In this document: piece by piece, positions 1 to 64,000 of the stretch | How the letters are laid out: each line of letters starts with the position of its first letter | Numbering within the stretch: the stretch's first letter is position 1 | Origin: an uncultured Akkermansia sp. | GTDB taxonomy: Bacteria > Verrucomicrobiota > Verrucomicrobiia > Verrucomicrobiales > Akkermansiaceae | Reading direction: 5' to 3' | NCBI GenBank assembly: GCA_947589345.1 | Contig: CANQAC010000002.1 | Span: 41,692 to 105,691 of the forward strand | DNA length: 64,000 bases | Program-made: the position numbers and the translations under genes | The notes under the pieces: model-generated | The model's input: the letters and a program-made list of their open reading frames with translations, nothing else | Databases searched by the model: none | What the model was told of the DNA's origin: nothing

Positions 1-1245
1 ATTAACCTTATTTCCAACAAAGATACACAGAGGCTTGGCAATGAGGAAGCGAGCCATTGCCTGGGGCGATTTTGCGTACAAGTAATGTTGCTGATAATAT
101 GCTAAGAGATTGGCACATAAATAGCAAAACAACTGATCTTCATCCCCATCATCCGGCAAATTGAGGATAAAGGATTCCTTGCCATAGCCATCTTCGTAGA
201 AATAGCGGTATGAATAATCAAATAAAATACTTTTCGCATATTCCTCTTTCATTTGGCTGGCTTGCTCCCCTGCTACAGCTTGCCCGAATGTCGCGGAGTA
301 CTCGAACGAAAAACCGTCTTTACACAACAATTCTCGAGTACGGCGATGTTCCCCATCTTCATTAGAACTTCCATGGTGTCCCTCATCTACAAGAACCAAA
401 TTTTTGCCTTCAAAACTTTGTGCATAAAAGCTCTTCTCTCCTTTCTTTTTTGTCGAATTATCTGATATGAGCTTACCGGAATCCACTACATACACAGCTT
501 CTGTGCCTTGCGCTTTAAACAATTCACTCTCGCTCATCCATTCTGCCCTGAGTCCGGACCGCTGCATCTCCCTAATATGTTGTTTCGCAAGCCCTTCGTT
601 CGGGGTCAACAAAATGATTCGATCGGGCAAAGCATGCGCCTTTTCCGCGTATTCAAGATACTGAAGCAAATTAACTTGCAGCATGAGCGTCTTCCCTGCC
701 CCCGTCGCCTCCCAATAAGCTATCTTCCGCAGCGAGTCCATGCTAAAAACGCTTGCCTGGCCGCCTTCTGTTCGGGTGAATGTGAGCATATTTTCCGGAT
801 GCTCTTCATTATACTTTTGAGCTTCTTGATTGAGTTCCTCAAGTAATGACTCCCGCTGGTTGAAATACCTATCCAGATACAATTCCGTTACCAGAAAAGT
901 AAGATACTGGAAATATTTCATCTCCATTCTCCGTCCCTCCTCGTTGCTGCGTCGCTCTGTTATTTTCTGCCAGTGACGTACAATATTCCCATCGTAGCGA
1001 CTAAACGTCTCCCGATCGACTTTGTTCAAATTAAAGAGGGTTGCATCCATCAATTCATGAAAGAAACGGGTCTGTCCCGTCTCCGAGTTGATCCCCTCCA
1101 ATTCCTCCCTGTTAAGCGCCCGTTGCAACGACCCAAAATTACTCCCCTGAAAGAAACTGCGCGCCCACCTTGCAAGAATCAACATGTCGTGAAATTCCTG
1201 CATGCCGATCTTCCTGCCTTTCTTGCCTCTCTGTACTTTCTTCAT
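1..1245 (-). CDS. DEAD/DEAH helicase, type III restriction Res-like subunit (partial, runs off left edge)
   Basis: Open minus-strand frame not in the ORF track (no stop in window): MKKVQRGKKGRKIGMQEFHDMLILARWARSFF...; Walker A EATGAGKT, Walker B DEGHHGSS; start overlaps the stop of the upstream methyltransferase (TGATG). Confidence 0.85.
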   Translation of the reverse strand, partial: MKKVQRGKKGRKIGMQEFHDMLILARWARSFFQGSNFGSLQRALNREELEGINSETGQTRFFHELMDATLFNLNKVDRETFSRYDGNIVRHWQKITERRSNEEGRRMEMKYFQYLTFLVTELYLDRYFNQRESLLEELNQEAQKYNEEHPENMLTFTRTEGGQASVFSMDSLRKIAYWEATGAGKTLMLQVNLLQYLEYAEKAHALPDRIILLTPNEGLAKQHIREMQRSGLRAEWMSESELFKAQGTEAVYVVDSGKLISDNSTKKKGEKSFYAQSFEGKNLVLVDEGHHGSSNEDGEHRRTRELLCKDGFSFEYSATFGQAVAGEQASQMKEEYAKSILFDYSYRYFYEDGYGKESFILNLPDDGDEDQLFCYLCANLLAYYQQHYLYAKSPQAMARFLIAKPLCIFVGNKVN

Positions 1246-4226
1246 CACGTTTCTTCAAACATACGGGTCAAAAATTCTTCTTCCAGAGACCTTACCTTCA
1301 GTTCTTTCATTTCATCCCTTCCCAGTCTGCGACTCGCGATATTGTGATCTCCATTGACGTATATGAGATCAAATTCGCTGTCCCCTGGGCGTATCCTTTT
1401 TTTCTCCAGCAACTCATTCAATGCATCATTATTGATCTTGTCACAATCACGCCATACAATGAGCACTTTGGCGCCACCCCGCTCCCGTCCTTCCACCATG
1501 ACGTACCCCTTCTCAATACGCCTGTCCTGCGATACAACATGAATTCCTATGAGGTAATTAAACGTCTCCACCAAATCTATTTTATGTGGCTCGCTTGCGC
1601 CGCTTGAATCAACCGCTATCTTCAGACTGTAATCAAATGGATGCTGAAATGTATCCGTGTCAATGAGGGAGCCTCTGCTTTCAATGTCCAGCATATACCT
1701 GAGGAGGTACTCATCCTGCAGACGCAACTCTCCTGAGAGTTTGCCGCCGTTTTCCTCTAGCTCCAAGTTATTGAGCGTATCTTCGTAGCTTTCCAGTTTC
1801 ATGTACTTGATGCAATGGGAGATACCTTTGTCCGCAGTTACGGGTTTGGCGTCTTTCCAGTCTGGTGAATATACAATTTTTTTAAGACGAGGAAGCAAGA
1901 CTGTGTGGAAATGCTCTCCCATTTCAATTAAGATATATCTTCGTCGCCCCCCATCTTTCCTATTAAGAGATATGACGGCGTGTCCTGTTGTTCCTGAACC
2001 AGCAAAGAAATCTGCAATAATAGAATCAGCGGGCCTTGCCATAGCTTTAAGGAAATACTCGCTTCCCTTGACTGTTTTAGGATTTTTAAACGACAAGCCC
2101 ATTCCCTTCATCAAAGCGTCATCACTTCCTCCCATATAATAAACCGAGGGCATTGCTTCCGTCAGATTTTCTTTTAAAAGATATTTGCGCTGCGGTTGTG
2201 TTGTTTCATCTAAACCAAAAACAATTTTTTTATCATCCATAAGCTCCATCATACGAGGCCATGTATAACGCCATCCTTTCGCCGGCACTGGACAAGGCAG
2301 ACCGGAAACTGGGTGATTTAAAGGTGTGTGACAGCGCGACTCCGGTTTATCGGGTGCAGCCATCGATACAAGTCGGTAAATATTGCCTTGCTGGTCTATA
2401 TACTTGTACGCTTTCTCTCCTTCAGAGAAAGCACCAGCAGCGTCACTCTTCAGCCAACTTGCGAATTCTTTTTCGGCTTGCTCCATCGAACCCTTGCTTT
2501 TTTTTATAAGCTGTTCTGCCTTTGTAAGCATGGTTCCAGCATTCTGTTTATCTCTTACAAACGAGGAGTCTGTACTCTTCATAGTCTTTAAATCCTTCGT
2601 CGCAAAATGTACATATTCATGTTGAGCAGCAAGTCCAAAAACCTCGCCTTTGGGATTCCGCTTATCCCACACCAAGGGACCTAAATTCCCCTCCATAAAA
2701 ATTTCACTTAGCAGATGATCAAGGGATTGATGTTCGTGTTCATCTATATGGCAACCAAAAATGCCACTATCTTTTAACAAGTATGCTGCGATTTCTAGTC
2801 TATCTTTCATCATCGTAAGCCACGACGACGTCTGGTACTGATCCTTGTAGGGGAATCCATCATCTCCCGTATTATATGGAGGGTCAGTAAACACAGCTTT
2901 AATGGAATTATGATATTTGGAAGCTAATAGCTTTAATGCACCGTAATTTTCGGAATGAACCAACACCCCATCACATCTATCATCGATATCCTCCATAGCT
3001 CGAAGTAAGCGAGACTTGAAAGACTCGTCAAAAAACTTGGTATCCACCATGCGAGCGTCTGGGAGAAGAGAAGGTTCGGAAATATTGAGCTTCTCCCATT
3101 CTTCAAGCTGGCGAGGATTAGAAAGAACCTCATCGCGTAGTTCCCGAGGCACCAAATCCATGGTTATGCAATAATCACATTGCACAACAAACTTTTTCTT
3201 GAGCCACAATTTCCTTTGGAAGTTCTCAAGCTGCGCCATGAAGTCGATCAGGTCCGAGGAGATAGAACGAAACACCTGAATCTTGCGTAAACCAATTTCA
3301 ATTTGAGAGAAGGCATCGGCAGATTGAATGTCATCCAAGCGAAGCATTTCATTCTTGATATAGAAATCGAGTTCTCTGTTTAAGAAAGACTTAAGATCTT
3401 TGTGGATAAAATAATCGCTGGTATTCTTCGCCGTGAAGTCATCCAGATACTTCCGAAAAACGGTGCGAGACTTGTCCTTTTCAGTCGGCGCCGGATTGCC
3501 TAACTCATAAAATTCCCGATAAAGATTCGTGTCGGAACCGAGCAAGGACAAAAAGCGAGAAGTCGCTTCATCAGATTTCTCCTTTTGCTTAGTTCCCTTG
3601 GGGAAGCGGAGATATTGGAAATAGATATAAAGTTCCCCCTCTTTTTCTTCTATGGGGGAACTTGGAAGCTCAGAGTCTTCTCCCCCTTCATCTCTATGAG
3701 CTGAGGAAGGATCCCATAGAACATAGCAACGCACGGCATCATTGTCTTTGGCGTTATCCTTAGTCACTTCCGCCTTGAGGAGACGAAAGCGTACCCTAAC
3801 TCCGCTTGGTAGTGAAAAATCATAATTGGAAAAACTCTCGCCGGACTTAATATAATACTGATCCGCATTTGCCCAGTGTAATTTTACCTCCTCACCGTTG
3901 TATGGGATGGCATAGGTGTTGCCCTTGTACCTCCGGAGAGATATAAAGTCTCCCTTGTCATAATATCGAGAAAAAAACGTAAGCAAATGAGAATAGACAT
4001 CATCCTCTGTCTGAGGAGAAGATGCACCGGCAAAAGCAGACTGCACCTTTTCGGCTAATCTATTGTGCAAAAAATCCTCGATCTGTTTTCTCCGGGCAGC
4101 GAGTATCCGGTAAATGCCAAAATCCAGTTCTTGCTTGTCGATCTGGAATATTTCTTCCAGCTTCTCTATTAGTTCTTCAAAGTGTTGTGACATATGAGAA
4201 AAATTGGAGGTCAAATAATTTTCCAA
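1245..4226 (-). CDS. Site-specific DNA (adenine-N6) methyltransferase, type III Mod-like
   Basis: DPPY motif (FTDPPYNTGDDGF) and FxGxG motif (DFFAGSGTTGHAV); N-terminal ELDFGIYRI segment. Confidence 0.88.
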   Translation of the reverse strand: MENYLTSNFSHMSQHFEELIEKLEEIFQIDKQELDFGIYRILAARRKQIEDFLHNRLAEKVQSAFAGASSPQTEDDVYSHLLTFFSRYYDKGDFISLRRYKGNTYAIPYNGEEVKLHWANADQYYIKSGESFSNYDFSLPSGVRVRFRLLKAEVTKDNAKDNDAVRCYVLWDPSSAHRDEGGEDSELPSSPIEEKEGELYIYFQYLRFPKGTKQKEKSDEATSRFLSLLGSDTNLYREFYELGNPAPTEKDKSRTVFRKYLDDFTAKNTSDYFIHKDLKSFLNRELDFYIKNEMLRLDDIQSADAFSQIEIGLRKIQVFRSISSDLIDFMAQLENFQRKLWLKKKFVVQCDYCITMDLVPRELRDEVLSNPRQLEEWEKLNISEPSLLPDARMVDTKFFDESFKSRLLRAMEDIDDRCDGVLVHSENYGALKLLASKYHNSIKAVFTDPPYNTGDDGFPYKDQYQTSSWLTMMKDRLEIAAYLLKDSGIFGCHIDEHEHQSLDHLLSEIFMEGNLGPLVWDKRNPKGEVFGLAAQHEYVHFATKDLKTMKSTDSSFVRDKQNAGTMLTKAEQLIKKSKGSMEQAEKEFASWLKSDAAGAFSEGEKAYKYIDQQGNIYRLVSMAAPDKPESRCHTPLNHPVSGLPCPVPAKGWRYTWPRMMELMDDKKIVFGLDETTQPQRKYLLKENLTEAMPSVYYMGGSDDALMKGMGLSFKNPKTVKGSEYFLKAMARPADSIIADFFAGSGTTGHAVISLNRKDGGRRRYILIEMGEHFHTVLLPRLKKIVYSPDWKDAKPVTADKGISHCIKYMKLESYEDTLNNLELEENGGKLSGELRLQDEYLLRYMLDIESRGSLIDTDTFQHPFDYSLKIAVDSSGASEPHKIDLVETFNYLIGIHVVSQDRRIEKGYVMVEGRERGGAKVLIVWRDCDKINNDALNELLEKKRIRPGDSEFDLIYVNGDHNIASRRLGRDEMKELKVRSLEEEFLTRMFEET

Positions 4227-7102
4227 CGCACCTTGAATAAAGTTGTGCGTTCTGTTTCAGGGATCAGCTTTCGCTGCAAATCATCCAAAAGCCTGTTTTT
4301 CTTCCTATCCGCCTCATCTTCAACGTCATCCACGCTTTGTCGCGCTTTCCTCACCGCATGATTGACCTCATCCAGCTGTTTCTGTAGGGCCAAATTTTCT
4401 TCCAGAGTTTTTGTCTGTCGAATGGCCCTCTCAATCTCACGTTTTCTCGTTTTCAAATCATCCACGTTACGAGTTGCTGCCTCCACCTGATCATCCCTCC
4501 ATCGCTCTAATTTTTCGGAGGCTTCTTTAAAATGCTCGTTGTTAGATTCCCCCACTCTATTGACAGTCGCTTGGGCGCTCAAATCAGCATTTTTCGCGAG
4601 GATGACTTCAATATACTCCGGTATACCTGACGCCTCTCTTGCAGAAGCAAAGACTTCAAAGAACTTTTCTGCAACCTCAGCATCAAGGCTCGTACCATCA
4701 TCGAGCGTAGCGGAAAATAAGAGGAAGTCTTGGGCATCCAGACTTTTTAAGCATAAATGCTGAAGAATCAAATAGCCTGATTTTCCTCTATACTCATCAA
4801 GCGCGGAAATTTTTCCATGATATGCTGATACGTTGAAGACTACTTCGGAGTAGGGAGTTTCGGCTTTTTTCGCTTCGTTCAACACCCATTCAGCCAAGGG
4901 AGAGTTCAGGCGATACGGGATGTCTCTTATGCTGGTATCCGTGCGATCATAAGAGTAACGTCCGGTTGGGATATTCTTCGAGGGACTCTCCAACAAATCA
5001 AAGGCTTTCTGCTCAGGATAAAATCGGGCACAATTCCCTAAAATGTATTCCGTCAGTCTGATGAACCTTCTTTCTTCCTGGGAAAGGTAAGAACTTGCAT
5101 ATTCGGGATCAATCCTCAGATGTTCTCGAACCTCTTCATCGAGATTCTCTATAACAGCTTTGCATGTCGCTTGCTTTTGGGCTGTGATTTGGTCCTGCAG
5201 CTCGTTTTGCAATCGGTCAAACGCATCTTCAATCTCCTCTGTGGTACGACAAAGTCTTAGTATATCGTTGATACGCTGCTCAAAAGTCTGTCCCGCATCA
5301 TCCACAAACCCCAATATATCGTTGGAGGCGCCAAAAACTCCTTCAAACAAGTTGAATTTGTCGCGTAAGAGTTCAAAAACACGAACGTCGGCTGCATTGC
5401 GCTTATTGCAGAAATTAACAACAACGACATCATGCTTCTGCCCATATCGATGGCAGCGTCCGATTCGCTGTTCGACGCGTTGCGGATTCCACGGAAGGTC
5501 GTAATTGACCACCATGGAGCAGAATTGTAAATTGATGCCCTCGGCTCCGGCTTCCGTTGCAATGAGAATTTTAGCCTTATGCTCAAATGCGTCAATGAGG
5601 GCATGGCGCATCATGACATCTTTTGAAGAGGATTCATTCGGATGCGCTGCCTTATATTTTCGGTAAATTTCCGTGGATACGGCATCCTTTTTCCCGCCAC
5701 CGGAATAGCATACCACCTGTCCGGCGTAGCCGTTTTCCGCTAGAAAGTTTTTGAGAAAATCCATGGAACGGCGTGACTCTGTGAATATCACAGCCTTCTC
5801 TTCGGCTCCCAGTTCGTGCAATTTTTTCCAACCAGATTGTAAGGCGACGAGAAGTTGTTTTGTTTTCTCATCGGTCCCGATGCTTTGAGCCCGATGTATA
5901 AGCCCTTTGACCAACGTGATCTCCTGCTCTAATTTCGCAGGATCTATTTGGGGCTCCATTTCATCGTCCGCATCTTGTATCGACTCTGTATCGCATTCTG
6001 TCTCATCCTCTGCGATTTCGTCCAGTATATTCGGCTCAACTTTTACGATATTCTCCATGAGAATGCGCCCTTCTTTATCCTTCCCCTCCTTGAGAGATTG
6101 AAGCCGAGACAATATGCTTTCGAGAGTCCCCAGAAGAGCCGTTGTTGATGACGCCATGACTTTTCGCACAACAAGCGTCAGCATCGTCCTCTGTTGCGAG
6201 GGGAACGCGTAGGTCTGATCATCCTGCAGATAGGCAGAAACATCTTCGTACAGTTTATTTTCCTGATCCGAAGATTCGAAGGTCTGAGTAATCGGTATGC
6301 GCTGGGTGTATTTGATGTACGCTTGAACGTCTTTTCGAAGGGTACGATGGCAGAAATCCTTTAATCTTGCGCGCAACTCATCCGTATCTCCGCCTGAATT
6401 GACGTAACGAGAACGGAATGTCTTTAAGTCCCCGAACAGCGTCGGATCGAGGAGTGTGACTATACCATAGAGCTCAGTCAATGAATTTTGGAGAGGCGTG
6501 GCAGACAAAAGCAACTTACGCCGTCCCTCCAACGCCCAACGTAAACTTTGCCCGACGCGGTTCGACTCCTGGTAGGAGTTGCGTAGCTTGTGCGCCTCGT
6601 CAATTACTACACAATCCCAATCTATCGTCTTTAGGTGACCCTGCATGCGGGCCGCGTATTGGTACGAAGATATGGAAATGTACCTGCCATCGTAAGGATT
6701 GGACTTCCCCTTCTTGGCGTCTTCCTGCGAGGCTTTCTTATCGATAATTCTCGTAGGCAAATTAAATTTCTCTTCTAATTCACACTGCCATTGCTTCCTC
6801 AATGAAGCAGGGCATATAATGAGCAATTTCCGTTTTCTTCCGGCCCAAAGCTGGCATAGGACAAGACCTGCTTCGATGGTCTTCCCCAAGCCCACTTCAT
6901 CCGCAAGTAACACCCCCCGAGATATAGGGGAACGTAACGCAAACAGAGCTGCTTCCACTTGGTGCGGATTGAGGTCAACTGCTGCGCTCAAAAGGGACTG
7001 CGTCAAACCTTCAACACCCTGCCTGCCTTCCTGAGTAAAGGAATACGCGTAGTATTTTGCTTGATAGCTCGTTATACTGTTCATGATCTTATCGTGTTTC
7101 AT
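4211..7102 (-). CDS. SNF2/HepA-family helicase
   Basis: LADEVGLGKTIEAG, VIDEAHKLRN, NYDLPWNPQRVEQRIGRCHRYGQ (SNF2 motifs I, II, VI); overlaps the methyltransferase start. Confidence 0.9.
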   Translation of the reverse strand: MKHDKIMNSITSYQAKYYAYSFTQEGRQGVEGLTQSLLSAAVDLNPHQVEAALFALRSPISRGVLLADEVGLGKTIEAGLVLCQLWAGRKRKLLIICPASLRKQWQCELEEKFNLPTRIIDKKASQEDAKKGKSNPYDGRYISISSYQYAARMQGHLKTIDWDCVVIDEAHKLRNSYQESNRVGQSLRWALEGRRKLLLSATPLQNSLTELYGIVTLLDPTLFGDLKTFRSRYVNSGGDTDELRARLKDFCHRTLRKDVQAYIKYTQRIPITQTFESSDQENKLYEDVSAYLQDDQTYAFPSQQRTMLTLVVRKVMASSTTALLGTLESILSRLQSLKEGKDKEGRILMENIVKVEPNILDEIAEDETECDTESIQDADDEMEPQIDPAKLEQEITLVKGLIHRAQSIGTDEKTKQLLVALQSGWKKLHELGAEEKAVIFTESRRSMDFLKNFLAENGYAGQVVCYSGGGKKDAVSTEIYRKYKAAHPNESSSKDVMMRHALIDAFEHKAKILIATEAGAEGINLQFCSMVVNYDLPWNPQRVEQRIGRCHRYGQKHDVVVVNFCNKRNAADVRVFELLRDKFNLFEGVFGASNDILGFVDDAGQTFEQRINDILRLCRTTEEIEDAFDRLQNELQDQITAQKQATCKAVIENLDEEVREHLRIDPEYASSYLSQEERRFIRLTEYILGNCARFYPEQKAFDLLESPSKNIPTGRYSYDRTDTSIRDIPYRLNSPLAEWVLNEAKKAETPYSEVVFNVSAYHGKISALDEYRGKSGYLILQHLCLKSLDAQDFLLFSATLDDGTSLDAEVAEKFFEVFASAREASGIPEYIEVILAKNADLSAQATVNRVGESNNEHFKEASEKLERWRDDQVEAATRNVDDLKTRKREIERAIRQTKTLEENLALQKQLDEVNHAVRKARQSVDDVEDEADRKKNRLLDDLQRKLIPETERTTLFKVRWKII

Positions 7103-7452
7103 TCATAAATGACTCAATTTCAACGTATAATTAAAAATGAATACTCAGAAGTTCTTCCTATCTGTAACACATCTTATTCCTACGCGTGCCCCCTGACATT
7201 CAAAGTTATGGCAACTAAATTCACTCATGTATTTTTCACAACTTCCCGTGGGATTCTACCGAATTCATAATCCGTACCATTTCTGATTCTTTTTGTTGAT
7301 TATGAGTTAGTTTATTTCTGGCAAGCAAGGCATTTTATGGACTTTTGCAGATTGTATCTTTTTGGGGAAGACGCTCCCTAAACGTAGGTCTGGTAAATTT
7401 CGTTGGAGTGTCATATTTTAGGCTTGCACACGGATTATGAATACGTACCGAC

Positions 7453-8454
7453 ATGAAAACGAAATCTGATAGAAAGACGGAGCTGGCGGCGATGGAGGTG
7501 CTGCGGCAGACGGGTGTAAATGTGCTGGGAGCGGCGTTGGTGGCCAAGAGGGCGCTGGAGGCGGGGAGGGGTCGCGTGAAGCGCGCCATGGCGTGCATTG
7601 CGGCGGGGGAGGAAGAGCTGCGACGCCGGGAAAAGACGGTCACCTTTGCCCGAGCGGTGGATGAGGCGTTGGAAGCGAGGAAGGACAGGCGGGCGCGGAC
7701 GTTGAGCGACTTCCGTGGCATCGCGAAGCGGTTCATGAAACGTTGCAAGGGTCTGGCGAATCGGCGTATGCGCAGCATCTCCGCCGAAGAATGTCGCGAT
7801 TACATCCGGGAAGCGTTCGACACACCGCGGCAGCGAAACAAAGCGAGACTCATCCTCAGCGGGGTGTTTACCACCGCCTGCAAGCGGGGGTGGTGCGCGG
7901 AAAACCCGGTGCGCAAAGTGGAGCCGGAACGCATTGAAGAAAAGCGCATCAGCATCCTGAACAAGGAGGAGATCGAGCGGTTGATGCGCACCGCCGAGAC
8001 CTTCGAAAACGGCGCCTGCCTCGCCGCGACCGCCATCATGCTCTATGCCGGTGTGCGCCCCAACGAAGTGGAGCGGTTGAGCTGGAGCGACATACGACTC
8101 GACGACGGCGTTATCTGCATCGCCCCGCACCACAGCAAGACCGGCGGCGCAAGGCACGTCACCATCTTCCCGCCCCTGGCACGCATCCTGCAACGCGTCC
8201 GGCGTCCCGGAGACGAGCGGATCTGTCCGCCGAACTGGCGACGACGACGCGCACGCCTGCACCGCGAGGCGGGCTTCATGAGTTGGCAACCGGACGTCCT
8301 ACGGCACACCTTTGCCACGCACCACCTGGCCACCTTCCGCAACTACGCCGAGCTTCAGCTGGAGATGGGCCATCGCTCGGCGGAGCTCCTGCGCACGCGC
8401 TACATCGCCATGGAGAGCGTGTACCGCCGCGCGGATTCCTTGCTGGTGTGCTGA
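7453..8454 (+). CDS. Tyrosine recombinase/integrase
   Basis: Catalytic residues recognisable: GVRPNEV (R), HSKTGG (K), LRHTFATHH (HxxR), MGHRS (H), TRYI (Y). Confidence 0.88.
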   Translation: MKTKSDRKTELAAMEVLRQTGVNVLGAALVAKRALEAGRGRVKRAMACIAAGEEELRRREKTVTFARAVDEALEARKDRRARTLSDFRGIAKRFMKRCKGLANRRMRSISAEECRDYIREAFDTPRQRNKARLILSGVFTTACKRGWCAENPVRKVEPERIEEKRISILNKEEIERLMRTAETFENGACLAATAIMLYAGVRPNEVERLSWSDIRLDDGVICIAPHHSKTGGARHVTIFPPLARILQRVRRPGDERICPPNWRRRRARLHREAGFMSWQPDVLRHTFATHHLATFRNYAELQLEMGHRSAELLRTRYIAMESVYRRADSLLVC

Positions 8455-8640
8455 AGAAACGCAAAATTTTTCTTGACTCTGTTCTGCCACCGGGTTGGTT
8501 CTTGAGTGGGACAGGGGGCAATGAGGCATCCAAGTACCACGATTGGCTGACGAATCACTTTTATGCCAGCACGCGACTCATTTCAAAACACGGGGAAATG
8601 CTATGCTCTTGGGTGACTTTTTCTGAGGCGTTACGGACCT

Positions 8641-9267
8641 TCAAGCACCGATGTGATGCAGCTGCCCCTCATCATTCCGCAATGAAGAACGCAAGGAGAG
8701 GGCCGAGAGAAGAGCCTTGAAAAGTGTGTAATCATGCTCCCGCGAGGCGGACGGTAGGATAAATTGGTACTCCGAGCGACGAGCATCCTCCAAGGAAGCG
8801 TTATGAAGGCGAAGCTGAATGATCTCCTCACTGTCGGTGGAACGACCACGGAGCCGCGCCTCTACCTCAGTGCGAGCAAGGTAAATGTAAACATCTGCGT
8901 AAGCTCTGCGTATGATGGGATCCGGGCAAGCGCGTATTGAAGCAGCCCCTTGAACGTCAATGTCCATCACTACATTTTTTCCCTGCTCCAGATGGCGAGT
9001 GACCTCGCTACGCAACGTGCCGTAGCAATGACCATGCACACAAGCATGTTCGAGGAAGTCTCCCGAGCTCGCTCTGGCATCGAAGACCTTTTGCGTCAGG
9101 AAGTAATAATCCTTTCCATCGATTTCGCCAGCGCGCGGGGTCCTCGTGGTGCAGGAAATGGAATAGGTGGCAAGACCTTCCGCCTCGGCGCGGCGGCAAA
9201 GGGTGGTTTTACCGGAGCCACTAGGTCCGGATACGATCAGCAGAGTTCCGAGATTTTTATTCGACAT
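8641..9267 (-). CDS. gmk: Guanylate kinase
   Basis: GTLLIVSGPSGSGKTTL P-loop, SCTTRTPRAGEIDGKDYYFL, VVMDIDVQGA; start placed at MSNKNLG. Confidence 0.95.
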   Translation of the reverse strand: MSNKNLGTLLIVSGPSGSGKTTLCRRAEAEGLATYSISCTTRTPRAGEIDGKDYYFLTQKVFDARASSGDFLEHACVHGHCYGTLRSEVTRHLEQGKNVVMDIDVQGAASIRACPDPIIRRAYADVYIYLARTEVEARLRGRSTDSEEIIQLRLHNASLEDARRSEYQFILPSASREHDYTLFKALLSALSLRSSLRNDEGQLHHIGA

Positions 9268-10141
9268 TTTGGACTTGTTCGCGTATTTTTTCGAGTTCTG
9301 TTTTGGCAGCAACTACGAGTTGAGCTAATTCGGCGCTATTTGCTTTGGACCCCGTCGTATTCAGTTCACGAAAGATCTCCTGACAGAGGAAATCCAAGGG
9401 TCTTCCGACAGGTTCATCCGCACGCAAGATAAACTTCTCAAACTGTTGGAGATGAGAATGCAAGCGTGTCATTTCCTCACTTACATCACATTTATCCGCA
9501 AAAAGGGCGAGTTCCTTGACCAGCCTCTCATCCGGTTCATCCAACACCATCCCTTGCTCAATGAGCCGGCGCAGCAAAGCCTCGCGGTAATGGGCAGGTA
9601 CATCCGCCGCAGATCGGAGCATTTGCTGACGAAGTTCGCCCAGTTTCAGAATGCGTGCATTCAAATCCCGCGCCAAATTTTCTCCCTCCTGCGCTCGCAT
9701 CTGTAAAAATTGCTCCATGGCCAGCTGCAAAGCGGGTAACAAAGCATCTTTCCACACATGTTCCAGTGATTTTTCCTCCTCCACGGAGTCGGTCAATATC
9801 CCTAAACGCAACAGCGTATCCACCGAAAGCTGCACATCTCGTCCGCAGACTTCTCGCACCTCTTTGAGGTAATCATTGAGCGTTTTAAGTTTTTCGCGAT
9901 GAAGATGCAAGAGGCCTTTATCCGCTCCATCCGATGATTGAGAGAGCGCACAGACATTCACGCGGCCTCGTGAAACATGATGTGCCACATATTCTCGTAC
10001 CTGAGCTTCGAGCTCAGCCCAAGGGCGCGGCAGATTAATGGCGCATTCAAGCTGCTTACGATTAATGCCGCTGATCTCTACGCGCAACGAAGCGCCACAA
10101 AAGGGGACGGAAGCCGCCCCGAAACCGGTCATGCTGTTCAT
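9257..10141 (-). CDS. yicC: YicC family endoribonuclease-like protein
   Basis: MNSMTGFGAA N-terminus and GRPLDFLCQEIFRELNTTGSKAN C-terminal motif typical of YicC. Confidence 0.92.
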   Translation of the reverse strand: MNSMTGFGAASVPFCGASLRVEISGINRKQLECAINLPRPWAELEAQVREYVAHHVSRGRVNVCALSQSSDGADKGLLHLHREKLKTLNDYLKEVREVCGRDVQLSVDTLLRLGILTDSVEEEKSLEHVWKDALLPALQLAMEQFLQMRAQEGENLARDLNARILKLGELRQQMLRSAADVPAHYREALLRRLIEQGMVLDEPDERLVKELALFADKCDVSEEMTRLHSHLQQFEKFILRADEPVGRPLDFLCQEIFRELNTTGSKANSAELAQLVVAAKTELEKIREQVQNVE

Positions 10142-11115
10142 AAGGGGGAGGAACCTATAATTTGCGTAAAACGAACATCAAGCGTAAGCGCCTCTTGCAC
10201 ATTGTAAATGAGTTCCTTTTGAAGGTCATTCACAGCGTTCATGCGCGCGATTAAATTCGCTACAGAAAAATTGCCTGCTATCTTCTCGATCTCCGGCGCG
10301 ATCGGTTTCACATCCGGCGCATGCGAAGCAGTCAGCACCGCCTGCCCCAGGCAAAGCGTAAGCAACTCCAGCATCTGTGTGCGCCGTGCCAAGTATTCTG
10401 TCTCAATCATCGCGGCAGTTGCATCTTTCCGCTGCGCTTCCCAATCGCGCACATCAGTGCCCTCGGCGATATTTTTCGCCTCGGCCTTGAGAGCCGACGT
10501 TATTCTCTCCGTAATTTCTTCACGTTCAGATACTAATAAATCTTGAAAATCTGCCCGAAGCGCAAGAGCTGCCACATCTGAACCCAGATGAGCCAACGCG
10601 GTACGCACCGCGGGCAGGAAACGACGCTGCGCCTCGCTGATTCGCTCCCCCGCGTCCGGCACAGACAGATCCAAGCGGATGCAGCGCGAGCGGATAGTCG
10701 GCAACAAGCGGCTCGGCAGTTCGGAGATGAGTACAATAAGCGTCTGCGGGGGAGGTTCCTCCAGCGTCTTCAAAAAGGCGTTAGCCGAGTCGTCCGACAA
10801 GCGGTCAGCCTCAGACACAATGACGAGTTTCGTCTCGCCGGGAGGCAAACACATGGTCAGGAACGGTTCAATACTACGGATGGCGCTCATCGTAATGGTG
10901 CGGATCTTTGATCCGGGACGAATCACGCAGCAATTGGGGTGCATCAAATTCTCCAAAGTTTCGGCATGAGCGCCACATAAATAATGAGCCAAATCGAGCG
11001 CCAGCCGGTTTGTGCCAAACTCGGGGGCGCCGGTGATGAGCAAAGCATGCGGCATACGCCCGCTTGCGTGGGCGTGCTTCAACAATGCTAAGGCTTGGGC
11101 TGAAGAAAAAGGCAT
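10138..11115 (-). CDS. holB: DNA polymerase III delta' subunit-like ATPase
   Basis: HALLITGAPEFGTNRLALDLAHYL, SANAFLKTLEEPPPQTLIVLIS, LPTIRSRC. Confidence 0.85.
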   Translation of the reverse strand: MPFSSAQALALLKHAHASGRMPHALLITGAPEFGTNRLALDLAHYLCGAHAETLENLMHPNCCVIRPGSKIRTITMSAIRSIEPFLTMCLPPGETKLVIVSEADRLSDDSANAFLKTLEEPPPQTLIVLISELPSRLLPTIRSRCIRLDLSVPDAGERISEAQRRFLPAVRTALAHLGSDVAALALRADFQDLLVSEREEITERITSALKAEAKNIAEGTDVRDWEAQRKDATAAMIETEYLARRTQMLELLTLCLGQAVLTASHAPDVKPIAPEIEKIAGNFSVANLIARMNAVNDLQKELIYNVQEALTLDVRFTQIIGSSPL

Positions 11116-11121
11116 AACCAG

Positions 11122-12192
11122 TTACAATTCCGGGTAGGAACCGAGCACCTTCAACATGGGGCTGCCGCGTCGCAGCTCCTCAATGCAACTTTGGAGCGGG
11201 CGGGCCAATTCATGCCCCTCGACATCCATGTAGAATAAATATTCCCATGAAATGTTGCGAGCCGGGCGTGAATCAATGCAGTAAATATTGATGTTGTGCT
11301 TTTTGAAGAGCAACAGCACGTCGGCAAGTGAACCGGGAACATGCGGGACACCGAAGCAAATCGTTGTGCGATCCTTTCCGGTCGGGCGAGTCAGCTGCTT
11401 GCCAACCACGGCAAAGCGAGTGGTGTTAGTCGCATTATCCTGAATGTTCGCTTCCTGTACCTGTAAGTCACACAATCTCCCGACCAGCCTGCTACCCAAA
11501 GCAGCGGCGCCCTTGTCAGCCTCGGCATGCGCCATCTTCGCCGCGGACGCTGTCGATGCTGTCGATATCTGCTCCGCGTTCGGGAAATTCTGCTGCAGCC
11601 ACAGCTTGCACTGTCCCAACACCTGAGGATGCGAATAGATGGTGCGAATATCCTCACGAGTACAGTTCGCCAACAAGCAATTCTGCACACTTTGCATGCA
11701 CTGGGCACAAATGCGCAGGGTGTTGCTGGCCATCAACAAATCCATTGTCTGCGTCACAAAACCAGCCGTATTATTTTCAATCGGGATCACCGCAAAATCC
11801 ACTTCGCCACGCTCTGCTGCATTGAATAAATGAGAGAACGACGGGAATGGCAGGAGCGTCACGCTCTCACCGAAACGAGCTAACGCCGCCTGATGACTCC
11901 AGGTACCCTCCGGCCCCAGATAGCCCACGCGCAACCCTCCCTCCAACAAGTACCCGCAGCTGATAATTTGACGGTAAATGCGCAGCAGCGCCTCTTCCGG
12001 CAGGACACCGCCATTCAGCTTAACCAATTTTTCACGTTGCGCACTCTCACGCTCCGGCACGAAAAGCGCTGACGCATCGGTTGCTTTAATTTCGCCGACG
12101 CGATGTACGTACTGCATGCGCTCTTTGAGCAACTCCACGATGGAGGCGTCCACACGGTCAATTTGTTCGCGCAACTGTTCTATCTCATCCAT
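11122..12192 (-). CDS. pheA: Bifunctional chorismate mutase/prephenate dehydratase
   Basis: LREQIDRVDASIVELLKERM (chorismate mutase), GYLGPEGTWSHQAA and the prephenate dehydratase/ACT region; start placed at MDEIEQL rather than the longer ORF start. Confidence 0.92.
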   Translation of the reverse strand: MDEIEQLREQIDRVDASIVELLKERMQYVHRVGEIKATDASALFVPERESAQREKLVKLNGGVLPEEALLRIYRQIISCGYLLEGGLRVGYLGPEGTWSHQAALARFGESVTLLPFPSFSHLFNAAERGEVDFAVIPIENNTAGFVTQTMDLLMASNTLRICAQCMQSVQNCLLANCTREDIRTIYSHPQVLGQCKLWLQQNFPNAEQISTASTASAAKMAHAEADKGAAALGSRLVGRLCDLQVQEANIQDNATNTTRFAVVGKQLTRPTGKDRTTICFGVPHVPGSLADVLLLFKKHNINIYCIDSRPARNISWEYLFYMDVEGHELARPLQSCIEELRRGSPMLKVLGSYPEL

Positions 12193-12414
12193 GCGCGTGC
12201 ATTCTACCACAAAGTTAGCCCATTTGGCAAGAGCAGACCAAGCAACGCCCCGACACCGCCAGAGGACAAAAATGAGAGCACCGAACCGGGAAAAAGGGGG
12301 TAAGGGATTTATCGTTTGGACAAAATAGGGTACCATAAAGTCTGTATGGCAAACACAGACAAAGAACAAGAAGGTATTACGAGCATGATTGAGGCCCGCC
12401 ATAAGTACATGATA

Positions 12415-12612
12415 CTACGCATGTTCCAAGGTCATGCGACGTTTTTCGGCCCGTTGTTCAAGAGCGGCCTGCTCTCCATCAAGCCGTAAAAAATGCTCAT
12501 AGCGTTCTTGGGAAAGTATGCCGCTCACAAAAGGGGCGCCTCACGTGCGACACAACCGGCATCAGTGCGGTGGGAGCAACCGACAAAACGAAAGCAGAAG
12601 TAGATGAGTAGT
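12415..12612 (-). pseudogene. Remnant of the C-terminus of ribosome small subunit GTPase RsgA, frameshifted
   Basis: Hand translation: LIYFCFRFVGCSHRTDAGCVAREAPL followed, after a +/-1 shift in a CCCCTTTT run, by VSGILSQERYEHFLRLDGEQAALEQRAEKRRMTLEHA*; resembles the RsgA CxFxDCxHxxExGCAV...GxIxxxRYxxYxxL tail. Confidence 0.6.
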
Positions 12613-12626
12613 CCTACTTTTTCCGC

Positions 12627-14786
12627 TTATTTTTTGTAGAAAGGCGATTTCTCATAGAAGGATCGCATGGCTTCCACGTCAGCCTTGAACTCGGCATTGA
12701 TCGCTTCGATACCTGCCACATCGGCGCAGCGGAAAAGCATGAGCCAATGTCTCCATCCTACATGACGCGCTGCGGGTTGAGAGATTTTGCCCTGCGGATT
12801 GTAGTACAGTTTACCCCCATAATTTACATTTGGTGAGTGTACCTTGAATCCATCTACAGAATCGATCTTCCCCTCCGGAGGATAGGCAGATTGACCATTC
12901 GGATCGAATATCAGATGATTCATCTCTGCGAACCATGAATGACGCGGAGTTTCCTCTATGGCTTTCAGGATGTGCGTAGCGGTTTGCACGGCAAGTTTTT
13001 TTAGCTCTTCTGTGAAGGGAGCCGCAACCTGTTCGTGCCCGACGGCGAGAGCTGCCTTGGTGGCCGTCACCCAATCGGGAGCCATTTTGTCGGTGGCTAT
13101 CTCCGAGAGCTTTCTCTCCTTCCCCTGCTCATCCACAAAGAGGGCGTTATCATTCGCGATATGGGGCGCCGTATAGGCGGGGGCATTGCTCTGCGCGTAG
13201 CAAAGACCCATATTTTCCGCCAACCAGGCGCGACGCAGTGCAGCAGGCATACGGCGTAAGGCTGCGATTCCCTCCTCGTACTGCGTATCTTTGGGCGAAG
13301 CGGCGGTCGTGCCTCCCATGGCGGTCTTTTGCGGTTCCTCGGAAGCGGTGTCCGGCTTCTCGTTTTCGTGGGCAGGTGGAATGAATTCAAGAAGTTCCTC
13401 AGTCCCTAAAATCCGCATGCAGAGCGCTACTTGCGCCATGGTACGCCCGTAATTTGACACAAATTGACTCTGAAGACTAAAAGGCTTGATTTCCCCAAAA
13501 GAATCGACGAAGTAGAGATCCTTTACATTTGGCCCGTTAAAGGTCCAATTGCGCATGAATGTGCGGAGCGTGAAGACTCTGTCGTCCTTCACGTCGGTTG
13601 CCGGCGAACCGTCCTTCTTGACAAATTTGCGGGCGACGTAAGCACGTTCGAGGTCGCGCAACAGGGGCGGCATCTCTTTGAAAAAGGCTTTGCCAAAGTG
13701 TCGTGCCATTTGGCAGATTGGCTCCTTATAGTGTTCCAGAATGACCTCCTGGGGGATTTGCTGCAGCTCACTGAGAAGTTGCCAAGTACGGCCGCTCACA
13801 CTGCGTCCATCCGGCATGTAAATTACCACATGGGGGTTCAGCCAACTGCAGGTATAATTGAACCCGTCATTATTACCCCCTCCATAATAAAGCCCCACGG
13901 AAATAGCTATCTGAGCGTACTTTTTCACAAGGAAGGTCGGTGGGCCGGAATGGTCGTCCTTGCCGGACTTAAATCGCTCCTCCAGCAGTTCAAACATGGA
14001 AGCGATAGCCTCTTCTTCCCGCTTTTTAATCTCCGCGATCTTCTGTTTATGAAATTGGCGCATCGCTTTCACCTCCTCCGGGAAAAGAGTGAGAATATCA
14101 TGAGCTCCAATGAGATCACCACATGCCAGTACAACATTGCCCCAACGCGTATAATCGATGCCTCCCTTCTTTCGAATAGCATCCCACGCCTTTTCTTCCT
14201 TTCCGTCTGCTCCCACAAAACAGCCCTCCCAATCTCCCGGCGCGCTATACTTATGGCCACTATCCAAGGTGATTGTACGCGACTGTTGTTTATGAGAGGC
14301 GCCTTTGACATCCGGATAGTAAAGCTTCTTATCCAGCGTGGCAAGAAGAGCCCAGCGAGCGTCATCCGGCATTTCTTTCAGCAAGTGCCTTGCCGTGTTT
14401 TTTACTACGCGGGTAACATCTTTCGCAAAATAATAGAGAGGGACTTCCAGTTTAAATTGGAGGGTTTTATTGTATATTTCGCCCCATCGACCTTCCTTGA
14501 CATTTCCGATGGCGTCCCCCAATGTCATTATTTTCTTCGTCCGTCCGATAAACAGCGCGTCGCCATAGGTAGCTGGTCGGTTATGATACTGTTTCATAGC
14601 GACGGAGCCATCCGCCTTAAAGAAAAGGCCTAATTGTTCGCATATATAGCAGTCTGCAGCTTGGGGCGGCAATTGCTTAATTTTTGTGACGAGATCCATG
14701 AGATCCTTGCGCTGTTTCCCCTTTATACCGGAAACATCAACCGGCTTGTACTCCGCCCATGCCGTATTCGCGATGCTCGCGAACAT
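12627..14786 (-). CDS. Hypothetical exported protein with internal repeats
   Basis: 719-aa ORF; N-terminal MFASIANTAWAEY looks like a truncated signal peptide; internally similar segments. Confidence 0.75.
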   Translation of the reverse strand: MFASIANTAWAEYKPVDVSGIKGKQRKDLMDLVTKIKQLPPQAADCYICEQLGLFFKADGSVAMKQYHNRPATYGDALFIGRTKKIMTLGDAIGNVKEGRWGEIYNKTLQFKLEVPLYYFAKDVTRVVKNTARHLLKEMPDDARWALLATLDKKLYYPDVKGASHKQQSRTITLDSGHKYSAPGDWEGCFVGADGKEEKAWDAIRKKGGIDYTRWGNVVLACGDLIGAHDILTLFPEEVKAMRQFHKQKIAEIKKREEEAIASMFELLEERFKSGKDDHSGPPTFLVKKYAQIAISVGLYYGGGNNDGFNYTCSWLNPHVVIYMPDGRSVSGRTWQLLSELQQIPQEVILEHYKEPICQMARHFGKAFFKEMPPLLRDLERAYVARKFVKKDGSPATDVKDDRVFTLRTFMRNWTFNGPNVKDLYFVDSFGEIKPFSLQSQFVSNYGRTMAQVALCMRILGTEELLEFIPPAHENEKPDTASEEPQKTAMGGTTAASPKDTQYEEGIAALRRMPAALRRAWLAENMGLCYAQSNAPAYTAPHIANDNALFVDEQGKERKLSEIATDKMAPDWVTATKAALAVGHEQVAAPFTEELKKLAVQTATHILKAIEETPRHSWFAEMNHLIFDPNGQSAYPPEGKIDSVDGFKVHSPNVNYGGKLYYNPQGKISQPAARHVGWRHWLMLFRCADVAGIEAINAEFKADVEAMRSFYEKSPFYKK

Positions 14787-15019
14787 CAGAACAATTGACG
14801 CGACAAAAATTATAAAACGCTTAAAATAAGCTAATAACAGAGACAGGGGGGGGGGCGAAGGCAGTCATAAAAAATAAAGGGAACAGGCTAAACCGTGAAG
14901 CACGTGCCAAATTTCGACATGAGATAACGAACTGTTGTCGATAAAGGCAAGAGCATTCTATTCTGTGCCACCTTACTAGTAAAGCTTTTTTTGCGCACTC
15001 GGACAAAATCCGGGATTAT

Positions 15020-15988
15020 TCATACCAACCCCACGGCGCGCCTCACCCGAGAAAGCGTTTTATTCGCCTCTTCACGAGCGCGTTCTGCGCCGGCGCTCAG
15101 CACATCATCTACATATTCCGGGTGTTCAAGCAGCCACTCACGCTTCTCACGGGCCTCACGGAAATACTCCCAATAAGCCTCAAAGAGTTGCTGTTTGAAC
15201 TGACCGTAACCAAAACCGCCGGAGCGATGTCGCTCCACCATGGTCTCATAATCCCGCGCGGAAGCAAAGAGTTTGTAGAGAGCCAGGATAACCGAGTTTT
15301 CAGTAGGTTTGGGTTGGTCCAACGGGGTTGTATCGGTAACGATCTTCTTGTTGATGAGCTTACGGGTTGTCTTCTCGTCTCCGAAGATAGGTAAAGCGTT
15401 CCCATAACTTTTGCTCATTTTCTGCCCATCCAATCCGGGGACGATGGCCGTGGATTCGCTGATAATCGGCTCCGGCAACTTGAAGAGCCCGGCCCCAAAA
15501 GCCTCGTTCATCTTACCGGCCAAGTCGCGAGTGACCTCCAAATGCTGCTTCTGGTCCTTGCCTACCGGAACAGCATCCGAACCATACAGCAAAATATCCG
15601 CAGCCATTAGAACCGGATACGCAAACAACGCGTGTGTCGACGCTATTCCACGTGCCATCTTTTCCTTGTAAGAGTGACAACGCTCCAGCAGCCCCATCGG
15701 GCATACTGAAGAGAGAATCCAAGCCAGCTCATTGACCTCAGGAACTGCTGATTGCTCAAAAAATACTGCCCGCTGCGGATCAAGTCCACATGCCAAAAAA
15801 TCTACCGCCAGCGACCGCGTATTTTCACGTAAAGCCTGCGGAGAGGACATGGTGGTCATTGCGTGGTAATTGGCAATAAAATAAAAGGCCTCTCCCTTGT
15901 ACTGAAGTTGCACGGCGGGGAGGATGGCGCCGAAATAATTACCGATGTGGAGTTGGCCACTGGGTTGAAGACCGGTGAGAAATCGCAT
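15020..15988 (-). CDS. trpS: Tryptophanyl-tRNA synthetase
   Basis: TGLQPSGQLHIGNYFGAI (HIGH-like) and GQKMSKSYGNALPIF (KMSKS). Confidence 0.96.
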   Translation of the reverse strand: MRFLTGLQPSGQLHIGNYFGAILPAVQLQYKGEAFYFIANYHAMTTMSSPQALRENTRSLAVDFLACGLDPQRAVFFEQSAVPEVNELAWILSSVCPMGLLERCHSYKEKMARGIASTHALFAYPVLMAADILLYGSDAVPVGKDQKQHLEVTRDLAGKMNEAFGAGLFKLPEPIISESTAIVPGLDGQKMSKSYGNALPIFGDEKTTRKLINKKIVTDTTPLDQPKPTENSVILALYKLFASARDYETMVERHRSGGFGYGQFKQQLFEAYWEYFREAREKREWLLEHPEYVDDVLSAGAERAREEANKTLSRVRRAVGLV

Positions 15989-16002
15989 AAGGAGAGATAA
16001 GG

Positions 16003-16593
16003 TCAGGGGTTAGAAGGCAGTGCAGCGTCTGCGGGGGAAACTTGAGCGTCATCGTCACGGGTAAGCACTCGGTGCAAGTAGCGCTGCAAACTGGCAGCGT
16101 TGTAAGCTCCTTCAATTGTGCGTAACCTCACGCCCTCGGCGTACAAGATCGTAGTCGGCACTTTAGTAATCTGGAAATGTTCGGCCAGGGCCGGGTACGC
16201 ATCGGCATTCACGTCCACTACCTGTACGTTCCCTTTTTCCGCCTTAGCCAACTGTTGCAGCTCACGAATCATATCCGCGCTATGCGAACACCACGGCGCG
16301 GTGAAGCAAAGCCATAACGTGCGTCCAGACACGCCGGTGACCTGCCGAATATCCTGGCCGCTGTACTGACTATACAACTCATAGTGCGGAGTGGTCAGAA
16401 GCTCCGTAGGCACCGGGCCGAGGCCGGCGGAGCGTACGTGCAAAGACTCCTGATCCGGACACGGAGCAGGCCGCGAAATGGATGCGGGGATATCCTGAGC
16501 AACTGCTTGATCCTCATCCGAATCATCACAGCCGACCAGGAATACGCCTATCGCCGCTATGCTCAACTGCCATTTCTTCACAGACGTAATCAT
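16003..16593 (-). CDS. Thioredoxin-fold lipoprotein with non-canonical WCSHS active site
   Basis: Lipobox-like FLVGC; LCFTAPWCSHSADMIREL and cis-Pro KVPTTILY. Confidence 0.82.
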   Translation of the reverse strand: MITSVKKWQLSIAAIGVFLVGCDDSDEDQAVAQDIPASISRPAPCPDQESLHVRSAGLGPVPTELLTTPHYELYSQYSGQDIRQVTGVSGRTLWLCFTAPWCSHSADMIRELQQLAKAEKGNVQVVDVNADAYPALAEHFQITKVPTTILYAEGVRLRTIEGAYNAASLQRYLHRVLTRDDDAQVSPADAALPSNP

Positions 16594-16596
16594 CGC

Positions 16597-16914
16597 TCAT
16601 TTCCGATCATTTTGGAAGCCGATAGTGTGTCCTACCCTCCGGTGTTCGCGAGAAAGACCGGGAGAAGGATGAAAACGCACCACAGCACGCTCCGGCAACA
16701 CCATCTCTTGCCCGGTTCGCGGAAGAAGCAGCCGGCGCGCTCGCACACGCTTATAACGAAAACTGCCGAATCTCGCCAGGCGCACCTCTCCATCCTCCAA
16801 CAAGCCGGCGCGCACGGCTCGCAACACGGCATTCAGCGCTACTTGGGCTGCCGAGGGCGTAGCTGTACCTCCGAGTTCACGGCGCACTTCCGCCAACAGG
16901 TCTGGATCATTCAT
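16597..16914 (-). CDS. HU/IHF family DNA-binding protein-like
   Basis: VALNAVLRAVRAGLLEDGEVRLARFGSFRYKRVRAR...VRFHPSPGL matches the HU fold pattern (GxFxxxxR, FxPs). Confidence 0.75.
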   Translation of the reverse strand: MNDPDLLAEVRRELGGTATPSAAQVALNAVLRAVRAGLLEDGEVRLARFGSFRYKRVRARRLLLPRTGQEMVLPERAVVRFHPSPGLSREHRRVGHTIGFQNDRK

Positions 16915-16932
16915 GGCCGTTAAATTGAAAAG

Positions 16933-17739
16933 TCATCGTCGAGATCGAGACGCACTCGACAGCAAGTGGAGCGCGTAGTACACCAACATCGCAATGGAAG
17001 AAAGCGCAGCAGATACATACGTCATAGCCGCCCAACGCAAAGCGGACTGCGCTTGCCCATGAGCCGAGCACGTTGCCATGCCCGAATCTCGAAGCCACGC
17101 CAGTGCACGACGAGATGCATCAAACTCCACCGGCAAAGTCACTAACGCAAAAACTGTTGTGCTGGCAAACAGACCCAACCCAATCCATGCGACAAGCGTA
17201 CTGCCGCCGGCCGCAGCAAGCGCCAAACCGACCATCAGCACAATTTGACCAAGGCGCGAACCTATGTTTACCATCGGCACCAAGCGGGAACGCAACCCGA
17301 GCCATGCGTACGCTTTGGCATGCTGCACTGCGTGTCCGCACTCATGAGCTGCTACAGCCATAGCCGCGACCGTAGATTGAGAATACACCACATCGGAGAG
17401 GTTGACGGTACGATTGACGGGATTGTAGTGGTCAGTAAGCTGCCCCCGCACATGGGTGATCTGCACATCATCCAGCCCATGCGCATCCAACATGCGGCGA
17501 GCGACTTGAGCGCCGGTAAGCGAAATCTCCTCAGCCGAGAATCTTTTCATATTCGCCATCATGCGATTTTGGACAATGGAGCCGACGACACCAGCCAACC
17601 CAATCAGCACCAATCCAATGATCGAGGCGCTATCCAGACTACCCAAGCCCATGGAATTGGCACTCAGGCCCAATGAATCCGCGCCATCGTATTCAAAAGA
17701 GAATTGCGCCAGGCAAATCAATGTGTTTAGTATTGTCAT
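16933..17739 (-). CDS. Neutral zinc metallopeptidase, YugP-like
   Basis: MAVAAHECGHAVQHAKAY (HExxH), multiple transmembrane segments. Confidence 0.88.
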   Translation of the reverse strand: MTILNTLICLAQFSFEYDGADSLGLSANSMGLGSLDSASIIGLVLIGLAGVVGSIVQNRMMANMKRFSAEEISLTGAQVARRMLDAHGLDDVQITHVRGQLTDHYNPVNRTVNLSDVVYSQSTVAAMAVAAHECGHAVQHAKAYAWLGLRSRLVPMVNIGSRLGQIVLMVGLALAAAGGSTLVAWIGLGLFASTTVFALVTLPVEFDASRRALAWLRDSGMATCSAHGQAQSALRWAAMTYVSAALSSIAMLVYYALHLLSSASRSRR

Positions 17740-18653
17740 GATTCAGATGTTACAGGTGAAAAAGCATGAATGTTGCGCCGCAAATGCTCTGCACCGGTGC
17801 GCCGCACCGGTGAATTGGCGAAAAGTTCCTCCCACTTTTCCCACGACAAATCCGCCATTTCCTCCGTGGTCATGCCCGCCACACGCGCAGGCATGAGCAG
17901 ATGCGGATCCACGCGACGAGGTGTTTCCTTTCGGTTCCACGGGCACACTTCCTGACAGACATCGCATCCGTACAATCTCCCGCGCAAAGCCTCCTGTATT
18001 TCCGGAGGAGCGGTCTCTTGCCTGGTCTCTATCGTCCAATATGCCAGACACCGTCGTGCATCGCACTGCCCGTGGCTCAAGGCGTGGGTGGGGCACGCCT
18101 TTTCACAGCGGTGACAGCTTCCGCAATGGTTAGCCATCGGTTGGTCCACCGGCAACTCCAGCGTCGTGAGAATACACGAAAGAAAACAGAATGAACCTCC
18201 CAGCGGCCGCACCAACAAACTGTGGCGACCAATCCATCCCAACCCGGCCATGGCGGCAAAAAAACGCTCGCTCACCGGCCCGGAATCGCTGAAGCAGCGT
18301 TGTCGCCCGCCGTACATCTGCAGTGTCTCGTCCAAATCGGCCAGCTTGGGGGCCAGCAACTTGTGGTAATCCTCCCCCTGTGCATACCGTGCCACAGAAC
18401 CAGTGGCACGCCGGGCATCCTGCCGCGGGTATTCATAGGTGAGCATAATCACACGCCGCACCCCGGGCAAGACTTTCGCCGGCTCTTGACGCAGGGGAAG
18501 ATGCCGCTCAAGCCAATCCATATCTGCATGACAACCAGCTTGCAGCCAACGGCTTAAAGAATCTCCCTGAGGCGCATCGGCAGCCGCCACCCCCACCGCT
18601 GAGAAACCCAGTTGCTCAGCTGCATAACTCACCGCTTGGCGTGCAGCCTTCAT
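17736..18653 (-). CDS. queG: Epoxyqueuosine reductase
   Basis: Two 4Fe-4S motifs (CGSCHRCEKACPTHAL, CDVCQEVCPWNRK); start placed at MKAARQAV, ATGA overlap with the preceding gene. Confidence 0.93.
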   Translation of the reverse strand: MKAARQAVSYAAEQLGFSAVGVAAADAPQGDSLSRWLQAGCHADMDWLERHLPLRQEPAKVLPGVRRVIMLTYEYPRQDARRATGSVARYAQGEDYHKLLAPKLADLDETLQMYGGRQRCFSDSGPVSERFFAAMAGLGWIGRHSLLVRPLGGSFCFLSCILTTLELPVDQPMANHCGSCHRCEKACPTHALSHGQCDARRCLAYWTIETRQETAPPEIQEALRGRLYGCDVCQEVCPWNRKETPRRVDPHLLMPARVAGMTTEEMADLSWEKWEELFANSPVRRTGAEHLRRNIHAFSPVTSES

Positions 18654-19639
18654 AATTCTGTTGCTATTCGGCGCAGCGGCGCCTCTATCCAATCGTGCAA
18701 AAACGGAGCAATGGGAAGCGCCTGCACGACGCGTAGCGATGCACGAGCAACGCGCTGCTGCCATGTTCCCGACACGATAGCTTTGATGCGGTAGCCCATG
18801 CGCTGTTCATTGGTGGACGCTTCCCGACATCCGAGTTTGGAGGCCATTCGATAGTACGCCAATGCCTTGCCAACGTCCGGGGAGAGACCCCCCAAGCCAC
18901 GCTCATACATCATTGCCAAATTGTTAATGGCACGTGGATCCTTCCACTGCAATCCCTTGCGGTACAAAAAAAGAGCCGTTCTATAGTCCGGTCCCCCGTA
19001 TATTCCCATTCCTTTCATATGCATATACCCCGCATAAAAAAAGAGATTAGGCGTGTCAGGATGCTGGCGTGCAACAGATTTGAGGATGGCTAGTGCACCT
19101 TTTGGATCATGGCCCGTGCCGATGCCAAACATGAGATAGCGCGCCAATTCTACGCGCGCTTTCGGCAAGCCCATGCGCGCGGCCTCTTTCATGCGTGAAA
19201 AGGCATTTTTAAGCGAACTGCGCGTTGCCTTGCGCTCTTCATAACGGGCCGAGCGGTACTGGGCCTCCGCTGCCAAATGTCTATTGTCAGTCTCTCGTGC
19301 AATCAAATCAGCCCATTCAGCTGCTTTGCGCATGTTTGCCTCAATCCCCTTGCGACGGCCCTCGTACACATCCAACAAGAGTAAGCTGGCTTCCTCATGA
19401 CCGGCCAACGCGCATTGCTCAAGCATTTTCGGCACGGGGGTCACATTGCTCACCGCCTGATTATCCAGTATAGACCGTGCTTGTTCGTAAAGGATCTGCG
19501 CTTCAGGCAACGATAACTTGGGAGTAGCGGCGGTTAGTGATGTAGCTTGCATCGCATCCCTCTCCTTGTGCGTCCACACAGCGACCGTACCGCCAATGAG
19601 CAGTATCATCACAAGCAGCCCTATTATCTTCTTGCGCAT
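18650..19639 (-). CDS. Sel1-repeat (tetratricopeptide-like) protein, membrane anchored
   Basis: Repeats such as AARMGLPKARVELARYLMFGIG and NLAMMYERGLGG; TM segment IIGLLVMILLIGGTVAVW. Confidence 0.78.
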   Translation of the reverse strand: MRKKIIGLLVMILLIGGTVAVWTHKERDAMQATSLTAATPKLSLPEAQILYEQARSILDNQAVSNVTPVPKMLEQCALAGHEEASLLLLDVYEGRRKGIEANMRKAAEWADLIARETDNRHLAAEAQYRSARYEERKATRSSLKNAFSRMKEAARMGLPKARVELARYLMFGIGTGHDPKGALAILKSVARQHPDTPNLFFYAGYMHMKGMGIYGGPDYRTALFLYRKGLQWKDPRAINNLAMMYERGLGGLSPDVGKALAYYRMASKLGCREASTNEQRMGYRIKAIVSGTWQQRVARASLRVVQALPIAPFLHDWIEAPLRRIATEL

Positions 19640-19778
19640 CCATGTTTCTTTTACCACATTTTGCTCGCCTTGTCCATGCCAAAGCATAGCGCTTCCCTGC
19701 TCCGCGGGCTGTTCATCCTTCGGTGAAAAGACTTGAACAGCACCGGAATCGGGTATATAGTGAGCGGGTACGCGCGTC

Positions 19779-22301
19779 ATGGCTGAGAGCAGCTCTATAA
19801 GCCCGATGATGGATCAGTATCTGCGCATGAAGCAGGCACTGCCGGACGATGTGTGGCTATTCTTCCGGCTGGGAGATTTCTATGAGATGTTCTTTGAGGA
19901 TGCGGTGGCTTGCTCGCAAGCGTTGGGCCTCACCCTCACCAAGCGGCAGAGCATCCCGATGTGCGGCGTCCCCTACCATGCGGCGGAAAATTACATCAGC
20001 AAAATTGTCGAGTTAGGAAAGCGGGTGGCTATTGCAGAGCAGATGACCACCCCCGTACCCGGCAAACTGGTGGAACGAGAAATCACTCATCTGATCTCCG
20101 CCGGGACATTGGCTGATATGAACTTGCTCGATGCCGGAGAGCACAACTATATCGCTGCATGTTACTGTGACAAAAAGGTTTGGGGGCTGGCCTGCGCCGA
20201 CCACAGCACCGGGGAATTTTCTGTGGCCGAGTATCCCTCGCTGGATGACCTGGCGGAAGAGGTAACTCTGCTTCGTCCGCGTGAATTGCTGGTAAGTGAA
20301 GAACAAGCCGACCTCTTCACAAGTCTTCCCGTCACGCTCAAGTACGATGGCTACACGTTTCTGCCGACGCTGGCGCGCGGGGCTTTGGAAACCCATTTCC
20401 GAGTTCATTCGCTGGAGGGCTTTGGCTGCGCTCACATGAGCGCTTCATTGGGAGCTGCCGCGGCCATTCTGCACTACTTAAAAAATCAGCTCAAACGCAG
20501 TACGGATCACCTGCTTCATCTTTCCTTGCGTCCCACAAAGCGAGTGGTCCTTATCGATGCTGCCAGCCGCCGAAATTTGGATTTAGTGGAAGCACGCGGC
20601 GGTGTCAAAAACACTTTGCTAGGTGTGCTGAACAACACCGGGACTCCCATGGGCGCCCGCCTTCTGCGCGAATGGCTTCTGCATCCCATCTGCGATCTCA
20701 AAGAACTGACGCGGCGGCAAGAACTCATCGCCTCCTTTCTGGCAGAACCATTTTTGATGAGTAAGTTACGCGATTCACTCAAAAAAGTGCGTGACTTAGA
20801 ACGCCTTTCCTCTCGGCTTTCCCAAGGCGCCGGCAACGCTCGAGACCTCCTTGGGCTCCATCTTTCTCTCTCCGTCCTGCCGGATGTGCTGGATGATCTG
20901 ACCTCCCTGAGCAAGAAGCAAGCTCAACCGGCCGCTATTGCGGCGCGCGTGAGCAACTTCACTGAGCTGACGCAACTGCTTGTGCGCGCGCTCGTGGAAG
21001 ATCCTCCCACCACAATCAAGGACGGCGGAATGATACGCGACGGTTATAATGCCCAGTTGGATGAATTACGGCACGCCTCGCACGATGGCAAAGTATGGCT
21101 TGCAGAGATGGAGGCGCGCGAGCGCAAAGCCACTGGTATTGATTCACTTAAAATCCGCTACAACAGTGTCTTTGGTTACTACATTGAAGTCACCAAAGCT
21201 AATCTTTCCAAAGTGCCGGAGCATTACCGCCGCAAACAGACACTCGCTAACGCAGAACGCTATATCACTGATGACCTCAAGAAGATGGAAAGCACCATCT
21301 TGGGAGCCGATGAGCGAGCCCAACAACTTGAGTATGAAATATTCTGCCAATTACGAGAAGCCGTCGCCGGGCATTTGAACAATATCCAGGAAACAGCGGC
21401 GGCGCTTGCTGAGCTGGATGTTCTGCTCAGTCTCGCTGAAACGGCCCGACTCCATAACTACTGTCGTCCTGTCCTGGATTCAAGCCGCTCCCTTCATATT
21501 GTGGACGGGCGCCATCCTGTCATCGAACAGGTTCAGGAGGGTACTTCATTCGTCCCCAACGACACCGAAATGGATGAGGAAACGAACCGCCTCGTTATAC
21601 TTACCGGACCCAATATGGCCGGTAAGTCCACTTATATCCGGCAAGTCGCTCTCATCGTCCTGATGGCCCAGATGGGGTCGTTCGTGCCGGCTAAACAAGC
21701 CCACATTGGCTTGGTGGATCGTATTTTTTGTCGAGTCGGCGCAAGTGATGATATCGCCGGAGGGCAGTCGACCTTCATGGTAGAAATGAGCGAGACTGCC
21801 CTTATCCTCAACAATGCCGATGAACGATCTCTGGTCATCCTTGATGAAATCGGTCGAGGCACTGCCACCTACGACGGTCTCTCCATTGCATGGGCCGTGG
21901 CTGAGCATCTGCACGATGTCATTGGCGCTCGCACGCTCTTTGCCACGCATTACCACGAAATGGTGGATCTGCAGACCACTCACCCCGCCATCGGGAATTG
22001 GCATGTCGAGGTGCGTGAATGGCATGATGAAATTATCTTTCTGCGCAAGGTATTGCCAGGCCCGGCCGATAAGTCGTATGGCATCCAAGTGGCACGACTG
22101 GCCGGGCTCCCAGCCTCCATCATTGAACGCGCTAAACGCATTCTCACTCACTTGGAAATGAGCGCCTCCATGCGGGAACCGTCACCGGAAAAGCAAGCTG
22201 CTCAGCGGAGCAAAAGAAGACCGACGAACCTGCCCAAAGCCGCTCCCCCTGCGGATGTAGCCCAGCTTGATCTTTTTGATAAACTTGACCCCGGCATCTA
22301 A
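19779..22301 (+). CDS. mutS: DNA mismatch repair protein MutS
   Basis: FFRLGDFYEMF, TGPNMAGKSTYIRQ, DEIGRGTATYDG; C-terminal QLDLF beta-clamp-binding-like motif. Confidence 0.98.
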   Translation: MAESSSISPMMDQYLRMKQALPDDVWLFFRLGDFYEMFFEDAVACSQALGLTLTKRQSIPMCGVPYHAAENYISKIVELGKRVAIAEQMTTPVPGKLVEREITHLISAGTLADMNLLDAGEHNYIAACYCDKKVWGLACADHSTGEFSVAEYPSLDDLAEEVTLLRPRELLVSEEQADLFTSLPVTLKYDGYTFLPTLARGALETHFRVHSLEGFGCAHMSASLGAAAAILHYLKNQLKRSTDHLLHLSLRPTKRVVLIDAASRRNLDLVEARGGVKNTLLGVLNNTGTPMGARLLREWLLHPICDLKELTRRQELIASFLAEPFLMSKLRDSLKKVRDLERLSSRLSQGAGNARDLLGLHLSLSVLPDVLDDLTSLSKKQAQPAAIAARVSNFTELTQLLVRALVEDPPTTIKDGGMIRDGYNAQLDELRHASHDGKVWLAEMEARERKATGIDSLKIRYNSVFGYYIEVTKANLSKVPEHYRRKQTLANAERYITDDLKKMESTILGADERAQQLEYEIFCQLREAVAGHLNNIQETAAALAELDVLLSLAETARLHNYCRPVLDSSRSLHIVDGRHPVIEQVQEGTSFVPNDTEMDEETNRLVILTGPNMAGKSTYIRQVALIVLMAQMGSFVPAKQAHIGLVDRIFCRVGASDDIAGGQSTFMVEMSETALILNNADERSLVILDEIGRGTATYDGLSIAWAVAEHLHDVIGARTLFATHYHEMVDLQTTHPAIGNWHVEVREWHDEIIFLRKVLPGPADKSYGIQVARLAGLPASIIERAKRILTHLEMSASMREPSPEKQAAQRSKRRPTNLPKAAPPADVAQLDLFDKLDPGI

Positions 22302-22746
22302 GGCAGGTCCGTGAGGGTACAGTTCCACGAGCTTTTCGTCTCCTCATTTATCCCCTGATCAAGCGAGCTGACTTTCCCTCGCTCGTGTTCGTATTTCACC
22401 TTACCGCGCGAGTGTCCTGCAGGAGCAATCGTATGGGCAACCTCCCGTCTCCTGTGGAATGAAAGCTCCAAGACATGTAGTTTCCCCGTTCCGGTCATCA
22501 GAAAGGTCGCAGGATTGATTTAATCAACACCGGTGGAAAACCATTGCTTTCTCGTTCCCGCGGGTGTTTACCGACTGAAATTATCTTCTCAAGCAATTCA
22601 ATATCAACAATAATGAATAAAAACACTCCATCTCCGGCGGGTGGCACATGTTCCTACGCCATTGCCAGTTCTCACGTACACCGGAGCTTGACAGAAAGTA
22701 CCCTCGGGCATACAATGACTTCTGCCCGTTAATGAGCCTTTTTACT

Positions 22747-23946
22747 ATGTACAACCCCGAATTCAAAAACCGTATCGTGGCAGATCTGAAAGGACTCCAG
22801 GCTGCCGGTCTCTACAAAGAAGAGCGCTATATCGACACACCCCAGTTCTCGGAGGTGGGATTGCAGGATGGAAGCAGGGTGATCAATATGTGCGCCAACA
22901 ACTATCTCGGTCTTGCCAATCATCCCGAGTTAGAAAAAGCGGCTAAGCAAGCCATCGATCGCTGGGGCTTTGGTATGGCGTCCGTGCGTTTTATCTGCGG
23001 CACCCAAACTTTGCACCGTGAACTTGAAGAGCGGCTGAGCGCTTTTCTGGGTACCGAAGCCACTATTCTGTTCGGCTCTTGTTTTGATGCCAATGGAGGT
23101 TTATTTGGGGCGCTGTTGGATAAGGAAGATGCGATCATTTCCGACTCGCTCAACCACGCCTCAATCATCGACGGAGTACGACTCTGCAAAGCAGCTCGTT
23201 ACCGCTACGCCAACAACGATATGGAGGATTTGGAGGCAAAACTCAAAGAAGCAAAAGCAGCGGGCGCTCGCACCATTATGATATCCACAGATGGCGTTTT
23301 CTCCATGGATGGGATTATTGCGCGCTTGGATAAAATTCACGAACTCGCCGAAAAATACGGTGCATTGGTACATTTTGACGAGTCTCACGCGACGGGTGTG
23401 CTGGGTAAACGCGGACGCGGCACGCACGAGCATTGTGGGCTGTTCGGCAAGATCGATATCACCACCGGAACCTTCGGGAAAGCTCTGGGCGGCGCGTCCG
23501 GCGGTTATGTTTCGGCGACTAAAGAGATCGTGGATGTACTGCGTCAGAAGGCTCGGCCTTACCTTTTCTCCAATAGCGTCATGCCAGCTATTGCCGCTAC
23601 CACCCTGAAAGTGCTTGACATGCTGGAATCCTCCACGGAACTCACTGAGCGAGTGCAGCACAACGCTGCATACTTCCGCAAAGGAATGGAGCAATGCGGC
23701 TTCAAGCTGGCGGGAGCAGGTCATGCTATTGTGCCGGTCATGATTGGTGATGCCGCGCTCTCCCAGCGCATGAGCAATCGACTTCTCGAACTGGGAGTGT
23801 ACGCCATGGGCTTCTTCTATCCCGTCGTTCCCAAAGAGCAGGCTCGTATTCGCACCCAACTCTCTGCCGCCCACACAGAAGAGCAGCTCGACCGCGCCAT
23901 TGCCGCTTTTGCACAAGCCGGTAAAGAACTCGGCGTTATCGGTTGA
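22747..23946 (+). CDS. kbl: Glycine C-acetyltransferase (2-amino-3-ketobutyrate CoA ligase)
   Basis: [60 protein letters not shown]. Confidence 0.93.
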
Positions 23947-23954
23947 GACTCCCC

Positions 23955-25322
23955 ATGTATACGAGTTTCTTCGATGTCTTTTCCATCGGCATCGGCCCAT
24001 CCAGTTCGCACACGATGGGACCGATGCGTGCGGCGGCTCGCTTTGTGCAACTGCTGCGCGAGCGCTCACTCCTCTCGCGTGTTGCTCGGTTACACGTCCA
24101 TTTGTACGGGTCGCTGGCACTCACAGGGTACGGCCACGGCACCCTCTCCGCCGTGGCGTACGGACTCATGGGGCTGGATGCGGAAACCATGGAGAAGCCA
24201 CCTCCTATTTCGGAGACCCTCCTTTTAGGTAAGGAGCAGGCTATTCCTTTCCGCATAGCAGATGACATCATTGCAGAAGAAAAGCAATCTCTCCCGGAAC
24301 ATCCGAACGGTCTGCGCTTTTGCGCCTCAGATGCTCAGGGAGCTCTCATTTGCGAACAAGTTTACTTCTCTGTCGGCGGTGGCGCAGTGAAGTCACGCGA
24401 GGAAATGCACCTAGCCGAAAATGACCATGTCAGCCCTGCCGGACTTTGGGAATTTCACTCCTGCCATGAGCTGATGGATATTTGCGCACGGGAACACGTC
24501 TCCATCGCTCAACTCACGCGGCACAACGAGGCTACTCTGCGCTCCGCGCCGGAACTCAGCGCGCGGATCCGCTTGGTAGCAAAGGTCATGAACTCGGCCA
24601 TTGATCGTGGTATTGCCACTCCGGGGACTCTACCGGGCACGCTACACATGCAGCGACGTGCTCCCCAAATTTATGCCCGTTTGGAAGATCGTTTTCACCG
24701 CAATGAAACAGATGCTCTGACCATCATTGACTGGATCAATCTCTGGGCCTTTGCCGTGGCCGAGGAAAATGCCAGTGGTGGTCGGGTCGTCACCGCTCCG
24801 ACCATGGGTTCAGCCGGGGTGTTGCCCGCTGTGTTGCGCTATTACGAACGATACGGTTGCAAAGATTCCCCCTACTCTGCCGAAAAAGGAACAGAAATTC
24901 TACTCCTCACGGCATCGGCTGTTTGTAGCTTATATCGCGCGAATGCTTCCATCTCCGGCGCCGAGGTAGGTTGTCAGGGAGAGGTGGGGGTAGCTTGCTC
25001 CATGGCTGCCGCCGGGCTTGTCGCTGCCATGGGCGGCTCGAATCAGCAAGTTGAAAATGCCGCTGAAATTGCCATGGAACATAATCTCGGTCTCACCTGT
25101 GACCCCGTCTGTGGTCTCGTCCAAGTCCCGTGCATTGAACGCAATGCCATCGGCGCCGTCAAAGCCGTTAATGCCGCTCGGCTCGCCATGCGCGGCAATG
25201 GTTCCCATTTTGTGAGCCTCGACAGCGTGATAGCTACCATGTACGAAACAGGACGGCATCTGCACCCCAACTACCGCGAGACATCTTTGGCAGGTCTTGC
25301 GAAGAATGTTCCTGCCTGCTGA
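23955..25322 (+). CDS. sdaA: L-serine ammonia-lyase (iron-sulfur dependent)
   Basis: [54 protein letters not shown]; start placed at ATG 23955. Confidence 0.95.
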
Positions 25323-25470
25323 TATGACCGCGGAGGAAAACTGCCGGCATAAAAATGATGCGAGGTGATTGAGCACCGTGGCAGATGCGGCAAATATTCC
25401 TGATTCATTTGCTTGAGATGGACATTTTTTAGACTTGCAGGAGAAGTGAGCAAAATGCTACAATGCCGAC

Positions 25471-25842
25471 GTGCACCAGATCGTATTTAATGAGATAAGC
25501 GCATCCGAACTTTCAGCTATCCCAACGCTGGAACAGCTGGAACTCATCAACAGTTTCCAAGTCGATGTTGAGAAGGTGAAAAACAGCGAGGCAAAGGATA
25601 CTCCTTTCGGTGTGGTGGAAAGAGAGGGGCGCCGTATCTTTCGCTATCGCTCCAGGGACTACCGTATCTACTTTACAATGGAGGACGAAAAGTTGGTGGT
25701 CCAGCGTGTACTGCACACCAATTCGTTGCGTGATTTTCTCTTTCGCTCGGGCATGGGCAGCGGATCCGAAGACCAACGACTCGGAGAATCCCGCTCTTTT
25801 TGGCGACTTATCGACGAAGGTGAAAAAGCAGCCCGTCAATAA
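25471..25842 (+). CDS. RelE/ParE-fold (toxin-like) small protein
   Basis: GRRIFRYRSRDYRIYFTMEDEKLVVQRVLH resembles the RelE/ParE core YRxRxGDYRxxY...VxVxxVxHR; GTG start. Confidence 0.62.
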   Translation: MHQIVFNEISASELSAIPTLEQLELINSFQVDVEKVKNSEAKDTPFGVVEREGRRIFRYRSRDYRIYFTMEDEKLVVQRVLHTNSLRDFLFRSGMGSGSEDQRLGESRSFWRLIDEGEKAARQ

Positions 25843-25845
25843 CTC

Positions 25846-26769
25846 ATGCCCGGTGTTCTCAGACACTTCCTGCGCATGCCGGGTCGCATTGCTGCCATAG
25901 CTGGGGTGACCTTCACCCAACTGGTGCGCATGCGTCTGTTTATGGCATTGGCGGCGTTTGCTGTCGGCTTCCTGGCTTTACAATTTCTACCTTATCAACA
26001 GAATTTGGGTGTGGAATTTGCGGGGGTGGGACAGCTGCAGCTCATTCAAGACGTCGCCACCGGGTGCATGCGACTCTTCGGAATGCTTTTCTGTGTAGCA
26101 GCGACAGCCTTGCTGATTCCGCGAGATAGCGAAGATCGTATTCTCTACACGATTCTTTCCAAGCCGGTTCCACGCTTTGATTATTTAGCGGGAAAGGCTC
26201 TCGGTGTATTGACTGTACTGGCCCTGATGCTCCTTATCATGGATGGCTTGATGGTGCTTTTACTGGGCATCCGGGAGCCCGGCATAACCGCCGAATTGCA
26301 AGCACAACTTGCGGCAGCAGGTTATTCCGAACAGGACATGCAACCCTACCTTCAGCAGGTACGCACCGTCGGCAACTCTCTGTACACGCAAGTCAGTATC
26401 TTCGCCATGTTTTTAGGACTTGCGGTACTTACGACTTTTACCCTGCTCATCTCCTGTGTTACCAGCGGCACCATTGTGAGTATCGTCTTTGCCTTGGGCG
26501 CCTACTTTATCGGCATGTTCCAGGCTCAACTCTTTAATAGCATCTACGCAGCCGTCAATCAAACTGGCGTTAATGCTACCATGCAGTGTTTGCAACAGAT
26601 TTTCGCTTTGGTGGTGCCAGATTTCAGTCTTTTCTCGTTGACGGATGAATTAGGTGACGGAAACCCCTTGGAATTTGGGCTCATAGGCAGCTTAGCTGCT
26701 GTAGCTCTGGGATATATGCTGCTGCACTTACTAACGGCTGCCTGGGTTATCCTGCGTAAGGAGTTTTGA
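25846..26769 (+). CDS. ABC-2 type transporter permease
   Basis: Multiple hydrophobic segments; RDSEDRILYTILSKPVPRFDYLAGKALGVL typical of ABC-2 permeases. Confidence 0.8.
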   Translation: MPGVLRHFLRMPGRIAAIAGVTFTQLVRMRLFMALAAFAVGFLALQFLPYQQNLGVEFAGVGQLQLIQDVATGCMRLFGMLFCVAATALLIPRDSEDRILYTILSKPVPRFDYLAGKALGVLTVLALMLLIMDGLMVLLLGIREPGITAELQAQLAAAGYSEQDMQPYLQQVRTVGNSLYTQVSIFAMFLGLAVLTTFTLLISCVTSGTIVSIVFALGAYFIGMFQAQLFNSIYAAVNQTGVNATMQCLQQIFALVVPDFSLFSLTDELGDGNPLEFGLIGSLAAVALGYMLLHLLTAAWVILRKEF

Positions 26770-26949
26770 ATACTCCCATTCCCGAATACTACCGTCCCGT
26801 GGTTATTCTGACGTTGTCGGCTGATTTTTTGTGTCATAATTGTAAAAATTGAGTTGACAGAAACGTTTTGGATAGTAACATGCTTTCACGTGTGCCGCCA
26901 CCCTTGACAAAGCGAGTAGAGGGTGGAGTATACCTACGTCCCTACCATC

Positions 26950-29730
26950 ATGTCATCCAAGAAAAAGCCGACACCGACCAAGGTCGCTAAAAATACGAAG
27001 CAAAGTCCTGCTAAGAAAGGTACGTCAAAACCTACTGCCAAGAAGGCTGTAGGAAAAGTTGCAAGCAGAAACCATGCTGCCAAGGCGATCGCTAAAAAGA
27101 CCACCAAGTCAGGGCTTGGGAAACCAGCTCAACCAAAAACACCCTCGAAATCACAGGCGAAACAAAAACCCTCGACCGTAAAAGCGCCGAATAAAAGACA
27201 GGGCAAACCCACCACAAAGTCCGACGGGAAAAAGGTACAGCCGAAGAAGGGAAAATCTCCGGCAACGAAAAAACCGGTGACTCGCAACATTGTTGCCGCT
27301 AAGCCCACCATCAAAAAAACAGCCAAAAAGACGGCTGCTAAACCTCAACCCAAGAACTTGCCGACGAAAAAACAATCTTCCAAACAAGTCGTCAAAAAAC
27401 CGGCGCTCAAGAAACCAGCTATTAAGTCAAAAAATCTGCCTGCCAAAAAAACGACCACCAAAGGTGACGGCAGAAAATCAACGCCCACGACTTCTGGAAA
27501 GTCAGTCAAAAAACCTGAATTAAGAAAGGCAAAAGTTCCTAAGGCGACACCAAAGCAAGTCTCTTCCCATAAAAAACAAGCGACGTCTGTTGCCAACAAA
27601 CTGACTGACAAGAAAGCAAGCTCTCAAAAGCCAATAAATTCATCAAAATCGGCTACAAGGAAGGATTTGTCAAAACCTTCCGTCCAACACGGCAGTAACA
27701 TGCCTGCCGCAAAAAAGCCAGATACTGCCCAAGCATCTACACTCGGCTCTGAGAAACTTCAGACTGGAAAGGTGAAAATCAAATCGGGCTTGACAACACC
27801 AACCCCCACCGGCAAAAAGAGGGGCCACACCACGGTAAACATCAAGATAACTGCCGCTCTTCTCCAAGAGTATTTCCCCGATGACCTTACCCTGAAGAAT
27901 GCGTTTAAAAATCTTGTCGTCCTCGCCAAAAAGAATGGCGGGTACGTAACCGATGACGACATTATCTCTTCCCTCCCATCTGAAGGATTCGAGGAGCAGG
28001 ACACGGAACGTTTGTTTGAAAGGCTGCACTCCTGTGGCATTGAAGTGCTTGAAGAACCCACGGGGGCCGACTCTCTCACTGCTGATGATCTGAAAGCCCT
28101 TTCCGGTAACATGCACGGTAATCTCATTGAGAATCCCGTGGTGCAAGGACGTCTGCGCCAACTTGTCCTACAGGCCAATGATCAGGGTTTCTTAACCTAC
28201 GACGACATCAATGAAGTGCTTCCGGCGGAAGTTATAGACCCGGAAGATCACGAAAAGATCATGGACTGCCTGCGCAGCATGAACTTCAAAATCATTGATT
28301 CCTCAGAAATGGGAGAAGTGGCGACTCCTGCTCAAGAAGACACACCCCAGGAGCAGGATGAGAGTGAAAAAATGGCCGATTTGGATGATCCGGTGCGCAT
28401 GTATCTCAAACAAATGGGGCAGAAAGAGTTGCTCAAGCGGGAGGAGGAAGTGCAGCTCTCGCGTAAAATTGACCAAGCGGAAACAGCCCTTCAGAGAAGT
28501 CTGCACATGCTCGGTGTCGTTGCCACTTATTACCAGGATCTCGCCATTAAGCTGCTACAAAATAAAGAACGCTTTGACCGCGTCGTCATTGATAAAAATA
28601 TCGACCATCGGGATCAATATTTCCGCACCTTGCAAGCGGCTCTTACCAAACTGCAAGAGCTGTATGAAAATACAAATCTTTCGTACAGTCGCTTGCGTAA
28701 AGCTCGCAAGCGACGCAGAGGCGTAGAAGCGGCTCAGCTGGAGTTTAAATCTTACATTACGAAACTGCATGAACTTTATAAGCGGTTTTCTTTCAAATCA
28801 AAAATTTACGAAGACTTCGTAGAATACCTCAAAGAAATCCGCCAACGTATCCTGAAAACTCGCCGACAGTTGGAGATTCAACCCGACAACCGCGAGTACC
28901 AAGATAACCTCTCCGAGTTGGAGATGCAACTCTGGATGCCTATTGATGATTTCCTAGAGCATTATCAAGTCATGCGCTCGCACATGAAACAGGCAAAGGA
29001 GTCTAAGGGAGAAATGATTGAGGCTAATCTGCGCCTCGTCATATCCATCGCCAAAAAATACACCAATCGTGGTCTCGCTTTCCTAGACCTCATCCAGGAA
29101 GGCAACATGGGACTCATGAAAGCTGTCGAGAAGTTTGAATACCGCCGAGGCTATAAGTTCTCCACTTATGCGACGTGGTGGATTCGCCAAGCCATCACGC
29201 GTTCTATCGCTGATCAGGCGCGTACTATCCGCATCCCTGTGCATATGATTGAGACCATTAACAAGCTCATGCGGGTGCAGAAAAAACTAGTTCAGGATTT
29301 GGGACGTGAACCCACTCCGGAAGAAATCTCCGCCCAGTGCAGCATGTCGGTGGATCGTGTTCGCAGCGTTCTCAAAATGGCTCAGCAGCCTATTTCTATG
29401 CAGCAGCCTGTGGGTGACTCTGACGATACCTCATTCGGAGATTTTCTGGAAGATAAAAGCGCAGAAAATCCCATGGATGGTGCAGCGTTTAATTCCCTGC
29501 GCGAGAAACTCTCTGTGGTACTCAATACGCTCAATGAACGCGAGCGAGCTGTCATTGAACAACGCTTTGGTCTGCGTGATGGTAATCCCCGAACTCTTGA
29601 AGAAGTCGGCCGTCAATTCAATGTGACGCGTGAACGCATTCGACAAATAGAAGCAAAAGCACTTCGAAAGTTGCGCCACCCCTCGCGCATTCAGAAAATT
29701 AAAGGCTTTTTGGATACGACAAATTCCTGA
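26950..29730 (+). CDS. rpoD: RNA polymerase primary sigma factor RpoD with Lys-rich N-terminal extension
   Basis: [73 protein letters not shown]; region 4 [14 protein letters not shown]...[17 protein letters not shown]; start placed at MSSKKKP. Confidence 0.97.
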
Positions 29731-29953
29731 CGCCACTGAGCAACGCTCACCTGCGTGGAGATCGCGCTTCGTTCTGACACCGCTCGAAGGGTCGCCGTCT
29801 TCAGACGCGACGCCTCTTTCCTTCCCCACCAGTGTTTCCAACTTCGAAGCTGCAATCGAGATTCGTCTTGCCAAGTCATTTCACGCGTGCTACCATAGGC
29901 GCACGCGATGGGTTTCATAACCCACCCGCACAATTCTAACCCAATTCAGTACC

Positions 29954-30979
29954 ATGCCAGTACCAACCCAAGAACAATATATTAAAATGCTCAACACGGC
30001 AAAAAAGGAGGGCTATGCCTACCCCGCCGTGAATGTTACCACTATTGAAGTGATTAACGGCGCCCTTAAAGCTTTTGCCGAGGCTAAATCTGATGGTATC
30101 ATCCAGATTTCGCTGGGTGGTGGTCAATTTGCCTCTGGCACGGCCGTGAAAGATTCTGCTACTGGTGCCATCGTACTGGCTGAGGCTGTACACCGTCTCG
30201 CTGAAAAGTATGATGTGCTGGTGGCTTTGCATACAGACCATTGCCAAGCTGATAAAATTGATACTTTCCTACGCCCTCTCATTGTTGAGTCCAAGAAGCG
30301 CATTGCTGAAGGAAAGGGACCTTTGTTCAATTCACACATGCTGGATGCCAGTGCGCTGCCCATGGCTGAAAACCTCAAAATTTCTAAACAGATGCTCCAA
30401 GAATGCGCCGAGGTAGGTATTGTCCTCGAAATTGAGATCGGCGTAGTTGGCGGTGAAGAAGATGGTGTAGACAACAGTGGTCAGCATGCTGCTAAACTTT
30501 ATACCTCCCCGGCGGATATGTTACTGACATATGAAACCCTGCACGGACTAGGAGAGTTTATGCTGGCAGCCACTTTCGGCAATGTGCATGGTGTATACAA
30601 ACCCGGTGCAGTAAAGCTCGAACCAAAAATTTTGCGCGATGGGCAAAAGGCTGTGATGGAAAAGCACGGTGAAGATATGCGCCTGGTATTCCACGGCGGA
30701 TCTGGTTCTGACCTGTGCGATATCCGGGAAGCGATTTCTTACGGCGTGGTGAAGATGAACATCGACACCGATACTCAGTACGCTTTCTCCAAGCCCATCG
30801 TGATGCATATGTGCCAAAACATTGATGGCATGCTCAAAATTGATGGCGAAGTGGGTAATAAGAAGGTGTACGACCCACGCTCTTATCTTAAAAAAGGTGA
30901 GCAAGGCATCTGCGAGCGTCTGAAAGTCGCTACATCGGACTTGCTTTCTGAGGGTAAGTCTTTGTTTGGTAAGATCTAA
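29954..30979 (+). CDS. fba: Class II fructose-bisphosphate aldolase
   Basis: YAYPAVNVTTIEVINGALKAF, HTDHCQADKI, LVFHGGSGS. Confidence 0.94.
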   Translation: MPVPTQEQYIKMLNTAKKEGYAYPAVNVTTIEVINGALKAFAEAKSDGIIQISLGGGQFASGTAVKDSATGAIVLAEAVHRLAEKYDVLVALHTDHCQADKIDTFLRPLIVESKKRIAEGKGPLFNSHMLDASALPMAENLKISKQMLQECAEVGIVLEIEIGVVGGEEDGVDNSGQHAAKLYTSPADMLLTYETLHGLGEFMLAATFGNVHGVYKPGAVKLEPKILRDGQKAVMEKHGEDMRLVFHGGSGSDLCDIREAISYGVVKMNIDTDTQYAFSKPIVMHMCQNIDGMLKIDGEVGNKKVYDPRSYLKKGEQGICERLKVATSDLLSEGKSLFGKI

Positions 30980-31005
30980 ACCTGCTGGACACCGTTTTGT
31001 TCTTC

Positions 31006-31039
31006 TCCCACCGTCGATTCTTTCGGCGGTGGGATTTTT
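31006..31039 (+). terminator. Rho-independent terminator after fba
   Basis: TCCCACCG ... CGGTGGGA stem followed by TTTTT. Confidence 0.85.
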
Positions 31040-31099
31040 GGAATGTGCATTTTGGCATGTCTTGCCAAGCACGGTCTGAGCTGTTAAAATACGTCTCGT

Positions 31100-32119
31100 A
31101 TGGAGATTACGTTGACGAGTCCACTGGACATGCATCTGCATGTCAGGGATGGTGAGATGATGCGGCTTGTAGCACCATTGAGTGCGCAGTACTTTGCCGG
31201 GGCAGTCATCATGCCGAACTTGGTACCGCCCGTGGTGGATGAGCAGAGTTTACGAGCCTACGCGGCACGAGTAAAAAATGCTGCAGATGATGCTTCATTT
31301 TTGCCGTTGATGACTCTCTTTTTTCGTAACTACAGCGAATCGGATTTGAGGGTGGCAAAAACCATTCCCGGTTTTTTCGCCGTCAAACTCTACCCTGCCG
31401 GGGTGACCACAAATAGCGATATGGGTGTGCAAAGCTTGCGAACCGCAGAACCTACCCTGCGTTCCATGGAAGAACTAGATATTCCTTTGCTCGTACACGG
31501 TGAAAGTCACGGTTTCGTCATGGATCGCGAGGCAGAGTTCCTTCCTGCGTACCGTTACCTGGCAGAGCAGTTCCCCAAGCTGCGTATCTGTATGGAACAT
31601 ATCACAACGGCTGCTGCCGCACATGTGCTGGATGAGTATGAAAATTTGAGCGCTACCATCACTCTGCACCACTTGGAATTCACGTTGGATGACGTGCTGG
31701 GTACTGCTATGAAACCCCACCTTTTCTGCAAACCAATCGCTAAACGTGAAGAAGATCGAGAAGCCCTCCTGCAATTAGCTCTTAGCGCTCATCCTCGCGT
31801 GATGTTCGGTAGTGATTCGGCACCACATCCACAACATAGAAAAGAATGTTATGACTGCTCAGCGGGCGTATTCAGCGCACCTGTAGCACTGGCAGGTTTA
31901 GCTAAAATTTTTGCGAGGCACCGTGCTCTGGACAAATTACAAGCTTTTGTGTGCGACAATGCATGTCGCCTTTACGGACTCCATCCACCGACGAAAACGG
32001 TGTTGCTGCGCGATACACCGCTACACGTACCGATGCAATATTGCAGTTATGGACAAAGTGTTGTTCCTCTCTACGCCGGGGAACAAATCCCTTGGAGCGC
32101 CAGCATTGTACGGGAGTAA
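31100..32119 (+). CDS. pyrC: Dihydroorotase
   Basis: SPLDMHLHVRDGEMM, VKLYPAGVTTNSD, FGSDSAPHPQHRK. Confidence 0.95.
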   Translation: MEITLTSPLDMHLHVRDGEMMRLVAPLSAQYFAGAVIMPNLVPPVVDEQSLRAYAARVKNAADDASFLPLMTLFFRNYSESDLRVAKTIPGFFAVKLYPAGVTTNSDMGVQSLRTAEPTLRSMEELDIPLLVHGESHGFVMDREAEFLPAYRYLAEQFPKLRICMEHITTAAAAHVLDEYENLSATITLHHLEFTLDDVLGTAMKPHLFCKPIAKREEDREALLQLALSAHPRVMFGSDSAPHPQHRKECYDCSAGVFSAPVALAGLAKIFARHRALDKLQAFVCDNACRLYGLHPPTKTVLLRDTPLHVPMQYCSYGQSVVPLYAGEQIPWSASIVRE

Positions 32120-32415
32120 TGGAAAATATCCAGATACCGAGCGCTGATGAATTGCGCGATCTGCTGGTACAAATTGCAGAAATGTATATGCCGTTCGGCA
32201 TGTATGGTCCTGCCAAATTTCCTCCGAAAGGATGCCCTATTTCCGACCTGCCATCGGAATACTTGGATTGGTTTGCACAGCGCGGTTGGCCAAAAGGAAA
32301 ACTCGGTTATCTCATGCAGCAGACCTTCCTTATCAAAAACAGTGGACTCGACCATCTTTTCAATCCTTTTCGAAATGCCCGCGGGGGCTTCTGCAAATAC
32401 CCAAAAAAATCATGA
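32119..32415 (+). CDS. DUF3820-like small protein
   Basis: MPFGMYGPAKFPPKGCPISDLPSEYLDWFAQRGWPKGKLGYLMQ resembles the MPFGKYKG...LPxxYLxWFxxKGxPxGxLG pattern; TAATG overlap with pyrC. Confidence 0.8.
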   Translation: MENIQIPSADELRDLLVQIAEMYMPFGMYGPAKFPPKGCPISDLPSEYLDWFAQRGWPKGKLGYLMQQTFLIKNSGLDHLFNPFRNARGGFCKYPKKS

Positions 32416-33326
32416 TTCACGCTCTTCATTCCATTCTTCTGGCAACACGTCCCAAAACTCTACCAGCTGGCTTGGTGGCGGTGGTGGCAGGCTGCGTGGT
32501 TGTACATAAATTTTCTGTCACTTTCCCACAGCTGCATATCTCAGTGAATTATCAACTAGCCGTTTTCACTGCCATAAGCTGCATGTGTATCCAGATTGCT
32601 TGCAACCTCTTTAATGACGCTTTGGATGCCGGGCATCACGCCGACACTGCCCATCGCCAGGGGCCGCTACGCATTACAGCCGGCGGTCGTATGAGCGCGA
32701 GATCCGTCAAAACCTGGGCTGCCTTTTTTTTAATACTGGCGAGTACAGCGGCTATTCCGCTAGTTCAAGCACAAGGTATGAGTGTCATCCTTATCGGCAT
32801 TCCTTGTCTCATCTGTGCTTATACTTACACTGGCGGTCCCTACCCCATCGCATACCACGGGCTGGGTGAACTTTTTGTCTTTCTCTTTTTTGGGTTAGTG
32901 GCCGTTATAGGTACTGTCTTTGTACAAATCGGATGGCAATCGGGCTATGAAATCATCTATATCGCCGCCACAATGGTAGGTGCTATTTGCGGATTACTTT
33001 CCTGCGTCCTGATCGAGGTGAATAATATCCGAGATCGTGCAGAGGACGCCACGACGGGCAAGTGTACCTTAGCTGTGCGTTTGGGAGATAAACGTGCGCG
33101 GGGACTTGCTATGGCTTTTCTTGTAGCACCCTATGCTGTGTTGCATCAATTATCGCGCGTACTGCCTGGCGTTGGATGGAATTGGTTTTGGGTGGCGGCT
33201 CTATTAACGGGCGGCATCATTTTGCATCGCCTCATGCATACTCCGGCAGATAAACGAATGAATGTATTGCTCGGTCTGTCTTCTCTGCATCTTGCGCTCT
33301 ATATTTCAGCACTCATGCTTGGTTAA
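32412..33326 (+). CDS. menA: 1,4-dihydroxy-2-naphthoate polyprenyltransferase-like (UbiA family)
   Basis: ACNLFNDALDAGHHADTAHRQGPLRIT, LIEVNNIRDRAEDATTGKCTLAVRLG; ATGA overlap with the upstream gene. Confidence 0.88.
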   Translation: MIHALHSILLATRPKTLPAGLVAVVAGCVVVHKFSVTFPQLHISVNYQLAVFTAISCMCIQIACNLFNDALDAGHHADTAHRQGPLRITAGGRMSARSVKTWAAFFLILASTAAIPLVQAQGMSVILIGIPCLICAYTYTGGPYPIAYHGLGELFVFLFFGLVAVIGTVFVQIGWQSGYEIIYIAATMVGAICGLLSCVLIEVNNIRDRAEDATTGKCTLAVRLGDKRARGLAMAFLVAPYAVLHQLSRVLPGVGWNWFWVAALLTGGIILHRLMHTPADKRMNVLLGLSSLHLALYISALMLG

Positions 33327-33421
33327 TGGAATTCCTCGGATGTTGGCATGCCTTGGTATGGCCGCACGATTTCGTTAGTATAGGATTTGTGGATAGACTC
33401 CCACTCCTTCATTGGAAAAGG

Positions 33422-34366
33422 CTATAATCGTTTCCAATCTTGAGCCTCAAGGAGACCATTAAATCCCAGGCCGGTGCCGGCAGGGACGTGAAATTCCGGC
33501 GTAATGTCCAGACCTAATTGCTCAGAAAAAACATTAGGTTGATACACATGCTGGGTTACCAGCCCACAGACCGGTACTTGCTCAACCGGTTTATCTGAGT
33601 AAAACACGGCGGCGCTGTACGCTGCCCAACATTGACCTAGCGGGTGATCCAAGTTTGTGGTAAATACGGGTTGACCAGAGTTACTGTGGTGACGAACAGG
33701 CTTCACAATGCGCATCATCGGGTGACTTGTGCGCTGCGGTATATTTTTCTCGTTACGCAGCGGAGTATCGTAGCCAAGGGGAATGCCCGCATCCTGCAGT
33801 GTTTGCCACTCGTGTACATTGTAATAGCATGGATCCTCAATAAAATCGATGCGCTCCTTGAGTGCCTCAGGCAGCATATCCCAAAATTTCAACGTTTCTT
33901 CCATAGTCAGCGTGCAATCAAAATCCACACGCCATTTCCATTCCGGAACCATAGCGGCTAAATTAGTGAGACGTTCCACTGTGGAGGCGAGCTTCGGTAT
34001 CACCTTGATTTTACCCATTCGAAATCCTTTTTGATGCAAACTGTACACTTGTGAAGGTGTTACGCTTACTGTCAACGTGGCATGGCTGCGCGGCACTTTC
34101 AATCCGGCAAACAGGTTCACTCCCTTGGAACGAGCTGCCCCATCGAGTTCCATACATTTCATGGCTCGTTCACCCAGCAGCAATGGAGTTCCATCTCTGA
34201 GCGCATCCAACTCATACTCAAGCGGCGAATCTCCCAATTCCGGCCAACATTGTAAACATGCATATCCTCCATTATCTCCCTTCAGCAATACCCCCTCCCT
34301 TGGTTGCGCTGCTGCACGAGCACTCAATGCTCCCACCGGGTAAAGCTTATAACGCGAATAGTACAT
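33422..34366 (-). CDS. menC: o-succinylbenzoate synthase-like enolase superfamily protein
   Basis: KIKVIPK (catalytic Lys region), WRVDFDCTLTMEETLKFW, IDFIEDPCYY, GYDTPLRNEK. Confidence 0.78.
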   Translation of the reverse strand: MYYSRYKLYPVGALSARAAAQPREGVLLKGDNGGYACLQCWPELGDSPLEYELDALRDGTPLLLGERAMKCMELDGAARSKGVNLFAGLKVPRSHATLTVSVTPSQVYSLHQKGFRMGKIKVIPKLASTVERLTNLAAMVPEWKWRVDFDCTLTMEETLKFWDMLPEALKERIDFIEDPCYYNVHEWQTLQDAGIPLGYDTPLRNEKNIPQRTSHPMMRIVKPVRHHSNSGQPVFTTNLDHPLGQCWAAYSAAVFYSDKPVEQVPVCGLVTQHVYQPNVFSEQLGLDITPEFHVPAGTGLGFNGLLEAQDWKRL

Positions 34367-34579
34367 GACCTCATTCTACCATTTTTCTCCTATTTAGCAA
34401 GGTTGCTGTCATATTTCAAAGACAAGGCCTTTGAGCAAGTCTTGAAAAGGAAAACTTTCTTGATGACTGATCTCGCCTGTTTTCATCGGCGATTTTTACG
34501 CTTAATTTTACTATGCCAAAACAATCATCTCATGAAATGAAGCAGTGAAAAATAATCCATCAAATTTTTTGAACACTTT

Positions 34580-35266
34580 TTGATAACTAAAAGAGAAGCA
34601 GACTTGACAACTGAGCATCAGATTTGGTACGCTGGCCGGGTGAAATGGTTGCTACGATTCGCGGCGCTATCAGCGTTGTTTGTGCTGAATTCATGTGCAT
34701 ACATGCAAACGCATAAAAACGTGGAAGAGCTTGGATCATACTATGAAGGGTATGTATTAAACTGTCAAGATCTCCGTGTCTATCATAACCCGACAATAAA
34801 AAAGTGGTACATTAATGCTCATCCTGCCCATCTGAAGTTGCATTATCCAAGCATACACGATTCTGTTTTCCGACGGTCAGATAACCTATCATCTTTCCGG
34901 GAAATTCAGGTCATGCCAGACTTTGTTTATTTCCCCATTAGTGAATCGACTGCTCAAGTTTTACTCAGAAAAGATGGTTATATCCAGATAGAAGTACTTG
35001 CCGATGAAATTCAAAAATCCTTTGGAAGTGTCGTGGAAAAAAACAGTACTCTAAAGTCACATTCTATTCTCGCTCAGATAGATGGCAACAAGTCTTTCCA
35101 AATTTCCTCCGGTATTCGCGTTCCGTCTCAAAAAAATCTCATCAATCAGGTCTTAAGCAAGGTTGACTTGATTCTTGTGGATGTACCGGGTACCCTCGCT
35201 TACAATGTTGCTATTCCTTTCGTTGCGCCTTTTGTTTTCTTCAACAGCTTTCTGAGAGAAAATTAA
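34580..35266 (+). CDS. Hypothetical lipoprotein
   Basis: Signal peptide with lipobox-like LNSC (LLRFAALSALFVLNSCAYM); probable GTG start near 34640. Confidence 0.65.
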   Translation: MITKREADLTTEHQIWYAGRVKWLLRFAALSALFVLNSCAYMQTHKNVEELGSYYEGYVLNCQDLRVYHNPTIKKWYINAHPAHLKLHYPSIHDSVFRRSDNLSSFREIQVMPDFVYFPISESTAQVLLRKDGYIQIEVLADEIQKSFGSVVEKNSTLKSHSILAQIDGNKSFQISSGIRVPSQKNLINQVLSKVDLILVDVPGTLAYNVAIPFVAPFVFFNSFLREN

Positions 35267-35300
35267 ATCTTCATGTCAGTGTTTTGGTTTTCACAATGTG

Positions 35301-35390
35301 TGTGAATAAGTCTGTGAATAAGACGTTGACAAGTGTGAATAAATCGATTTCTTCACGGAAGTTTTTTTGTTATTCTCCTTGTTATCCACA
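35301..35390. other. Candidate replication origin core: DnaA-box cluster
   Basis: TGTGAATAA (reverse complement of TTATTCACA) at 35301-35309, 35313-35321 and 35334-35342, and TTATCCACA at 35382-35390, in an AT-rich intergenic region. Confidence 0.75.
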
Positions 35391-35458
35391 AGACCTATCT
35401 TTTCTAATAATCACATATTACAACGCTCACGAAAGTTACTCACTTTTTCACCACGTAG

Positions 35459-36547
35459 ATGAAGAAGAATGAAAAGATATTTAAAATGATAAACATCGAA
35501 AACCAAAAAGAGGACGTTCAACGTATGAAAGCAGCTTTGCTTTTAGCTGCCAAAGGTGTTGGAACCACGAGTCCTAATCCTCCTGTTGGTGCTGTTTTAT
35601 ATCAAGGTGATCAATTGATTGGTATGGGATACCACGAAAAGGCGGGGGAATCTCATGCTGAGAGGCGCGCCATTCAAAATGCTATAGAACAAGGGTTTGC
35701 AAATAAACTTAAGGATTCTGTTTTATATGTGACTCTCGAACCATGCTCAAGTTATGGAAAAACTCCGCCATGTACTTCTGCCATTTTGGAGGCGGGAATA
35801 GGTCGTGTTGTTTATGGAATGAATGACCCTGATAAACGCCACAGGGGGCGCGCACGCGCCGTTTTAGAGGCCGGAGGAGTAAAAGTACAGTGCGGAGTCT
35901 ATGAGGAAGCTTGCAAGGCTTTTTTAAGACCTTGGGAGTATAGCATAAGAACCGGCTTGCCTTGGGTAACTGCGAAAGTAGCGTGTACATTGGACAGCCG
36001 CATGTCGCGTGGTAAAGAACGATGGATTAGTTGTCCTGAGTCGTTAAAATATGCACATGAACTTCGACTTCAAAGTGATGCAATTTTAACAGGAGGCGTT
36101 ACTGTAAGAACAGACAATCCAGCATTTACCATTCGTGAGCCGCTCAGTAAAATGCCGATTTGTAAGCAGCAGCCTTGGCGTGTGATACTCACCCGAAACC
36201 GCGCTTTACTCCCGAATGATGCGCAAATTTTCACAGATGCGTTTGCAGATCGGACTATAATTTATGAAAAAGTCGAATGTTTGAAAGACGTCCTACGAGA
36301 GTTGAACGAACGTTATGGAGTGATCAGACTCCTTCTGGAATGCGGAGGCAATTTATTGCGCCAATTTTTGGAACAAGGTCTTGTGCAAGAATGGGTTCAA
36401 GATATTGCTCCGATTATAGGCGGTGGCACTAATTTGATGATTCCCGGTAACTTTTTGCCGCGTGAAATCCGCCTGCGTGAAGTCACCGTGCAGCAAGCAG
36501 ATGTCGATTACATTTTGCGTGGTATTTTAGAAGCCTCGGAGGATTGA
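35459..36547 (+). CDS. ribD: Bifunctional diaminohydroxyphosphoribosylaminopyrimidine deaminase/reductase
   Basis: TSPNPPVGAVL, GESHAERRAI, YVTLEPCSSYGKTPPCT, MSRGKERWISCPESLKYAHELR. Confidence 0.94.
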   Translation: MKKNEKIFKMINIENQKEDVQRMKAALLLAAKGVGTTSPNPPVGAVLYQGDQLIGMGYHEKAGESHAERRAIQNAIEQGFANKLKDSVLYVTLEPCSSYGKTPPCTSAILEAGIGRVVYGMNDPDKRHRGRARAVLEAGGVKVQCGVYEEACKAFLRPWEYSIRTGLPWVTAKVACTLDSRMSRGKERWISCPESLKYAHELRLQSDAILTGGVTVRTDNPAFTIREPLSKMPICKQQPWRVILTRNRALLPNDAQIFTDAFADRTIIYEKVECLKDVLRELNERYGVIRLLLECGGNLLRQFLEQGLVQEWVQDIAPIIGGGTNLMIPGNFLPREIRLREVTVQQADVDYILRGILEASED

Positions 36548-38520
36548 TAAGTGTACGTTTGCCTTGTTCCTGGTTGTGGACTATAGCGATGCTGTACCGC
36601 TGGTTGGGCTAAATCAGGTTTAAGGTCTGTTTTCAAATAGAATGATTTCAGTGGTTTATAACCCAACCTCTCCATCAATTGATTCCAATTCTTTGGGAGT
36701 GTTATTTTGATAGTTGTAAAAGCTCCGCCTGGCAAACACATTATTTTATTACGATTTTTATCACCGGTAACCAAAAAAGCTGACTTACCAAATTGCATTG
36801 CAGGTACTGTTTGAAGGGCTTTTTTCTCACACCATGATAACCACATAGGCGTAGACGTATTTTCAGCTTGCTCCGTACGAGCGATTTTTGAAGTATGCAT
36901 ACTCAACGGATATGTACTTGGATTGAAAGAACTTCCAGGATTGGCGTAGTAATTTGCGGCGGCGCGTTGTTGCACGGGTATACGTGCTGCATCTACTAAC
37001 GCTGCTTCCAGAGCCCTTTTTGTCTTGTACTTTTGTGATAAATCGCGAGCAACATATTCAGTGATCAGAAACGTCCGATAAACACAAGGTGTACCGCTTC
37101 CAATGGCAAATTGCTGTTTTTCTGTGGCATCCCACGCCATGAGTTGCATAATGGTGTCTGCATCCGACGAAGCCGGTGCGAGATTATTCCCCCAATTTAA
37201 AGCGGAAGCCGCTGTCAGGGTATTCTCGTTCACCTCGTAGCCTTGCTGCATATGGAAAGGAAGCCAACCAAGTTGAAGTGCAACCGTTTCATCTTCTGCC
37301 AAACACCAAGGCATCAAGTATCCAAATGTCCCCATGCGGTTTTGTTGAATATAATACCCGCCAAAATTAAGCATCGCCAAGTTGAAAAAACGGCCAATGG
37401 CCATATGACGTTGCGCTGAAATTTCCCCTTGATCACAGTGGAACTCCAGCTGCCGCGCTATCGGTCCATTGATCCAGCAGTATGGCGTCCATCCATGAGT
37501 ACTAGAAAGTGTGCGCCTGAAAGCACCATGGGTCATTGCTTTGGTGATCGCTACGAGTATCGGCATGAACTCTGGTTGGCAACCGGCCATCACTCCGTTA
37601 ACTGCCACGTGCTGCAGAGTTACAGCACGCCGCGACGGAGGTACAATCGCCACCACAGTCTCGGGTGCTTCATCGCAAAACTTCATAAACTCAGATACAG
37701 CCTCTCTTGTTGGCGGAATAACAGGCAAACCATCTGTCCACCCTTGTTGGGCAAAATAAGCATTAACCTGTTGCAGTGAACCACTAAAGACTACGTTATC
37801 ACGCTTTGCATGATTTGTATGCGTTGACATTTCACTTTGAGAGACAGGCTCTGTAAGGGCTTTTACAATTTGTGGCCACAATACTTTGCGCGTATTCTCT
37901 TTCAGTTCTTCGGGTGTATGTGCTGAAAAAGCTCCAGGGTATTCCGCTACTCGTGCGACCGCTACGCCCGCTGCACGGGCGACAGACTTCGCCTGCTCCG
38001 TAAAACCCGGAGCCGCTATCATTACAGCCGGTAACCCACAATATTCTGCGGCGATGCAGGATCCCATTTCTTTCGGTGTACAAAGTCCGCATCCTCCGTT
38101 GCCAGATATCACCGCATCCACGTGCATGGATTTTAACTTAGCTATAAATTCATCTTTTTGCGGTCGAACTATCCCTGGTCCTGGCCATGGCCCAGCGGCC
38201 CCAATTTCGCCAAGCATGATTACCTTTGCAGTTGGGTAGTGCTTCAAGATGAGTCGCTTGATTTCCGGGTGTGTGACATACGCCATAAAGCTTCCACCAA
38301 CAATCGCAATGGTTTTTCCATCCAGGGTATTGAGACGATTCCCCTGTTGTATCATTTTTACGGTGCTTTCTCCTACCGGGCATAGCACGGAATAGGCATC
38401 ACCTGTTTGAGTGTTCAAGCCACAGGTGGAACCGTCGCAGGTGACTTCTTTTGCAGGCGTCATCGTACAGACGATGGACATGGCTAACGCTATTGTTGAG
38501 AAAGCGGCGGTCAATTTCAT
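36508..38520 (-). CDS. Exported UGSC-like (Cys form) two-domain protein
   Basis: Signal-like N-terminus; NGGCGLCTPKEMGSC reminiscent of the UGSC-family redox motif, fused to a second domain GWTDGLPVIPPT...; overlaps the ribD 3' end tail-to-tail. Confidence 0.55.
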   Translation of the reverse strand: MKLTAAFSTIALAMSIVCTMTPAKEVTCDGSTCGLNTQTGDAYSVLCPVGESTVKMIQQGNRLNTLDGKTIAIVGGSFMAYVTHPEIKRLILKHYPTAKVIMLGEIGAAGPWPGPGIVRPQKDEFIAKLKSMHVDAVISGNGGCGLCTPKEMGSCIAAEYCGLPAVMIAAPGFTEQAKSVARAAGVAVARVAEYPGAFSAHTPEELKENTRKVLWPQIVKALTEPVSQSEMSTHTNHAKRDNVVFSGSLQQVNAYFAQQGWTDGLPVIPPTREAVSEFMKFCDEAPETVVAIVPPSRRAVTLQHVAVNGVMAGCQPEFMPILVAITKAMTHGAFRRTLSSTHGWTPYCWINGPIARQLEFHCDQGEISAQRHMAIGRFFNLAMLNFGGYYIQQNRMGTFGYLMPWCLAEDETVALQLGWLPFHMQQGYEVNENTLTAASALNWGNNLAPASSDADTIMQLMAWDATEKQQFAIGSGTPCVYRTFLITEYVARDLSQKYKTKRALEAALVDAARIPVQQRAAANYYANPGSSFNPSTYPLSMHTSKIARTEQAENTSTPMWLSWCEKKALQTVPAMQFGKSAFLVTGDKNRNKIMCLPGGAFTTIKITLPKNWNQLMERLGYKPLKSFYLKTDLKPDLAQPAVQHRYSPQPGTRQTYTYQSSEASKIPRKM

Positions 38521-38578
38521 TGCAAGTTTATAGTACGAATTTTAGACACTCTTTCTACAAGTGATTCGTATTTTCGCA

Positions 38579-41500
38579 TTATAACTTGGCAAGCATATTA
38601 TACACTTCATCGAGCTGCTCCGCTGGTCCCCTTGTTTTCAAGCGAGGGAAGCGCTTGTTTTCCAAAATGTATTCGTTGTTCCGTGTGAGCAAAAGTTTTT
38701 GTTCGCTGATTTCCACCATACTGATGTTAAGTCGAGTTGCGAGAATACGTATACGTTGAATCTTAAGCAGGTTCAATACTTCTTGAGGGAGTGGGCCATA
38801 GCGGTCTCTCCATTCACGGCTTAGCTGGTCAGTTTCCTCTATGCTATTGGTTTGAGCCAGACCAGTATAGCATTCCATGCGTGCCCGAGTCGAGTTTACA
38901 TAGGAGGAGGGAATGAACGCACGCAGCACTGTTGGATCAGCCATGGCTGCCGAGGCCTCGCTCATGCACAAAAAATTGGCTTTTACACATGCGTCTGCTC
39001 GTCGTACAGGTGCTTTGCCTCGAAGTCGGTCGATACTTTGCCTCAACATCTGGCAATATAAATCAAACCCGATGGCCGCTATATGTCCGCTTTGCTGAGT
39101 TCCGAGTAAATTGCCGGCTCCTCGTATTTCTAAATCACGCATGGCTATTTTGAACCCACTTCCTAAAGCGGTATATTGGCGAATAGCTGATACGCGCCGC
39201 CGCGCATCACCCGTTGCTAATTCTTTTTCTGGCAACAAAAGGTACGCGTATGCTCGCTCATGACTCCGCCCTACACGCCCCCGCAGTTGGTACAAATCGG
39301 CCAGCCCAAAACGGTCGGCACGATCAATAATAATAGTGTTAGCATTGGGTATATCAATACCACTTTCGATGATGGTCGTAGAGAGAAGTATATCGGCTTT
39401 ACCTTCTACAAAGGTACGCATAATCTGCTCCAAATCTGCTTTATCCATTTGACCATGGCCAGTGACGATGCGAGCTTGGGGAGCCAAACGATGCAGGATG
39501 CTCTCCATATGTGTGATGGTGCGTACTCGGTTATGCAGAAAAAAAATCTGACCTTTGCGTTCCAACTCACGCTCTATGGCTCGCTTAATGAGTTCTTCAC
39601 TATATGGGCAGACAGATGTCTGCACGGGTAAACGGTTCGGTGGCGGTGTATCAATGGTGCTCATATCACGTGCCCCCATAAGCGCCACGTACAGGGTACG
39701 TGGAATAGGTGTAGCGGAGAGTGTGAGCATGTCTACCATGTGGAACATGCGCTTGAACTGTTCCTTGTGGCGTACACCAAAACGTTGCTCCTCGTCAATA
39801 ATCGCCAATCCAAGGTTGTGAAACGTCACATCATTGGAAAGTAGACGATGTGTGCCGATGACAATATCCACGCTCCCATTTTTCAGGTCCGAAAGTACCT
39901 CCGCAATGCGCTTACCGGGTGTGAAGCGGCTGAGCAACTCAATACGAATCGGATATTCGCTCATACGCTCCTTAAAAGTGCGGTAATGTTGATCCGCTAG
40001 TACGGTAGTGGGAGCCAACATAACAGCCTGCCGACCACCTGTCACACACTTAAATGCCGCGCGCAATGCTACTTCTGTCTTACCAAAACCCACATCGCCG
40101 CATATTAACCGATCCATCGGTCGCGTGGATTCCATATCCATTTTGGTCTGTTGAATGGCACGCAGCTGATCAGGTGTTTCGCGAAAGGGGAAGGATGCTT
40201 CAAATTGCCACATCCATGATGAATCTCCCGGGTGCGCATATCCGGGATTGCTCTCGCGCTCAGCTTGTACTTCGAGTAATTGCGCTGCATAATCCTGAAT
40301 GGCTCGTTCAGCTGCCTTGCGTGCCCGTTGCCAGCGCGCATCACCCATGTGGTTAAGCGGTGGTGTTTTTGTACCTAGCCCTACGTATTTGGAGACGAGG
40401 TGGGCTTGACTAAGCGGCAAACGCAACAGCACATCCCCGGCGTATTGAATATGCAGTTCTTCTTCCCCCGTATCTTCAGAGCGTACAATGCCGATAAAAC
40501 GTCCCAGTCCGTGAGATGCGTGAATGACGAGGTCACCAGGTTGAATTTCCTGAAGAGGGCTTTGAGATTGAGCTGCACGCAGGCGTGTTTCACGAGTAGC
40601 GATGGTTCTTCGTCGTGCTGCCGAATGACGCCCAAAAATTTCCGCCGCAGAAAGAACAGCCAACTGAGCGCTTGGTACTGTAAATCCGCAGGGCAATTCG
40701 CCTATGCGTGGCTGTACGGTATTCCAAGTTGTGTCGTCTCCGCATATTTCTTCAAAGCGCTTTTTCTCGCTTTCGTGGTAAAAATACATCACAACACGCC
40801 AATGATTATCCTTCCATTTTGTGAGAATATCCTGTACGTAGGCTCGTCGAGCTTCCTGCATCACAAAGTCCCCACTTTCAAAATTCCCCAGTGGAGCAGG
40901 ATCAAAATTCAGGTCATCGCGTTGCAGCGCTTTGTAGAGTGGATGATCCGGGGTGATGCCGTTTGGTACACCTTCGAGGATAAGGACATCTCCCATCACT
41001 CCGCTTCCAGGTAAGGATATGGTAATATCTTGTGGCCGCATCCATGCGCGCAACGTGCGGGTCATTGTTGGTTCTTCCACGAGGAGATCTGCTTCTGATA
41101 TTTTATTGAAGGATAGTTGAGAGTCCACATTAAAGGTTCGGATGCTCTCGATTGTGTCATCGAAAAACTCAATACGCAGAGGTGTAGCGGTCTGCAGTGG
41201 AAAAACATCTAAAATACCGCCCCGAAGACTCCATTGATTACGAGCCGCCACTTGATCTACACGTTCAAATCCATGTTCATTCAAATATTCAATGAGTAGT
41301 TCCGGAGGATAGGTATTACTGCCGATTTGAAGATGGAGGGCTACGGGAGTTTCCATATCTGGCACGGGATCATTCAAGCCGGCAACGGTCGTTACCACAA
41401 TTTGCGTTTTTTCGTGTGCCATGGTGAGACGATAGAAAGCATCCAACCGCTCCGCCGTCACATCCGGGTCGCTGATAGATTGTCCCATCTTCCACTCCTG

Positions 41501-41785
41501 CTCCGGCAAAAATAAGCACGAGTGATTGCTCCATAGCGGGAATTCTGCACACACACGCTCTTGCGCAGGCAATGAATCCGCTACCACCCACACTCGTTTG
41601 CTGCGCGGCATTTCGTTGGCCACCATTGCTACGACGAAAGCGACCGCCGCCGGACACGTACTGGGAAATACCAACGGTTTTTCTATTTTTTCTCCGCGAC
41701 GCAACCCAACGAGCTCCTGCGCAAATTGTCGGGAGCTTGCAACAAGCTCTGTAAGTAGCTCGGCTATACCCGACCAGTTTAACAA
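38579..41785 (-). CDS. mfd: Transcription-repair coupling factor
   Basis: GDLVIHASHGLGRFIGI (CarD/RID), LICGDVGFGKTEVALRAAF, IIDEEQRFGVRHKE, TRED. Confidence 0.97.
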   Translation of the reverse strand: MLNWSGIAELLTELVASSRQFAQELVGLRRGEKIEKPLVFPSTCPAAVAFVVAMVANEMPRSKRVWVVADSLPAQERVCAEFPLWSNHSCLFLPEQEWKMGQSISDPDVTAERLDAFYRLTMAHEKTQIVVTTVAGLNDPVPDMETPVALHLQIGSNTYPPELLIEYLNEHGFERVDQVAARNQWSLRGGILDVFPLQTATPLRIEFFDDTIESIRTFNVDSQLSFNKISEADLLVEEPTMTRTLRAWMRPQDITISLPGSGVMGDVLILEGVPNGITPDHPLYKALQRDDLNFDPAPLGNFESGDFVMQEARRAYVQDILTKWKDNHWRVVMYFYHESEKKRFEEICGDDTTWNTVQPRIGELPCGFTVPSAQLAVLSAAEIFGRHSAARRRTIATRETRLRAAQSQSPLQEIQPGDLVIHASHGLGRFIGIVRSEDTGEEELHIQYAGDVLLRLPLSQAHLVSKYVGLGTKTPPLNHMGDARWQRARKAAERAIQDYAAQLLEVQAERESNPGYAHPGDSSWMWQFEASFPFRETPDQLRAIQQTKMDMESTRPMDRLICGDVGFGKTEVALRAAFKCVTGGRQAVMLAPTTVLADQHYRTFKERMSEYPIRIELLSRFTPGKRIAEVLSDLKNGSVDIVIGTHRLLSNDVTFHNLGLAIIDEEQRFGVRHKEQFKRMFHMVDMLTLSATPIPRTLYVALMGARDMSTIDTPPPNRLPVQTSVCPYSEELIKRAIERELERKGQIFFLHNRVRTITHMESILHRLAPQARIVTGHGQMDKADLEQIMRTFVEGKADILLSTTIIESGIDIPNANTIIIDRADRFGLADLYQLRGRVGRSHERAYAYLLLPEKELATGDARRRVSAIRQYTALGSGFKIAMRDLEIRGAGNLLGTQQSGHIAAIGFDLYCQMLRQSIDRLRGKAPVRRADACVKANFLCMSEASAAMADPTVLRAFIPSSYVNSTRARMECYTGLAQTNSIEETDQLSREWRDRYGPLPQEVLNLLKIQRIRILATRLNISMVEISEQKLLLTRNNEYILENKRFPRLKTRGPAEQLDEVYNMLAKL

Positions 41786-41989
41786 GTCGCCCGGAAATTG
41801 TCAACTGGGTCCACCGGGCAACAAATTTCGGCTTGTAATTTTCGATCATTTTGTCCACCGTACCGTGATGCCGTGAATGTGCATGCGGAGAGAGACGACA
41901 ATTTTCATCGCCGGATGGTGCCTATTTGCTATTAAAATGACCGGATAATAACTTGACCTTTGGTCTTTTGTAGGGCATGATAAAGAGGT

Positions 41990-44605
41990 ATGAATGCGTG
42001 TCCCCTGCATACACATGCCCAGTTGCTTACTTTTTTGTCACTGCCGCTGCTGATTTTACCTCTTCATGCTCAGGAATCAACGGACGATCCATTTTTGGAT
42101 GCAATGCTTAATGATAGCAAGACAGATTCCAGCACCACCGTAACGACGGCGCCGGTTTCTTCCCAGACGGCACAATCCGATACGAATTCTTCTGCCGCCC
42201 TCGCACCTCAGCAATCCTCACCTGTTCGGCCCAGCGGTCTTATTAAAACATCCACGGATACGCAGCTTATTGACAATGAGATGGCGATGCGTGAGTTGGG
42301 GGAGGCCACCGGATTGGGTATTTTCAATGATGCTACGGTGTATGAGGGAAAGAGGGTGACGGGTGTAAATATACGCTACTTGTCCGGTCATCCCACAGTA
42401 CCTGAAAGACGTTTGTTGGACGTGATCCAAACTGCACCTGGGTCCAAATACTCTACGGCTCGGGTAAATGATGACTTGGAACGCCTGCTACAGAAAGGGC
42501 TTGTGGGTAACAACGCCCGTGTTGCAGTGGAACCAGGCGGGGGCGGTGTACGAGTCGTGTTTGAGGTAGAACCAGCTGGTGTGATGGGTGGCGTCGGTTT
42601 CACGGGTAACCATCGTTATGGTGCAAAGAAATTACGGGAAGTGACCAAGTTATCATCGGGTCGCGTCATAAATGACCACGACCTTTCCCGTGCTCGTGCC
42701 GAAATTATTAAACTGTATCAGGATGCCGGTTATCCAGACGTTAAAGTGAGTTGGCGTCATCATAAGACGGCACGTCAGGGGTATCAGGACGTCATCTTTG
42801 ACATTCAGGAGGGTCGTCAAGTCCGCCTGCAACACATACGCTTCGTCGGCAACCATCAGTTTGATACTCGCCAGCTGCGCCAGATGATGAAAACAAAGCA
42901 GCGCAACATCTTCCATTGGATTGATGATTCGGGTAACGTTAACCGCGAACAGTTGGATGATGATTTGCAAGAGATCATCCGCCATTATCGCAACTACGGT
43001 TATCTTCGCGCTGCTGTCACCAAGGTTGATTATTCTTCTCCTAGTGGCCAACTCGGTCCTCAGGATCTCAACATGCTCATTCATATTTACGAAGGTCCTC
43101 GCTACCGAGTGCGTCACGTTTCCTTCAAGGGCAATACAGTTTATACATCCAAGCAGCTTGAGCCTGGAATGAGCATGCTGGATGGCGATATATACTCCTT
43201 GCAGAAAGTATCGGACGATACAACAATGATCCGCAAATACTATGGTGCCAAAGGATATGCTGATGCTGACGCTCGCCCGGATATCAATGAGGTTGGTGTA
43301 GAAAAAGATGGTACGCGCGTTGTAGACATCTGCTACGAGATTACAGAAGGAAGTAGGTACCGTGTTGGTCGCGTCAATGTACGTGGCAACACGAAGACCA
43401 AGCCATATGTGATTCTGCGCGAGTTACCCCTCAAATCCGGGCAGAATTTCAATTCGGTGGACTTGGAAACTGCCAAACGCCGCATCGAAAACCTCGGGTA
43501 TTTCGATGGTGTAGATGTGTCACCTTCCGCGTCCACGTTCCCCGGGTACCGTGATATTAACATCAACGTGCATGAACGTATGACCGGGAACCTTACCTTT
43601 GGCATAGCATTTTCTTCAGTTGAAAATGTTTATCTATACGCTAACGTTGTGCAATCGAATTTTGATATTCGCGGACTATTCGGACGCGGCTCAGTAGTGG
43701 GCGGCGGCCAACGCCTCAGTATTCAAGGTAAACTCGGCTGGGATTATCAAAGTGCCAGTATCAACCTCACTGAGCCATGGTTCCTTGATCGCAAATTGGA
43801 ATTGTCTAATGAGCTCTATTTCTCCAATTCTTCTTACATGAGTGACTATTATACGCAGAAGAACTACGGGTATGGTATTTCCCTGCGCCGTGCTATCAGC
43901 GACAAACAATCTGTTCGTCTCGCATACCGCATTGAAAAATACGAACTTGATCCGCAAGGGTATGCACCCGATTTCTTCCTGTGGAGTTGCGGCGATTACA
44001 CGCGGAGCAACCTCACTCTGAGCTATGAATATGATACGCGCGATGATATGATTACTCCGCGTAAAGGTGGTAATGTGGAGGTACATGGCTCTTATAGCGG
44101 CCCGGGAAGTACGGTAGAAACGTACAGCTTCGGCGCCAATGCCTCGGTTTACTACAATGCCATCTGGGATTCTATTTTTAGCCTCAACTTTGGTATCGAG
44201 ACGATAGATACTGTGGATAAGGATGAAGAGGTACCCATCTTTGAGCGTTGCTACCTGGGTGGTCCGGCAAACTTGAGAGGATTCCGCTTCCGCGATGTAG
44301 GTATGGTGGATGAACGCCTTGCCGGAGATGAGACGATGGGCGGTAACTCTTCGGTCTTTGTGCAGGCAGAGGTAACCATACCACTGGCGGATATGGCGCG
44401 GTTGGCATTCTTCGTGGACGCCGGTTTTGTACATGCCGATTCATTCGACTTCCAACTTAAAGATTTCTGTGCGGATTATGGCATAGGGCTTCGCCTCAAT
44501 TTGCCGATAGGCCCCTTGGCAGTGGACTATGCCATTCCGTTCAAGACAGCTAATGCCATTGATCGTTCGGGCCAGTTCCAGTTTTACGCGAACTACAAAT
44601 ACTAA
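41990..44605 (+). CDS. bamA: Outer membrane protein assembly factor BamA
   Basis: POTRA-like repeats (VRLQHIRFVGNHQFDTRQLRQMM) and C-terminal barrel with CYLGGPANLRGFRFRDVG. Confidence 0.95.
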   Translation: MNACPLHTHAQLLTFLSLPLLILPLHAQESTDDPFLDAMLNDSKTDSSTTVTTAPVSSQTAQSDTNSSAALAPQQSSPVRPSGLIKTSTDTQLIDNEMAMRELGEATGLGIFNDATVYEGKRVTGVNIRYLSGHPTVPERRLLDVIQTAPGSKYSTARVNDDLERLLQKGLVGNNARVAVEPGGGGVRVVFEVEPAGVMGGVGFTGNHRYGAKKLREVTKLSSGRVINDHDLSRARAEIIKLYQDAGYPDVKVSWRHHKTARQGYQDVIFDIQEGRQVRLQHIRFVGNHQFDTRQLRQMMKTKQRNIFHWIDDSGNVNREQLDDDLQEIIRHYRNYGYLRAAVTKVDYSSPSGQLGPQDLNMLIHIYEGPRYRVRHVSFKGNTVYTSKQLEPGMSMLDGDIYSLQKVSDDTTMIRKYYGAKGYADADARPDINEVGVEKDGTRVVDICYEITEGSRYRVGRVNVRGNTKTKPYVILRELPLKSGQNFNSVDLETAKRRIENLGYFDGVDVSPSASTFPGYRDININVHERMTGNLTFGIAFSSVENVYLYANVVQSNFDIRGLFGRGSVVGGGQRLSIQGKLGWDYQSASINLTEPWFLDRKLELSNELYFSNSSYMSDYYTQKNYGYGISLRRAISDKQSVRLAYRIEKYELDPQGYAPDFFLWSCGDYTRSNLTLSYEYDTRDDMITPRKGGNVEVHGSYSGPGSTVETYSFGANASVYYNAIWDSIFSLNFGIETIDTVDKDEEVPIFERCYLGGPANLRGFRFRDVGMVDERLAGDETMGGNSSVFVQAEVTIPLADMARLAFFVDAGFVHADSFDFQLKDFCADYGIGLRLNLPIGPLAVDYAIPFKTANAIDRSGQFQFYANYKY

Positions 44606-44635
44606 CCTGATTACTTAGCACGAACGCGTCAAATC

Positions 44636-45535
44636 ATGAGTGACACGCTGTTGCCATTTAATTCGCCAGGTGAGGCGGATGCGTCATGGCTACGTGCATA
44701 TACTGAGCAATCGCTGGGCAGCGATTGCGCGGCAGTGAATATCATTCTCTTACGGGAGAAATACCACACTACTGTGGCGACTCACGATGGCTTCCTCTTT
44801 CGGCATTATGACCAGAATCCGCGCTTGCTCGGCTACGCTTTCCCCGTTGGGAGTGGCGACGTGCAAAAGGCTATTCTCTGCCTTCGGCAAGACGCTGCTG
44901 CTCGTGGACGCGAATTGCGTTTTTGCTTGCTAACTGCAGAACAGCGCGATGTACTCCAAAGCATCTGCCCGGGCGAGTTTCGGTATATGACTGACCGCGG
45001 CGACGCCGATTACCTGTATCGTCGCACACAGCTTGTGGATCTGCCCGGAACTCTCTACCATGGTAAACGCAACCACATCGCCCAATTTTCTCGTGCTTAC
45101 CCAGAGTGGTACACTCGTCCGCTGAGCCGAGATACGGTGCAGGATGCACTACGCGTTGCGCGCGCTTGGCAGGAAGCTCAAGAGCCCTCCCTCGCCCTGC
45201 AGCATGAGGCTCGGGCCATTCGGCAAGCTATGCAGTGTTTGGAGTTATTCCGTCTCTTTGGGTTGGTGCTTTATGCGGACAAACAGCCGGTGGCCATGAC
45301 TGTCGGTTCGCTCATATCCCCATTTGTGGCAGATATTCACTATGAAAAATGCTTGCCCGATTTTCGCCGGGCCTATGCTGTGATCAATCGTGAGTTTGCC
45401 CGTGCTTTGCCTGACTCATGCACCTTTATAAATCGTGAGGAAGATCTGAACTTTCCCGGCTTGCGCCAAGCTAAGCTGTCTTACCATCCAGATCTGGTTC
45501 TTGAGAAGTATTTTGCCATCCCGCTAAATCCGTAA
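44636..45535 (+). CDS. DUF2156 (phosphatidylglycerol lysyltransferase C-terminal-like) protein
   Basis: YLYRRTQLVDLPGTLYHGKRNHIAQF; FINREEDLNFPGLRQAKLSYHPDLVLEKY. Confidence 0.85.
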   Translation: MSDTLLPFNSPGEADASWLRAYTEQSLGSDCAAVNIILLREKYHTTVATHDGFLFRHYDQNPRLLGYAFPVGSGDVQKAILCLRQDAAARGRELRFCLLTAEQRDVLQSICPGEFRYMTDRGDADYLYRRTQLVDLPGTLYHGKRNHIAQFSRAYPEWYTRPLSRDTVQDALRVARAWQEAQEPSLALQHEARAIRQAMQCLELFRLFGLVLYADKQPVAMTVGSLISPFVADIHYEKCLPDFRRAYAVINREFARALPDSCTFINREEDLNFPGLRQAKLSYHPDLVLEKYFAIPLNP

Positions 45536-45553
45536 TTTCTCCCCTGCTCTGCC

Positions 45554-46045
45554 GTGCTTACGCATTTCATTAGTCCCGGTCAGTGTGCCTGTTGCCGCCT
45601 TTGCTGCAATTTCCAACGCAGCTCCGCGTGGGAAACGCCTGCGCTTACTCCGGATCTTGTTCAGATTATGCGGCAGCGTAATGTTGCGTTGCGACAACGG
45701 GCGGACGGTTCTACAACTTTTTCCCTGTGTTTTCCGGATGACGCTCCCGAGGACTATTGTGCTATCTGTCCCGTACTCGATCCCAGCAGCGGTTGCATTT
45801 TGTCTCGCGAACAACGCCCGCTAGAATGTCGACTTTGGCCTCTGCGCCTCATGCGATCTCCTTCTGGTCAACTCTGCGTTGCTCTTTACTCTGCCTGCCC
45901 TGCTCTCACCCCCGCCACTCGCGAGCAAATTACTGCGTACGCTGCCGGTGGTTTGCGTCATACGCTCCTGCGTCTTGCCAATGAACAACCTCTTTCTATT
46001 CGCTCTTTCAATTCTGCCTACACAGTGCTGTTTTATCTGGATTAG
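45554..46045 (+). CDS. YkgJ-family cysteine cluster protein
   Basis: CACCRLCCNFQ...CAICPVLDPSSGCILSREQRPLECRLWPLRL. Confidence 0.78.
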   Translation: MLTHFISPGQCACCRLCCNFQRSSAWETPALTPDLVQIMRQRNVALRQRADGSTTFSLCFPDDAPEDYCAICPVLDPSSGCILSREQRPLECRLWPLRLMRSPSGQLCVALYSACPALTPATREQITAYAAGGLRHTLLRLANEQPLSIRSFNSAYTVLFYLD

Positions 46046-46159
46046 ACTTTCCCTTTCGGGTGTACGTTTTCTACTTTCGAATTCTGTTCTGAAGTTTTCC
46101 GGAGTTATAGTTTTTCCTGTCATATTTTGAGATGTGCTTGTGTTTCTCCCTCACAACGC

Positions 46160-46188
46160 TTGCGTTGATGGCGTATTTGTGGTATAAA
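46160..46188 (+). promoter_or_regulatory. Sigma70-type promoter of the structured RNA
   Basis: TTGCGT - 17 bp - TATAAA just upstream of the RNA closing stem. Confidence 0.6.
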
Positions 46189-46194
46189 TACCAC

Positions 46195-46379
46195 CGCTGC
46201 TGCACTCGTGACGCGCGGACACTAAAGCCCGGACCGTTAGACTATACCAAGGGAGCATCAAGGAAAAGGGTTTCATGTTCCGTCCCTTAGTGGATACCTC
46301 AGGTAAACCCGACCTCGCACCCACCTGAACTTAGGGAACGTGGCTTCCTCACCGCCGACGGTGCAGCGGCTTTTTCTTT
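46195..46379 (+). ncRNA. ssrS: 6S RNA-like regulatory RNA
   Basis: About 176-nt element closed by a 10-bp stem GCTGCTGCAC/GTGCAGCGGC (46196-46205 with 46361-46370, one G-U), followed by TTTTTCTTT; internal CACCTGAACTTAGGGAACGTGGC resembles the 6S 3' arm; no ORF. Confidence 0.68.
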
Positions 46380-46407
46380 CTACCGTTGCGATTTTTTGCA
46401 ATTTACA

Positions 46408-46423
46408 TGTTCCACGTGGAACA
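46408..46423. promoter_or_regulatory. parS-like ParB-binding palindrome 1
   Basis: Perfect 16-bp palindrome TGTTCCACGTGGAACA. Confidence 0.82.
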
Positions 46424-46461
46424 ATATGAAGTGGTTTGAGATTGACAAATAGGAGGACGAC

Positions 46462-48252
46462 GTGTATAAGGACGGCGCAATGATAACACTACCTGGACAG
46501 ATAGCAAAAAAATTGACTAAGGCTTTGCGTGATGAGTTGGGCGATGCATTGCCGAGAGATTTTTGCGCCACGGTGACGGTGAGTCAGGACTTGCGGTATG
46601 GGGATTATCAGAGTAATGAGGCAATGGTGCTGGCGAAGGTGGCGCGGAGAAATCCACGAGAGTTAGCACAGGCAGTGGTTGCTAAACTGGGAGACATGAC
46701 AGAAGCCGAGGTGAGTTTAGCTGGTCCCGGTTTTATTAATTTTCGTATTAAATCTGAAAAATATGTTGAGTGCTTGATGGACATGCTGAGAGATGAACGT
46801 CTCGGTGTACCATTAGTTGAGTGCCCCCAAAAAATTGTCATTGATTTTTCAGCGCCGAATGTAGCAAAGCCCATGCACGTCGGTCATATTCGTTCCACAA
46901 TCATTGGCGATACACTAGCGCGGCTGGCGCGTTTCATGGGTCATACCGTCATTACTGATAACCACATAGGCGATTGGGGTACCCAATTTGGCATGATTCT
47001 CTGGGGATGGAAAAACTTGGTTGATCAAGCTGCACTGGAGCAACATCCCATAGAGGTTCTCCTCACCACCTACAAGGAGGTAAACAAGCGTTGTAAGGAG
47101 CAGCCGGAGTTGCTTGAAGCATGCAAATCTGAACTTGTGCGCTTGCAGAGCGGCGATCCCGATAATCTGGCTATTTGGAAACGCTGCATTGAGGTTACTA
47201 AAACCGGCTTAAAAAAGATTTATGATCAACTTGACATCCACTTCGACTATTGGCTTGGAGAAAGTTTCTATAATGATGCACTCGCGCCATTGGTGAAGGA
47301 TTTGATGGCACGAGGCATTGCTCGAGAGAGTGAGGGCGCTGTTTGTGTGTTTTCCGACGGGTTTCATGCTCCCCAGGATGATCCTTTCCTCGTGAATAAG
47401 GATGGGGAGTGGCAGCCTGTGCCGGCGATTATTCGTAAGGCAGATGGAGGGTTCTTGTATGCCACCACGGATCTCGCTACACTTGATTACCGAATCCGTG
47501 AGTTCCAAGCAGATTCCATCTGGTATGTTGTCGGGGCGCCGCAGGAAAAACATTTTAAACAGATTTTTGATATTGCCCGAATGCGCGACATTACCGGTGA
47601 TTTCCGTCATGTTGCGTTCGGCTCTATCCTCGGTAAAGACCGGCGCCCATTTAAAACGCGAGATGGAGAAACCGTGAGTCTTCAAGATGTCATTGATGAA
47701 GCGATAGAGCGTGCCGCTCGCGTGGTTCAAGAGAAAAGTCCTGATATGCCGACAGATGAAAAAGATGCTGTGGCAGAAGCGGTCGGCATCGGAGCTATTA
47801 AGTTCGCAGAACTTTCTCAAAACCGTCTTAGCGATTATATCTTTGACTGGGATAAAATGCTTTCCCTTTCCGGAGATACCGCCCCTTACCTTCAAAATTC
47901 CTACGTCCGAGTTCGAGCTATTGAACGCAAGAGCGGAATTCCTGATTTTTCCGTTTTTCTTTCTGACAGAGCTTGTATACGCCTCTCTGAGGACCGTGAA
48001 ATAAATCTCGCACACGCACTTTGCCGCTTCGCGGAGGTGGTGCCGGCCACGCTGGATGACTGTCGCCCCAATTTATTGACGGCTTACCTCTATGACCTTG
48101 CTCGAGCCTTTCATAGTTTTTACGAGGCGTGTCCTGTGTTGCGCAGTGAAGATTCCGTGCGCTTCTCTCGCCTCGCTCTCTGTGAACTCACAGCGCGTGT
48201 CCTTAAGCTTGGCATGAGTTTATTGGGCATCCGCATGCTCGAACGAATGTAA
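46462..48252 (+). CDS. argS: Arginyl-tRNA synthetase
   Basis: DFSAPNVAKPMHVGHIRSTIIGD (HIGH), FGSILGKDRRPFKTRDGE, C-terminal SLLGIRMLERM. Confidence 0.97.
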   Translation: MYKDGAMITLPGQIAKKLTKALRDELGDALPRDFCATVTVSQDLRYGDYQSNEAMVLAKVARRNPRELAQAVVAKLGDMTEAEVSLAGPGFINFRIKSEKYVECLMDMLRDERLGVPLVECPQKIVIDFSAPNVAKPMHVGHIRSTIIGDTLARLARFMGHTVITDNHIGDWGTQFGMILWGWKNLVDQAALEQHPIEVLLTTYKEVNKRCKEQPELLEACKSELVRLQSGDPDNLAIWKRCIEVTKTGLKKIYDQLDIHFDYWLGESFYNDALAPLVKDLMARGIARESEGAVCVFSDGFHAPQDDPFLVNKDGEWQPVPAIIRKADGGFLYATTDLATLDYRIREFQADSIWYVVGAPQEKHFKQIFDIARMRDITGDFRHVAFGSILGKDRRPFKTRDGETVSLQDVIDEAIERAARVVQEKSPDMPTDEKDAVAEAVGIGAIKFAELSQNRLSDYIFDWDKMLSLSGDTAPYLQNSYVRVRAIERKSGIPDFSVFLSDRACIRLSEDREINLAHALCRFAEVVPATLDDCRPNLLTAYLYDLARAFHSFYEACPVLRSEDSVRFSRLALCELTARVLKLGMSLLGIRMLERM

Positions 48253-48254
48253 AT

Positions 48255-48280
48255 GGAATTGTTCCACGTGGAACAATTCC
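48255..48280. promoter_or_regulatory. parS-like ParB-binding palindrome 2
   Basis: Perfect 26-bp palindrome GGAATTGTTCCACGTGGAACAATTCC containing the same 16-mer core. Confidence 0.84.
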
Positions 48281-48442
48281 GGTTCGAGCACTTCCTTTTT
48301 GTTATCCTGCCTCGCAGTTCTTTATTGACTGAATTTCACAAGGAGTTGCCGTCTATCTTCCCGTCCTTCCTCCACCTCTCTGCCATTACTCAAGATTATT
48401 ACCGAGTGGGGCAGGGGAGGGGAGGAAGAGCAGAAGGACGGA

Positions 48443-49090
48443 TTAGAAATCGTAGGTCATACCTGCACGCACACTATGGTAGAGCTGTTCGCGGCCATGG
48501 GCAACCGTGCGGTCTGTGCCGTTTAACCCGGGTTCGGCTGTCGAGCCGAAAAATTGATAAGCGAGGAACACGTCAAAGTGGCGCGAAATACGATAGCGTA
48601 ATCCGGCTTCAGCTGAGTAGGCAAAGCCGTATTCTGAACCATGTTCACGCCACGAACCTAAACCATCGGTCAGTTTCAACTTTAAACTTTCATTGATCAC
48701 GCCCACATTCACTCCTATGAATCCCGATACGTATTCACCCATGCGGTGAGTGTAGCGGTAACCCGGCATCAGGAAAAAATTGTTGACCCGGGCGTCGAGT
48801 TTTGCAATGTCGTCATAGTGCGTATCATCTGATCCGGTGGCAAAACCAAATCGAAGATTGAATGAGGAGTTTTCGTTGACGGTATAAACACCAGTGAGAT
48901 CCACACCCAGGGTATCCACTTTGGGTGAACTATTGACTCCGTCCACGTGCAGTACATTCCGCGGAGCGAAGTTGTAGCCCACTCCCAACTCCATGGAGTA
49001 TGGGTTGACAGGTTCAACGACGGTGTAGGTGGTGCCGGCCATGACAGGTGCGGCGACAACGGCGGCTAAGGCAAATAATGCTGTTTTCAT
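48443..49090 (-). CDS. Outer membrane beta-barrel protein
   Basis: Signal peptide MKTALFALAAVVAAPVMAG, alternating beta-strand pattern, C-terminal aromatic VRAGMTYDF. Confidence 0.82.
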   Translation of the reverse strand: MKTALFALAAVVAAPVMAGTTYTVVEPVNPYSMELGVGYNFAPRNVLHVDGVNSSPKVDTLGVDLTGVYTVNENSSFNLRFGFATGSDDTHYDDIAKLDARVNNFFLMPGYRYTHRMGEYVSGFIGVNVGVINESLKLKLTDGLGSWREHGSEYGFAYSAEAGLRYRISRHFDVFLAYQFFGSTAEPGLNGTDRTVAHGREQLYHSVRAGMTYDF

Positions 49091-49467
49091 GATTTTATTT
49101 TTGTTTCAGGCGCCCACGGGCGCAGCAAGCGGATGCCGTCCCCTGAGGCAGCGTGATTGTAGCTGCAAGTTCATTTATTTGTCAAGGGGGCTCAATCCAA
49201 TAGTTATTTATTATCTATCAATGTGTTAGATGCTTTAATTTTAAGCGCTTGTCCCCGATAACGACGTCATACACAGCGCGGGAGAGCCAGGTAATTGTTG
49301 GTAAATTATACAGGGAGAAGAAAGAGGGATAAGCATTTGGCTCAAGTATGTTGAATTTTTTTGCTTTTATTGGGAGAAAGAATATGGTAAAATCCGCCAG
49401 CGTTCTGCGGATTTGAGGGTAGGGTGAAAGCCCATAATCGGTCTTGCAGGGACGAATTACATGATCT

Positions 49468-51033
49468 ATGGCTATTGACCCAAAATTGTTGGAAGAGTTG
49501 GATGAGCGCCGCAGCAAAATTATGCAATCCGGCGGGCGGGAGAAGATTGACAAACGGCATGCAGCCGGGGATCAGACGGCTCGGGAACGGCTCGAGGCTT
49601 TATTTGATCCGGGGTCTTTCACGGAATTTGGCATGCACACCCGTCATCATTGTCACAACTTTGGCATGGATAAGAAGAATATTCCGGCAGAGGGTATTGT
49701 GGTGGGCACTGGCTTAGTGAACGGTCGCCCGGTAGCTGCATCTTCTGCAGACTTTATGGCGCAGGGAGGCTCGTTGGGGTACATGCATGCCATGAAGATT
49801 TGCGATGCGCAGCAGTACGCGCTTAAAGCAGGTATTCCTGTTATTCAGATCAACGATTCTGGCGGCGCTCGTTTGCAGGAAGGGGTGGAGGCACTTTCCG
49901 GGTTTGCACACGTGTTCTACAACAACGTGGCGGCGAGCGGTGTGGTACCGCAGATTTCTCTTATTCTTGGTCCCTGCGCAGGTGGAGCTGCGTATTCCCC
50001 GGCACTTACTGATTTCATTATCATTCGTCAGGGTGGGGCTGCAGGCATGTACATTACCGGTCCCAAGGTTATTGAGCAGGTCACTTTCGAGCAGTGTACC
50101 ATGGATGAAATCGGCTCAGCCGCCGTGCATGCAACCGTCTCCGGTAATGCGCATTTTGTGGCGCAGAGCGATGAAGAAGCTGTGAATATTGCGAAGCGCT
50201 TGCTTACTTACCTGCCGCCCAATAATACGCAAGATCCGCCGCATGAACTTAGTACTCCGCTGGACGTAGCGGATGATGAGGCTATGAACGATATCATCCC
50301 GGCGGAGAATAGCACACCCCTGGATATGCAGAAGGTGATTGCCCATCTGGTAGATGAGGGCAGTTTCATGGAGGTGCATGCTGGTTTTGCCGGGAATGTG
50401 ATCGTTGGATTTGCTCGCATTTGTGGTGTTGTAGTGGGGCTTATCGCCAATCAGCCTGCTGTGAAAGCCGGCTGCTTAGACATTGATGCTTCCGATAAGG
50501 CGGCACGTTTTATCCGCTGCTGTGATTGTTTCAACGTTCCCGTGGTTAACCTTGTGGATGTTCCTGGCTTCCTGCCTGGTAAGCAGCAAGAGCGCGGCGG
50601 CATTATTCGCCACGGAGCCAAGATGATTTTTGCGTACTCCGCCGCTACTGTCCCGAAAGTGACCGTGATTCTGCGCAAGGCCTATGGCGGTGCCTACATT
50701 GCTATGTGTTGCAAAGATCTGGGCGCAGATGTCGTGTTCGCTTGGCCTTGTGCCGAAATAGCCGTGATGGGCGCTCAAGGGGCTATCCCCATCCTTTACG
50801 GGCGTGAGCTTAAAGGAATTGAGGATGAAAAGGCACGCGACGCCCGGCGTCGAGAACTCCTGAACGATTATACGAAAGCTTTCTACAACCCCTATGCCGC
50901 CGCTGAGGTGGGGCAGGTAACTGAAATCATCAACCCTGCTCAAACCCGTGCTAAAATCGCCCTTGCTCTGCGCACTTTACTCAGCAAGCGCGAAACTCGC
51001 CCTGCCAAGAAACATGGCAACATGCCACTTTGA
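49468..51033 (+). CDS. mmdA: Carboxyltransferase subunit (methylmalonyl/propionyl-CoA type)
   Basis: GRPVAASSADFMAQGGSLGYMHAMKI, NDSGGARLQEGVEAL, RKAYGGAYIAMCCKDLGAD. Confidence 0.93.
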   Translation: MAIDPKLLEELDERRSKIMQSGGREKIDKRHAAGDQTARERLEALFDPGSFTEFGMHTRHHCHNFGMDKKNIPAEGIVVGTGLVNGRPVAASSADFMAQGGSLGYMHAMKICDAQQYALKAGIPVIQINDSGGARLQEGVEALSGFAHVFYNNVAASGVVPQISLILGPCAGGAAYSPALTDFIIIRQGGAAGMYITGPKVIEQVTFEQCTMDEIGSAAVHATVSGNAHFVAQSDEEAVNIAKRLLTYLPPNNTQDPPHELSTPLDVADDEAMNDIIPAENSTPLDMQKVIAHLVDEGSFMEVHAGFAGNVIVGFARICGVVVGLIANQPAVKAGCLDIDASDKAARFIRCCDCFNVPVVNLVDVPGFLPGKQQERGGIIRHGAKMIFAYSAATVPKVTVILRKAYGGAYIAMCCKDLGADVVFAWPCAEIAVMGAQGAIPILYGRELKGIEDEKARDARRRELLNDYTKAFYNPYAAAEVGQVTEIINPAQTRAKIALALRTLLSKRETRPAKKHGNMPL

Positions 51034-51045
51034 TCCTTTCCCCTT

Positions 51046-51501
51046 ATGAGCACGATTTTTACCATTCTCGCCGACATTGGTAATCTGAACATGGAGGCTG
51101 TCACATACCAAGTCACAGGTATGTTGGTCGTGTTTTGCTGTCTTGGGTTCCTCAGCCTTATTCTGTCGATTTCCGGTAGTGTGGCCGTGCGCGTAGAAGA
51201 AAAACGTAAAACGACGCAAGCTGCCGCTGCCCAAGCGCTTCGGGCGTCTACTTCTCCAACGCCCACGGTGGCGACGGCAACTGCCGAACCTACCCCTGCG
51301 CAGGTGGCTGCTTTGGCCGCCAGCATCTATGATGCAGCCGCTTCTTCCCTTACCCCGCAACTTATAGCTGTCCTCGCTGCCGCTGTGCGCGAGGAAGTCG
51401 GACACGATGCGCGCATTCTCTCTATTAACCCCGTGCAGGGCAGCTATGCACAGAGCGGCCGTATCTCCATTATGAACTCTCACACGCCTCTGCGTAATTG
51501 A
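51046..51501 (+). CDS. OadG-like decarboxylase gamma/small subunit
   Basis: Single TM MLVVFCCLGFLSLILSISGSV; position between carboxyltransferase and biotin carrier. Confidence 0.7.
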   Translation: MSTIFTILADIGNLNMEAVTYQVTGMLVVFCCLGFLSLILSISGSVAVRVEEKRKTTQAAAAQALRASTSPTPTVATATAEPTPAQVAALAASIYDAAASSLTPQLIAVLAAAVREEVGHDARILSINPVQGSYAQSGRISIMNSHTPLRN

Positions 51502-51534
51502 TTCTTATATTTCACTCAAACTCACCATCATACC

Positions 51535-51936
51535 ATGAAACAGCTCCGTATCACTGTAGCAGGTCAAACCTTTGATGTAACCGTGGAAACTCTCGGCGGC
51601 AGCAATGCTCCGGCTTCCACACCAGCGCCTGTGGCGGCTCCTGCGCCGACCCCTGTGGCTGCCCCAGCGCCCGTTGCGGCAACTGCGGCTCCTGCAGTTG
51701 CCCCCGCTCCTGCCTCCGGTGGCGGCACTCCTATTCCCAGCCCCTTGGCAGGCAAGGTGGTGAGCTTAGATGTGAAGCCTGGCACCGCCGTGAAGGAGGG
51801 GGATCAAGTACTCACGCTTGAGGCCATGAAGATGAACACCGTCATTTATGCTCCGGCTGCCGGTACTATCGCTTCCTTCAGTGTGAATCCCGGCGATACA
51901 GTAGCGGAGGGACAGGTGCTTGCTACGCTTGCTTGA
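51535..51936 (+). CDS. Biotin carboxyl carrier protein
   Basis: Ala/Pro linker and EAMKMNTVIYAPAAGTI biotinylation motif. Confidence 0.93.
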   Translation: MKQLRITVAGQTFDVTVETLGGSNAPASTPAPVAAPAPTPVAAPAPVAATAAPAVAPAPASGGGTPIPSPLAGKVVSLDVKPGTAVKEGDQVLTLEAMKMNTVIYAPAAGTIASFSVNPGDTVAEGQVLATLA

Positions 51937-51994
51937 GCCCTTCCGAAGGAAGGCGGCGCTTGCTTCTCCTCATGATTCCGCTTTATTTACCAAT

Positions 51995-53413
51995 ATGCAG
52001 GAACTTATCCAATCTTTCACAGACTTCATCTCCGGTATGGGTATATTTGCCATGACATGGCAGATGTATACGATGTGGGCGGTGGTGGTCGTGTTACTGT
52101 ACTTCGGTGTGGTCAAGCAATTTGAGCCGTTGCTACTGGTGCCCATCGCCTTTGGCGCGCTCATTGCCAATATCCCTGATAACGGTATGGTCATCACGCA
52201 GGCTCAGCGTCAGATCGTTTCCATTTCCAAAGACAATACAGTACAAACATCGACCATTAACGATGTGGGCTTCATATCGGGGACTGCGGCGCCCTATGCG
52301 GATTCTTCTCCTGTGATGCAGGATACATCTCGCCTCTCCCCTGAGGAAAAAGCCAAGTACGAGGTAGCCATGAACGAACCGATGGTGGTTGCTCCGTTGG
52401 TCAAGGATGGCAAGGTCGTGAAGGGGGCAGTGAAGGTGACCGGGCAGAAGCCGCAAAAGTTCATGATTGTGGGCTTTAACTCCGGACTGTTTGATTTCCT
52501 GGGGCAAGGGATTAAGTGTGAGATATTCCCGGCGCTTATTTTTATGGGTGTAGGAGCGCTCACAGATTTCGGCCCTCTGCTGGCTTCGCCGAAGGCGCTT
52601 CTCCTTGGCGCTGCGGCGCAGGGAGGCGTCGCCTTCACCTTCTTGGCGGCAATGGCGCTTGGCTTTACCAAAGGAGAGGCCTCAGCTATTGGCATCATTG
52701 GTGGTGCTGACGGTCCAACTTCAATTTTCCTGGCCAGCAAGTTGGCGCCCCACCTCTTGGGCGCTATCGCCGTTGCAGCCTACACATACATGGCTCTTGT
52801 GCCGCTCATTCAGCCCCCCTTCATGAAGCTCTTTACCACCGAAAAGCAGCGCAAAATCAAGATGAAGAGTTTGCGTCAGGTGTCGCGTGGTGAAAAGCTG
52901 TTCTTCTGCTTTGTAGTGACGATTGTAACCATCCTTATCTGTCCGGATGCGGCGCCATTGCTTGGTATGTTGATGCTTGGCAATTTCTTGCGCGAGTGCA
53001 AGGTCACGGAGCGCCTCGTCTCTTGTGCCCAAAATGAGCTCATGAACATCACCACCATTTTATTGGGTGTTTCAGTGGGGCTTACGATGCAGGGTGGACG
53101 CTTTTTACAGGTGGAAACGCTGCTTATCATCGGTTTAGGCGTTGTAGCCTTTGCCGTGGCCACGGTGTGCGGGTTACTCTGCGCGCAGGTTATGAATCTC
53201 ATTCCTGGTTGGAGCAGGAATCCCGTAAATCCGCTCATCGGCTCGGCGGGTGTTTCGGCCGTACCCATGGCAGCGCGCGTTTCGCACAATGTGGGTCAAC
53301 AAGCTGACCGTACGAACTTCCTTCTTATGCACGCTATGGGACCGAATGTGGCGGGTGTTATCGGTACGGCCGTGATCGCCGGATACTACATTACCACCCT
53401 CAGCGGACATTGA
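51995..53413 (+). CDS. Na+-pumping decarboxylase beta subunit
   Basis: FEPLLLVPIAFGALIANIP, EIFPALIFMGVGALTDFGPLLASPK, GIIGGADGPTSIFLASKLAP; start placed at MQELIQSF. Confidence 0.93.
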   Translation: MQELIQSFTDFISGMGIFAMTWQMYTMWAVVVVLLYFGVVKQFEPLLLVPIAFGALIANIPDNGMVITQAQRQIVSISKDNTVQTSTINDVGFISGTAAPYADSSPVMQDTSRLSPEEKAKYEVAMNEPMVVAPLVKDGKVVKGAVKVTGQKPQKFMIVGFNSGLFDFLGQGIKCEIFPALIFMGVGALTDFGPLLASPKALLLGAAAQGGVAFTFLAAMALGFTKGEASAIGIIGGADGPTSIFLASKLAPHLLGAIAVAAYTYMALVPLIQPPFMKLFTTEKQRKIKMKSLRQVSRGEKLFFCFVVTIVTILICPDAAPLLGMLMLGNFLRECKVTERLVSCAQNELMNITTILLGVSVGLTMQGGRFLQVETLLIIGLGVVAFAVATVCGLLCAQVMNLIPGWSRNPVNPLIGSAGVSAVPMAARVSHNVGQQADRTNFLLMHAMGPNVAGVIGTAVIAGYYITTLSGH

Positions 53414-53973
53414 CGAACGACCACAGTCTCGTTCGACTTGGCAGGAATCTGAGCTGCCTGCTTCCTGTGTTCATCGGCACATAGAGCTTCTCTGTGGATA
53501 ATCCTTTTTCATTTCAGCATATTGTATTAAGCAGCGGATTTGTGTCGGGATTTTGACACGCCTTGCACCGGCAGCCCGGAGAGTTGCGCCGTGGTTTTGT
53601 CTTGTATGATAAGTCAACGTAAGCATTGACACGTCGCCATCGTTTTCATATTGCAAACGAAGGCTGGCTTTATTCAATTGTCCTTCGTTTGAGTTCTCGA
53701 GGGGAGGGTGTTCCATAGTCCATTTTTCTGGTAATGCGGCGTTTCGGGATACGTGCAACGTATTTGAAATACGTATGTCAAGCCATCAATCATAAAAAAT
53801 GATCTTTTCTTTTCAGGGACTTACAAAGGGTAGTCATCGCCTTTGGTAAAAAAGAACGACATGTTGTCGATTGACGGTCGCTTCATTATGAATATGATAC
53901 GCTCAAAAGTGTGCGTATTTCAAATGCGTACACTTCATGCAGGTGTTTTTCTAACGAGAATATCCAACACAAC

Positions 53974-55044
53974 ATGTCAATAATAGATGTAGTAAAGTGG
54001 GATGCTATGCCAGGCGTCTTAGCTTGGAAGTACCCGTCGGATAATCTTTCCACGTGGACTCAGCTGATTGTTTCTACCGGGCAGGAAGCATTTCTGGTTA
54101 AAGAAGGAAAAGTGGTGGGTCCCTTTGGACCCGGCAAGCACACCTTGGACACTCAGAACTATCCGGTATTTGCTAAACTTCTGAACCTGCCGTTCTCTCG
54201 TTCTCCGTTCACGGCCGAGGTCTGGTTTATCCGCAAGTCCTTTTCGCTGGACATCAAATGGGGAACAGTCGACCCTATTCAGCTCGAGGATCCTGAATAC
54301 CGAGTCATGATGCCCGTGCGGGCATTCGGCGCCTTTGGATTAAGCGTTACCAACAGCGAACTGTTCCTCAACAAATTAATCGGAACCCTGCCGGCCTTTA
54401 CCGAAAAGACGCTTTCGGAGCATTTTAAGGGCACCTTGGTTCAGGAAGTCAAGGTTCAGATTGCCAAATATATTCGAGAAAATAACACTTCCCTTCTCAA
54501 ACTGGCGCCTTATACCGGGCAGATTGCAGAAGCCATTGAGGCCCGACTGGTGGAACGCCTTTCCGAATTCGGCGTCACCATTACACACTTTGCCGTCAAC
54601 TCCATTTCGACGGATGAAACAAACCCGGCGGTAGCTCGCCTGCGACGTGCTCTGGCCGAACGCGCGGAAATGGAAATTCTCGGATTCAATTACCAGCAGA
54701 AACGCTCGTTTGACGTGCTGCAAAGTGCAGCATCCAACGAAGGAGCGGGTAATGTGCAATCTGCCGCCATTGGCGCAGGAATGGGCATGGCTATGGGTGT
54801 TGGCATGGGTCAGGGTATGAGCGGTCCTATGCAGCAAACTGTAGGCATGATGTCCACCAATGGCAAGACGTGCCCGAACTGCCATGCACAGAATACCGCC
54901 AATGCGCGTTTCTGCGCCTCCTGTGGTACAGATTTACAAGCGATCTCCACGCCCACCCCGGCACAGAACAAGTTCTGCACCTCCTGCGGCGCACAAAATG
55001 CCGCAACAGCGCGCTTCTGCTGCGGCTGCGGTTCTCCCCTGTGA
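53974..55044 (+). CDS. SPFH-domain protein with C-terminal double zinc ribbon
   Basis: SPFH-like core (KWDAMPGVLAWKYPSDNLSTWTQLIVSTGQEAFLVKEGKVVGPFGPGKHTLDT) and CPNCHAQNTANARFCASCG / FCTSCGAQNAATARFCCGCG; start placed at MSIIDVV. Confidence 0.88.
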   Translation: MSIIDVVKWDAMPGVLAWKYPSDNLSTWTQLIVSTGQEAFLVKEGKVVGPFGPGKHTLDTQNYPVFAKLLNLPFSRSPFTAEVWFIRKSFSLDIKWGTVDPIQLEDPEYRVMMPVRAFGAFGLSVTNSELFLNKLIGTLPAFTEKTLSEHFKGTLVQEVKVQIAKYIRENNTSLLKLAPYTGQIAEAIEARLVERLSEFGVTITHFAVNSISTDETNPAVARLRRALAERAEMEILGFNYQQKRSFDVLQSAASNEGAGNVQSAAIGAGMGMAMGVGMGQGMSGPMQQTVGMMSTNGKTCPNCHAQNTANARFCASCGTDLQAISTPTPAQNKFCTSCGAQNAATARFCCGCGSPL

Positions 55045-55077
55045 CACAAAGCGACATCCTTTATCATGTAACAGATT

Positions 55078-55764
55078 ATGATTTATATTCTCATACTTGC
55101 CAGCATTGTGCTGGCTCTTACTTGGACATCAGCTTGTCTGCTGATTCCGGCGTGGCCGGCGTTTGCGCTGGTCTGGGCCTCCGTGGTCATTTTCACCCTT
55201 GCGGTGTTGATACTCTTTGGCGGGCTTGTCATGCTTTCTACATTTGTCAAGGACGAGAACCGCAAGAATCCGGCGGTCATGTATCCCCTGAGCGGATATG
55301 TGGCATTCTGCTTCCTGGCGATCTTCATCTCACAGCTGCTGAGCTCCTATTCGGCTCTGTTCATCCTGCACCTGTTTGGCATTCTGTTAGCCTGCGTAGG
55401 GGGCTTCGTCATGCGCTCAGCATGGAAGAAAAGCGCCAAATTTGCGGCAGAACACAAAGCTGATAAAAAGATAGCCTTTCATCGAGCCGAAACTCTCAGC
55501 GAAATCTGCAATTCCCTGAAAATGCGCCAGCAGCCGGAACTTGGGCCGCACATTTCCAAGATTCATCTTTTCTCTGAAAAATTACGTTACGCCGCCGGCG
55601 TGGTCGACAGCAAATGTGACGCGGATCTCGATGAACTCATCCGTAAATTGGAGGAATTTACAGCAGATGCTCCCTCCTCTGAGGATTTGCAGGAGAAACT
55701 TCCCGTCCTGCTTCAAAAAATCGAAAACCAGCTGGCCAAGAGAGAACGGCTGGCCGTACTCTGA
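55078..55764 (+). CDS. Hypothetical membrane protein with C-terminal helical region
   Basis: Several N-terminal TM segments, then a charged helical tail; co-directional and overlapping the next gene. Confidence 0.7.
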   Translation: MIYILILASIVLALTWTSACLLIPAWPAFALVWASVVIFTLAVLILFGGLVMLSTFVKDENRKNPAVMYPLSGYVAFCFLAIFISQLLSSYSALFILHLFGILLACVGGFVMRSAWKKSAKFAAEHKADKKIAFHRAETLSEICNSLKMRQQPELGPHISKIHLFSEKLRYAAGVVDSKCDADLDELIRKLEEFTADAPSSEDLQEKLPVLLQKIENQLAKRERLAVL

Positions 55765-55799
55765 TGCTTTCTCATCTCTTCACTCCAACCCCAAACCAA

Positions 55800-56192
55800 A
55801 TGAAATGCGAATACTGCAATAATGAAGTACAGCCCGGTGCAGCTAACTGCCCGGCCTGTGGTGCCCCGGTTCCTGCCGTGAATGTAACACCTGCTGCTGC
55901 CCCTGCACCCCGGCAGGCTCCTGTTCACGCTGCTTCCGTTCAGCCTCAATATCAACAACAATACTCGACTCCTCCAAAACGCCGTCTTGTTTACATCCTG
56001 TTGGCTGTTTTCATTGGTGAATTCGGCGTACATAATTTCTACGCCGGTTACACCAAACGCGGTCTGCTCCAATTGCTTATTGGACTTCTCGGCCTACCCT
56101 TTGTTATAGGACCACTCATAACCGCCGTGTGGGCTATCATCGAGGCCTTCACTGTCACGCAAAGTGCCGACGGACGGGAAATGCTCAGTTGA
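55800..56192 (+). CDS. Zinc-ribbon TM2-domain protein
   Basis: MKCEYCNNEVQPGAANCPACGAP; KRRLVYILLAVFIGEFGVHNFYAGYTKRGLLQLLIGLL. Confidence 0.87.
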   Translation: MKCEYCNNEVQPGAANCPACGAPVPAVNVTPAAAPAPRQAPVHAASVQPQYQQQYSTPPKRRLVYILLAVFIGEFGVHNFYAGYTKRGLLQLLIGLLGLPFVIGPLITAVWAIIEAFTVTQSADGREMLS

Positions 56193-56233
56193 TTATTCCT
56201 TCTCCCTAATTATAAACCCATACAACATACACC

Positions 56234-56437
56234 ATGAAAAAAAGAGTAGTATACGTATTGCTGGCGGTATTCCTCGGCTACTTTGGCATACATAATTTCT
56301 ATGCTGGATATACAGGTCGTGCGATTGCCCAGCTCATCCTTGGCCTCACCGTAATCGGTTTGGTTGTCACCGGACCGTGGTCACTCATTGAGGCGCTCGT
56401 TGTCAACAAGCTCCCCGATGGTCAGCTTATGAGCTAA
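56234..56437 (+). CDS. TM2-domain protein
   Basis: KKRVVYVLLAVFLGYFGIHNFYAGYTGRAIAQLILGLT. Confidence 0.88.
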   Translation: MKKRVVYVLLAVFLGYFGIHNFYAGYTGRAIAQLILGLTVIGLVVTGPWSLIEALVVNKLPDGQLMS

Positions 56438-56456
56438 TTTTAGGTTCGTACACTCA

Positions 56457-56492
56457 GCCTCATTCTCTTATGAAGAGAGAATGAGGCTTTTT
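56457..56492 (+). terminator. Rho-independent terminator after the TM2 genes
   Basis: GCCTCATTCTCT/AGAGAATGAGGC perfect 12-bp stem followed by TTTTTCC. Confidence 0.92.
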
Positions 56493-56632
56493 CCTCTTTC
56501 AAGGGAGATGCAGCCGCCTTGCGATGGGTAAGAGCAGTCTACCCCCCTGCTAGGCCTGTCCCGGATGGTTTTTGGGGAGGCGTAAATAACGCGGAATGGG
56601 CGACAGCAAAACTGCCTCGGAATTCAACGGAT

Positions 56633-57619
56633 TCAAAGGTAGGGATCGGGTCTGTTAAGAAAGTCGAGGACGTAAGAGGTAACACCGTCCTCGAGAGGAG
56701 TCATGGGTTTGTCATAACCGACGGCGCGGAGCTTGGTGAGGTCGGCCTGAGTGAAGTATTGGTATTTGCCACGCAGGGATTCGGGCATATCGACGTACAC
56801 GATGCGCGGTTCTTTGCCGAGGGCGTGCCAGGTGGCAGCAGCGAGGTCGTAGAAAGAGCGCGCCTCTCCAGCGCCCACGTTGAAGAGACCGCTTACCGCA
56901 GGGTGTTCCAGCAACCAGAGGATGACGGATACAATGTCGCCCACCCACACAAAGTCACGCAGCTGCCAACCATCTTTATATTTTGGATTGTAGGATTTAA
57001 AGAGCTTAACTTCGCGATCGTGCAGCACATCCGGGAAGATGTGAGCGACTACGCTTTTCTGGCCTCCTTTGTGGTACTCGTTGGGACCGTAGACATTGAA
57101 GAACTTGAGACCGACATGTTGGGGCGGAGCAGGGTGTTCGGAAGCGAGTTCACGGGCAACCCAGCGGTCGAAGAGAGCCTTGCTCCATCCGTAGGGATTC
57201 AGTGGGCGAAGCGCGTTAAGGTGTTCCAGACTATCATCATCCTTAAATCCCAGAGAACCATCGCCATAAGTGGCAGCAGACGAGGCGTAAATGAAGGGAA
57301 TCCGGATATCGGCGCAGAATTTCCAAAGTTCTTGGGAGAGCGTGAAGTTAGAACGGACAATGAGGTCGGCATCGGTCTCCGTTGTGGTGGAAATAGCACC
57401 CATGTGAATGATGGCTTGAATCTTCTCGGCGTGTTCGGCGAGGAAGCTGCGGAGGTGCGGGGGTGCCACAATGGCTGACAGTTCGCGTTTTGCGATGTTT
57501 TTCCATTTATCATCTGTTCCCAGCTGATCCACCACCACGAGTTCCGGATCACTTTTCCGCTGAAGAGCAGCCAAGATATTAGAACCGATAAAGCCGGCTC
57601 CGCCTGTCACAATAATCAT
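56633..57619 (-). CDS. hldD: ADP-glyceromanno-heptose 6-epimerase
   Basis: MIIVTGGAGFIGSNI, YASSAATYGDGSLGF, LKFFNVYGPNEYHKGGQKSV. Confidence 0.95.
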   Translation of the reverse strand: MIIVTGGAGFIGSNILAALQRKSDPELVVVDQLGTDDKWKNIAKRELSAIVAPPHLRSFLAEHAEKIQAIIHMGAISTTTETDADLIVRSNFTLSQELWKFCADIRIPFIYASSAATYGDGSLGFKDDDSLEHLNALRPLNPYGWSKALFDRWVARELASEHPAPPQHVGLKFFNVYGPNEYHKGGQKSVVAHIFPDVLHDREVKLFKSYNPKYKDGWQLRDFVWVGDIVSVILWLLEHPAVSGLFNVGAGEARSFYDLAAATWHALGKEPRIVYVDMPESLRGKYQYFTQADLTKLRAVGYDKPMTPLEDGVTSYVLDFLNRPDPYL

Positions 57620-58077
57620 AGCGCTTGAATAATGGGTTGAAAGTTACCTTGAAAGAGGAAATTCTGCGTGCAACCAGCGGCGGCAGCAGCTTCAATGTCT
57701 CGTTGTTTGTCCCCTACGCTCACGCAGGCCGCCATGTCCAGTTGGTGCTTATCGCGCGCCGCGAGGAACATGCCCGGCGCCGGTTTGCGCATAGGACCGG
57801 AAAGAAAGGGGCAATGGAACACATCGGCAATACGGATGCCGCGTGCCGAAAACTCGTTCACCATGTGTTCGGTGACGGCTTGATAATCGGCTTCGGTGTA
57901 ATAACCGCGCTCAATGCCGGACTGATTGGTGATGACGATGATAAGATAGCCTAGCTCCTGCGCGCGTGTACACAGATCGAAGATACCCGGAATAAAGCAA
58001 AAGTCCTCCCGGCGGCACACGTAACCGTGGTCCACGTTGATTGTGCCGTCGCGATCCAGGAATAGAGCCTTAGGCAT
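57616..58077 (-). CDS. gmhB: D-glycero-D-manno-heptose 1,7-bisphosphate 7-phosphatase
   Basis: ALFLDRDGTINVDHGYV, VITNQSGIERGYY, KPAPGMFLAARD. Confidence 0.93.
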   Translation of the reverse strand: MPKALFLDRDGTINVDHGYVCRREDFCFIPGIFDLCTRAQELGYLIIVITNQSGIERGYYTEADYQAVTEHMVNEFSARGIRIADVFHCPFLSGPMRKPAPGMFLAARDKHQLDMAACVSVGDKQRDIEAAAAAGCTQNFLFQGNFQPIIQAL

Positions 58078-58645
58078 ACAGAGAAGACTCAATCAAATCG
58101 CAAATCAAGTGCCCCACGGCGATGTGCAACTCCTGGATGTGGGCGGACGTATTTGCAGGCATCGTCAGTGCCAAATCCGCCATGTGCTGCATTTCTCCAC
58201 CTGGAGTTCCCACTAACGCGATGGTACGCACACCCATTTTTTTGGCCTGTTTTATGGCTAGTACTACATTAGGCGAATTGCCAGATGTGGACAACCCAAT
58301 CAGCACGTCTCCAGTCCTCCCCACACCTTCAAGTTGGCGTGCAAAAATTTGGTCGTACGAGTAATCATTGGCAATGGCGGTGATGTTGGAAGTATCAACG
58401 GTGAGTGAAAGGGCAGGCAGAGCCGGACGATTGAGCTTGTATCGCCCCACCAATTCAGCTGCTAAATGCTGGGATTGCGCTGCACTGCCCCCATTGCCGC
58501 AGAAAATAATTTTATGACCTTCTCGCAGAGCCTGCAGACACAGCTGCGCGGCTTGCTCTATACTCGGCGCCAGTGCGCAGAGTGCCCTTGCCGCGTCAGA
58601 GAGCTGCTGTAGTTGATCAACGATGTAATTTTTCATAGGAGTCAT
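58070..58645 (-). CDS. gmhA: Phosphoheptose isomerase
   Basis: IIFCGNGGSAAQSQHLAAELVGRY, GLSTSGNSPNVV. Confidence 0.94.
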   Translation of the reverse strand: MTPMKNYIVDQLQQLSDAARALCALAPSIEQAAQLCLQALREGHKIIFCGNGGSAAQSQHLAAELVGRYKLNRPALPALSLTVDTSNITAIANDYSYDQIFARQLEGVGRTGDVLIGLSTSGNSPNVVLAIKQAKKMGVRTIALVGTPGGEMQHMADLALTMPANTSAHIQELHIAVGHLICDLIESSLYA

Positions 58646-60138
58646 TTCATCTTATGAACGAGATTGGATGTAGAGTAGCCTTCCACTCGGGGTAAAGTGA
58701 CGACTTGTCCACCGTAAGATTGAACAAATTGAGCTTCTGGCCAATTGTCAACCGTATATCCTTCTTTAGCCAGCACATCCGGCCTCAGCCGTTGCACGAC
58801 ATTCATCGCTGTGTCGTCGTCAAATATAATCACGTAATCCACGTATTCCAGCGAGGCGACTATAAGCGATCGAGTAGCTTCATCTTGTACGGGGCGGGTT
58901 TCCCCTTTAAGTCGTCGGACAGAGGCATCGGAGTTGATGGCGACAACCAGGGCATCGCACAACTTGCGCGCTGCCATAAAGGAACGCAAATGTCCCATGT
59001 GACAGCAATCAAAAGCTCCGTTTGTGAACCCCACGCGTTTCCCGGCGTGCTGGAGACGGCGGATAACAGCCTCTGCGGCGTCGAGTGAGAGGATTTTGCG
59101 TTCTGGGAGAAGCAGAGTATCGCTTATTGCCGATTCGATCTTCCCTTCTTTTGGTAGGGCTTGCAGCAGTTCTTCGCACGATACGGTGGCGGTACCCAGC
59201 TTGGCTACCACCAGGCCGGATGCAATGTTAGCCAGACGCATGGCAGAGTCCAGCGGTGTTTGACAGCCCAACGCCGCGCCTAGAACCGCCAGCGACGTAT
59301 CACCGGCGCCAGATACGTCATACACCTCTTTGGCTTGTGTGGGTATGCGTAGCAGAGGCGGCGTGATGTCAGGGGAGACGAGCGCCATCCCATGTTCCCC
59401 CAACGTAATGATGAGACTCCCAAATTCATGCTTCTTGATTAGGCTGATTGCAAGCTCGGTGAGGCGGGGTAAAAAAGCGTCGCTCCGCGGATCAGGAAGG
59501 GTGGAGCCGGTGGCTTGCACAAACTCCTTGAGGTTGGGCTTGACAAGCATCGCTCCGTGATATTTTGCGTAATCCTTCCCCTTAGGATCCACGATAACTT
59601 TCTTGTTTTGTTCTCGGCAGATATCAATGAAAATTCGTGTCGTTTGTTCTGTAAGCAATCCTTTGCTGTAGTCTGATAACAACACGATGTCCACCTGCTG
59701 TACCAAACGACGAAAGATATTACCGACACGAGGGAGTACCTTTTTCAAGATGGGCAGGGGTTCTTCGCGGTCTACACGCGATAGGTGGCTGCCGGAGGCG
59801 ATCAGTCGCATTTTCACAATAGTTGGGAAGCCTTCCGGTCTGAAAAGAATCGGTTTAGCTCCACAGTCGCGCAGCAGTTGCTCGACCAGATCGCCATCGG
59901 CATCTCGTCCCACGAGGCCAACCACGGATACTTCACAGCCTAATGAACGCAGGTTGGCTGCCACGTTGCCTGCACCACCAAGCATCTCTTTTTGTTCGCG
60001 TATCTGGAAGACAGGTACCGGGGCCTCTGGCGATATACGCTCCACTTTTCCGTAGGTAAATCGATCCAACATCAAATCGCCCAATACAAGAACCCGTACG
60101 GACGAAAAGCTACGCAGAGAATCAATCAGGGAGACCAT
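58642..60138 (-). CDS. hldE: Bifunctional heptose-7-phosphate kinase/heptose-1-phosphate adenylyltransferase
   Basis: RfaE kinase (DLMLDRFTYGKVERISPEAPVPVF, DVSGAGDTSLAVL) and nucleotidyltransferase (GFTNGAFDCCHMGHLRSF); start placed at MVSLIDSL. Confidence 0.94.
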   Translation of the reverse strand: MVSLIDSLRSFSSVRVLVLGDLMLDRFTYGKVERISPEAPVPVFQIREQKEMLGGAGNVAANLRSLGCEVSVVGLVGRDADGDLVEQLLRDCGAKPILFRPEGFPTIVKMRLIASGSHLSRVDREEPLPILKKVLPRVGNIFRRLVQQVDIVLLSDYSKGLLTEQTTRIFIDICREQNKKVIVDPKGKDYAKYHGAMLVKPNLKEFVQATGSTLPDPRSDAFLPRLTELAISLIKKHEFGSLIITLGEHGMALVSPDITPPLLRIPTQAKEVYDVSGAGDTSLAVLGAALGCQTPLDSAMRLANIASGLVVAKLGTATVSCEELLQALPKEGKIESAISDTLLLPERKILSLDAAEAVIRRLQHAGKRVGFTNGAFDCCHMGHLRSFMAARKLCDALVVAINSDASVRRLKGETRPVQDEATRSLIVASLEYVDYVIIFDDDTAMNVVQRLRPDVLAKEGYTVDNWPEAQFVQSYGGQVVTLPRVEGYSTSNLVHKMK

Positions 60139-60438
60139 GTGAATGCTGGTTATTATACAGCCACATACCTGAGATGGCAAGCGGAAAGAGCAACCGCTCA
60201 AGAAAACCTGTTTAACCGGGTTGTGGCGTAAAATGAAAGGGCTGGGATGAAGTATCCCATTGATTTCTGAAGACAAAAAGTGACAAGAGCATGGCTTGCG
60301 GTGTGAGTGAAATTGTCAAACGCTCCTTCGTCGTATGATGGTGCTGGGCACGACCAATTCGTTGATGTACCTGTTTGGAGCGACAGCGGAAAAGTCTTGC
60401 TATGTCAGGCGCAATCTGGTACATTCGTACGAGAGGCA

Positions 60439-61359
60439 ATGGAGAAAATTTTGATCATTAAGCATGGTGCGCTTGGGGATCTGGTTCTGGCTTTGGGTAC
60501 CATGCAGGTTATCAAGCGTGATCACCCACGGGCGGAGTTTTGGTTGCTCACCACGCCGGGATTGGTTTCCATTGCCAGACAATTCGGTATCTTTTCCGGG
60601 TTCATTGAAGACAAGCGAGGCGGTTTGTACAGCAGCATAAAGGTGCTGCTGCGCGTGCTTCATTTGCGCTTTTCCAGAATATATGATTTTCAGCAGACGC
60701 AGCGCAGCCATACCTATCGCAACATACTGCGCGTGATGTTTCCCGCCGGGGTCTACGAGTGGGTGGAGGCTACGAAGAACGCCGCTACGCAGCATACGTT
60801 CACCAAAAAGATGTCGTTGAGTCTCGGTCATTGTTCATCCTGCGCGATCCGCTTGGTGTGGGAAAAAACAGACCTGTGTTGCATGCGCGGGGAGGGAAAA
60901 TATTTCGACCGGCTACCCGAAAAATACGTCTTGCTCATTCCCGGTTGTTCGGCCAAGAATGCGTACAAGCGCTGGCCGGCGGCAAACTATGGTGAAGTAG
61001 CGGATCGCCTCGCTAAGATGGGAATACATTCTGTCGTTCTCGGTACACAAGCAGAGGCTGCCGAAGGCGAGGAGATTTCTTCCGGTCGAGAATATGTCGT
61101 CAATATGATCGGATTGACGAGTTTACAAGACGTTCCCCAGGTTGCGATGCGTTCCTTAGCGGTGTTAGGCAATGATACGGGACCGACTCACATGGCTGCC
61201 ATGAGCGGAGTGTTCACGATTGGATTATTTGACCATCGCAATGCCGCCAGTGTGTTGTTAGGCGATAAAAGCGTGAGCATGGTTTCGGAAGGTACAGTCG
61301 ACCAGATCGCTGTCAATGAGGTGTGGGAAAAACTACTCCCGGTTGTGGAGAGGAGTTGA
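60439..61359 (+). CDS. Glycosyltransferase family 9 (LPS heptosyltransferase-like)
   Basis: MEKILIIKHGALGDLVLALGTMQVIKRDHPRAEFWLLT; IPGCSAKNAYKRWP; GNDTGPTHMAAMSG. Confidence 0.9.
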   Translation: MEKILIIKHGALGDLVLALGTMQVIKRDHPRAEFWLLTTPGLVSIARQFGIFSGFIEDKRGGLYSSIKVLLRVLHLRFSRIYDFQQTQRSHTYRNILRVMFPAGVYEWVEATKNAATQHTFTKKMSLSLGHCSSCAIRLVWEKTDLCCMRGEGKYFDRLPEKYVLLIPGCSAKNAYKRWPAANYGEVADRLAKMGIHSVVLGTQAEAAEGEEISSGREYVVNMIGLTSLQDVPQVAMRSLAVLGNDTGPTHMAAMSGVFTIGLFDHRNAASVLLGDKSVSMVSEGTVDQIAVNEVWEKLLPVVERS

Positions 61360-61360
61360 T

Positions 61361-63310
61361 TCACTGATTTGTTTTGTCAGATGAATCGATTTGCTCGCTC
61401 AGTTCGATCCAGCGCGAGTAGAGAGATTCACTTTCCTGGTCAAGTTGTTGGTATTCTTCAGAGAGGGCGTGTAACCTTTTCGCGTCAGCGACTACATCCG
61501 GGTCGACCAGCAGCTTGGCGATTTCCGCTCTCCGCTCCTCCCGTAACGCGATAGCATTTTCTGTCTTTTGCAGTTCAATTTTAGCGGGATTAATGGTACG
61601 TGCCCGACGCTCGCGTTCCTGAGCTCGTTCTCGCCGCAAAGCTCGCCGATTTTTCTCATTTGTTCGAGGAGTTGAGGCAGGTAGAACGTCACAAATTTTC
61701 TCGCCTTCGATTTTCTCAAGATATTGACTCACGTTGCCATAGAAGAGACGTGGGTTATGTCCCGGACGAAACTCCAGTACTTTATTGACGAGCGGGTCCA
61801 AGAAGCTTCGGTTATGGGAAACGATGCAAAAAGAACCCGGGTACTCGGCCAGTGCTCGTTGCAGAACGTCTTGACTTTCAAAGTCCAGATGGTTGGTCGG
61901 TTCATCCATGATCAGGAAGTTTGCCGGGCGTAGCAGCATGCAAACCAGCGCTACGCGTGACTTCTCTCCGCCAGAGAGGATGCTGATGCGTTTGAAAACG
62001 TCATCTCCACGAAATAAGAAGCAACCCAGTATGTTACGCGCGATGGGGAGCGTTTCTCGCGAAGCTGCCTTTTCAACGCATTCCAATACGGTCTGCTTGG
62101 GATCCAGTACATCTGCATGTGTTTGCGAGAAAAAGGCGGCTTGCGTATGGTGACCAAACCTCACCTCACCTGAATCAACTTCTTCTGTCATAGATATCAA
62201 CCTTGTAAATGTTGATTTACCGGCACCGTTCACGCCGACAATGGCGATGCGGTCGCCCTTTTCCATACGGAAGTCGAAATCTCTGAGCAGGTGTACCTGT
62301 CCGTACGACTTGCATGCTTTTTGCATCTCAACCACTGTGGCGCCGCCAAGCGGCGCCGGAGGAAACCGAAAAGACATAATATCTTCCTCAGTTTCTTCTT
62401 CAATTAGTTCAATTTTTTCGAGCTGTTTAAGGCGACTTTGGGCTTGGGCGGCCTTGCTGGCTTTGTAACGAAAGCGGTCGACGAAAGCCCGTGCTTTTTC
62501 AATTTCTCTCTTCTGATTTTTAGCAGCTCTCTTTTGAGCCTCGCGGCGGGCTGCACTTTCCTTCAGGTAGTACGAAAAATTGCCGGCATATTGCTCGGCG
62601 CGGCCGTGGTGCAGAGCAAGGGTACGAGATACGAGTGCATCCAGCAAGGCCACATCATGCGAGATGATGCAAATTGCTCCGCGATAGCCACGGAGGTATT
62701 GTTCCATCCACCGCTGGCTCGGCAGATCCAGGTGGTTGGTCGGTTCGTCAAGCAGCAACACTTCCGGCTCCTGAAGTAACAATTTCCCCAGTGCAATGCG
62801 CATTTGCCAACCACCGGAAAACTCTCCACAATCGCGTGCAAAATCTTCTTCCTCAAAGCCTAAGCCGCGAAGAATCGTTTCTGCCCGCGGTCGTAACGAG
62901 TGGGCATCACAATCGTGCAAAATCAGTTCTAAGCGTCCCAATTCTTCCACAATGTCGCGATAGCCGGGATGATCTGGTTTAATTTTTTGAAGGTCTGCGG
63001 ATAATACATCAATCTGCTGGGTTAGCTGTGCAATATTGTTTGCTGAATTGAGCAGCTCTTGTAACAACGACGTGCCTGAAATGTGGATGCCTTCCTGAGG
63101 CAGGTAGCCCACGCGCGTATGGTGTGGCAAAATAATTCGACCTGCATCTGGCTGCATGTGGCCGATGATGCACTTCATGAGCGTAGATTTACCTGCGCCA
63201 TTATGGCCGGCAAAAGCTACACGCTCCCCCCGCTTTACCACAAAGGAGAGCTCATCAAACAGAATCCTTGAGCCAAAGGCTACGCGAAGTCCCTGTACGG
63301 CAAATTCCAT
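61361..63310 (-). CDS. ABC-F family ATP-binding protein
   Basis: Two ABC cassettes: GHNGAGKSTLMK/LLLDEPTNHLDL and GVNGAGKSTFTR/LSGGEKSRVAL/LIMDEPTNHLDF, no TM segments. Confidence 0.94.
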   Translation of the reverse strand: MEFAVQGLRVAFGSRILFDELSFVVKRGERVAFAGHNGAGKSTLMKCIIGHMQPDAGRIILPHHTRVGYLPQEGIHISGTSLLQELLNSANNIAQLTQQIDVLSADLQKIKPDHPGYRDIVEELGRLELILHDCDAHSLRPRAETILRGLGFEEEDFARDCGEFSGGWQMRIALGKLLLQEPEVLLLDEPTNHLDLPSQRWMEQYLRGYRGAICIISHDVALLDALVSRTLALHHGRAEQYAGNFSYYLKESAARREAQKRAAKNQKREIEKARAFVDRFRYKASKAAQAQSRLKQLEKIELIEEETEEDIMSFRFPPAPLGGATVVEMQKACKSYGQVHLLRDFDFRMEKGDRIAIVGVNGAGKSTFTRLISMTEEVDSGEVRFGHHTQAAFFSQTHADVLDPKQTVLECVEKAASRETLPIARNILGCFLFRGDDVFKRISILSGGEKSRVALVCMLLRPANFLIMDEPTNHLDFESQDVLQRALAEYPGSFCIVSHNRSFLDPLVNKVLEFRPGHNPRLFYGNVSQYLEKIEGEKICDVLPASTPRTNEKNRRALRRERAQERERRARTINPAKIELQKTENAIALREERRAEIAKLLVDPDVVADAKRLHALSEEYQQLDQESESLYSRWIELSEQIDSSDKTNQ

Positions 63311-63313
63311 GCC

Positions 63314-63841
63314 TTACCTAGCATCAAGCGCAGCATTCCAAGTGCTGATGTTTTTCTCTTGCTCAGTGAAAAGGTCTGAACAATCATCGTGAATCTCAAT
63401 GGCGATGATTTTATCCCCTTGAGTCACAGCGTTTACCACATCTTGATCCCGCGTACTCTCGATCGAGCCGAAGATAGTATGCTTGCCGTTAAGCCATTCT
63501 GTGGGTACGTGAGTGATAAAAAATTGAGAGCCGTTGGTGCCATGCCCCATCCAATCCAGTCCTGCATTGGCCATGGCCAGTAATCCGGGCCTATCAAATT
63601 TAAGCGAGGGGAGGCATTCGTCATCAAACTTATACCCCGGTCCACCGCACCCTGTTCCTTCCGGATCACCCCCTTGAATCATGAAATCTGCTATGACGCG
63701 GTGAAAGGTTAATCCATCATAGAATCCGCGCTTCGCCAGGTTCAAGAAGTTCGCCGCTGTCACTGGAGTCCGGGATGCAAATACCGTGAGGTGGATGTCT
63801 CCCTTGCTCGTCCTCAGGGTGATATGTTTGTCAGTTGCCAT
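63314..63841 (-). CDS. Peptidyl-prolyl cis-trans isomerase (cyclophilin type)
   Basis: [43 protein letters not shown]; start placed at MATDKHI. Confidence 0.94.
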
Positions 63842-64000
63842 GCCTGCAGCATACCAGCCTTGGAAAGCCTTGACAAGCCAAAAAGCGTGATTCCTAGGGC
63901 AACTCTGCCTCAGCATGCTCGTCCAGGGCAAACGCATTAGAAAAATGGATTCATTTTAAGGGAGGAGACAAGAGGGTCACTGATGTCCCAAATCGTTGCC

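Follow-up and report, generated by a model that had tools for sequence, protein, structure and literature searches.

The window analysed here, a stretch of 64 kb (G000:C2:41692-105691), comes from an assembly of 2.25 Mb in 102 contigs that is 99.6% complete. The genome is that of an Akkermansia species, with 24 relatives from the same genus, and the nearest named record is an uncultured Akkermansia with a RibD identity of 79%. The gap between a lipoprotein-like gene and the vitamin B2 gene ribD, which an earlier note on this DNA had singled out as a candidate chromosomal origin, carries four perfect DnaA boxes (Table 1). All four had been listed in that note, and they proved exact and correctly placed; the gap is also AT-rich, as it had said (A+T = 68%). 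The three reverse-oriented boxes are spaced by 12 and 21 bp, and two-mismatch boxes at 35349, 35370, 35436 and 35444 lie among and beyond the perfect ones. The last two make up a weak tandem pair, which occupies the place of the strong tandem pair found beside the unwinding element in relatives. The interval originally given for the feature, 35280-35460, holds the array but ends too early on the right, because weak boxes follow the four perfect ones and the least stable 40 bp of the gap extend to 35494.

Table 1. Features at and near the lipoprotein-ribD gap (feature, window position, strand, basis or remark).
Lipoprotein-like gene, left neighbour	34580..35266	+	without Pfam family
Proposed oriC (DnaA-box array and unwinding element)	35287..35494		box cluster, conserved plan, duplex stability; skew and parS in relatives
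DnaA box TTATTCACA	35301..35309	-	exact match
DnaA box TTATTCACA	35313..35321	-	exact match
DnaA box TTATTCACA	35334..35342	-	exact match
DnaA box TTATCCACA	35382..35390	+	exact match
Tandem weak boxes TTACTCACT and TTTTTCACC, two mismatches each	35436..35452	+	alignment; putative binding sites
Proposed DNA unwinding element TAGATGAAGAAGAATGAAAAGATATTTAAAATGATAAACA	35455..35494		least stable 40 bp of the gap; GAT/GAA-repeat element at the aligned place in relatives
ribD, right neighbour (listed frame)	35459..36547	+	Pfam RibD_C and deaminase domains
parS-like palindrome TGTTCCACGTGGAACA	46408..46423		motif match
parS-like palindrome TGTTCCACGTGGAACA	48260..48275		motif match

The clustering of DnaA boxes is well above chance. 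The pattern TTATNCACA occurs at 8 sites in the window against 1.73 expected, and none of 100 shuffled windows contained 8 or more. In the whole 2.25 Mb assembly it is found 53 times, as compared with 37 times for a reversed control pattern, and the array in the ribD gap is the only dense box cluster of the genome; no other group of four such sites, even within 10 kb, was found in the assembly. Under random placement, the expected number of clusters of four boxes in 91 bp is about 6e-8.

Directly beyond the array lies a duplex of low stability. According to nearest-neighbour energies, 35455-35494 is the least stable 40-bp segment of the gap, and only 0.02% of the 40-mers in the window are as unstable. 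This segment corresponds to a conserved AT-rich element of the relatives with GAT/GAA repeats, which reads GATGAAGAAGAATGAAAAGATATTTAAAATGATA in the window species and GATGATGATGAATTT or a variant of it in most of the others. The A/T tracts that had been suggested as an unwinding element pointed to part of this segment, but the interval given for the candidate origin stopped at 35460. The listed start of ribD falls within the proposed element. Homology to the RibD proteins of relatives begins at residues 9-22 of the listed frame, mostly at 14-19, and therefore the ATG at 35487 is probably the true start. Many relatives (aligned segments from 24 loci; for example L009, L011 and L005) show a GATGATGATGAATTT-type element, an A/T stretch and then an imperfect inverted copy. 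Arms paired within one species resemble each other more than arms exchanged between species do (permutation p = 0.007, a value confounded by relatedness), and the inverted repeat is not evident in the window species; it was not retained as a general feature of the unwinding element. A riboswitch or other RNA in the gap was also considered and rejected, as no match exceeded its gathering score; the best, to an enterobacterial sRNA, overlaps the lipoprotein gene and reached 26.6 bits against a cut-off of 50.

The gap was compared at 25 Akkermansia loci, those of 24 genomes including the window's own plus one further locus, L078. Two to six perfect boxes are found upstream of ribD in 17 of the 25, a single one in L010, L022 (truncated) and L023, and none in L004, L005, L009, L011 and L017. 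Where fewer than two perfect boxes are present, the aligned positions in most loci hold boxes that are near-consensus or recoded: several one-mismatch boxes are kept in L009, L017 and L004, while L005 and L011 contain a changed word, described below. In most species the alignment reveals a shared plan, which opens with one forward box and a series of three to five reverse boxes at intervals of about 12 bp, and continues with scattered forward boxes, a tandem forward pair, a few bases, GATGATGATGAATTT or a variant, and A/T-rich DNA. Both the position and the plan are conserved in close relatives, where missing boxes had been named beforehand as an argument against an origin. Outside the genus, six loci were compared that belong to other families of the order, and in none of them does a perfect box adjoin ribD.

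The second argument named beforehand was a skew minimum located elsewhere. GC skew was followed in two relatives that are single contigs, G004 and G015, in sampled 20 kb stretches and then in 1 kb steps. In both, almost all stretches to one side of ribD have negative skew and almost all to the other side positive skew. For G004, ribD lies at 1.238 Mb, the point half a chromosome away from it at 2.83 Mb, and the opposite change between 2.74 and 3.00 Mb; for G015 these positions are 0.425 Mb, 2.17 Mb, and between 2.02 and 2.30 Mb. The cumulative minimum of G004, at 1 kb steps, is the very kilobase of the box array (1,238,000), and that of G015 is broad and lies 8 kb to the left of the array, with the sign change at most 10 kb from it. 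A local minimum at 604 kb in G017 compares with ribD at 604.5 kb, and one at about 32 kb in the draft genome G009 with ribD at 32.4 kb; the contig of G001 has no clear skew minimum. In the window's own genome the skew is visible over 106 kb only, because the assembly is in 102 contigs, and here the bottom is flat from 72 to 88 kb of the contig, with the boxes at 77 kb. The skew therefore switches from negative to positive at or near the locus in G004, G015, G017 and G009, and locally on the window's own contig. Since such minima resolve to several kilobases, and those of G015 and of the window's own genome are 7-8 kb from the array, replication might also start within a few kilobases at another sequence, with the array as an accessory part, as in bipartite origins. 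We regard this as quite improbable: the array, the tandem pair and the A/T element form a complete origin plan that is conserved in the genus, the G004 minimum coincides with the array to the kilobase, and there is no second box cluster nearby.

Sites matching parS point to the same region. In each of the eight genomes checked (G000, which is the window's own, and G001, G003, G004, G009, G013, G015 and G017), the palindrome TGTTCCACGTGGAACA was found at a distance of about 1-15 kb from the locus, so that these motif matches cluster near the gap. The two in the window, 11-13 kb to the right of the array, are identical and flank the arginyl-tRNA synthetase gene (46462-48252), one on each side. 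The gene for the initiator itself is not linked to the locus. As the earlier note had stated, dnaA is absent from the window; it is single-copy in this genome and lies on contig C64, a contig of 9.7 kb that carries no boxes and was for this reason rejected as an origin. In G004, dnaA (at base 422) and the origin are 1.24 Mb apart, and in G015, where dnaA lies at 2.807 Mb, the distance is 1.1 Mb, which bears out the remark that annotation by dnaA adjacency would miss this site. A dnaA-linked origin, a common but not a defining type, is thus absent from G004 and G015, and in the window's genome dnaA is on a different contig. The contig of G029 (L117-L135), from another family of the order, begins at dnaA (0.7 kb) and has ribD at 0.88 Mb, but its sampled skew turns from negative to positive at neither gene, in the interval 0.37-0.55 Mb. 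In G029, too, dnaA is not linked to the origin, and the ribD-side origin has therefore been seen so far only in Akkermansia.

Taken together, the unique box cluster, its conservation across the genus, the skew in relatives and the proximity of parS support the original proposal, and we conclude that the lipoprotein-ribD gap is very probably the origin from which the chromosome of an Akkermansia species is replicated. In the mechanism that we envisage, DnaA encoded elsewhere on the chromosome would bind the reverse-oriented boxes and the forward TTATCCACA, and would then spread across the weak tandem boxes at 35436-35452. ATP-DnaA could then open the A/T-rich element, after which the helicase would be loaded and two forks would depart in opposite directions, and the parS sites to the right would let ParB begin segregation. 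The position of the boxes directly upstream of a gene, together with a promoter-like TTGACA...TACAAT between the A/T element and ribD in some relatives, could also fit a DnaA-regulated promoter or a datA-like titration site, with replication starting elsewhere; this is very improbable, as the skew switches at the locus and nowhere else on that side in the sampled single-contig relatives, parS clusters here, the genome has no other box cluster that could be the origin, and the box array does not include the promoter-like sequence, with neither a promoter nor a terminator found within the window's gap.

We also compared the box word with the recognition part of DnaA, and a paired change was found in the sister species G001 and G003 (support 100/99), whose gaps are L011 and L005 and whose DnaA proteins are encoded in L105 and L107, respectively. 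In both gaps the word TTATTCACA is replaced by TTRCTGACA (TT[A/G]CTGACA), while the box positions and the GATGA element are kept. With at most one mismatch, words of this type stand at five aligned box positions in G003 and at three in G001, compared with none or one at the other loci, and 3 of only 5 perfect TTRCTGACA sites in the G003 genome fall in the ribD gap. Helix 5 of DnaA reads GRSHATVLNA in these two species, alone among 24 Akkermansia, against GRDHGTV[I/L]HA; one further species has GRDHSTVLHA. In E. coli numbering, assigned by alignment to 1J1V, the changes are D433S, an alanine at 435, and H439N. The other 22 species show no variation at 433 and 439, and all three positions fall within the published base-contacting set, residues 432-435 and 438-439 (PMC5043019). 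Seven other domain IV positions, 383, 385, 393, 397, 443, 447 and 455, are changed as well.

These sequences make a strong, but correlative, case that the box word and the DnaA recognition helix co-evolved in G001 and G003; it is correlative because a single evolutionary event is involved and other domain IV positions changed too. That the two changes are unrelated drift seems unlikely to us. One event in two sisters could be a coincidence, seven further positions are altered and the boxes of G001 are looser than those of G003; against this, the new word is repeated and concentrated in the gap, the box positions and the GATGA element are retained, and the substituted residues belong to the contact set, two of them being otherwise invariant. 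We therefore favour co-evolution, and it is likely that this lineage underwent a natural switch in initiator-origin specificity, on an origin whose GAT/GAA unwinding element differs from the described DnaA-trio. The paired change is thereby an indirect argument that DnaA reads these sites. In Epsilonproteobacterial DnaA proteins, box preference varies with the residues at the start of helix 5 in domain IV, and the dyad 433-434 was called highly conserved (PMC5043019), whereas G001 and G003 replace D433 itself by serine; also unlike the Epsilonproteobacterial divergence, the box core here goes from TTCACA to CTGACA within one genus. The new word is less frequent in the G003 genome (5 sites) than elsewhere (20-38), but a reading as genome-wide avoidance was not retained, as a reversed control pattern is also low there and composition may explain the difference. 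In G001, L137 (G001:C14) carries three copies of TTGCTGACA at 2019, 3023 and 4065, on the same strand and about 1 kb apart; they lie about 70 kb from the origin and possibly belong to a repeated gene.

Monopartite origins of the E. coli type consist of a box array beside an A/T-rich unwinding element, away from dnaA. The Akkermansia origin resembles E. coli oriC in having an array with an adjacent A/T element and in not being beside dnaA, and differs from it in its position at ribD, its box layout and its GAT/GAA-repeat element. It shares with the BUS origins of B. subtilis and H. pylori tandem boxes, a short spacer, a three-base repeat with periodic adenines and A/T-rich DNA (PMC8287927, PMC8235120). 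However, the DnaA-trio described there is 3'-GAT-5', with 5'-YTD-3' as its complement, whereas in Akkermansia the period-3 adenines sit on the box strand, which reads 5'-GAT/GAA-3'. The BUS trio is defined by at least three NAN trinucleotides at most 16 bp from a box, on the strand running 3' to 5' away from it, with the consensus 3'-GAT-5'. Inspecting the aligned loci by eye, we found that species with GATGATGATG give three 3'-TAC-5' on the opposite strand, that three NAN in a row do not occur on the strand opposite the boxes in the window species, and that the consensus 3'-GAT-5' is absent in both. We thus do not claim that the Akkermansia origin is of the canonical DnaA-trio type.

An approximate origin has been published for one strain of the genus. 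A Hi-C study derived an approximate ori for A. muciniphila YL44 from GC skew and parS; it reports that coverage supported the placement in all twelve of its strains, and notes that ori and dnaA do not always lie together (PMC10197239). Genus and criteria are the same as here; the passages of that text consulted give neither a sequence for the YL44 oriC nor its boxes, unwinding element and flanking genes, and skew and parS suggest that this ori is identical with the ribD locus. The kind of origin is thus known, and what is described here is its anatomy at the level of bases. In the open-licence full-text papers searched, as distinct from the DoriC database itself, we found neither this anatomy, nor the location beside ribD throughout the genus, nor the joint alteration of box and DnaA. 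Akkermansia is a widely studied gut genus, and the open literature searched gave no description of its origin at the sequence level. With an oriC resolved to the base, genomes can be oriented correctly, growth rates estimated from metagenome coverage and plasmids built on the origin. In an Akkermansia genome rotated to dnaA, as the G004 record appears to be, position 1 lies over 1 Mb away from the origin. The paired change in box and helix 5 offers a compact natural system for testing the code by which DnaA recognizes its boxes. Finally, position 26923-29730 (+) of the window encodes a sigma-70-like factor with an RpoD-type C-terminal part and a Lys/Ala/Pro-rich N-terminal extension of about 300 residues; a local AT skew of 0.43 at 27-28 kb is due to this extension.

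Follow-up and report, generated by a model that had tools for sequence, protein, structure and literature searches.

Two probable chromosomal parS sites bracket argS near the putative replication origin of an uncultured Akkermansia species

Introduction

Bacterial chromosomal parS sites (consensus TGTTTCACGTGAAACA) are 16-bp palindromes that are present in few copies near oriC, and the chromosomal ParABS systems they belong to comprise a ParA and a cognate ParB with parS-specific residues. An origin-proximal parA-parB operon is typical of these systems, but not obligatory. Two residues are reported to be specific for parS over the Noc-binding NBS, an R and a G that are absolutely conserved in ParB and replaced by Q and R in Noc (PMC7383237). 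A Hi-C study of A. muciniphila YL44 reported parS sites and ParABS homologues together with the absence of any known condensin homologue (PMC10197239), and Streptococcus pneumoniae or Staphylococcus aureus have ParB and SMC without ParA (PMC7333895).

Here, we consider a stretch of 64,000 nucleotides from an uncultured Akkermansia sp., which we call the window. Two identical palindromes on either side of its argS gene are, in our judgment, chromosomal parS sites, the centromere-like elements by which a ParABS system would segregate the replicated chromosomes of this gut bacterium (probability about 0.95). As such the pair is canonical, an ordinary element of a known type; what is less usual is that parA and parB are unlinked and that Smc-ScpA was not detected. 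The window genome resembles that of A. muciniphila YL44 in having parS and ParABS homologues and in that condensin was not found. Like S. pneumoniae and S. aureus it shows a pared-down ParABS-SMC set, but the reduction runs in the opposite direction, with ParA retained and Smc-ScpAB not detected.

The Sites and Their Surroundings

The initial annotation had described a perfect parS-like palindrome upstream of argS, and the 16-mer lies exactly where it had been placed (Table 1, site 1); the count was incomplete, as a second exact copy just past the gene had been overlooked. Site 1 is 38 bp from the GTG start of argS and site 2 begins 7 bp past its stop codon, such that the gene is bracketed by two copies whose starts are 1852 bp (1.85 kb) apart. 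Both match the parS family pattern TGTTYCACGTGRAACA over 16 bp. At the positions that read TC/GA in the idealised consensus they show CC/GG, as do most sites of the order.

Table 1. Positions of the parS sites and of associated features, in window coordinates
Feature	Position	Strand	Remarks
parS site 1	46408..46423	.	TGTTCCACGTGGAACA; intergenic, between 6S-like RNA and argS
parS site 2	48260..48275	.	Same 16-mer as site 1; just past the argS stop
argS, arginine--tRNA ligase	46462..48252	+	TIGR00456, 517 bits; Pfam; neighbour outside the par system
6S RNA candidate	46191-46376	+	Full-length match to Rfam RF00013 at 31.9 bits (E 7e-5); gathering score 46.4
Four DnaA boxes (TTATNCACA), putative oriC	35301..35390	.	
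Conserved ORF	34580-35266	+	Adjoins the DnaA boxes; no Pfam or NCBIfam match

A genome-wide search for the 16-mer had been proposed in the initial annotation, with the caveat that a motif scattered around the genome, or a genome lacking parAB, would speak against parS. Over the whole draft assembly (2,254,970 bases in 102 contigs, 99.55% complete) and with up to two mismatches allowed, the search returned just the two copies of TGTTCCACGTGGAACA that flank argS, near oriC and nowhere else.

At site 2 the 16-mer forms the centre of a longer perfect palindrome of 26 bp (48255-48280, GGAATTGTTCCACGTGGAACAATTCC), and at site 1 the palindrome has no extension past the 16 bp. Elsewhere in Akkermansia the extension ranges from 0 to 9 bp, and because its length varies in this way across the sites of the genus we do not consider it essential. 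At three related loci (L152, L153, and L164) the parS 5' of argS sits inside a longer palindrome with 7-9 extra bp per side, which could perhaps double as a hairpin or terminator.

As for the position of site 1 between a 6S-like RNA and argS, also given in the initial annotation, the site is indeed intergenic and the RNA is plausible by Rfam as a divergent 6S RNA candidate, scoring below the gathering score.

Location Relative to the Origin

The DnaA-box cluster, placed between the conserved ORF and ribD, is 11.1 kb from site 1, in keeping with the figure of about 11 kb reported initially, and 13.0 kb from site 2. The cumulative GC skew of the contig reaches its minimum at about 38-43 kb of the window. 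By both markers, the DnaA boxes and the skew minimum, the copies are few and clustered near oriC. In two relatives assembled as single contigs, G004 and G015, the GC skew changes sign at the one parS present, and a cluster of DnaA boxes next to ribD is 1.7-1.9 kb from that site. The earlier argument that parS backs the origin call thus holds.

Many Akkermansia species have parS within 1-2 kb of DnaA boxes or ribD, and in many the gene order is parS-argS-parS-ORF-DnaA boxes-ribD; homologues of the window's conserved ORF are found beside parS in relatives at 32-42% identity. In the window's clade, argS and its two parS sites lie some 10-13 kb off, in the window past mfd and bamA, and the 11-kb gap between parS and the DnaA boxes reflects a local rearrangement. 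A. muciniphila-type genomes have a single site near ribD, whereas the window has two, one on each side of argS and both 11-13 kb from the DnaA boxes, and their tight placement around one gene is unlike that of typical chromosomal parS. The pair pins down where the origin region of this uncultured Akkermansia lies, and in metagenome bins of the genus parS can serve as a reliable marker of ori.

Conservation of the Motif

The relatives of the window's ArgS within Akkermansia are 67-85% identical to it, the nearest coming from rabbit-gut metagenome bins. In the five closest (81-85%), argS likewise has a parS before and after it, and all corresponding sites (10/10) are identical at 16 of 16 positions; the flanks of these sites are only 20-30% identical, which is the random level in a 40-bp, ungapped comparison, and the upstream spacing between parS and argS ranges from 39 to 437 bp. 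Strong purifying selection therefore acts on exactly the 16 bp, independently of the flanking DNA. In two relatives (L113 and L114) a repeat that starts with AAGG(C/T)AGCC(T/G)(C/G)CGG(C/A)(T/G)GCC directly abuts parS (L113 9800-9850 and 11796-11846; L114 9652-9702 and 11810-11860), and some of its copies then continue with TACGAAGTACG-like units; it looks as if a mobile repeat had been inserted beside parS.

The exact family motif was found in 46 of 59 relatives, representing 15 of 17 genera and including other families, with no match to the reversed control pattern. Genomes without it mostly have a clustered one-step variant, TGTTCCACATGGAACA / TGTTCCATGTGGAACA. Within Akkermansia, 72 of 76 genomes have either the motif or the CACATG form, at 1-6 sites each and clustered near oriC, again with no match to the reversed control. 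The degenerate pattern (CACGTG or CACATG form) was not found in the other 4 of the 76. Three of these have a completeness of 80-84%, and in the fourth, G008, there is a site with one mismatch.

The association with argS is narrower. No parS adjoins argS at the 22 more distant argS loci of the order (0/22), yet many families among them have the motif elsewhere in the genome, and the argS-parS link is therefore limited to part of Akkermansia.

Near argS, across the genus, the CACATG variant outnumbers the perfect site (85 vs. 63). A single transition at the central CpG converts CACGTG to CACATG/CATGTG, and many Akkermansia genomes hold both forms. Since genomes mix the forms and the ParB recognition region is unchanged, we take CACATG to be tolerated mutational drift. 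A switch in ParB specificity was considered and rejected, both on account of this mixing and because G022, which has A/T-centred sites only, and G009, which also has CACGTG, are identical in the ParB recognition region shown. On inspection by eye, the asymmetric sites did not keep to one orientation with respect to argS.

ParB and ParA

One strong ParB is encoded in the window genome (contig C3, 296 aa). Solved structures of ParB/Spo0J align with the greater part of this protein (E ~1e-44), and it also matches TIGR00180. Its own protein sequence displays the ParA-contacting motif LGKGLSAL at the N terminus, the CTP-box GERR, and the equivalents of R173 and G201; the same genome thus has a cognate ParB with parS-specific recognition residues. 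It also encodes a Soj-type ParA (contig C13, 260 aa; AAA_31, 185 bits), a deviant Walker ATPase with KGGVGKT, so that the caveat regarding parAB does not apply.

Unlike in typical chromosomal ParABS systems, parA and parB are linked neither to each other nor to parS, from which both are distant. The three are on separate contigs in the window genome, where parB stands between an aminopeptidase-like gene and hisC, and parA neighbors phosphoribosyltransferase-like and tyrosine-recombinase-like genes. G004 (3.18 Mb) has parS at 1.240, parB at 2.218, and parA at 2.305 Mb, which puts parB 0.98 Mb from parS; in G015 (3.50 Mb) the positions are 0.427, 2.522, and 2.154 Mb, respectively, with parB 1.40 Mb away. 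No origin-proximal parA-parB operon was found in the window genome, G004, or G015, and the positions in the latter two indicate that parA and parB in Akkermansia are separated from each other and remote from the origin. Nor was parB found in the 1.5-kb flanks of parA in a genome of another family (G041). As parA, parB, and parS are unlinked on different contigs, what ties them together is family membership and not an operon. The recombinase gene close to parA is XerC/D-like (G000 contig C13, L224 1480-2262 and 3019-3510), and in G015 the maximum of the GC skew is close to parA, which puts that gene towards the terminus.

If these proteins behave as their families do, ParB dimers would recognise the 16-mer with their helix-turn-helix and, once loaded with CTP, form closed clamps that spread across the argS-oriC region; ParA would then pull the ParB-parS complex, and the new origin with it, apart. 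ParB binding, CTP-dependent spreading, and force generation are thus what we would predict at these sites.

Other Readings of the Palindromes

It is important to ask whether the sites might serve a Noc-like nucleoid-occlusion protein instead of a partition ParB, since among the NCBIfam models it is nucleoid_noc that gives this ParB its highest score. We consider this very improbable. That score (231.7) is short of the cut-off of 315, the two specificity positions are occupied by R and G in this protein but by Q and R in Noc, and the NBS core is a different one (TATTTCCCGGGAAATA, CCCGGG-centred; PMC7383237). Noc sites are, moreover, scattered, whereas those of the window genome are confined to one place; neither the Q...R residues nor scattered CCCGGG-centred sites were found. 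Equally hard to credit is an RNA hairpin or an operator of argS or the 6S RNA that has no connection with segregation. Site 1 is admittedly just 5' of argS, and site 2 forms its perfect 26-bp palindrome immediately past the stop. However, the same 16-mer stands beside ribD, not argS, in A. muciniphila-type genomes, the distant argS loci of the order do without an adjoining site while many of their families have the motif elsewhere, and it is the exact sequence that is kept, beyond what mere base pairing would demand.

Finally, for a CACGTG-centred palindrome arising by chance we see no argument at all, and its probability is negligible: about 0.0005 exact copies would be expected in 2.25 Mb (at equal base frequencies) against the two observed 1.85 kb apart, and conservation of the motif across the genus refutes this reading. 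Partition parS thus remains the reading that we adopt.

Condensin in Akkermansia and Its Order

Condensins were surveyed by profile searches for Smc (TIGR02168), ScpA (PF02616), and MksF (PF11855). Among the 37 Akkermansia genomes (G000-G036), Smc above the cut-off was found in none, nor was ScpA; among the 22 genomes from other genera of the order, Smc is present in 21 and ScpA in 20. MksF was not found in Akkermansia, the single match among the 59 genomes being in another genus (G045). Long SMC_N matches were rejected as Smc, as their translations read as SbcC-, RecN-, or RecF-like.

Akkermansia therefore seems to have lost the Smc-ScpAB condensin, the usual partner of parS. What this adds to the previous report (PMC10197239) is the genus-wide extent of the absence of Smc and ScpA, and the finding that Akkermansia differs in this from other genera of its order. 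The window genome, G000, is one of the 37, and neither Smc nor ScpA, on which Smc-ScpAB loading at parS depends, was found in it. Because Smc-ScpA was not found across the genus, the sites most likely work through ParA alone and not through condensin loading; barring an unrecognised SMC, a condensin-loading role of parS is unlikely here.

A broader proposal, to which we give somewhat better than even odds, is that Akkermansia lost Smc-ScpAB, has no MksF, and kept a split ParABS, such that parS acts without any known condensin while its sites drift copy by copy to the asymmetric CACATG form, tolerated by the same ParB. The genus would then be a natural case of ParB-parS working without Smc-ScpAB, in which what parS does through ParA can be told apart from its part in condensin loading with no need for mutants.

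The MksF match outside Akkermansia deserves a brief remark. An MksF-like (DUF3375) protein is encoded in G045 (contig C89:54313-55674, L252), a genome of a related genus without Smc and ScpA; it is possibly a condensin replacement or part of a Wadjet-type system.
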